Origin: an uncultured Verrucomicrobia subdivision 3 bacterium
GTDB taxonomy: Bacteria; Verrucomicrobiota; Verrucomicrobiia; Limisphaerales; UBA11358
Length of the DNA: 32,167 nucleotides
Assembly (NCBI GenBank): GCA_903835255.1
Contig: CAILMI010000028.1
Span: forward strand, 1-32,167
Direction: 5' to 3'
In this document: piece by piece, positions 1 through 32,167 of the stretch
Layout: each line of letters opens with the position of its first letter
How positions within the stretch are numbered: position 1 is the first letter of the stretch
Made by a program: the position numbers and the translations under genes
Notes under the pieces: model-generated
Told to the model about the DNA's origin: nothing
Databases searched by the model: none
Seen by the model: only the letters and a program-made list of their open reading frames with translations

Positions 1-88
1 CCAGTCCAAGCTTGATCGCTTCATGCTTTTTATTCGCGGCTTGCTCCGCGCGAACTTCAGAGTTATTTAGTTTTTGTGAGTTCATACG

Positions 89-123
89 TTGGCAGGTGTA
101 GCGCTTCGACGCTCACCTGCCAA
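89..123. repeat. Long perfect hairpin, REP-like
   Basis: Arms TTGGCAGGTG (89-98) and CACCTGCCAA (114-123) are perfectly complementary. The stem continues as AGCG/CGCT after one bulged T, around a CTTCGA loop. No T-tract follows, so it is not a standard terminator. It stands 8 bp before a repeat that recurs at 6978 next to other hairpins, which suggests a compound REP-like element. Confidence 0.6.
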
Positions 124-131
124 CAACTCAT

Positions 132-152
132 GTCATCTACCATTTTCCGCAA
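132..152 (+). repeat. Dispersed repeat, copy 1 (CATCTRCCATTTTCCGCAA type)
   Basis: These 21 bp match positions 6978-6998 with a single A/G difference. Looser similarity continues downstream (ctcgcttc..., then ttcg..gttcat). Both copies sit just after strong hairpins in non-coding DNA. Confidence 0.6.
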
Positions 153-168
153 AAGCTCGCTTCAGTAA

Positions 169-217
169 ATTCGTGTTCATTCGTGAAATTCGCGTCAAAG
201 GCTTTGTCTTCATAAGT
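169..217 (-). repeat. Dispersed 'cacgaattNacRcgaat' repeat, copy 1
   Basis: Read on the minus strand, the first 28 bases give GACGCGAATTTCACGAATG followed by AACACGAAT, the same motif as at 29743 and 29999. The remaining ~21 bases (…ttgtcttcataagt) are shared with the neighbouring copy at 265-313. It lies in non-coding DNA. Confidence 0.6.
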
Positions 218-264
218 AATTTCAGTTCCTTGCTAGATTGGCGGTTTAAATTTCCTCCTCCGTA

Positions 265-313
265 ATTCCTGTTAATTCATGAAATTCGTGTCTCAGTCGT
301 TGTCTTCAAAAGT
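265..313 (-). repeat. Dispersed 'cacgaattNacRcgaat' repeat, copy 2
   Basis: This is a direct, diverged duplicate of 169-217, 96 bp away. Both share the gaattNcacgaatt core and the tail ttgtcttcaaaagt. The other members, at 29743 and 29999, are in the opposite orientation at the far end of the window. Confidence 0.6.
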
Positions 314-491
314 GGGTCCAGCGTCACGCTGGCTTGGTATTCATTCGGGGGGCCGGGTGCCGGTTCAACTGTAAATGCGGAAAGCAGCCTGGGATGGAAC
401 GAAATTGAAAATGACGGGACTTCTGAAATCGGAAACGGCGTTGACACGCTTGCGCCGAGTGGCTAGGCTGAATTGAAATTTCATACAAACC

Positions 492-1259
492 ATGTTGATT
501 CGCATCAGTCTCATTCTTGCTGTGGTCGCGGCCTTGGCCGTTGGAGCCATCAATTTTTTCGTGGTCAAAGAAAAAATCACCGCGCTGCGCGATGACCGGA
601 ACACCAACCGCGACGGCTGGCATGAGACCTCTGCTCAGCTGGCCAAGACCAATGCCGTGCTGGTCAAAACGCAATACACACTCAAGCAGACCGAGCAGAA
701 CCTGGCCGACACCCAGTCGGAGCGGGACAAGGCATTTAAAGACCGGGATATCGCCGTCAAGCGCGTCGGCGATCTGAATGAAAAGCTCGCCTTGATCACG
801 AGGGAAAAAGAGGAGGCCCAGAATGAAGTGGCTTCCTATAAGGCCACTGGGTTCTCTGCGGAACAAGTGGCGAAACTCGGGCGCACCCTCAAGGACGCTC
901 AGGACATGATCGAGGCCGGCAACCAGGAAAAGGCCGTCCTGCAAAAAGTCATCGCTCGCCTCGAGACCCGCCTGAAAAAATACGAAGGACCGGAAACGGA
1001 CATCGTTTTGCGCGCTGACCTCAAGGGGAAGATTTTGGTGGTGGATCCGAAATGGGATTTTGTGGTGCTCAGCATCGGAGAAGACCAAGGCCTCAAACAG
1101 GACGGGGAACTGCTGGTGAGCCGCAATGGCAAGCTGGTGGCCAAAGTGATTGTTCGCACCCTAGAGAAAGACCGCAGCATCGCCAATCTTGTGCCCGGCT
1201 GGAAACTGTTTGAAGTGATCGAAGGGGATGAGGTCAGCCCCGCTCATCCGGCCTCTTAA
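492..1259 (+). CDS. Membrane-anchored coiled-coil protein
   Basis: 255 aa. Residues about 3-25 form one hydrophobic segment (signal anchor). Residues about 28-165 are heptad-like, charged and Ala/Leu/Gln-rich, so a long coiled coil. The last ~80 residues are a compact beta-rich domain (VVDPKWDFVVLSIGEDQGL, then DGELLVSRNGKLVAKVIV) resembling small C-terminal domains fused to coiled coils in Verrucomicrobia. It most likely sits in the inner membrane with the coiled coil and C-domain in the periplasm. The exact role is unknown; an envelope scaffold is a guess. The start is the ATG before the hydrophobic segment; no clear Shine-Dalgarno precedes it. One base separates its stop from the next gene, so the two are almost certainly co-transcribed. 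Confidence 0.8.
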   Translation: MLIRISLILAVVAALAVGAINFFVVKEKITALRDDRNTNRDGWHETSAQLAKTNAVLVKTQYTLKQTEQNLADTQSERDKAFKDRDIAVKRVGDLNEKLALITREKEEAQNEVASYKATGFSAEQVAKLGRTLKDAQDMIEAGNQEKAVLQKVIARLETRLKKYEGPETDIVLRADLKGKILVVDPKWDFVVLSIGEDQGLKQDGELLVSRNGKLVAKVIVRTLEKDRSIANLVPGWKLFEVIEGDEVSPAHPAS

Positions 1260-1260
1260 A

Positions 1261-1425
1261 ATGAATCTCTTTGTGAAATGGGTTTGTGCTCTTGTGCTGG
1301 CCGCTTTGGTTTCAGCGCTCGCGGGCTGCGCCACGGAAGATCCTCAAAACGCCTCGGTGCGCCCTTGGAATGCCCCGCAAGGCTGGGAGGGCGGGCTACC
1401 GGTGGACATGGGTCAGCATCGCTGA
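1261..1425 (+). CDS. Small outer-membrane-type lipoprotein
   Basis: 54 aa, starting 1 nt after the stop of the coiled-coil gene. A charged start (MNLFVKW) is followed by a hydrophobic stretch and a lipobox SALAGC, giving a lipidated Cys at about residue 24. The mature part is only ~30 residues and ends in RPWNAPQGWEGGLP plus a short tail. I recall this RPWN(A/S)P.GWE.GLP motif from small lipoproteins of Verrucomicrobia, without a known function. An upstream in-frame ATG at 1228 would put the hydrophobic segment away from the N-terminus, so the ATG at 1261 was chosen. The tight spacing suggests it works with, or is made at a fixed ratio to, the coiled-coil protein. Confidence 0.75.
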   Translation: MNLFVKWVCALVLAALVSALAGCATEDPQNASVRPWNAPQGWEGGLPVDMGQHR

Positions 1426-1431
1426 TTTCCT

Positions 1432-2010
1432 TTATTGTTTTTTCCGTGCTTTCAAGCACTCGTTCGGTGTCACAATAAAGTTCACGCTCACATCGTGCCC
1501 CTCCGTAGGGAGGCTTTCCAGCAACTGTCCCTGATAACAGATGCCGCATTTCACGCCGCTGACCTCTCCCAGCAGCCGGTCATAGAATCCGCGGCCGCGT
1601 CCCAGACGGTTTCCGAACCGGTCAAAGGCCAGACCCGGCACCAGCACCAGGTCCAATTGGTTCAATGGCATTGCCGCACACTGCGCCGCTGGTTCACGCA
1701 CGCCGAACTTTCCGGCGACTAGATCCGTCCCGATTTTTTGGATGACCCTGGCTCCATAGGCCTGGGTGGATGCATCGAAATAGGGCAGGGCGCAGACGGT
1801 GCCCAAGGCCAAGGAGCGTTCCAGCACCGGCCAGACATCCGGTTCATCCGGCAGGGGCGCAAAAAACAGAATGGCGCGCGCGCTGGGCAATTGCGCCTCC
1901 AGCCGCTCGCAAAGGCCGATGGATTCGACCGCCCGCACCGCCGGGGAGATGCGTTCCAATTGAGCGCGCATTTGAACGCGCAGGATATTTTTAATTTCTT
2001 CCATGTTCAT
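1432..2010 (-). CDS. fau: 5-formyltetrahydrofolate cyclo-ligase
   Basis: 192 aa, the usual length for this family. The enzyme uses ATP to close 5-formyl-THF to 5,10-methenyl-THF and returns stored folate to one-carbon metabolism. Family marks are visible: LVLVPGLAFDRFGNRLG then GRGRGFYDRLL (phosphate/folate-binding core), and later GHDVSVNFIVTPNE, the HD..V..I.T motif near the C-terminus. Its ATG overlaps the stop of rarA as ATGA, so translation is probably coupled. ATG at 2004 (MEEIK) is an alternative start. It converges on the small lipoprotein gene with only 6 nt between stops. In Escherichia coli the orthologue (ygfA) lies downstream of the 6S RNA gene, relevant to the RNA candidate upstream of rarA here. 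Confidence 0.93.
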   Translation of the reverse strand: MNMEEIKNILRVQMRAQLERISPAVRAVESIGLCERLEAQLPSARAILFFAPLPDEPDVWPVLERSLALGTVCALPYFDASTQAYGARVIQKIGTDLVAGKFGVREPAAQCAAMPLNQLDLVLVPGLAFDRFGNRLGRGRGFYDRLLGEVSGVKCGICYQGQLLESLPTEGHDVSVNFIVTPNECLKARKKQ

Positions 2011-3380
2011 TTTGATTCATCCCTCCGTAGCCGGGCAAATTCCGCGCGCCATTTTTCCACCCGCTCCTTGATTTTCTTCTCCACCCCCTGCTCGGTCGGT
2101 TCGTAGTAGCGCCGCTCGGCCCCGAGATAATCTTGGGCGACGAAATGGTCCCGCCCGTCGTGCGCATACTGGTAGCCGACCCCGTGCCCGAGTTGCGCGG
2201 CGGCCTGATAGCTCGCGTCCCGCAAGGGCGCCGGCACCGGCAGCGTCCGACCGGAACGGACGTCCTCCAGTGCGGCATCGATTGCACGATAGGCGCTGTT
2301 GCTCTTGTTGGCTGTGGCGAGGTAGATCGTCGCCTCTGCCAGGGGAATCCGCGCCTCCGGCCATCCGACAAACTCCGCCGCCGCCAGCGCGGCGTTGGCC
2401 AGCACCAGCGCCATCGGATCCGCCAGCCCCACATCTTCCGCCGCGCAAATCACGATGCGCCGGGCGATGAACCGCGGATCCTCTCCGGCATGGATCATCT
2501 TTGCCAGCCAGTACAGCGCGGCGTCTGGATCGCTCCCGCGCATGGATTTGATAAACGCAGAAATCGTGTCGTAATGGGCATCGCCGTCGCCATCGTAGAC
2601 CACCGCCTTCTTCTGGATGCTCTGCTCGGCCACTTCCAGCGTCAGGTGGAGAACCCCGTCCGGGCCCGGTTCCGTGGTCAGGGCGGCGATCTCCAGCGAA
2701 TTGAGCGCCTTGCGCGCATCCCCGTCGGAAAGGACGGCGAGGTGCCGCAAGGCGGCCTCCTCCGCCCGGATGCGGAGATGCCCCAGCCCGCGCTCCGAGT
2801 CGGCCAGGGCGCACTGCAGCAGGCGCATTAAATCCTCCGCGGTCAGCGGGCGCAGCTCGAAGATTTGAGAGCGCGACACCAGCGGCGAGTTGACGAAAAA
2901 GAATGGATTGTGCGTCGTCGCCCCGATCAGCTTGATGACGCCGCTTTCCACGTCCGGCAGCAGCACGTCCTGCTGCGCCTTGTTGAAGCGATGGATTTCG
3001 TCGATGAAGAGAATGGTGGCCCGCCCGGTGTTCTCCAAGCGGTTGGCCGCGGCGGACAGCACGCGGCGCATGTCGGCGACGTTGGATTCCACGCCGCTCA
3101 GGCGCTCGAATTGGCTGCGGGTCTGGCGGGCAATGATCTGGGCGAGCGAAGTTTTGCCGGTGCCGGGCGGGCCGTAAAAAATCACCGATTGGACGCGGTC
3201 GGCCTCGATGGCGCGGCGGAGCAGCTGACCCGGGGCCAGGATATGGGACTGTCCAGCATAGTCGTCGAGGCTGAGGGGGCGCATCCGCGCGGCGAGGGGC
3301 TGTCGATGTGGGATCGCTTCCGGGGACGGTCTGTCTTCCGGTGGGTCTACCGGTGCGGGGAACAGATCATCGCGTGCCAT
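2007..3380 (-). CDS. rarA: Replication-associated recombination protein A (MgsA/RarA AAA+ ATPase)
   Basis: 457 aa, full length. A cytoplasmic AAA+ ATPase of the clamp-loader clade that acts at stalled replication forks with SSB and single-stranded DNA ends. Visible motifs: Walker A GPPGTGKTSLAQ (about residues 69-80), Walker B ILFIDEIHRFNKAQQDVLLP, sensor 1 LIGATTHNPFF with an SRSQIFEL arginine region, then the helical lid and C-terminal tetramerisation part (WLAKMIHAGEDPRFIARRI, ending in the HDGRDHFVAQDYL region). The N-terminus has the LDDYAGQSHIL motif normal for the family. It overlaps fau by ATGA. A terminator and a candidate small RNA lie upstream on the same strand. Several overlapping ORFs in other frames are shadows of its GC-rich codons. 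Confidence 0.95.
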   Translation of the reverse strand: MARDDLFPAPVDPPEDRPSPEAIPHRQPLAARMRPLSLDDYAGQSHILAPGQLLRRAIEADRVQSVIFYGPPGTGKTSLAQIIARQTRSQFERLSGVESNVADMRRVLSAAANRLENTGRATILFIDEIHRFNKAQQDVLLPDVESGVIKLIGATTHNPFFFVNSPLVSRSQIFELRPLTAEDLMRLLQCALADSERGLGHLRIRAEEAALRHLAVLSDGDARKALNSLEIAALTTEPGPDGVLHLTLEVAEQSIQKKAVVYDGDGDAHYDTISAFIKSMRGSDPDAALYWLAKMIHAGEDPRFIARRIVICAAEDVGLADPMALVLANAALAAAEFVGWPEARIPLAEATIYLATANKSNSAYRAIDAALEDVRSGRTLPVPAPLRDASYQAAAQLGHGVGYQYAHDGRDHFVAQDYLGAERRYYEPTEQGVEKKIKERVEKWRAEFARLRRDESK

Positions 3381-3413
3381 GGAAATAGGCTAGCAGTTGA
3401 TGCGGCAGGCCCC

Positions 3414-3453
3414 AATAAAAAAGCCCGCACCGGAAATAATTCGGGCGCGGGCT
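3414..3453 (-). terminator. Intrinsic terminator between the RNA candidate and rarA
   Basis: On the minus strand, AGCCCGC (3453-3447) pairs with GCGGGCT (3428-3422). Additional inner C-G pairs surround an AATTATTT-type loop, and six T residues follow. It ends ~35 nt before the rarA start, so it should end a transcript that begins upstream of rarA. Confidence 0.8.
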
Positions 3454-3629
3454 GGGATTTCTTGGAAGAGGTTCCTGAGAGCCTCCCGTTTGAAATCGTT
3501 TGAAAGATCCCCCGCCATTGCCGTGTCTCACTAAACCTTAGAACATGTATTGCTACATGGGGAACTTGCCGTTTGGCTTTCGACTTCCAGTAAAGGCGTG
3601 TCGGCCACCGTCTGACTTGCTCCGGGATC
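3415..3629 (-). ncRNA. Candidate small RNA upstream of rarA (possibly 6S RNA)
   Basis: On the minus strand a potential RNA of ~215 nt runs from about 3629 to a strong intrinsic terminator. Its ends can close: GATCCC near 3629-3624 pairs with GGGATC near 3511-3506. An apical hairpin CATGTA-GCAA-TACATG (3559-3544) sits inside. TAAATA at 3639-3634 could be a -10 box placing the start near GATCCC, but no good -35 is seen. No credible ORF occupies the stretch. In other bacteria the 6S RNA gene lies next to fau (Enterobacteria) or rarA, both present here, so 6S RNA is the best guess. I did not recognise conserved 6S sequence, and it could be another regulatory RNA or a leader. Confidence 0.45.
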
Positions 3630-3911
3630 GTTTTATTTACGGTTCAAGGATTGCTTCGAATCACGCACAGGGCAGGGAAATTAAATTGTCCAAAGATCAG
3701 CCGGACTCACTCGTGCCAGGTGATTAAGGATTCGCTCCGTTTACAAAAAATCTCAAGATATTTTTTAATGCAAACTAGCGATTTTTTAGTTGAATCTCGG
3801 CGCGCGGCTGCGGCTGTCGAAAGACTTGGGGATCTTCCGGTGAAGTTTTTTGAGCCATAATAATTGATGCGGTCCCGTCGGGGCGGATCCGGTTGCGGGG
3901 CTGCATCGGAA
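3630..3911. other. Non-coding gap between dhaKL end and RNA candidate
   Basis: About 280 bp lie between the stop of the ketose kinase gene and the RNA candidate, both on the minus strand. I see no convincing ORF or strong terminator. The part at 3735-3790 is AT-rich and could hold a promoter for the RNA or rarA, but no clear -35/-10 pair stands out. Confidence 0.4.
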
Positions 3912-5633
3912 TCAGTCGCTGCCCGCGGCTGTGACAATCCGGGCGAATGAGACGGCGCCGGCATCGGGGTGTCCCCGGCTTTTCTCAGCGTGCGGGCGGG
4001 CGCGTCCGATCCGGGGCAGGAGCCGGGCGGTTTCCGCTGCCGCCTCCGTGGCGCAGCGGGCGGCCTCACTCCAGGCTCCGGCCAGATTCCGACCTTCAAC
4101 CACGGAACGGCGCAGTGCCTCGGCAAAAGGCGCCACCGCGTCAATCATTGTCTTGTCCCCGATCTGGGCCTTGCCCAGCCGCTGCATGGCGGTGAGCGCC
4201 GCGTCGACCGACCGACTGATCGCCATCGCATCCGTCGCAGGGGCTGCGGGAAGATTGGCGCCGGCGGCGGTGAGGGCGATGCCCCAGAGCGCCCCGGATG
4301 TCCCGCCGCCCTGTTCTGACCAGGCTTCCCCCGCCTCCAGCAGCAGTCGCTTGATGCCGCCTCCGGAAGCCGCCACCCGATCCGCCGCCGCCACGGCGCC
4401 GGCCACTCCCCGGGACATGCCGATTCCATGGTCGCCGTCGCCGGCCACTGCATCGAGTCGTCCGAGTTCCTGTTCTGATTCCGAAAGAGCCCTCTGCACA
4501 ACGCGAAGTCGTTCCAGCACCAGAGCCGCAGCGGCAGTGTCCGTGTCGCCGTTGATTTGGGCGGTAGGTGAGGCCAGCTCTGGAGCCTCAGAGGAGGGGC
4601 GGGCGTGGGCTGTATCGGGCTCGGCTTGGACCGATCCTCGGCGGTAGGCAGGGCTATCCGCCGGCGCCTTCCATAAGGCCTCGAGCTCGTCATCGACCCA
4701 GAACAGCGTGAGGGAAACTCCGGCCATCTCAAGGCTGGTCACCAGTTCGCCGCATTCGGTGTCGGCGATGGTGATTCCAGAAGCGGCCAGCCGTTCGTGG
4801 ACGGCCCCGAACAGGGTAAATAATTCCTCATATTTGAACCCGCCCAAGCCGTTGAGGATGACAACGGCGCGGCCGGAACGCGCATCCACCCCGGTCGGCA
4901 TCTCGGCTAGCAATCGTCCGACCAGAAGGTCCGCGAGCCCTGGAGCGTCGGGCACCGGCACCTCACTGATGCCGGGTTCGCCATGGATGCCCAGACCCAC
5001 CGCCATGCGCCCGGGCATCACGGTGAACAGCGGGGCAGGGGCTCCCGGCAAGGTGCACCCGCTGAAGGCCACGCCGAGCGAGCGGACGCGGTCATTGGCA
5101 TGCCGGGCCACCCGTTCCACGTCGTCGAGCGTCCGCCCGGCCTCGGCGGCGGCTCCCGCAATCTTAAACACTGCCAGAAGTCCGGCGATGCCCCGTCGCT
5201 TTTGAATCTGATCGGGCGGCGCGCTGGCGATATCATCTGTCACCGCCAGCAGGCGGACGTCCGCCCCCTCGCCCCGCAGCCGTTCCGCTCCCAGCCCAAA
5301 TTGCAGGACGTCCCCGGCGTAATTGCCGATCACGAGCATCATCCCGGCCTGGCGGTTGACGCTGTGGCAGACCCGGTGGACCTGGCCGGAGGAGGGCGAG
5401 GCGAAAATATTGCCGCAGACCGCCCCGGCAGCGAGACCGGGCCCGACCAGGCCGGCGAAGGAGGGATAATGGCCCGAGCCGCCGCCAATGACTAAAGTCA
5501 CCTGGCCCGTGGGAATGACGGTGGATCGCACCACGCCGCCAGAGACCGGCCGAACGTACCGGGAATGGGCGGCCGCGAAACCGGCGATGGCCTGGGCGGC
5601 AAACGTTTTAGAATCGGTGATCAGATGTGCCAT
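3912..5633 (-). CDS. Fused DhaK-DhaL ATP-dependent ketose (dihydroxyacetone-type) kinase
   Basis: 573 aa. The N-terminal Dak1/DhaK half (to about residue 330) binds the ketose. It has GGGSGHYPSFAG and, later, VGLGIHGEPG, whose His is the residue that covalently holds the substrate in DhaK. The C-terminal Dak2/DhaL half binds ATP-Mg through AGDGDHGIGMSRG, with GGTSGALWG and GDKTMIDAVAP following. The fusion phosphorylates dihydroxyacetone or a related short ketose with ATP, unlike the PTS-dependent split system. The usual GHEP is GHYP here, seen as I recall in relatives that act on other ketoses such as erythrulose, so the substrate is left open. A Pro/Ala/Ser-rich linker (about 330-355) joins the halves. 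The gene lies 80 bp behind an ABM-like gene on the same strand, probably in one operon. Confidence 0.9.
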   Translation of the reverse strand: MAHLITDSKTFAAQAIAGFAAAHSRYVRPVSGGVVRSTVIPTGQVTLVIGGGSGHYPSFAGLVGPGLAAGAVCGNIFASPSSGQVHRVCHSVNRQAGMMLVIGNYAGDVLQFGLGAERLRGEGADVRLLAVTDDIASAPPDQIQKRRGIAGLLAVFKIAGAAAEAGRTLDDVERVARHANDRVRSLGVAFSGCTLPGAPAPLFTVMPGRMAVGLGIHGEPGISEVPVPDAPGLADLLVGRLLAEMPTGVDARSGRAVVILNGLGGFKYEELFTLFGAVHERLAASGITIADTECGELVTSLEMAGVSLTLFWVDDELEALWKAPADSPAYRRGSVQAEPDTAHARPSSEAPELASPTAQINGDTDTAAAALVLERLRVVQRALSESEQELGRLDAVAGDGDHGIGMSRGVAGAVAAADRVAASGGGIKRLLLEAGEAWSEQGGGTSGALWGIALTAAGANLPAAPATDAMAISRSVDAALTAMQRLGKAQIGDKTMIDAVAPFAEALRRSVVEGRNLAGAWSEAARCATEAAAETARLLPRIGRARPHAEKSRGHPDAGAVSFARIVTAAGSD

Positions 5634-5714
5634 AAGATATCAGGGCCTCCCGGGGAATCCGTAAGGGGGAAAAGATGCAATATCGGGAAGCGCTTCAGTG
5701 AGGATGGCTCTTTT

Positions 5715-5993
5715 TTAAATGACCGTGCCTTGGGTAATCTGGGGTGCGCCGGCGCCGATGGCGGAGGCGTTTTTGCGGATCCATTCCCGGGCAATCTTCA
5801 CGCTTTCCTCGATGCCGGCGGCTTCCTGGCAAATCGTGACACTCACCCCGCCGTCGTCCGTTCGGGCCAGCGTGTAACTGATCAGGCTGGGGATGGTTTT
5901 CAAAAGGCCCAGCAATTCCGTTTTATTCTGTTCCAGAAGATCGAACAATTCCGTGGCACCTTTTCCAGTATAGTTTCTGACAACGATTTTCAT
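5715..5993 (-). CDS. Small ABM-like (dimeric alpha/beta barrel) protein
   Basis: 92 aa, starting MKIVVRNYTGKG. The pattern of a first beta strand, a helix with ELFDLLEQNKTE, then SYTLARTDDGGVSVTIC and a second helix EESVKIAREWIRKN fits the ferredoxin-like dimeric barrel of antibiotic-biosynthesis-monooxygenase and related small proteins. Such proteins are cytoplasmic and act on quinols or other small molecules, or have no known substrate. No metal or cofactor motif is visible. It lies between the NTF2-like gene and the ketose kinase, all on the minus strand with gaps of ~80 bp. The assignment is by fold pattern only. Confidence 0.65.
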   Translation of the reverse strand: MKIVVRNYTGKGATELFDLLEQNKTELLGLLKTIPSLISYTLARTDDGGVSVTICQEAAGIEESVKIAREWIRKNASAIGAGAPQITQGTVI

Positions 5994-6077
5994 TTGCGCT
6001 TTTTAATTATTTAAATGATGACCCGCTCCGACATTCCGGCGCTGCTCATTGCCGCGGACACATTAAGTTTGGGCCTC

Positions 6078-6578
6078 TTATTTATTCCTGGGGGTCAGCC
6101 AGGGCAGCATGTCGGTATGGTGCCCGATCATTTTCCACTGGCCGCCCTCCTTGCGGAAAATATTGGTGGCGCGGATGGACACCTTTTGCACCTCGCCGTT
6201 GGCGTTGGTGTTTTCACCTTGCTCGATGTCGCACACCACAGCCATGTCCGTGCCCAGCATGATGTGGATATCTGCGGGCACCACCTTGCCGCCCAGTTTC
6301 TTGGATCCCTGGAATTCCCATTCCTTGAGGATCTGCGGCCAGCCCGATTGGAATTCGCCGCTGGGTCCCATGTACGTCACATCCGGCGCGTGAGACCAAA
6401 GATCCGTCATCGGTTTCACCTCGCCGGTAAACAGCTGGTTTAATGCCGCATAAAAATGGTTGACCGCTGCCAGCACGGCCGCCTCCTGGCTCTCCGCCGC
6501 GCGCGCGGGCTGAAGGAAAGCAGCGGCGGCAATACATAAGGCTAAAATTCGTACTGTTATTTTATTTTTGTGTTTCAT
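6078..6578 (-). CDS. Secreted NTF2/SnoaL-like (DUF4440-type) protein
   Basis: 166 aa from the ATG at 6578, which begins a clear signal peptide (MKHKNK, hydrophobic core to residue ~22, then PARA before AESQE). The ORF stays open further upstream to 6803, but that extension is Pro/Arg/Cys-rich and precedes the signal peptide, so it is rejected. The mature part shows the NTF2-like cone-fold pattern: helix AVLAAVNHFYAALNQLFTGE, then LWSHAPDVTYMGPSG, GWPQILKEWE and a C-terminal strand FRKEGGQWKMIGHH. Family members bind small hydrophobic ligands or act as simple isomerases or hydrolases; the ligand here is unknown. It is the first gene of a probable run with the ABM-like and ketose-kinase genes. 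Confidence 0.75.
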   Translation of the reverse strand: MKHKNKITVRILALCIAAAAFLQPARAAESQEAAVLAAVNHFYAALNQLFTGEVKPMTDLWSHAPDVTYMGPSGEFQSGWPQILKEWEFQGSKKLGGKVVPADIHIMLGTDMAVVCDIEQGENTNANGEVQKVSIRATNIFRKEGGQWKMIGHHTDMLPWLTPRNK

Positions 6579-6939
6579 GGGGAATGAGTTGGGTTTTATT
6601 TTTGATGGCTGCCTAATTTCTGCTCCCCGGCAGGAACCCTGTGCGAATTCCGTTGCCGCCTGACACCGGCATCCTAGGCAGGGTCTTGCGGGGGTGCAAG
6701 GAGGGAATCCGGCCGCGAGAGCGCCTCCCCGGCTCCGCCACAAAATGGGAGGATTTAGAACGGCGGCACGGGGTTCACTCAGTTTTACGGGGTGTGCCGC
6801 CACTCAATCCGCTCACCAGCCTCCACTGATGGAGCCGTCCTCTTGAACCCGAATTCCGAAATGGGATAAGGATGACGCGCCGCGCCGTCCCGGTCTATAG
6901 GCGACGAGTGGTGGCGCGTGAAACCGGGCGCGCTTTCTT

Positions 6940-6980
6940 CCGCCCGCTCCGCGCGGGCGGGGACAGCGCAGCGCGCTGTC
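6940..6980. repeat. Two adjacent perfect hairpins
   Basis: The first pairs CCGCCCGC (6940-6947) with GCGGGCGG (6953-6960) around TCCGC. The second pairs GACAGCGC (6962-6969) with GCGCTGTC (6973-6980) around AGC. Each stem is 8 bp without mismatch and no T-tract follows. They lead directly into the repeat at 6978, mirroring the hairpin-plus-repeat arrangement at 89-152. Confidence 0.65.
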
Positions 6981-6998
6981 ATCTGCCATTTTCCGCAA
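6978..6998 (+). repeat. Dispersed repeat, copy 2 (CATCTRCCATTTTCCGCAA type)
   Basis: 20 of 21 bases match 132-152. Weaker similarity continues to about 7027 (cgcttcgg..ttcgggttcatttc against cgcttcag..ttcgtgttcattc). It starts within the right arm of a perfect hairpin. Confidence 0.6.
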
Positions 6999-7236
6999 CG
7001 GCCCGCTTCGGGATTCGGGTTCATTTCAAACTTGATTCTAAAGTTGAGCGTGGCACAAAGCAGCGCGACTTCCTCTCTTCCATGAAATGGAGGAGAGGGC
7101 GGGGAGTTGCTTTTGGTCCGCAGGGCTGCCCAAGTGGGATGGCCCGGGAGCCTGGCCTGATTCGGCGTTCGGGTTGATATTTCAGTTTCAATTTTTATTC
7201 GACCCAACCTATCTTCATTGCTAGCTTTCCTTCATT

Positions 7237-7797
7237 ATGTCATCCGATGAAATCCTGATGGAAGCGGAAGAGAAGATGATCAAGACCGAGCAGGTCGTGG
7301 TCAACGAATTCGCCGGAGTGCGCACGGGCAAGGCGTCCGCGTCGCTGATCGAAAATATTTTAGTCGAGGTGTACGGGTCGCAGATGCGCCTGCGCGAACT
7401 CGCCGGCATCACCACTCCCGAGCCGCGCATGCTGGTCGTGCAGCCCTGGGACATCACCGGCATTCAGTCCATTGAGAAGGCCATCCAGAAGGCCAACCTC
7501 GGTTTGTCCCCGGTCGTTCAGGGCAAAATCATCCGCGTGTCGTTCCCGGATTTGAGCACCGAGCGCCGGCAGGAGTTTGTTAAAATCACCAAGAAGATGG
7601 CGGAAGACAGCCGGGTGGCCGTGCGCCACGTCCGCCGCGATGCCATGGAGCTCTTGAAGAAAGCGGTTAAAGCCCACGAGACCAGCGAAGAGGATCAGGA
7701 AAAGACCGAGAAAGAAATCCAAAAGCTCACCGACCAGTACATCGGCAAGATCGACGCCCATCTGGCGCACAAGGAAAAAGAGATTTTAACGGTCTGA
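7237..7797 (+). CDS. frr: Ribosome recycling factor
   Basis: 186 aa, the normal length. With EF-G it splits the post-termination ribosome in the cytoplasm. Family marks: FAGVRTGKASASLIENILV, VEVYGSQMRLRELAGI, the PEPRMLVVQPWD strand, IEKAIQKANLGLSPVVQGK, FPDLSTERRQEFVKITKK and VAVRHVRRDAMELLKK. The C-terminal half is the long charged three-helix bundle (EEDQEKTEKEIQKLTDQYI). It starts with ATG after an AT-rich leader without a clear Shine-Dalgarno. The usual bacterial neighbours (rpsB, tsf, pyrH) are not beside it; purA follows ~200 bp downstream behind a terminator, so frr is probably transcribed alone. Confidence 0.96.
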   Translation: MSSDEILMEAEEKMIKTEQVVVNEFAGVRTGKASASLIENILVEVYGSQMRLRELAGITTPEPRMLVVQPWDITGIQSIEKAIQKANLGLSPVVQGKIIRVSFPDLSTERRQEFVKITKKMAEDSRVAVRHVRRDAMELLKKAVKAHETSEEDQEKTEKEIQKLTDQYIGKIDAHLAHKEKEILTV

Positions 7798-7859
7798 GGC
7801 GGCGGGGCGGGGCCGCCATAGGGCAGCGGGACGGAGCAGGAATCGATTTGACAGCCGAA

Positions 7860-7888
7860 TTGACTTTCCCCCCCTGTTTTCCTAGCCT
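7860..7888 (+). promoter_or_regulatory. Possible promoter for purA
   Basis: TTGACT (7860-7865), a 17-bp spacer and TAGCCT (7883-7888) would start a transcript near 7895, about 100 nt before purA. A perfect TTGACA lies at 7848-7853 but has no matching -10 at normal spacing. Visual match only. Confidence 0.3.
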
Positions 7889-7914
7889 TCTCCCGCAAAG
7901 ACACTCCCGCGTTG

Positions 7915-7943
7915 CCCCGGATTTGCGTCCGGGGATTTTTATT
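7915..7943 (+). terminator. Intrinsic terminator in the frr-purA interval
   Basis: CCCCGGA (7915-7921) pairs perfectly with TCCGGGG (7928-7934) around TTTGCG and is followed by ATTTTTATT. It lies 118 nt after frr and 52 nt before purA. It could simply end the frr transcript, or act as a leader attenuator if the promoter near 7860-7888 is real. A second hairpin, GGCGC/GCGCC, lies just before the purA start. Confidence 0.75.
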
Positions 7944-7989
7944 GCGGCAGGAGGCGCTGCAGTGGCGCCCTACGCGAAACAAATTTTAA

Positions 7990-9267
<1,278 letters not shown>

Positions 9268-9303
9268 TTAGCCGCGGCGGTTACCGTCTGCCACCGCTCC
9301 TCT

Positions 9304-10038
9304 ATGAGTTCGCCAGTCCAATTGAGTCCCGGAGCCGCCGCCAATCTCCCGCGCCATGTCGCGGTGATCATGGATGGCAACGGGCGCTGGGCCAAGTCGC
9401 GTCACCTGCCGCGCATCGAAGGACACCGGCGCGGCGCGGATTCGGCCCGCGAAATCATCCGCACGGCGGGCGAGCTCGGGATCAAGTACCTCACCCTCTA
9501 CGCGTTTTCCGCCGAGAACTGGAATCGCCCCAAGGACGAGGTGGACGCGCTGATGAAATATCTCGTCCATTACCTTAAGACCGAGACGAAGGTTCTGAAC
9601 AAAAACAACGTCCGGCTGGAAGTCATTGGGCAGATCCACCGGCTCCCCGAAAATGTTCAGGAGCATCTCGCCAAATCCATCGCCACTCTTTCCAAAAATA
9701 ACGGTCTGACCCTCATCATGGCGTTGAGCTACGGGAGCCGCATCGAGATCGTGGAGGCGGTCCGTCAGATTGCTGGGAAAGTGAAGCTGGGCAAGCTGGA
9801 TCCGGCCGATATCACCGAGGAAGTCGTTTCCCAGCATCTCTGGACGAGGAACATTCCTGATCCCGACCTGCTGATTCGGACCAGCGGGGAGATGCGCGTG
9901 AGTAATTTTCTCCTGTGGCAGATCAGCTACGCCGAACTGGTCATCACCCCCACGCTCTGGCCGGATTTCAAGAGACCCCAGTTTCTGGCCGCGCTGGAGG
10001 ACTATGCGGGGCGGCACCGGCGTTTCGGAGGGGTGTGA
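9304..10038 (+). CDS. uppS: Isoprenyl (undecaprenyl) diphosphate synthase
   Basis: 244 aa. A cytoplasmic or membrane-associated cis-prenyltransferase that extends farnesyl diphosphate with isopentenyl units to the C55 lipid carrier for cell-wall synthesis. Marks: HVAVIMDGNGRWAKSR (catalytic Asp in MDGNGRWA), GHRRGADSAREII, YLTLYAFSAENWNRP, LIRTSGEMRVSNFLLWQ and SYAELVITPTLWPDF (pyrophosphate-binding Arg/Ser and Glu residues). Length and motif spacing are normal. The common downstream partners cdsA and dxr are absent; carbonic anhydrase converges on it with no gap. Its TGA stop lies in the loop of a hairpin shared with that gene. Confidence 0.95.
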   Translation: MSSPVQLSPGAAANLPRHVAVIMDGNGRWAKSRHLPRIEGHRRGADSAREIIRTAGELGIKYLTLYAFSAENWNRPKDEVDALMKYLVHYLKTETKVLNKNNVRLEVIGQIHRLPENVQEHLAKSIATLSKNNGLTLIMALSYGSRIEIVEAVRQIAGKVKLGKLDPADITEEVVSQHLWTRNIPDPDLLIRTSGEMRVSNFLLWQISYAELVITPTLWPDFKRPQFLAALEDYAGRHRRFGGV

Positions 10039-10047
10039 TCACCCCTC
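10028..10047. terminator. Hairpin spanning both convergent stop codons
   Basis: GAGGGGTG (10028-10035) and CACCCCTC (10040-10047) form a perfect 8-bp stem with a TGAT loop. The uppS TGA (10036-10038) and the carbonic anhydrase stop (10039-10041, minus strand) fall in or at the loop. No T-tract follows on either side, so efficiency as a bidirectional terminator is uncertain. Confidence 0.5.
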
Positions 10048-10677
10048 AGGAGTGAGCGGCAGAAATTGTTTCGTCGCCGGGTCGTAGGCAAACAGCTCGG
10101 CGGTGGCGATCTTGAAGAACCATCCGTGCAGACGCAGCGAGCCGTCCATCAGCCGTTCCTGAACACAGTGGTAGCTGTGAAGATTTTCCAGACCGAACAG
10201 CACGTTTTCCTCGGCAGCGGTGTCCACCCGCACGGATTCATCCCGGAGATGCACGTATTGCGAGCGGATGATTTCGCTCACGGGCGCGGCGAGCTTCAGC
10301 CACTCGCGCAGATGCGGCATGGACTGGCCGTTCGGCAGCCCCCCCAGGAGCGCCGTCATCGCCCCGCACTGCGAATGGCCGCACACCACGATGTCGCTGA
10401 CACGTAAGGTCTCCACAGCGAACTCAATCGCCGCCGCGGTGGAGTTGGTGCTGCCCGTCACCCCGGCGGGCGGGATGATGTTGCCGATATTTTTGACGAC
10501 GAACAGGTCGCCGGGCTTGCTCTGCGTGATCAGCTCCGCCAGCACCCGAGAATCCGAGCAGGTGATAAACAGCGTGTGCGGGTTCTGTCCATCCTGCGAC
10601 AGCTTGCGGAAGAGGGTCCGGTAATTGCCGAACTGGTCGTTGTGGAAACGATGAACGCCTTCGATGAGCTGTTGCAT
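10039..10677 (-). CDS. Beta-class carbonic anhydrase
   Basis: 212 aa. It interconverts CO2 and bicarbonate with a zinc centre. Zinc ligands are visible as ITCSDSR (Cys, followed by the Asp-Arg dyad) and CGHSQCGAM (His and Cys). FVVKNIGNIIPP and AIEFAVETLRVSDIVVCGHS are typical for beta enzymes; the C-terminus ends in GWFFKIATAELFAYDP. No signal peptide is seen, so it is cytoplasmic and likely supplies bicarbonate for carboxylations or pH balance. It is convergent with uppS, and its start lies 67 nt from the end of purE on the same strand. PurE-type chemistry also handles CO2 units, but a functional link is only a thought. Confidence 0.93.
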   Translation of the reverse strand: MQQLIEGVHRFHNDQFGNYRTLFRKLSQDGQNPHTLFITCSDSRVLAELITQSKPGDLFVVKNIGNIIPPAGVTGSTNSTAAAIEFAVETLRVSDIVVCGHSQCGAMTALLGGLPNGQSMPHLREWLKLAAPVSEIIRSQYVHLRDESVRVDTAAEENVLFGLENLHSYHCVQERLMDGSLRLHGWFFKIATAELFAYDPATKQFLPLTPEG

Positions 10678-10744
10678 GGGTTAAGGGGTTCCAGAATGTG
10701 TCGCGCGTCGCTGGGCGGCGTTTGCAGCAAACCGGGTTGAATCC

Positions 10745-11242
10745 TCAGGACAGATTTTTGTTCTTGGCGCGCGATTCCTCCATCAGCCTCACCTTGAATT
10801 GCACCAGGGCCGCGCGCACATCTTCGTCTCCGGTGGCGATGACCTGCGCTGCGAGAATTCCGGCATTGCGGGCGCCGTTGATGGCCACGGTGGCCACGGG
10901 AACGCCCGGGGGCATCTGCACCATGGACAACAGCGAGTCCAATCCGTCCGTGGACTTGCCTAGGATGGGGACGCCGATGACCGGCAGGGTGGTGAATGCC
11001 GCTGTGACACCCGCCAGATGGGCGGCACCGCCTGCGCCGCAGATAATGATCTTCAATCCGCGTCCGATGGCGCCGGAAACATAGGCCTCCAGCCCGTGCG
11101 GATCGCGGTGCGCGGAAATCACTTTTGCCTCGGAGGCGATGCCCAGTTCCTTCAGCGCCTCGGCTGCCGCCCGCATCACGGGCCAGTCCGAATCGCTCCC
11201 CATCAATATCCCAACCTGGATGTTATTTGAATTTGAATTCAT
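10745..11242 (-). CDS. purE: N5-carboxyaminoimidazole ribonucleotide mutase (PurE)
   Basis: 165 aa from the ATG at 11242 (MNSNSNNIQVGIL). The frame stays open to 11503, but the extra 87 residues lack family similarity and overlap the chrA start region, so the shorter start is used. PurE moves the carboxyl group in de novo purine synthesis. Marks: GSDSDWPVMRAAAEAL, VISAHRDPHGLEAY (the SAHR active-site His) and IICGAGGAAHLAGVTAAFT. The rest is the normal PVIGVP core with GLDSLLSMVQMPPGVPVATVAI, typical of class I enzymes. SAHRDP replaces the commoner SAHRTP. Class I enzymes normally need PurK, often adjacent; none is seen here, so purK must lie elsewhere if present. Confidence 0.94.
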   Translation of the reverse strand: MNSNSNNIQVGILMGSDSDWPVMRAAAEALKELGIASEAKVISAHRDPHGLEAYVSGAIGRGLKIIICGAGGAAHLAGVTAAFTTLPVIGVPILGKSTDGLDSLLSMVQMPPGVPVATVAINGARNAGILAAQVIATGDEDVRAALVQFKVRLMEESRAKNKNLS

Positions 11243-11368
11243 GGACGGGAGTATACGCAAATGCCTGCCAAATGTCATCAGGTCAAAATGGAGGAGGTAT
11301 CGATTAGAAATGGATAAGAAATAGATAAGATTGACGCGCCCTCCCGTCTGCCGGGTATTCTCATTCCA

Positions 11369-12796
11369 GTGGACACTGAACCCAAACCGTTGACAGCCCC
11401 ACACGCTTCCGCCCCGCTCCCTGGTAACCCACTCATTCTTCCTGGCACGGAGGGTCCTAACGGGGGCAAGCCGCTCTCTGGGATTTCCGAAAACACGCGC
11501 CACCCCTCATTCGCCGAAGCGTTCCGTTTCTGGCTCAAACTGGGTTTGATCAGCTTCGGAGGTCCGGCGGGACAGATTGCCATCATGCACGCGGAACTGG
11601 TGGAGAAGAAAAAATGGATCAGCGAGGCGCGGTTTTTCCACGCATTGAACTACTGCATGCTGCTGCCCGGTCCAGAGGCGCAACAGCTGGCCACCTACGT
11701 CGGCTGGCTCCTGCACCGCACGTGGGGCGGCATCATGGCGGGCGCGCTGTTCGTGCTGCCATCCCTGTTCCTTCTTTGGGCGTTGAGCGTTGCCTACGTT
11801 ACCTGTGGCGACATCGAGTGGGTTGCGGCGGTTTTTTACGGGCTGAAACCGGCCGTGCTCGCTATCGTTCTCGGAGCGGTCCTCCGTATCGGCGGCAAGG
11901 CGTTAAAAAATGAAATCCTGTGGACGATGGCGGGGATGTCGTTCGTGGCGATTTATTTTTTCACAGTTCCTTTCCCCGCCATCATCGCCGCGGCCGGCGT
12001 CACGGGGATCATCGGAGGCCGTTTCTGGCCGCAGAAATTTCTATTGTTCCAGGGACACGCGGCCAAGAAGGGCTCGGAAACGGTCCTGAGCGACGCCGGG
12101 GAAATCGCCGAACACACTCGGCCGACATGGGGGCGGGCCCTCCGCGTGACGGGCACCTGCCTTGCGTTGTGGTGGCTGCCGGTGGCGCTGGCCGGCGCCT
12201 GGTTTGGCACGAAATCCGTGTGGTTTCAGCAGGGCATTTTTTTTAGCAAAGCGGCGATGGTCACCTTCGGCGGGGCCTATGCGGTGCTGCCGTATGTGTC
12301 GCAGCAGGCCGTGGAGAATTTCCACTGGCTCACAGCAGGGCAGATGCTCGACGGACTGGCCTTCGCGGAAACCACGCCCGGCCCGCTGATCATGGTGCTG
12401 CAATTTGTCGGCTTCCTGGGCGCATGGCACCAGCCGGGCCCGCTGTCGCCGCTCACCTCCGCAACGCTCGGCGCTCTCCTCACCACCTGGACGACCTTCC
12501 TGCCGTGCTTTCTCTGGATTTTTCTCGGCGCCCCGCACATCGAACAATTGCGCGGGAATAAAAAGCTAACCGCCGCGCTGTCCACCGTCACCGCAGCCGT
12601 CGTCGGCGTGGTACTGAACCTCGGCGTGTGGTTCGGGCTGCACGTCCTGCTGCCGGAAACCGGCGGCGTGGATATTTATGCCGCCGCCGTCTGCGGGATC
12701 GCCTTCGCAGGCATGGTCCGCTGGAAGTGGGGCATCATCCCGGTGATCTTGTGTGCGGGAGGGCTGGGGCTGGTCCATCGCTGGGTTTTTTTATAA
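11369..12796 (+). CDS. chrA: Chromate efflux transporter, two CHR domains
   Basis: 475 aa from a GTG start. An inner-membrane transporter of the CHR superfamily that exports chromate using the proton gradient. The first CHR domain (about 48-215) shows FWLKLGLISFGGPAGQIA, the LLPGPEAQQLA motif and several membrane segments. A charged cytoplasmic loop (about 222-255) follows. The second domain (from about 285) repeats the pattern with FGGAYAVLPYVSQQAV and ETTPGPLIMVLQFVG. About ten to twelve hydrophobic segments are visible. The first ~45 residues are Pro/Gly-rich and poorly conserved in style, so the start could be further in. It is divergent from purE (127-bp gap); the MFS gene follows after 94 bp. 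Confidence 0.92.
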   Translation: MDTEPKPLTAPHASAPLPGNPLILPGTEGPNGGKPLSGISENTRHPSFAEAFRFWLKLGLISFGGPAGQIAIMHAELVEKKKWISEARFFHALNYCMLLPGPEAQQLATYVGWLLHRTWGGIMAGALFVLPSLFLLWALSVAYVTCGDIEWVAAVFYGLKPAVLAIVLGAVLRIGGKALKNEILWTMAGMSFVAIYFFTVPFPAIIAAAGVTGIIGGRFWPQKFLLFQGHAAKKGSETVLSDAGEIAEHTRPTWGRALRVTGTCLALWWLPVALAGAWFGTKSVWFQQGIFFSKAAMVTFGGAYAVLPYVSQQAVENFHWLTAGQMLDGLAFAETTPGPLIMVLQFVGFLGAWHQPGPLSPLTSATLGALLTTWTTFLPCFLWIFLGAPHIEQLRGNKKLTAALSTVTAAVVGVVLNLGVWFGLHVLLPETGGVDIYAAAVCGIAFAGMVRWKWGIIPVILCAGGLGLVHRWVFL

Positions 12797-12860
12797 TCGG
12801 AACGCCCGCCTCCAGCCCCGCCCGAAGCCGTAAGGATCCGGTACTACGAATAATTCTAAG

Positions 12861-12880
12861 AGACGGTTTCCGTCTTTAAA
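12861..12880 (+). terminator. Small hairpin between chrA and the MFS gene
   Basis: AGACGG (12861-12866) pairs with CCGTCT (12870-12875) around TTT, followed by TTAAAT. The stem is only 6 bp and it sits 11 nt before the GTG start of the next gene. It is at best a weak terminator, or a structure limiting translation of the MFS gene. Confidence 0.35.
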
Positions 12881-12890
12881 TCGTTAAAAC

Positions 12891-14111
12891 GTGATTCGCT
12901 GGCAGAATATCTCAGAGTTTCTTGCACTGCGGCGCAACACATCGCTGTTGCTGGTCGCGCTGGTTCTGGCGGGTACGGGCGAAAAACTGTGGCTCGGTTT
13001 CGCGCCGAAATATATCCAAACGCTCGGCGGCGGCATCTGGGTGATCGGGGTCTATGACGCGCTGCAGACGCTGCTCGGCGCGGTGTACGCCTATCCCGGC
13101 GGATGGTTAACGGATCGGTGGGGGCAACGCCGGTCGCTGCTGCTGTTCAGCCTGATATCTGTGGCCGGCTATTTTATGGTGCAGCTCTGGCACCATTGGA
13201 TGGCCCTGCTGCTCGGCTCCTTTTTTTTCCTCGCCTGGAGCGCCCTGTCCTTGCCGGCAACCTTCTCCATCGTCGCCACATCGCTGCAACGCCATCGCCA
13301 TACAATGGGAATGGGGGTGCAATCCCTGGTCCGCCGCGTCCCGATGCTGCTGGGCCCGCTCATCGGCGGCTGGCTGCTCACGCGCTACGGATGGACCGAC
13401 GGCGTCCGTTACGCGCTCGCCCTGTGCATCGCGCTGAGCCTGCTGACGCTGGGATTCCAGTGGTTTTTGTTCGAGCCGGATAAGCCCGGACGGCGACAAG
13501 GCGGCAAGTCGCATTCTGAAGTTGCGGTAGCGCCCACGTTTTTCACCATCGTCAAAAACTTCACGCCTGCCCTGCGGGAGCTGCTCGTCAGCGATATCCT
13601 CATCCGCTTCTGTGAGCGCATTCCCTATGCCTTTGTGATCTTATGGGCCATGGATTCCGGCGGCGTTACCGCACAGCAATTCGGATATTTGGTCGCGTTG
13701 GAGATGGTCACGGCAATGGCCTGCTACCTCCCCGTCGCACATTTCGCAGACAAATACGGCCGGCGCCCGTTTGTGCTCGCCACCTTCGTTTTCTTTACCC
13801 TGTTTCCGCTCTCGCTGCTGTGGGCGCATGATTTCCGCTGGCTGGCGCTGGCGTTTGTGGTGCGCGGGCTGAAGGAGTTCGGCGAGCCGGCGCGCAAGGC
13901 CCTGATCCTTGGCGAGGCGCTCCCGGATCAGCGGGCGCGAACCTATGGCGCGTATTATCTCCTCCGCGATAGCACGGTCACGACCGGCTCTTTTCTGGGC
14001 GCCTGGCTGTGGAGCGTGAGCCCGCAGGCTAATTTCATCGGGGCCGCCGTTTGCGGCGCTCTGGGCACGCTCTGGTTCGGATGGTTTGTCTGCCGGAACC
14101 CCCGGGGCTAG
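12891..14111 (+). CDS. Major facilitator superfamily transporter
   Basis: 406 aa from a GTG start; the N-terminus MIRWQNISEFLALRRN precedes the first membrane segment. About twelve hydrophobic segments are visible. The loop between TM2 and TM3 carries the MFS motif A version GGWLTDRWGQRRSLL, and the second half has the related ADKYGRRPFVLA. The central loop (about 195-215, KPGRRQGGKSHSEV) is charged. Substrate is unknown; the family moves sugars, drugs or small organic ions with protons. ARKALILGEALPDQRAR and the AYYLLRDSTVTTGSFLGAWLW region resemble drug-type MFS proteins but do not fix a substrate. Being 94 bp behind chrA on the same strand, it may be co-expressed with the chromate pump. 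Confidence 0.85.
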   Translation: MIRWQNISEFLALRRNTSLLLVALVLAGTGEKLWLGFAPKYIQTLGGGIWVIGVYDALQTLLGAVYAYPGGWLTDRWGQRRSLLLFSLISVAGYFMVQLWHHWMALLLGSFFFLAWSALSLPATFSIVATSLQRHRHTMGMGVQSLVRRVPMLLGPLIGGWLLTRYGWTDGVRYALALCIALSLLTLGFQWFLFEPDKPGRRQGGKSHSEVAVAPTFFTIVKNFTPALRELLVSDILIRFCERIPYAFVILWAMDSGGVTAQQFGYLVALEMVTAMACYLPVAHFADKYGRRPFVLATFVFFTLFPLSLLWAHDFRWLALAFVVRGLKEFGEPARKALILGEALPDQRARTYGAYYLLRDSTVTTGSFLGAWLWSVSPQANFIGAAVCGALGTLWFGWFVCRNPRG

Positions 14112-14145
14112 ATCTCCCGCGCCCCCACCTCCGGCCGTCACCTAT

Positions 14146-14164
14146 TTGTCACTTCATTGTCACT
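14146..14164 (+). promoter_or_regulatory. Paired TTGTCACT direct repeats before the receiver gene
   Basis: TTGTCACT occurs at 14146-14153 and again at 14157-14164, so the two copies are 11 bp apart, one DNA turn. They end 43 bp before the receiver-gene ATG. Such spacing suits binding of a dimeric regulator on one DNA face, but an 8-bp pair can also occur by chance. Confidence 0.3.
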
Positions 14165-14207
14165 CGGCTGCCCTTGTGCTGGAACCAGGATAGGTCAGTC
14201 TCAACCC

Positions 14208-14591
14208 ATGACATCGAAGCGCATTTTGATCGCAGACGACGAGGCGGATTTTATCGGCCTCCTCCAATGGCAGCTTGCAGGGCAGGGGCACGAGTTCATG
14301 GTGGCTGGCGACGGGGTGAGCGCCCTCGAACAAGCGCGGCGGGGAAAGCCCGACCTGATTCTGCTGGATATCCTGATGCCCGACTTGGATGGCCTATCTG
14401 TCTGCGAGATGCTTCGGCGCCAGCCGGAAACAAAAACAATTCCCATCATTGTGATGAGCGCGCTTTGCGGGGATGTGACCCGGCGCACGGCGGCGATGCA
14501 CGCGGAGGATTTCTTCGCCAAGCCGCTGGATCTGCCTCGCCTGAGGCAGCGTATCGGTGAACTGCTGGTCGCTGCCCCGTCGGCGAATTGA
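14208..14591 (+). CDS. Stand-alone response-regulator receiver protein
   Basis: 127 aa from the ATG at 14208 (MTSKRILIADDEADF); the in-frame ATG at 14157 would add 17 residues not typical of the fold. A single receiver domain with the acidic pair DDE near residue 10-12, phospho-acceptor Asp in LILLDILMPDLDG (about residue 54), the Thr/Ser position in IIVMSAL, and the Lys in FFAKPLDLPRL. No DNA-binding or enzymatic output domain follows, so it is CheY/DivK-like and acts by protein contact after phosphorylation by a histidine kinase. No kinase is encoded in this window. It follows the MFS gene after 96 bp, with TTGTCACT repeats in the gap. Confidence 0.9.
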   Translation: MTSKRILIADDEADFIGLLQWQLAGQGHEFMVAGDGVSALEQARRGKPDLILLDILMPDLDGLSVCEMLRRQPETKTIPIIVMSALCGDVTRRTAAMHAEDFFAKPLDLPRLRQRIGELLVAAPSAN

Positions 14592-14818
14592 CGGCGGGCG
14601 CTCCGCGACCCTGCCGCACCGCTGCCGCCGCTGCCTTTCGATATCGTCTTAGAAACGCCGTTTCCGGTTCCTGCATTGGCGATCGGTGTGTGGATTTCAC
14701 CCCCGGGGGCTCAACCCAAATGCCGATCCTTGTTGCTATCTAAAATCAGGTTGCGTTAGGCTGGATTGCTCGACTCGTCCTGAATCTCCTTCGACAAGTT
14801 TGCCATCGTGTAAGCGGC
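14592..14818. other. Gap with nothing clear
   Basis: 227 bp between the receiver gene and the convergent TM2-domain gene. A small hairpin GAAAC-GCC-GTTTC lies at 14651-14663 without a T-tract. No other feature is seen. Confidence 0.4.
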
Positions 14819-15274
14819 TTAAAACCAAGCTTTCTTACCGACGACGTAAACACGATGAAACTCCTCGTCAGTTTTTGTTAAGTAGAGGATGCCCTCAATC
14901 AATCCAATGATCCCCATTGGAATTGCACCCCATCCGCACGTCAGAATAGAAACAAGCAGCATGATGATAGCTGGCGTGGGCATGCCGAGGATGAACTTGT
15001 GAATGCCCAATGCCCCCACAATTATTCCACAAATCCCAGCTGCAATCTTGTTGCCATCTTGCGAAGCCGCCGCTGAACTTCCCTTAGAATTTACAACTTC
15101 GCGAAAAACTCCGGTAGCAACCAAATCTCTCGGCTCGAAATCAACTCGCATTCCGCGTGCCGGCGGTTCCGACGCCCTCCACTCAGCACCGGTAAACTGG
15201 TAGCGCTGATTGTCGTCGCCACTAATGAAGCCATCATTTGTTTGAACGCTGAAGTCTAGGATTGAACCCTTCAT
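14819..15274 (-). CDS. TM2-domain membrane protein with small N-terminal OB-like domain
   Basis: 151 aa. Residues 1-60 (MKGSILDFSVQTNDGFISGD, then RYQFTGAEW and MRVDFEPRD) look like a small beta-barrel of the cold-shock/OB type often placed before TM2 domains. Residues about 72-135 are the TM2 domain: helix KIAAGICGIIVGALGIHKFI, the GxHKF turn, then a second hydrophobic helix IIMLLVSILTCGWGAIPMGI and GLIEGILYL. The C-terminus is short and charged. TM2 proteins are small inner-membrane proteins of unknown role. The upstream DNA (15275-15936) is repeat-rich and the restriction remnants lie beyond, so this gene may mark the left edge of the accessory zone. Confidence 0.8.
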   Translation of the reverse strand: MKGSILDFSVQTNDGFISGDDNQRYQFTGAEWRASEPPARGMRVDFEPRDLVATGVFREVVNSKGSSAAASQDGNKIAAGICGIIVGALGIHKFILGMPTPAIIMLLVSILTCGWGAIPMGIIGLIEGILYLTKTDEEFHRVYVVGKKAWF

Positions 15275-15409
15275 ATTATTTAGTTGTGTAATGGAGTCTG
15301 CTTTAAAAACTGCATCAAATCGCGGTTAGGCTTCGCTTCCCATCTGGCTTTATAATGTTGAATTTATGACGACGCTGCCAGCGTGTCGAGCCTCATTCCC
15401 TTGGCGCAG

Positions 15410-15452
15410 CCCCCCTTGGGGACTGGAAGGGGGGCGAGGCCACAGCGTGGCC
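15410..15452. repeat. Two consecutive perfect hairpins
   Basis: CCCCCCTT (15410-15417) pairs with AAGGGGGG (15427-15434). Four bases later GGCCAC (15438-15443) pairs with GTGGCC (15447-15452) around AGC. The double-hairpin style resembles 6940-6980, although the sequences differ. Confidence 0.55.
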
Positions 15453-15487
15453 GGCGCTCCGGGGGATGGGTGGGGGGCTTTGGGGTT

Positions 15488-15898
15488 AGACCTCCCCGAC
15501 GTGTCATGGCTGGAGTAAAGGCGGACGTTGGCATGCCGGATGCCGGCAAGCTGGCGTGGTGCGTGCCGCACTGGCCCCCAGGGCGCCGGACGAGCGCGAG
15601 GTCCGGGTAGCACACACCATGACAGTGAAGCCGCCGGAGGTGGCACAACAGCATGTTATATTTCAATGAACCGGGCCGTCGGGCGCGGGCACTCGCGGGG
15701 AGACGGCGGGGTCCTCCAAATCGGAGGGTCCGCTTGCGGAAACCGGTTTTAGGGGCGGCTTTGAATATAACGTGGGTTGTGCCTCTTCCGGGTAGCAAGG
15801 CGAACCTCAGGCGCACAGGCGCAGCCGAGCACCGTAGGTGGAGCCGTTCCGGCATGCCAACGCCCGCCTGAACGCGTTGTCTTGGGTCGGGGAGGTCT
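15488..15898. repeat. Two inverted copies of an unrecognised repeat element
   Basis: The outer ends AGACCTCCCCGAC (15488-15500) and GTCGGGGAGGTCT (15886-15898) are exact reverse complements. 20 bp at 15521-15540 matches the complement of 15848-15867 with one difference. Inner ends at 15644-15666 and 15761-15781 (cacaac..gttatat..tcaa against ttgaatataac..gttgtg) also pair, with small gaps. So a unit of ~140-180 bp is present twice, head to head, around ~95 bp with further hairpins (CCTCC/GGAGG and TCCGC/GCGGA). No ORF or transposase is inside; it may be a MITE-like or REP-like element moved by another gene. Confidence 0.6.
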
Positions 15899-15935
15899 GG
15901 ACCGCGTTGCTTGGGATCAGCGGCAGCTTTTCTCT

Positions 15936-16310
15936 AACAGCTTCTTTAGCGGCCCGTTTGGCCTGAGCGAGGAGCAGCAACGCCATATCCGCGAGAATTT
16001 GACCGAGGAAGAACTGGTTATCTTCGACATCCTCACGCGCCCCGCACCGGAGTTGAGCGACGCTGAGCGCGCCGAGGTGAAGAAAGTTTCCCATGAGCTG
16101 CTGAACAAAATGAAGTTGCTGCTGGTGCTCAACTGGCGGCAGAAATCCACCGCCCGCTCGCAGCTCAAGCTGACCATCGAGAAAGTGCTGGACACATTGC
16201 CCCCCGCCTACGACCGACCGCTCTGCGCGCAGAAATGCTCCGCCCTCTTCGAGCACGTCTTTGAAAGCTATCCCGAGCAGGATGCCGGCGTTTACTCTCA
16301 AGCCGTATGA
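15936..16310 (+). pseudogene. C-terminal remnant of type I restriction subunit HsdR
   Basis: About 125 codons are recognisable: GPFGLSEEQQRHIRENLTEE, ELVIFDILTRPAPELSDAE, VKKVSHELLNKMK, LLVLNWRQKSTARSQLK, then IEKVLDTLPPAYDRPL and the CSALFEHVFESYP end. This is the C-terminal helical region of HsdR, which holds the motor-nuclease subunit to the methylase in type I restriction enzymes. The helicase and nuclease parts (~900 residues) are missing; upstream sequence is the inverted repeat instead. The frame remains open upstream through repeat DNA, but that part is not HsdR-like. The 5' boundary given is approximate. No hsdM or hsdS is in the window, so no working enzyme can come from here. Confidence 0.8.
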
Positions 16311-16657
16311 GTGGACTGACGATCGAAGCCTACCTTGAAGCGGTCGATGCGGACTGGGAGGCAAGCCGCAACGACTTCCCGCTGAACACGCATCCCCCGG
16401 AACAGTAGCCAATTCCATTTTTCGGCACTCCACAAACAGCACTCGTGGCCACCGTCGGGGTGAATCCTTCATCGAATGAATTTCCAACTGCACGCAAATG
16501 GAATTGCGTGGAGAATCTGCCGCGTCACTCCGGGGGTGTCGTTGCTGAGTTCCTCACCCCCGCTACTGGCTGTCATCGCGCGGCGCTGGGTTGTCACGCC
16601 GAACTTGGCTGCAAGATAGCGAGGGGGTCCATCACCCGAAAAAATGCGAATAATTAA
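16307..16657 (+). pseudogene. Amber-interrupted remnant of a gene downstream of hsdR (possibly UDG-like)
   Basis: An ATG overlapping the hsdR stop (ATGA) opens 33 codons: MSGLTIEAYLEAVDADWEAS, then a stretch ending FPLNTHPPEQ, and TAG at 16406-16408. The same frame continues directly as PIPFFGTPQTALVATVGVNPSSNEF. The junction PPEQ-stop-PIPFFG reads like one protein with a premature stop. VATVGVNPSSNEF resembles the GxNP loop of Mug/SMUG-type uracil-DNA glycosylase relatives; this is a weak, motif-only call. After about 16500 the reading loses protein character although it stays open to 16657. The ATGA overlap suggests it was once translated with hsdR. It is probably broken twice, by the stop and by 3' loss. 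Confidence 0.5.
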
Positions 16658-16701
16658 CTTGACTAACGTCAAAACATTAATATTGTCAATATCATCCCGT
16701 G
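16640..16701 (-). repeat. AT-rich probable outer end of the IS4 remnant, with two palindromes
   Basis: Composition changes to AT-rich at about 16640, just beyond the transposase stop. It contains the palindromes TTGAC-taac-GTCAA (16659-16672) and ATATTG-t-CAATAT (16680-16692). This is where the IS terminal sequence should lie, but its exact end and any target duplication cannot be fixed because the other end is missing. Confidence 0.4.
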
Positions 16702-16926
16702 TTAAAAAGCCAATAAACATTGATGATTATGATTATCGGTTAGCTGGGGTGGTGGTGGGAGTTGAGAAAAAGCCTGTGAAATGGGTATTTTCTCAAAAAG
16801 CGTGAGGCTCAAAATCTGTAAAACAGTGTAAAGGCTGGCATTTAGATGCAGACGTTTTTTCAAAATGGCGACGAGCATGTAAACTGCGATGGCGGTCCAG
16901 ACTTGGGTGCGCACGGCGTTGGGCGA
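16702..16926 (-). mobile_element. C-terminal remnant of an IS4-family transposase
   Basis: The minus strand from about 16926 to the stop at 16702 reads SPNAVRTQVWTAIAVYMLV, AILKKRLHLNASLYTVLQI and LSLTLFEKIPISQAF, then a tail with NHNHQCLLAF. This is the well-known C-terminal end of IS4-type DDE transposases (VKTQIW..., KKRL.L.ASLYT.LQI.S.TLFEK.P). Only ~74 residues remain; the DDE catalytic core that should lie at higher coordinates is replaced by the giant-protein gene. The plus-strand ORF of that gene begins inside this remnant, antisense to it. So an IS once stood here and lost its 5' part in a deletion or rearrangement. Confidence 0.85.
16762..16791 (+). promoter_or_regulatory. Possible outward promoter in the IS remnant
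   Basis: TTGAGA (16762-16767), an 18-bp spacer and TATTTT (16786-16791) would drive transcription toward the giant-protein operon, about 50 nt upstream of its ATG. An inverted repeat TTGAGAAAA/TTTTCTCAA (16762-16770 and 16788-16796) overlaps it. Both could be chance in transposase coding DNA. Confidence 0.3.
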
Positions 16927-19900
16927 CGCGCTGGCGCGTGCTGCCTGTTCGCCTGCCTCATTTTCGCCATGCTGTTGAGCCGAGAGGCGAGCGCGCAAAC
17001 GATTTTACTTTCCGAGGGTTTCGAGGGGGCTTTCTCACCGTCATGGAGCATTGGCGACTCAAACCCAACCAACGGCTTGTTTTACTGGCGGGACGTGAAC
17101 AACTCCGTGGGGAGCGTCAGTGCTCATACCGGTTCTTGGAAAGGCTATTGCGCTGGCTACTCTAACGGCGTCGCGGTAAGCACGGCGACCTATGTCACCT
17201 ACATGAATGCTTACATGAGTCGGAGCATCAACTTCTCGGGCTACAGCGGCGCGAATCTTGGTTTCTGGTATAACATTCCGTCCATTGAGACCGGTTGGGA
17301 TTTCTTGCGGGTTTATGTGGATGGAACATTGGCTTGGAGCACATCGCTGTCCACGGCAGATTGGACATATCTCACCCTGCCGTTGACGGCTTATGTCGGC
17401 GGCGCCCACACGCTGCGGTTTGAATTCGATTCAGATTCCATCTACACCTACGAAGGGGCGTATCTCGACGACATTGTGGTGTGCGCAGCCAACCAGCCTT
17501 TCATAACCTCGCTGGAATCGTTGCAAAACGCCAACTACACCGGCTACGTTCTCAATTCAGATGCGACTTACGGGCGCAGCAACCTGCTGGCTCAGGCGAC
17601 TTTTAGTGTGGAGAATTTTACCGGGGCCGCCGCCAGTTATACGAACGTCCTCAGCTTCCGCCTGCTTAATGCCAGTTCTGGCGCGGCCCATCCGATTTAT
17701 AATCCGGCCAACATAACCACCAATGCCGGCTACACCTATAACGTCACCAATGTCCTCGCGCTGGCATCGGGAACGAACCAGACCGTGACCGTCTCTGCCC
17801 CGCTTCGCCCGGCGGCGTGGATGAGCCAGTTTACGAATTACTACCTCGAATGCCGGTTGCTGACGAACGGTGTGCTGGCGCAGACGCTTACGACCGCGCC
17901 GACGAATTATTACCATTTCACCAACACCGTCGCCGGTGATCCGGCCTATAATGCGCTACTCAATCTGACCAACAGCTCATGGTCGCGCACCTATGCCGTC
18001 CAAACCATCCCTGGCCAGGACTCGTTTCAAGTGGGGGTTGGCTATGAAATCCGGCGGTGGGATGAAGTCGGGTTGGGATCGGGGGTCACAAATATTCCGG
18101 TCGTCTTCAATTATACTCTCCGCGACGCTGCGGGCCATTCCATCCCGCTCGTCCGCAGTTCGAGCGTTTTCAACGACGCAGTCACTAATTACTATTCAAT
18201 TTTCTATTTCCTCCCCTACGTTCACACGGTCAATTATCCCGTGGTGGCGACTGTTTCCCACACGCTGAATGTCACGCCCGCCGCGCAACTGGATTCGGTT
18301 AACACAAATTATTACCTGACCGTCACGGTGTCCCACACTAATAATCCCGCCAGCGGGCAGGTGATTGCCGCCAACACGCGGGGCACCTCAACCAATGAAC
18401 TGCTTCATTTCAGCGGCAACCTGCTTTTTGGCAGCGTCGTCACCATTCTGGATTCTTTGGGCGTGGTGCCGCCGGTTAATCCGCCGATCGGGGGAGTCAT
18501 TCCCACCACGCTGAACACCGTCAGCGGTCATGTTGCGGGAATGCCGGGCTTTACTTTTGCTGGCGCGGGGCCGTTTGGCGTGAATCTCAAGACCAATGGC
18601 GATGCGGTGGTGACGGCGGGTTCGGTGGTTCTTTCCGCGCCGGTGCCGGATAATGACAGCCTCGCCCGGGTGAATTTCCGGCGCGGCCCCATCACGCTGT
18701 CTTCTTCGGGCGCATCCGCCGACTTGCGCGTGACTTTGCCCACCGGCCTTGGTTACCGCTATGACTTAAACAGTCTGGTGGTGCAGTCCGCCTTTACAGT
18801 CACGACTGTGCCGCTATCAGGAACACTCGAGCCGCTGGTGGATCAAACATTCATGCCTGGCATGATTTACGCCGTTGAGGAAAACAAACCAGTCTGGATG
18901 CAGACGGATCGCATCATCTGGCATGTGGCAGCCGGAACGTTCGACCTACCGCGTGTGGCCGGTTCGCCACCCATTTACGTCCGGGCCGAGGCTTACAACT
19001 ATTTGCAGTCCGTGGCGGCTATCCTGGTTGATCCGGCGATGGCGGACAAACGTTCCAATGACAAATACTGGATGGCCGTGAACGACACTGGCAGTGATGC
19101 CTTTGTTCGTCCCGATTCAGGTTCCAATGCCTTGCTCTCTGTAAAATTCCTGTTCGGCCCTGGCCAGTTCCGTTCACATTTTCCCTATGACACGCTGGTG
19201 AAGTGGCTGGGCGGCGGTAGCATGGACGTGACAGATGATTTGCCCAATGCCGGGGTGGCCAGCAGTCTCGCAGTTCCGGCGAATGTTGCCGTGAGCTATA
19301 CCCGCGACTGTCCGGACTGTGGTGGGGCTGGCGGCGGCAACGGTACTGCAACCATTGTTCCTGCTGGCGATTTCAGCTTTACCCGCGATGGCGGGTTGGT
19401 GGCCTATGGGCCGACCACGGCGGCGGTGAATTTGCGATGGGGCTACATTGGCTCGCCGACGTTCAACTACGCGCAACAGGCTCTGGCTTTCAGCGAGGCG
19501 GGTTTTCACATGCCGGGCGTGTTTTTGCGCGGCGATCAAAATTCACTCATCGAACCGCAACGGCCTACCACCATTCTTTACTCCGGCGTGATGGCCACGA
19601 ATGTGACCCAAATTGAGCGGCCAATGAAGGCAGGTTACAAGCAGGGCCTGGCGGATTATGGCGGCTTGAATTTCCGCTGTTTCGTTGATGCCGCGCATGG
19701 CGGGCGCAGCACCATTGCGGGCAAGACCAATATTAACTGGCAACTGGACTACCGCTCGAAATACTACATCCGTCCCGGCGGCGTCAGTGGTATTCACGAG
19801 GCTGTTACCAACAGCTTCCCCGCCAGCTTGACGCTGTGGGGATACAGCTTCAATTTTGAAAACTACGAGCTTTCCTACCTTGACAGTCTGAACAAGGATT

Positions 19901-22809
19901 CCGTGACGGATGGTTCCATTACACTGCCGTCACCGGCGAATTTCACGCAGGACTTTGAGCACATGACTTTCTCCTGTCTGGGCGCGCCGGAAGATGCGGA
20001 TCTGCCCCGCGCCAATCCTTTCAAGATGATGGAATATTGGACGGCGGATTTCAAAACGCTGTCCATTTCGTTCAATAGCCCGGACAGTTGCGATGTCACC
20101 GCCGGCTACCTCGTGCTGGGCATTGAAGGCTACGCGTCGCATGTGGACAAGCCGCTTTTTGGTTCCATCGGTTTCTTCAGCAGCGGCGATCAGATTCCGC
20201 CATCCTTTGGCCTGTCAGGAGTGACTTCGCGGCTGAAACTGCCCACCGTTATCACCTTGGATGGACCGAGCGATAGCACCTATTCGTTTTCGCCGGTGCA
20301 AGACGCTTATTATAACACCTGGAGCAATTCGCCGCCGTCGCCGACCGCTGGCTGGATCAATATTTTCGGCAAAATGGACGTGCCGTTCTTCGAGGACATG
20401 CAGTTGCAACTCCAGACGAGTTGCCGCACCAACGGCGTGGTGGCCAGCAACGCGGTCATCTATCTCTCCGGCGGCTGGCCCCGCGCCGGCACCACGAACG
20501 CGAACTACGGCTGGCTTGATTCATTTAATCGCACGCCGTTCGAGACTAATTTGTTTGATGCGAAAAACCTTGGCTGGCCGGGCACCGGTGGCGGACTGAC
20601 CATTGCCAATTACCGCGATAACTCGGCGGGCGAGCAATATCATCCGCGCGCACAACGGCTCTGGCTGGGCATCATTGACTTTGATTATCCGCTGACGTGG
20701 AACAGTTCGCTCACCTCCTTCAAGTCCTGGCAGCAAATTCAGGACAAGCTGCTGATCGTGGACGTGCAGCACGAGATCAAATACATGGACGGCACGCGGG
20801 CGGAAATTGATTTCGGCGCGCAATACGACGGGCTGCCGCAGATCAGCATTGCCAATCTCGCGTTCAACGCCATCGACGAGACCACGGGCGTGGGAAAGGC
20901 ATTGGTCGAGTCTGCCACGCAGCCGGTAAAGGACGTGTTGAGCGCCGGCCTCGACGAGATGGATAAATTAATCAACACCGAGATGAGCAAGCTGATGGAC
21001 GGGGTGTTTGACCGGACGGTGGATCCCATCATTGACCAGTTCTATCTTCAAATTTCCAATGAATGGAGCGGCCTAACGGTTTCGCAGCGGTTGCAATTCG
21101 TGCAGAATGTCCAGACCAACACGCTCAATTTCTTCGTCGGCACCGGCCCGCTCAGTCCGTCGCTCACACCACTCACTTCGGCTTTGCAGGATTTGGGCAA
21201 TGCGGCTTCATCGGCAAGTAATCTGTTAGGCCAGATTCGCGGCTATCTTCGCGACGCCACCAATGCCATCAACTCCGTGGTTGGCACAATCAACACGACC
21301 ACGAACGGCGTCGCGATTGGGGGCGAAGTTACCGGCCTCATTTGCAAGGTGGGCGGTGAACGCCCCGTCGTGCCCCAGTTGATGGGGTCGCTCGTCCAGC
21401 AAATCGCGCCGCAGTTCATTGACGCGCTGATCGGTCCCACCGTCAGCAATCTGTTGCAGGAAGTGGAGCCGCAGCTCACCGAGATTTCCAGCGCGCTTAC
21501 CCAGACGCGGGATGCCATCACGCAGGTAGATTCCCAACTCGCCGCCGCCGGGGAATTCACCGCCGAGATCAACAACGCGCTGGCTGCTGCCAATTCGCAG
21601 CTTTCCAATGTTTCGGCGCAGGTCTCCATTTCCGTGACGCAGTATTTCGCTGGCTTTGACTTCCACATTGACGATCCGTTCCAGAGCGTTAGCGCGGCGG
21701 ATTTGAAGCAGATGATCCGGCAGAAAATCGAGGATGAATTTTTTGCCACCGAGGTTGCCGCGAAGATTCAGACCGCCGTACGCCAGCGGGTATATGACTT
21801 GAATGCGGCGATGACCACGCAGATTGACACTGTCTTCCAGCAGGTGAACGACATGTTGCGCAGCCTCATCAGCCAGTCGTTGGCCGAAGTGGATAACTCG
21901 ATAAACAAATGTCTGGGTGACGTCAGCGATGTCATGGGCGCGGGCCAACTGAACGGTCACGCTTTGATCAACGGCGATTCGCTCAAGGAACTGCGCATTG
22001 ACGGCCACTTCCAGTTCAAGGCACCCGACAACCTAGAGCTGAATGCTTTTCTGCAAATCAAGGAGCTGGATTCAGACGGCAGCGCGGGCTGCTCCAGCAC
22101 GGCGGGGCCGTTCACGGAAGTCACCATCGGTGCGACCGAGGTGCCGATGGATTGGATCAGCCCGGATCTCACGGCCAACTTGCAGGCCAAGTTCACCTTC
22201 GACGGGACGACTCCGCTTCCGGTCAACTTGGCGGGGGAATTGGAACTCGTGGGCGACTTAAACTTCGAGGCCTTCACGCTGCACGATTTGGCGGCGGCGC
22301 TCGCGTTCGGGAAATACGAAAACTATCTTGCGCTCAAAGGCGGTGTGAAATTCAACGGCTACGATTTCTCCGGGGCGGTTTTCTTCGGCAAGACTTGCAG
22401 CCTCGATCCGCTCTTGCTGATTGATCCCGAAGTGACGGGCGTGCTCGGCAATCCGCCCTTCACCGGGGCGTATTGCTACGCGCAAGGCTGGCTGCCCGTG
22501 TCGGAAATGGTGCTGGGCGTTCCGGCCTCGTGCATGTTCACCATCTCGGCGGGTGTCGGGGCCGGCGCGTTCTATTTTGCCGAAGGCCCGACCTACGGCG
22601 GTAAAATGTTCTTGGGCGTCTCCGGTGAACTGCTCTGCATCGTGAGCATCACCGGCGACATCACGATGATCGGCGTCAAACAGGGCGATGACCTACGGTT
22701 CAACGGCCACGGCCATTTTTCAGCCGAAGTCGGCTCCTGCCCGTTCTGTTTCTCGGTGAGTAAAAGCGTGAACATTAAATACATCAACAAATCTTGGAAG
22801 TTCGACTAA
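16846..22809 (+). CDS. Giant exported multidomain protein, 5' end fused to IS remnant
   Basis: 1987 aa. Residues 1-27 are antisense transposase. Residues ~28-50 (RRAGACCLFACLIFAMLL, then SREASA) look like a signal peptide missing its native start. Residues ~52-215 are a MAM or choice-of-anchor-like beta sandwich (ILLSEGFEGAFSPSW, GYSGANLGFWYN, EGAYLDDIVV). Residues ~215-1340 are Asn/Thr-rich, beta-rich and unrecognised, with a CPDCGG pair near 825. Residues ~1345-1700 form a long amphipathic helical segment (TEISSALTQTRDAITQVDSQ and similar). Residues ~1700-1987 return to beta-rich repeats (LALKGGVKFNGYDFSGAVFF) with CPFCFS near the end. Function is unknown; a surface or outer-membrane-associated structural protein is inferred. 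AAAGG lies 11 nt before the ATG. The next gene starts 9 nt after its stop. Confidence 0.75.
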   Translation: MQTFFQNGDEHVNCDGGPDLGAHGVGRRAGACCLFACLIFAMLLSREASAQTILLSEGFEGAFSPSWSIGDSNPTNGLFYWRDVNNSVGSVSAHTGSWKGYCAGYSNGVAVSTATYVTYMNAYMSRSINFSGYSGANLGFWYNIPSIETGWDFLRVYVDGTLAWSTSLSTADWTYLTLPLTAYVGGAHTLRFEFDSDSIYTYEGAYLDDIVVCAANQPFITSLESLQNANYTGYVLNSDATYGRSNLLAQATFSVENFTGAAASYTNVLSFRLLNASSGAAHPIYNPANITTNAGYTYNVTNVLALASGTNQTVTVSAPLRPAAWMSQFTNYYLECRLLTNGVLAQTLTTAPTNYYHFTNTVAGDPAYNALLNLTNSSWSRTYAVQTIPGQDSFQVGVGYEIRRWDEVGLGSGVTNIPVVFNYTLRDAAGHSIPLVRSSSVFNDAVTNYYSIFYFLPYVHTVNYPVVATVSHTLNVTPAAQLDSVNTNYYLTVTVSHTNNPASGQVIAANTRGTSTNELLHFSGNLLFGSVVTILDSLGVVPPVNPPIGGVIPTTLNTVSGHVAGMPGFTFAGAGPFGVNLKTNGDAVVTAGSVVLSAPVPDNDSLARVNFRRGPITLSSSGASADLRVTLPTGLGYRYDLNSLVVQSAFTVTTVPLSGTLEPLVDQTFMPGMIYAVEENKPVWMQTDRIIWHVAAGTFDLPRVAGSPPIYVRAEAYNYLQSVAAILVDPAMADKRSNDKYWMAVNDTGSDAFVRPDSGSNALLSVKFLFGPGQFRSHFPYDTLVKWLGGGSMDVTDDLPNAGVASSLAVPANVAVSYTRDCPDCGGAGGGNGTATIVPAGDFSFTRDGGLVAYGPTTAAVNLRWGYIGSPTFNYAQQALAFSEAGFHMPGVFLRGDQNSLIEPQRPTTILYSGVMATNVTQIERPMKAGYKQGLADYGGLNFRCFVDAAHGGRSTIAGKTNINWQLDYRSKYYIRPGGVSGIHEAVTNSFPASLTLWGYSFNFENYELSYLDSLNKDSVTDGSITLPSPANFTQDFEHMTFSCLGAPEDADLPRANPFKMMEYWTADFKTLSISFNSPDSCDVTAGYLVLGIEGYASHVDKPLFGSIGFFSSGDQIPPSFGLSGVTSRLKLPTVITLDGPSDSTYSFSPVQDAYYNTWSNSPPSPTAGWINIFGKMDVPFFEDMQLQLQTSCRTNGVVASNAVIYLSGGWPRAGTTNANYGWLDSFNRTPFETNLFDAKNLGWPGTGGGLTIANYRDNSAGEQYHPRAQRLWLGIIDFDYPLTWNSSLTSFKSWQQIQDKLLIVDVQHEIKYMDGTRAEIDFGAQYDGLPQISIANLAFNAIDETTGVGKALVESATQPVKDVLSAGLDEMDKLINTEMSKLMDGVFDRTVDPIIDQFYLQISNEWSGLTVSQRLQFVQNVQTNTLNFFVGTGPLSPSLTPLTSALQDLGNAASSASNLLGQIRGYLRDATNAINSVVGTINTTTNGVAIGGEVTGLICKVGGERPVVPQLMGSLVQQIAPQFIDALIGPTVSNLLQEVEPQLTEISSALTQTRDAITQVDSQLAAAGEFTAEINNALAAANSQLSNVSAQVSISVTQYFAGFDFHIDDPFQSVSAADLKQMIRQKIEDEFFATEVAAKIQTAVRQRVYDLNAAMTTQIDTVFQQVNDMLRSLISQSLAEVDNSINKCLGDVSDVMGAGQLNGHALINGDSLKELRIDGHFQFKAPDNLELNAFLQIKELDSDGSAGCSSTAGPFTEVTIGATEVPMDWISPDLTANLQAKFTFDGTTPLPVNLAGELELVGDLNFEAFTLHDLAAALAFGKYENYLALKGGVKFNGYDFSGAVFFGKTCSLDPLLLIDPEVTGVLGNPPFTGAYCYAQGWLPVSEMVLGVPASCMFTISAGVGAGAFYFAEGPTYGGKMFLGVSGELLCIVSITGDITMIGVKQGDDLRFNGHGHFSAEVGSCPFCFSVSKSVNIKYINKSWKFD

Positions 22810-22818
22810 AAGTCTGGC

Positions 22819-25800
22819 ATGAAAAAGTTTTGTTCCATTTTTCAAGTTTTTGCCGTGGCGCTGCTGGTGGGTGGCTCTGGGTTCGGCCTGGTTTCAGCCC
22901 GTGCCCAGAGCGGGGTGGGGGATATCGTCTATACCGTGGGCACAACCGTGACTGACAGCCATAATCGCAATTGGGCTTACATTCTCTGGCAGGCGGTTGA
23001 CCCCGCGCTGACCAGCAACCGGGTTTTCGCCGTCTATGCCAAGCCGGGCAGCGCCACCAACGCTGCTCCTTACACGCGGCTTTCGTTGGTCAGGGTGCAA
23101 ACCGATGCCCGCGTCATCGAACCGCTGCTCCAGCGCGCGGAAAATCTTGGCGACAATTTGGTGAAGTTGCAGGAAGACCTGTCGCAGATGTTTGGCAGCT
23201 TCATTCCGTCCACCGCCATCAGCCGAGCGGATCAGCTTTCCGCCGTCATACGCGGTTCGCTTGGCAACTCGCAGAATTATGGCGACCTGATTTTGTTGGG
23301 TCGCAATCATGCCGGCATCAACCTCTGTCTCGGGTTCGCTGATGCGGAAATGATTGGGGCGGGCTTAACGACTTTTGAGATACGCGCAATTGACCCGTTG
23401 ACCGAGCAGGATCAGGCCGTCATTGGCCGCGTCACGGTTGAAGCGGGCAATCCTACCGTCCTGCCCGAACCCGGCCCGCCCGTGCTGGTGCCGGAGACGA
23501 GTCCGATGGGGGATTTGAACCTGAAATTTCGCTGGGGCACGCCCGACAATCTGCGTCGTCTCTCGCTCATGCAATTCGGCTACGATCTCTACCGCGTTGC
23601 CAAGCCCTATGCCAATGGCAAAGGCTGGAACACGACGAGCCGTCCGCTGTTGACCACGCTTCAGGGGCTGGCCGTCACTAATCCCGCCGTGGTGCGGCGT
23701 GTGAACCGCGTGCCCATCACGCCGCCCACGCTGCTCAATACTCCTGATGCCGCCAACCTCGCTGCTGACCCGAAGACTTCATTCATCATGGACGATGACG
23801 GGCGCGGGCGTCCCGGTTACATCAATTACGGTTTCACCAACAGCAGCCAGTTTTACTACTACGTTGCTGCGCGTGATGTGCTTGGCCGCGCGGGCATTCT
23901 TTCCACCGGATTGCTCGCCACCGTTTGCGACCGGATGCCGCCGTTGCCGGTGAAAGGCGTCACGGTGGTGAACGATTACCAATACAACACGATGACGCAC
24001 ACGTCGTCCCAGGCTTTGAGAATCAATTGGAAGCAAAACTTGTTTACCAATGATGTGGTGGCAAACTATTGGATTTACCGCTGGACGAATGTGGCGCAGA
24101 TGAACTCCCTGTCCGGCAACATCGGCAACAACCTGATTGGAATCGTCACTCATCACCCTGGCGTATCGACGAATACATTTTTGGACAGCGGGTCCGGTTC
24201 GCCTAGCGCGTTGAGCGCTTACGGTAAAACTTTCTGGTATACGGTTCGCGCGGCGGATATGGGTGCCTGTGGTCCCAATCTTTCCGGCAATAGCGGGCCA
24301 GCCTATGGTGTGCTGCGCCAGCGCGTGGGGCCGGCGGCGGGAACCGGCAACATTCAAATAAATTGTCTGCGGCCTTATGTGAATGTGCATGGCATCACTT
24401 ACCAGTCGGGTATTTATGATCCCACGAACTTCGACCTTTATGTGCATTGCCAGCGCCTCGATCCGCGCATCGTGTGGGCGGAGTTCATCGGCATCGCCAC
24501 CTACACGGTCGCCGCCACAACGGGGCCAAACGTGACGATAGTTACCAACGATCTGGGGCGGCTCTATTATCCAGGCGCACCGAGCGTCGGCACGACATGG
24601 ACTCCGGCTCGCACGCTCAATGGCAAAATGGTGGAGTCCGTCAAATTTGATGTCGGGTGCCGGGCTGCGCTCGCCAATGGGAAAATTTCCAGTTACGCCA
24701 TTGCCTCGCTGAATTCGTTTGGCTCCGGACAAAAGGCGGATGTTGCCTTTGACGCCACCGTCCAAAGTCTGCGCACCACCGCTAATGACCGGCAGAATCC
24801 CGAATGTGTGGAACATGATCCGGGCGGTGGTGGCGGCGGGGTTTCCGGCACAAACGATATCTGTGTTGAAATCACTCCTACAACCGGCAGCAAGGAATAC
24901 CGCATCTACCGGCGTGTGGAGGCCGGCCCGCTCACGCTGCTGGCGTCCGGTCCCGTGACTAACGGTATGACAACCGTGAAGGAATGCGATGGTGCGATGC
25001 CCGCGAACGGCGGTTCGCTGTGCTACTACGTCCAGTTGCTTGACGAAAACGGCAATCCCAGCCCGATGGCCAATCTCGGTTGCGTGGATGTCGCCCCCAA
25101 CGCGCCGTTGCCCGTGCCCATGCTCTCGAAAATTGTTTCTTCCGGTGACGAAAGCAGCCCCGGCATGAAGCTCATGTGGTTTTGTCCGCCCTATGGCGTG
25201 GAGCGGTTTGAGGTGCTCGTAGCCGCCCTGCCCAGCAAGCCGAATACGAACGGCACCCAGTTCTGTTCACAACTGTCTAGCACGGGCGCCCCGCCGGTGA
25301 CGCTGGTTTACACCAACGGCGGCACGAACCTGAGCCTGCCGTTCTATTCGTTCGTCTCGCCGAAAGTCGGGCCCGGTTTTGGCAACAACGGCGCGGCTTT
25401 TCAGGTGATTCCTAATGTCGAGATTGGCCATACCTACTACATCACGGTTCGCGCGCTCGGCAAAAATGGCAATGCGGGCAACTACGAAAATTTTGAAGAG
25501 TTCCTCTGGTCGGCCACCAATGCGCCGTCGCCCCAGGTGCCGTGGCCCGCCCGCCCGCTGCCGTCGGCCACCAACGCCAATTTTGCGGCCTTGGTTTTCT
25601 TTGTTTCACCTGCGGTCACAAATCCGCCGCTTCTGCGAACGCCCGACTTCACCGGCAACGCGGTTTGGATCGGGGTAAAGGGATTCACGCGGGCGCAAAT
25701 TTATAAGGACGAAAAAAACCGATCTGCCACCACCGTGAGCGAAGGCTTCGATCCCATGAGTGCACTGGGAACCAACGTGCTGGGTGAGTCCATCATGCCG

Positions 25801-26118
25801 TTCGCACTCTACCGTTATCAGGTGGCCAACGCTAATTTCCCGTCCGTGTCCGGGGATACGATCCAGGTTTCGCCGCTGATGGAAAATATCGCCTATGAGC
25901 TGGACGTGACGCCGGGCGTGAGCACCAACACCGTTCTTCACGATCCGTTCTTAACCACAACCACGACCACGGGCGGCGGTGTCACTTATCTCTGGCTATG
26001 GGCCAAGGACACGCAGCCCATCATTTCGGGGGCGCGCTACAAATACATTCTCGTCCGGTTCAAATCGAACCATGAGATTGACCTGCTTGTTCCCTCCAAC
26101 GAGGTGGATGTGCCATGA
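22819..26118 (+). CDS. Large exported protein with fibronectin-III-like modules
   Basis: 1099 aa. Signal peptide MKKFCSIFQVFAVALLVGGS followed by a VSARA-QSG cleavage site. Residues ~35-210 form a first unrecognised beta/alpha domain (TVGTTVTDSHNRNWAYILW, then VRVQTDARVIEPLLQRAENL). The rest is a series of fibronectin-III-like modules: LNLKFRWGTPDNL...YDLYRV, PPLPVKGVTVVNDYQ...RINWKQ...YWIYRW, the KEYRIYRRVEAG module, and MKLMWFCPPYGVERFEVLVA. GGGGGVSGTND near residue 675 is a linker. Such modules bind proteins or sugars outside the cell. No anchor, sorting signal or enzyme motif is seen at the C-terminus. It lies between the other two giant genes and overlaps the next one as ATGA, so all three should be made together. 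Its specific partner is inferred to be one of those proteins. Confidence 0.8.
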   Translation: MKKFCSIFQVFAVALLVGGSGFGLVSARAQSGVGDIVYTVGTTVTDSHNRNWAYILWQAVDPALTSNRVFAVYAKPGSATNAAPYTRLSLVRVQTDARVIEPLLQRAENLGDNLVKLQEDLSQMFGSFIPSTAISRADQLSAVIRGSLGNSQNYGDLILLGRNHAGINLCLGFADAEMIGAGLTTFEIRAIDPLTEQDQAVIGRVTVEAGNPTVLPEPGPPVLVPETSPMGDLNLKFRWGTPDNLRRLSLMQFGYDLYRVAKPYANGKGWNTTSRPLLTTLQGLAVTNPAVVRRVNRVPITPPTLLNTPDAANLAADPKTSFIMDDDGRGRPGYINYGFTNSSQFYYYVAARDVLGRAGILSTGLLATVCDRMPPLPVKGVTVVNDYQYNTMTHTSSQALRINWKQNLFTNDVVANYWIYRWTNVAQMNSLSGNIGNNLIGIVTHHPGVSTNTFLDSGSGSPSALSAYGKTFWYTVRAADMGACGPNLSGNSGPAYGVLRQRVGPAAGTGNIQINCLRPYVNVHGITYQSGIYDPTNFDLYVHCQRLDPRIVWAEFIGIATYTVAATTGPNVTIVTNDLGRLYYPGAPSVGTTWTPARTLNGKMVESVKFDVGCRAALANGKISSYAIASLNSFGSGQKADVAFDATVQSLRTTANDRQNPECVEHDPGGGGGGVSGTNDICVEITPTTGSKEYRIYRRVEAGPLTLLASGPVTNGMTTVKECDGAMPANGGSLCYYVQLLDENGNPSPMANLGCVDVAPNAPLPVPMLSKIVSSGDESSPGMKLMWFCPPYGVERFEVLVAALPSKPNTNGTQFCSQLSSTGAPPVTLVYTNGGTNLSLPFYSFVSPKVGPGFGNNGAAFQVIPNVEIGHTYYITVRALGKNGNAGNYENFEEFLWSATNAPSPQVPWPARPLPSATNANFAALVFFVSPAVTNPPLLRTPDFTGNAVWIGVKGFTRAQIYKDEKNRSATTVSEGFDPMSALGTNVLGESIMPFALYRYQVANANFPSVSGDTIQVSPLMENIAYELDVTPGVSTNTVLHDPFLTTTTTTGGGVTYLWLWAKDTQPIISGARYKYILVRFKSNHEIDLLVPSNEVDVP

Positions 26119-29100
26119 GAAAATTATTTCAATCACTCCTAGTGCTGATCGTGTTTGGGGTTGGCGTGGCCAGCGCATTCGTTTCCGAAAACGCCTGGGA
26201 AATGCAGTCGGAGGGCGATTTCAACGGTGATGCCCGCCGCGACCTCATCATCGTGGATAAAGCCACGGGGAATTATCGCCTCGGCTACCGACAGGCAGCC
26301 GGAAATTTTGTCTGGGCATCCACCCGCGCCAGTGGCATTGCGCCGGCCACGGGATTGGGCATTGGCAAACTCAACTCACTTACGTTTGACTCGCTGGCCC
26401 TCACTGGCCCGACCGCCAACCGGGTGAATGTGTTTGACGCCAACAATACCGGCGCTGCCGGCTTGCCCGTGAGTTTCTATCCACCGTCACTCGGTCCAAA
26501 CCTGGTTGTGGCGATAGACATTGGCGGCGCTGGCACCAACGCCTACGACGATTTCTATGTTGCCAGTGAGTTCAATGGCACGTCGGCGTTTCGCGAAACC
26601 TTGGTGCGCAATCCCGGCACCACGAACCGCACGACGCTGGTGGACAGCCTGATTAATTATCAGCGCGAACGGGGCAATCCGGTTTTGCTCCACACCAACC
26701 GCCCGCCGCGGCTGGGCGTGTTTGAGCGTAATGTGGGGGTGGGTTATGACATTTTCAGCTTCTATGATTTGGCCGGCGGCACAGCCGTGTATGTCACGGC
26801 CGTGGCTACCTCGCGTTCGCCGCAGCCTTACGAGTTTGTCAGCGGCCAGTTGATCGGCACCAATCCTTACACGCAGGTGCTGTTCTATCCGCCGACCGGC
26901 TACTATTTTTTTGAATATCAGGTCAGCGAGCCGTCATCTGGGGTTTACGCGCTGACTTACACCAATTCATTCGTGCTGACGAACTACATAGATCGGCTGT
27001 TTCTACTAAACGGTGCGGGAACCAACAAGCTGCTCATCCTCGATACGAACGGTGTGACCGCTGTTATTTATGATTTCAACGGTGTGACCGCGCCCGTGGC
27101 CGTCCAGTCGTTGACCGCTGCGGCGGGCGAACATTTCACCGGCGCTGGCGTGTTGGGCGATGGCGGTTTTGTGGCGTATTCGGCTCCCATCGGGCAGAAC
27201 TTGTCATCGCGGTTCAACCACTGGCAATGGAATGGCTCGGCCTTCACCAATCGCGGCTCCGGCGATCTGCCGCGAATTTCCAGCTACAGCGGCTCCGGCA
27301 ACGTCATGCAATTCCAGTTCGAGCCGTTCGTGACAAATAATCCCGTGCTGCTCCGCCTGAACAACGCCGGGGATTGGTCCGGTTCGCCTGCTTACTCGGC
27401 TTCGCCGGGCAATATCTCGGTGAAGACGGAGATGTTCTTTAGCAGCACGCAGGGACTGGTGAATCCAACGCCCGTGGTGCTGGGCAAGGCGCACCCGCTC
27501 GCCGCCTTTGGCCTCGCCAACCAATACAGCAACATGATTTCGCTGTTCAGCTTCACGCCGCCCGCCGGCGATAAAATCAGTGACGTGACCATTTCGCCTT
27601 CGCCGGGCCTTTATGCGACAGCGGTGCAATTGAAATTCACAGCGGCCAACACCAGCGACTCGATTTTCTTCCGCGCAGGGTCGGGGGCGTGGATCACTTG
27701 GAGCAACGGCTTGGTGTGTTATGTTTTTACGAATGCCACGATTCAGTATTACGGACGACCTTCCGGCGGCGGGGCAAATTCAGCCATCAAGTCGGCTGGC
27801 TACACCTTCACCCAAGGCCCGTCCACATTGGACTCCGATGACGACGGCGTGCCGGACTACGTTGAGATTGCCAGAGGACTTGATCCGAACGGCGGGCGCG
27901 ACAGCGACGGCGATGGTTATTCCGATCTGGAAGAGTTGATTCACAACATGAATCCGCTTTCAACGAACAGTGTCCCGACCAATTGGCCGCACATGGATGA
28001 CCGGGCTGTGTTCAACCTCAAGGTGAAGCCCTATCCGTGGGACGGCTTCTCGAATGTGGTTTCGCTCTGCGCCACCGGCATCACGCTGCGCGCTCACGAT
28101 TTTCAAGGCAGCCTGTTGAGCGTTGGCACAGTGGTATCAAATTCCTGGCCGCTGGGGTGTTTGAGCAACATCACTGTTGTCACGGAAAATCGCCTCGTGG
28201 TTCAAGCGACGGATTTGCATTACGGCATCCTGACCAGCAATGCCGACAAGACCGTGGGGCGTGAAATGATCGGCCTAACGGCGGTGCCGCCGCTGACTGT
28301 GCCTGCTGTGACCAATGTTTACGGCGGCGGAACCCTCGCCGCCGAGGCGCAGCTTTGGATTAATTCCGCCTCAAATACCCTCAACAATCTGCCGCGCGCC
28401 ACGCTGACCAACAACCTCACCGTGAACAGCACGTTGACCGCGCTGTTGTTCGAGTTAAAAACCGCGCAGTTGCTCGGCTCGCGCTCGAACCTCTGGTGGA
28501 CGAACATGACAATCTTCCCGTTCCGCGTCAGCGACACAGGTCGCACCAATCCGCCGCAGTCGCTTCTGCTCTCGCTCGAACAGGCGACCAACAGTTTTCC
28601 CGCCTACAAACTCCAGACGGTCTTCGCCGGCATCAGCAACCAGGTGGAAAACTCGGTCAGTTCCAATATCACGAACCTCCGCGCCGTGACGCGCGACATT
28701 TACCGCATCAACAGCCTGCTCAACAATGCCAACCCGGCAACATTCGTTTCGCCCGTCGACGAAATCCGCTGGTTCCTGTGGCATGGCGGATTTGATTCCA
28801 ACTACCTTGCCTGGTCCGCCACCAGCAACCAGTTCGCGTCCGCCACGACCGGCGCCATCGCCATTCTGGACAGCGTCGCCGCGCGCCCAATCACCAACGT
28901 CTCGCTCGTCGTGCGCCAGGACACGCTCGTCGGCTCCTGCCGCATTCTCGACATGGCGGGCGGCGGTGCGACGTTTGCCCTCCAGGATCCCACCGGCCTG
29001 CCGTTTGGCTTCCCGAACAACTTCCAGCTCCTGCCGGGTTCCGTGGTGCAGGTTGCCGGCTACACCGATGTCACGAACACCGCCTGCGCCTACCCCGCCA

Positions 29101-29567
29101 TCGAAGTCACCTCTGTTCTGCTGAACACCGTCCTGCTCGCCACCGACGCCGACGGTAACGGCAACCTGCTCGTGGATTCATGGGAGAAGAAATTCTTCGG
29201 CTACGTTGGCGTCACCAGTCCGTTCCTCGATTCGGATGGCGACGGTTACAGCGACTTGCAGGAAATGCTCGACGGTTCCGATCCCCGCGATTTATACGGC
29301 ATCCCGACCGCGCCGGTCGCCAACTTCCAGTGCCCTACGCTTTCGCTGTCCGCCAGCGGCGGGTTTGTGGAACTGCACTTCCTCTGGCCCACGGCCTACA
29401 TCGGCAAATTTAACTTCGGCGTGCGCCACACCTCGGACCTGGGCGTGCCCTTCGTGAGCCTAGTGGCGACCGCTCCCACGCACGTCGCTGGCGACGAATT
29501 CAAGATGACATCCCCCGTTCCCGGCACCTCGACGCATTTCTATTTCCTGACCGTCACGATGCCGTAG
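26115..29567 (+). CDS. Large exported protein with FG-GAP-like region and Ca-binding loops
   Basis: 1150 aa. Signal peptide MRKLFQSLLVLIVFGVGVAS followed by A-FVSE. Residues ~33-480 resemble FG-GAP/VCBS propeller blades: EGDFNGDARRDLIIVDKATG is a typical blade with a DxNxDxxxD loop. Residues ~572-616 hold thrombospondin-3/EF-like loops: DSDDDGVPDYVEIARGLDPN and DSDGDGYSDLEELIHNMNPL. A second set at ~1008-1062 reads DADGNGNLLVDSWEKKFFG and DSDGDGYSDLQEMLDGSDP, a style common in Verrucomicrobia surface proteins. Between them is Asn/Thr-rich beta sequence; the last ~85 residues form a small beta domain. No PEP-CTERM or other anchor is visible. Calcium binding is expected from the loops. ATG overlaps the stop of the fibronectin-III-like gene, so translation is coupled. 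Function is unknown. Confidence 0.82.
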   Translation: MRKLFQSLLVLIVFGVGVASAFVSENAWEMQSEGDFNGDARRDLIIVDKATGNYRLGYRQAAGNFVWASTRASGIAPATGLGIGKLNSLTFDSLALTGPTANRVNVFDANNTGAAGLPVSFYPPSLGPNLVVAIDIGGAGTNAYDDFYVASEFNGTSAFRETLVRNPGTTNRTTLVDSLINYQRERGNPVLLHTNRPPRLGVFERNVGVGYDIFSFYDLAGGTAVYVTAVATSRSPQPYEFVSGQLIGTNPYTQVLFYPPTGYYFFEYQVSEPSSGVYALTYTNSFVLTNYIDRLFLLNGAGTNKLLILDTNGVTAVIYDFNGVTAPVAVQSLTAAAGEHFTGAGVLGDGGFVAYSAPIGQNLSSRFNHWQWNGSAFTNRGSGDLPRISSYSGSGNVMQFQFEPFVTNNPVLLRLNNAGDWSGSPAYSASPGNISVKTEMFFSSTQGLVNPTPVVLGKAHPLAAFGLANQYSNMISLFSFTPPAGDKISDVTISPSPGLYATAVQLKFTAANTSDSIFFRAGSGAWITWSNGLVCYVFTNATIQYYGRPSGGGANSAIKSAGYTFTQGPSTLDSDDDGVPDYVEIARGLDPNGGRDSDGDGYSDLEELIHNMNPLSTNSVPTNWPHMDDRAVFNLKVKPYPWDGFSNVVSLCATGITLRAHDFQGSLLSVGTVVSNSWPLGCLSNITVVTENRLVVQATDLHYGILTSNADKTVGREMIGLTAVPPLTVPAVTNVYGGGTLAAEAQLWINSASNTLNNLPRATLTNNLTVNSTLTALLFELKTAQLLGSRSNLWWTNMTIFPFRVSDTGRTNPPQSLLLSLEQATNSFPAYKLQTVFAGISNQVENSVSSNITNLRAVTRDIYRINSLLNNANPATFVSPVDEIRWFLWHGGFDSNYLAWSATSNQFASATTGAIAILDSVAARPITNVSLVVRQDTLVGSCRILDMAGGGATFALQDPTGLPFGFPNNFQLLPGSVVQVAGYTDVTNTACAYPAIEVTSVLLNTVLLATDADGNGNLLVDSWEKKFFGYVGVTSPFLDSDGDGYSDLQEMLDGSDPRDLYGIPTAPVANFQCPTLSLSASGGFVELHFLWPTAYIGKFNFGVRHTSDLGVPFVSLVATAPTHVAGDEFKMTSPVPGTSTHFYFLTVTMP

Positions 29568-29633
29568 CTCTAGCCATGCAGTCCGGACTAGATCATCCTT
29601 GCCTTCATGTCGAAGTCCCAGCCGGGCAGAAGA

Positions 29634-29780
29634 CGGAGCGAAGTGCCAGCGCGCCGGTTTTTAGCAGTCGGCGTGACAGGTGCCACTGGCGCGACGACTG
29701 CCGGTGAGCGCACGAAGCGGGAGGGGTTTCAGGCCCGGGTGTGACGCGAATTGCACGAATTGACACGAATAGCGGCGGCG
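29634..29780 (+). repeat. Direct repeat, copy A
   Basis: It begins CGGAGCGAAGTGCCAG and contains, from 29696, GACTGCCGGTGAGCGCACGA, then a ggcccgggtgtgac element and the dispersed motif at 29743-29770 (TTGCACGAATTGACACGAAT). Copy B repeats the same order but lacks the ~45-bp stretch between the first block and GACTGCC. Confidence 0.7.
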
Positions 29781-29929
29781 GGAGGGGTGAAATAATCAAT
29801 ATCAAGAACTGCCCCTAGAAGGTCAGGAAAATAGCGGCAATGACACGTTACTATTCACTGACCCGTTTATATTGAATCACTCCGAGGCGCAAAGCGCCGA
29901 CACGTCAACCCTCACTCATTGTCTTTGTC

Positions 29930-30035
29930 CGGAGCGAAGTGGCAGAGCGCCGACTGCCGGCGAGCGCACGAAGCGGGACGGGGTTCAGACCCGGGTGTGA
30001 CACGAATTACACGAATTAACGCGAATGACGGCGGG
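29930..30035 (+). repeat. Direct repeat, copy B
   Basis: It starts CGGAGCGAAGTGGCAGAGCG, then GACTGCCGGCGAGCGCACGA, a gacccgggtgtgac element and the dispersed motif at 29999-30026 (TTACACGAATTAACGCGAAT). It matches copy A with scattered substitutions. The spacing between the shared GACTGCC blocks is about 256 bp. Confidence 0.7.
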
Positions 30036-30232
30036 ATCAAAGGGTTCTACTTACAATGCGGGCAATTCAGGGGATTCTTTCAGTTTATTTCATCTCCCCG
30101 GGCTGGGGGCCATTCTGACATTTATGATATTGACCCGGGACCGGGGAAGTGGGAATGTCAGGAAATTGTTGCCCGAATAAATACTTTTTTGAAGGCTTAT
30201 TAGTACCTAAAAAAAATAAATTAAATTAATAA

Positions 30233-30661
30233 ATGAAAAAACTCCAATTGACACAGCAACAAAAGTACGTTGGCTTCAAAAAAGCTTTTGAGACTTACCA
30301 GAATTATGTTGTATCAAAGAATTTTATCGGGGCGTATATTGTTGCATTCTCTTACCTCGAAGATCGAGTATCAGTGGCTTACGTTCTTCTTAAAGATATT
30401 CAAAAAGAAAGTAGACCTAAACAAAACGAATTCGTTTATCTGAATAAAAAGTTGTCATTTCTTTTACATCACAATCAATTGACTTCTACCGAATTTAAAG
30501 CTTTCAAAGAAATTGTGGATAGCCGCAATGAAAAATTGCATGAGGCGATGTGGAATCTCGAAACCTTTACTGAAAATGCTTGTAATTCAGTAATGAAGTT
30601 GGGACGCAAAGCAAATAAACTTGTAAGAAAAATCAAAAAACTAACTCATGCAAATGTTTAA
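30233..30661 (+). CDS. Small AT-rich gene product with HEPN-like R-x4-H motif
   Basis: 142 aa, basic and predicted all-helical. It begins MKKLQLTQQQKYVGFKKAFE. A hydrophobic helix NFIGAYIVAFSYLEDRVSVA and the late motif DSRNEKLHEAMW fit the shape of small HEPN proteins, whose R-x4-6-H motif is the RNase site in many toxins and defence effectors. No family name can be given. The C-terminus is Lys-rich (GRKANKLVRKIKKL). The gene is much richer in A and T than the left part of the window, so acquisition by transfer is likely. There is no MNT-type nucleotidyltransferase partner next to it; its 3' end overlaps the glycine-rich gene by 14 nt. A non-toxic helical protein is the alternative. Confidence 0.6.
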   Translation: MKKLQLTQQQKYVGFKKAFETYQNYVVSKNFIGAYIVAFSYLEDRVSVAYVLLKDIQKESRPKQNEFVYLNKKLSFLLHHNQLTSTEFKAFKEIVDSRNEKLHEAMWNLETFTENACNSVMKLGRKANKLVRKIKKLTHANV

Positions 30662-32054
30662 AAAAACATACAAGCAATTTTCTATAGCGGCTTTTGTTTT
30701 GTGGAGTTTATTAGCCCACAACCTTAACGCTAACACTTTTACTGTAACCACTACAAACGTTGCAGGACCAGGTTCGCTGGCAGCGGCGATTCTTCAGGCT
30801 AATCAAACGCCGGGAAGTAATATTATAAACATAACTGTTACAAACCAAATAATTCAAACGATAATATTGCCGATTATAACTAACAGTGTGAGCATAATAG
30901 GGACGGCAAATACAGCCGCAATTATAAGCCGAGGGGGAACTCAACCAATATTTTCTTATGCTGCAGGGACGACAAATAGCATATTTAACCTTGTCATAAG
31001 AGACGGCTATCAAGCAAATGCAGGGCCAGCGGCGGGGGCTGCTATAAAAAACTCAGGGACACTCTTTGTAAATTTTTGCGTGTTAACTAACAATCAAGCT
31101 CCAAACGGGTTTGGAGGGGCAATTAATAATAGTGGGACGATGTTTATTTCTTCTTCGGTGATTGCTGGTAATAAAGCCGAATTTGGTGGCGGCATATACA
31201 ACTCAGGAACACTCACTGTTTGCCAATCAACCTTTCAAGCAAATGGTTGCGTAGGTCAGAATGGAGGCGATGGCGGTAGCGCGTCCGTATCAACCGGAGG
31301 GGGGGGCGGAGGCGGAGGAGGACTTGGGGGAGCTTTATTTATTTTTTCCGGGAATGTTAGTATTACTAATTCAAGTTTCATTACTAATACAGTGCAAGGT
31401 GGAAAAGGTGGCAACGGCGGTTCGTATATAAATTATGGTTCTGGTAACATCGGCGGAGATGGCGGTGGCTATAATGCAGGTAATGGTGGAGGTGCAGCAT
31501 TAGGTAATGGTAGTGCTGGGGGGGCAGGCGGCTTTGGGGGCGGCGGAGGTGGTGGTGGTGGCGGCTATAGCGGAAATTCAGGCTTGATCTGGCTCAACGG
31601 TTATGGGGGGAGTGCCGGAACAGGTGGGTTCGGTGGCGGTGGTGGTGGTGGCGGTGGTTGGGATCAAGACGGATTCTTCGGTGATGGCGGTTTCGGTGGT
31701 GGTGGCGGTGGCGGTTATGGTGGTGGAATATTTATTTTCAGTGGGACACTTTCTCTGATTAATAGCACTATTGCCTGTAATTCATGTTTTAAGGGTTCAG
31801 GCGGCATTCATCCCCAAGTTTTTGGTGGCTTCTCATTCATGGCCCAAGATGGCCAAGGTTTTGGTGGCGGCATCTATAACTACGGAGGAAGCGTAGTTCT
31901 TTTAAACACGATAGTAGCTGGCAACATTGCAACTACAAGTAGTCCCGATTTACTCGGTTCATTTAACAGCCTTGGCAATAATCTGATTGGTAATAATGAG
32001 GGGGCTTCTGGATTATCTCTTCTAGATTTTCACAACCATCCCATAAGCCGGTAG
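30648..32054 (+). CDS. Glycine-rich, beta-helix-like secreted protein, C-terminus perhaps cut
   Basis: 468 aa from ATG 30648; ATG 30654 (MFKKTYK) is an equally good start. Signal peptide: MFKKTYKQFSIAAFVLWSLL then AHNLNA-NTFTV. Residues ~28-200 have short repeats with Asn ladders (GGAINNSGTMFISSSVIAGN, GGIYNSGTLTVCQSTFQANG), the style of parallel beta-helix / polymorphic outer-membrane proteins. Residues ~205-365 are extremely Gly-rich (runs of 8-10 Gly). The helix pattern returns near the end (GGGIYNYGGSVVLLNTIVAG, SLGNNLIG), like the choice-of-anchor Q ending. Such proteins are on the cell surface. The final LLDFHNHPISR does not continue the motif, so the gene may be truncated. It overlaps the HEPN-like gene and shares its AT-rich start. 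Confidence 0.75.
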   Translation: MQMFKKTYKQFSIAAFVLWSLLAHNLNANTFTVTTTNVAGPGSLAAAILQANQTPGSNIINITVTNQIIQTIILPIITNSVSIIGTANTAAIISRGGTQPIFSYAAGTTNSIFNLVIRDGYQANAGPAAGAAIKNSGTLFVNFCVLTNNQAPNGFGGAINNSGTMFISSSVIAGNKAEFGGGIYNSGTLTVCQSTFQANGCVGQNGGDGGSASVSTGGGGGGGGGLGGALFIFSGNVSITNSSFITNTVQGGKGGNGGSYINYGSGNIGGDGGGYNAGNGGGAALGNGSAGGAGGFGGGGGGGGGGYSGNSGLIWLNGYGGSAGTGGFGGGGGGGGGWDQDGFFGDGGFGGGGGGGYGGGIFIFSGTLSLINSTIACNSCFKGSGGIHPQVFGGFSFMAQDGQGFGGGIYNYGGSVVLLNTIVAGNIATTSSPDLLGSFNSLGNNLIGNNEGASGLSLLDFHNHPISR

Positions 32055-32167
32055 AAGCGGTTTAAACCAGTCCGTTTTCTTGAAAACTGGAGGTTGATCT
32101 GGAAAAGGGCGTTGGGAGTTTTCGGGTGTTTTACATATTGGTAGATTTGATTTTCATGGGGAGTTCA
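32055..32167. other. Right end, non-coding, with a perfect hairpin
   Basis: GTTTTC (32074-32079) and GAAAAC (32082-32087) form a perfect stem with a TT loop, flanked by further CCA/TGG pairing. It is 20 nt past the glycine-rich gene and could help end its transcript, but no T-tract follows. No gene start is seen before the window ends. Confidence 0.4.

Follow-up and report, generated by a model that had tools for sequence, protein, structure and literature searches.

6S RNA holds back RNA polymerase, and the polymerase that it restrains is the one that makes rRNA. In rRNA leaders, boxA is the antitermination site for NusB-S10. In E. coli, the fau gene follows the 6S gene ssrS. According to the consulted excerpts of PMC8414754, rarA flanks 6S RNA in lactic acid bacteria, where most species also have a terminator downstream. 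For boxA, the excerpts of PMC5725501 describe how NusB-S10 binds the site in rRNA that is still being transcribed; it is proposed to associate there with the elongating polymerase, conferring resistance to Rho. The gamma-proteobacterial boxA is given in those excerpts as GYTCTTTAANA. Two uses of boxA outside rRNA have been described, one in the suhB mRNA (excerpts of PMC5725501) and one in long CRISPR arrays (second-hand, through excerpts of PMC7862264). By its own statement in the part consulted, the boxA survey of gamma-proteobacteria left non-coding RNAs out (PMC5725501). In the literature searched, with subscription papers mostly outside its scope, we found no published link between boxA and 6S RNA, and no work on 6S RNA in Verrucomicrobia was apparent.

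Here we describe a 6S locus from a bacterium of the Verrucomicrobiota, close to subdivision 3. It lies in the window, by which we mean the whole 32,167-nt stretch of DNA analysed and to which all coordinates refer. The RNA and its surroundings downstream are as follows.

3505-3681, minus strand: predicted 6S RNA body (SsrS, RF00013; 49.8 bits by cmscan, with covariation)
3417-3451, minus strand: intrinsic terminator at the 6S/rarA boundary (folding z -4.5)
2007-3380, minus strand: rarA (mgsA), the conserved downstream neighbour (Pfam MgsA_C, 232.5 bits, 3.4e-69)
1432-2010, minus strand: fau, 5-formyltetrahydrofolate cyclo-ligase (Pfam PF01812, 120.9 bits, 7.7e-35)

An earlier note, made from the letters of the window, had proposed a terminated small RNA at 3415-3629, possibly 6S RNA, and had suggested a scan with the Rfam covariance models. 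In that scan, the sole match above the gathering score in the window was 6S RNA RF00013 at 3505-3681 on the minus strand, aligned over model positions 1-187 of 187 with 49.8 bits against a cut-off of 46.4 (E 2.9e-7); no other family exceeded its cut-off. The 5' end of the RNA is at about 3681, 52 nt further out than the note had placed it. Likewise, a search of 2900-4200 at a loose threshold gave no family near its own cut-off besides 6S, and the Trp_leader, anti-hemB and suhB RNA matches by the terminator, all far below cut-off, were taken as chance. In agreement with the note, no ORF of at least 80 aa occurs on the minus strand in 3505-3681. RF00013 matches just once in the whole genome. Among 59 genomes (own counted), 51 have a match with E <= 0.001 and 50 one above the cut-off, 50 of the 58 relatives being positive, and in a phylum sample the family is found in 193 of 387 genomes (own counted).

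Could the locus encode some other rod-like small RNA? Its score is merely 3.4 bits above the RF00013 cut-off, and the body by itself folds no better than usual (z -1.16), so that the case for 6S rests on homology and covariation. Yet the match is full-length, best scores reach 79.7 bits among relatives and 100.7 in the phylum sample, the fold covaries, and rarA and fau stand beside it. We find a non-6S rod hardly credible, and 3505-3681 is almost certainly a 6S RNA gene, as the earlier note had suspected.

The conserved fold contains two further elements.

3638-3649, minus strand: predicted pRNA template CCUUGAACCGUA, on the 5' side of the central bubble
3544-3559, minus strand: hairpin CAUGUA-GCAA-UACAUG, on the 3' side of the central bubble

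We collected 54 6S places, i.e. that of the window and 53 in relatives, three of which have two each. For the fold, 30 sequences were aligned, omitting near-copies, most other-family loci and cut-off loci. The resulting 39 pairs are paired in 97.8% of cells, and 15 of them changed on both sides compared with 7.1 in shuffles, which is the covariation that the earlier note had asked to see; slid out of register, every version was below 44% paired. The closing stem joins 3671-3677 with 3510-3516. The end-to-end closure GATCCC/GGGATC that had been suggested in its place is paired in 62.8% of cells over 30 relatives and pairs better when slid 1 or 2 columns 5'-ward (72.2 and 69.4%). Its covariation score exceeds that of shuffles (0.212 vs 0.151); being paired less than its slid versions, it was rejected as the closing stem. 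The 6-bp hairpin CATGTA-GCAA-TACATG, formerly described as apical, is real and lies at 3544-3559, with 5 pairs counted, 98.7% of cells paired and 3 pairs changed on both sides. In a 31-sequence alignment, 11 of the 12 positions of CCUUGAACCGUA are invariant and the remaining one is A or G.

The locus has in common with RF00013 6S RNAs generally the full-length match, a central bubble whose 5' strand hardly varies, the closing and terminal stems, the single copy and the adjoining rarA and fau. The Pfam matches to MgsA_C (232.5 bits) and 5-FTHF cyclo-ligase (120.9 bits) establish both genes downstream, where the earlier note had read them, and its statement that they adjoin 6S genes in other bacteria agrees with ssrS-fau in E. 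coli and, in the excerpts of PMC8414754, with rarA in lactic acid bacteria. The arrangement differs in that rarA is upstream of 6S in lactic acid bacteria (excerpts of PMC8414754) and downstream in the window. In 40 of the 54 places, rarA starts at most 250 nt from the 6S end (median 101 nt), and some of the others are near contig ends. The upstream neighbour of 6S, on the same strand, is a protein with Dak1 and Dak2 domains. Before rarA, at 3385-3395, the window reads TGCTAGCCTAT, and TGCTAAC is found there in several relatives; rarA may have a promoter here with this as its extended -10. Elsewhere in the window, three very large adjacent ORFs of 1987, 1099 and 1150 aa occupy 16846-29567 on the plus strand, and their first residues resemble signal peptides.

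The RNA is separated from rarA by a minus-strand intrinsic terminator whose stem (3451-3423) is followed by a run of T beginning at 3422. The terminator ends about 36 nt short of the start codon of rarA, the ATG at 3380. The segment 3411-3460 folds with -25 kcal/mol (z -4.5), and none of 200 shuffles was equally good. The terminator had been called perfect: its presence, strength and position are upheld, and its perfection is not, as the fold has one mismatch. A simple terminator scan gave no entry for the 3451-3423 stem, probably owing to the loop limit of the scan. By a crude fold test, 32 of the 54 places have a separate hairpin-plus-T terminator, and by a similarly crude test 24 of the 54 pass with the closing stem as terminator; others, including the window, have a separate one. 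At L005, L006, L009 and L010, among others, a U-tract (GGGGTTTTTT) directly follows the closing stem of 6S on its 3' strand, and in such loci the closing stem itself may be the terminator. Five close relatives (L004, L016, L019, L021, L028) have an extra hairpin of the GATTGCCGG...CCGGCAATC type between 6S and the terminator, which might be a processing site.

To this point, the RNA is an additional member of a known family, and its locus, in a group that has received little study, is a typical one for 6S. What sets it apart lies upstream, in an element that the earlier note had not mentioned.

3686-3699, minus strand: boxA-like element TGATCTTTGGACAA, which matches the genome's own 16S leader boxA and whose core GATCTTTG recurs at 49 of the 52 loci counted in the order
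3682-3721, minus strand: putative 5' leader of a 6S precursor, spanning the roughly 40 nt that part the predicted start from the body
3728-3756, minus strand: candidate promoter with -35 TTGAGA (3756-3751), a 17-nt spacer and a weak -10 GAATCC (3733-3728), suggested by TTGAG enrichment upstream of 6S

The core GATCTTTG at 3698-3691 is immediately 5' of the 6S body, and the window shows CTGATCTTTGGACAATTTA, then ATTTCCCTG, at this point. When the sequences upstream of 6S were read across the 54 places, the word GNTCTTT kept recurring, which we take to be the boxA core. The word is short, was noticed upstream of 6S first and counted afterwards, and has its core in common with rRNA leaders and the literature. 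Of the 52 loci counted in the order, 49 have it no more than 100 nt upstream of 6S (2.6 in shuffles), namely 31 of 32 in the genus (dinucleotide shuffles 1.6) and 18 of 20 in other families (1.0). These counts cover the 52 places with at least 40 nt upstream, G022 and G030 being omitted, so that 32 of the 34 genus places were usable. The three loci without the core are that of G036, the truncated second copy in G026, and that of G055, where GCTCATT has one mismatch. In other classes of the phylum, the word precedes 32 of 51 loci (dinucleotide shuffles 2.0; absent from 19), and in sister orders of the same class 3 of 39 (2.2); these loci stem from 90 of the 193 genomes with a match, 30 best-scoring and 60 hand-picked, mostly one per genus. 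All 6S loci counted are related and hence non-independent.

Controls covered position, strand and gene. First, the word occurs in 0 of 51 loci in the 100 nt still further upstream and in 3 of 54 in the 100 nt downstream of 6S. At the 6S 3' end itself it appears in 12 of 34 genus places and 0 of 20 in other families; this was taken for a decayed U-tract, and a second boxA is not claimed there. Second, the antisense word is found upstream of 6S in 1 of 32 loci in the genus, 2 of 20 in other families, 2 of 51 in other classes and 0 of 39 in sister orders. Third, among the 30 best-scoring loci of each control RNA in relatives (out of 47, 47 and 56 genomes above cut-off), it precedes RNase P RNA in 0, tmRNA in 0 and SRP RNA in 1, one SRP RNA locus having just 51 nt upstream. 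The idea that boxA marks all stable RNA genes was rejected on these counts. The window is also unlike E. coli ssrS, the sole comparison outside the phylum, which has no boxA in the 140 nt upstream, and unlike the sister orders with their 3 in 39.

A set of named loci gave a similar picture. It held 80 rarA loci, 57 of them with a 6S match, one partial, by a model (R1) that includes the window; R1 scores are therefore circular for the window, and R1, which also gave weak antisense matches as expected of a rod-like RNA, was used only for placing 6S in named loci. After omission of three loci with little upstream and of the partial match L101, GNTCTTT was present in 41 of 53 and absent in 12. Seven of these named loci match first-set loci exactly over 90 nt; without them, the count is 34 of 46.

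The element also agrees with boxA in the genome's own rRNA operon. The 16S leader boxA is GCTCTTTGAAAA, with TGCAGCTCTTTGAAAATTGAATTGTG about 150 nt upstream of 16S, and the 16S-23S spacer has a further boxA, GTTCTTTG; the core GATCTTTG agrees with the latter and with GCTCTTTG of the leader. Aligned on the core, the 49 6S leaders of the order give the consensus TGnTCTTTGAAAAA, to be compared with GCTCTTTGAAAATTG in the own 16S leader, with the GCTCTTTGAAAATT-like words in the 16S leaders of the group and with the gamma-proteobacterial GYTCTTTAANA. Among the 15 readable 16S leaders of the group (own counted), 14 have GNTCTTTG and 1 has GCTCATTG. The genome encodes NusB-family frames. The matches are at G000:C12:154009-154458 and G000:C5:17963-18328, in open frames that, with 679 and 442 residues, are longer than NusB alone; one of them may be an RNA methyltransferase with a NusB domain. 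In rRNA operons the promoter is further upstream, and the 6S leader differs from the rRNA leader in being much shorter, in driving a 177-nt regulatory RNA and in having no enriched boxB-like hairpin. Hairpins of the boxB type were seen by eye in rRNA leaders and some 6S leaders, and 5' of the 6S boxA they were not enriched (mean z -0.27, -0.85 and -0.26 vs 0.1, -0.69 and -0.52 in windows further up).

Is the element read in RNA or in DNA? The gene could be an ordinary 6S gene, transcribed from the 6S 5' end, with GNTCTTT a promoter or activator element at the DNA level. In close relatives the motif is mostly 9-14 nt before the 6S body, beside an AT-rich -10-like sequence, as such an element might be, and 1 of 52 order loci passes even a loose test for a promoter abutting 6S. 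Several observations speak against it. The gap from core to 6S spans 9 to 61 nt across 51 places of the order, with GNTCATT counted as well, and 20 to 62 nt across 32 places of other classes, a variation that fits an RNA element, unlike a promoter box. The A-rich extension agrees with the rRNA boxA. Furthermore, TTGAG boxes are located further upstream: among the 52 order loci with 150 nt upstream, 43 have TTGAG within that distance of 6S (mononucleotide shuffles mean 7.9, max 14), its best spacer (16-18 allowed) being 17 in 35 of the 43, often in the order TTGAGA-17-GATnnT. The choice of -10 is rough, as two impossible negative leader lengths show, and the -10 box of the window is itself poor.

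The loci without boxA complete this comparison. By eye, eight of the boxA-less named loci (L072, L075, L076, L081, L088, L092, L096, L104) have TTGAG-17-TAnnnT 3-4 nt before 6S. By a fixed rule, an abutting promoter was scored where TAnnnT ended 2-9 nt before 6S and TTGACA was matched upstream in at least 4 of 6 positions. So defined, it is present in 20 of 39 sister-order loci and 8 of 12 named boxA-less loci, as opposed to 0 of 41 named loci with boxA, 1 of 52 in the order and 2 of 51 in other classes. At 4-9 nt, the corresponding numbers are 17, 5, 0, 0 and 2. A DNA-level element appears distinctly unlikely to us; the plain reading of these sequences is that a leader with boxA would lie between the promoter and 6S, and would be missing in some lineages.

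The presence of boxA follows descent. On a RarA tree of 54 rows it requires 2 changes, vs 11.1 with shuffled labels (0 of 500 as low). We infer loss rather than gain, with the caveat that the tree is midpoint-rooted and its bootstrap had not stabilised. Four rows titled Akkermansia muciniphila (L037, L038, L060, L068) group by RarA with rows titled subdivision 3 or Pedosphaera, and these titles look wrong. As to second 6S copies, L113 (G001:C25) and L115 (G002:C145) are full-length with boxA and terminator, whereas L117 (G026:C317) is a truncated match of 96 nt without boxA. In the 3.8 kb that follow L113 there is no rarA, and L115 is near a contig end; second copies in draft genomes may be contamination.

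The locus belongs to the 6S family, has the conserved fold, and carries on its sense strand a boxA-like core that matches the boxA of its own rRNA leader. Probably, the boxA before 6S is a working Nus-factor site. The best explanation overall, to which we give a probability of roughly three in four, is a boxA-led 6S precursor that would be transcribed like a small rRNA unit under antitermination and then trimmed. Transcription would start about 40 nt upstream of mature 6S, at the TTGAGA-17-GATnnT-like promoter, placing boxA within the first nucleotides of the precursor. NusB-S10 binding there would turn RNA polymerase into an rRNA-type antiterminating complex, by which the untranslated 6S RNA could be completed and folded, spared Rho cut-off. 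The leader would be trimmed afterwards to the mature 5' end, and the intrinsic terminator would part 6S from rarA. As in other bacteria, the 6S rod would then mimic an open promoter on the housekeeping holoenzyme, from which pRNA synthesis would free it.

The need for antitermination is not obvious in an RNA of only 177 nt. Alternatively, boxA might serve processing or timing, NusB-S10 recruiting rRNA maturation factors or coupling 6S to free S10 as a reading of ribosome supply. The identical conserved motif and a leader that requires trimming would suit this role, and an RNA so short would scarcely need protection from Rho. In E. coli, the suhB boxA represses translation, a use other than rRNA antitermination (excerpts of PMC5725501). 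The present evidence fits plain antitermination equally, and we regard processing or timing as rather unlikely. The possible gains from boxA would be Rho protection, help in folding or an output of 6S coupled to the NusB-S10 supply.

We found no prior description, in the literature searched, of a boxA-led 6S gene, which is conserved across the order and present in other classes of the phylum. The sharing of boxA with rRNA genes hints at a polymerase brake that would be made by the ribosome-making machinery. Tentatively, and with some doubt, this might extend to much of Verrucomicrobiota: the rRNA antitermination machinery might build 6S RNA, whose output would follow the NusB-S10 supply and tie the brake to ribosome synthesis, some lineages having dropped the leader to start at the 6S 5' end. 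If true, the use of boxA would be extended to a small regulatory RNA, a class outside the gamma-proteobacterial survey as described in the excerpts of PMC5725501, and one could test directly whether polymerase inhibition is linked to the supply of ribosomes. If the 6S gene does use the rRNA antitermination signal, both arms of growth control would share NusB-S10.
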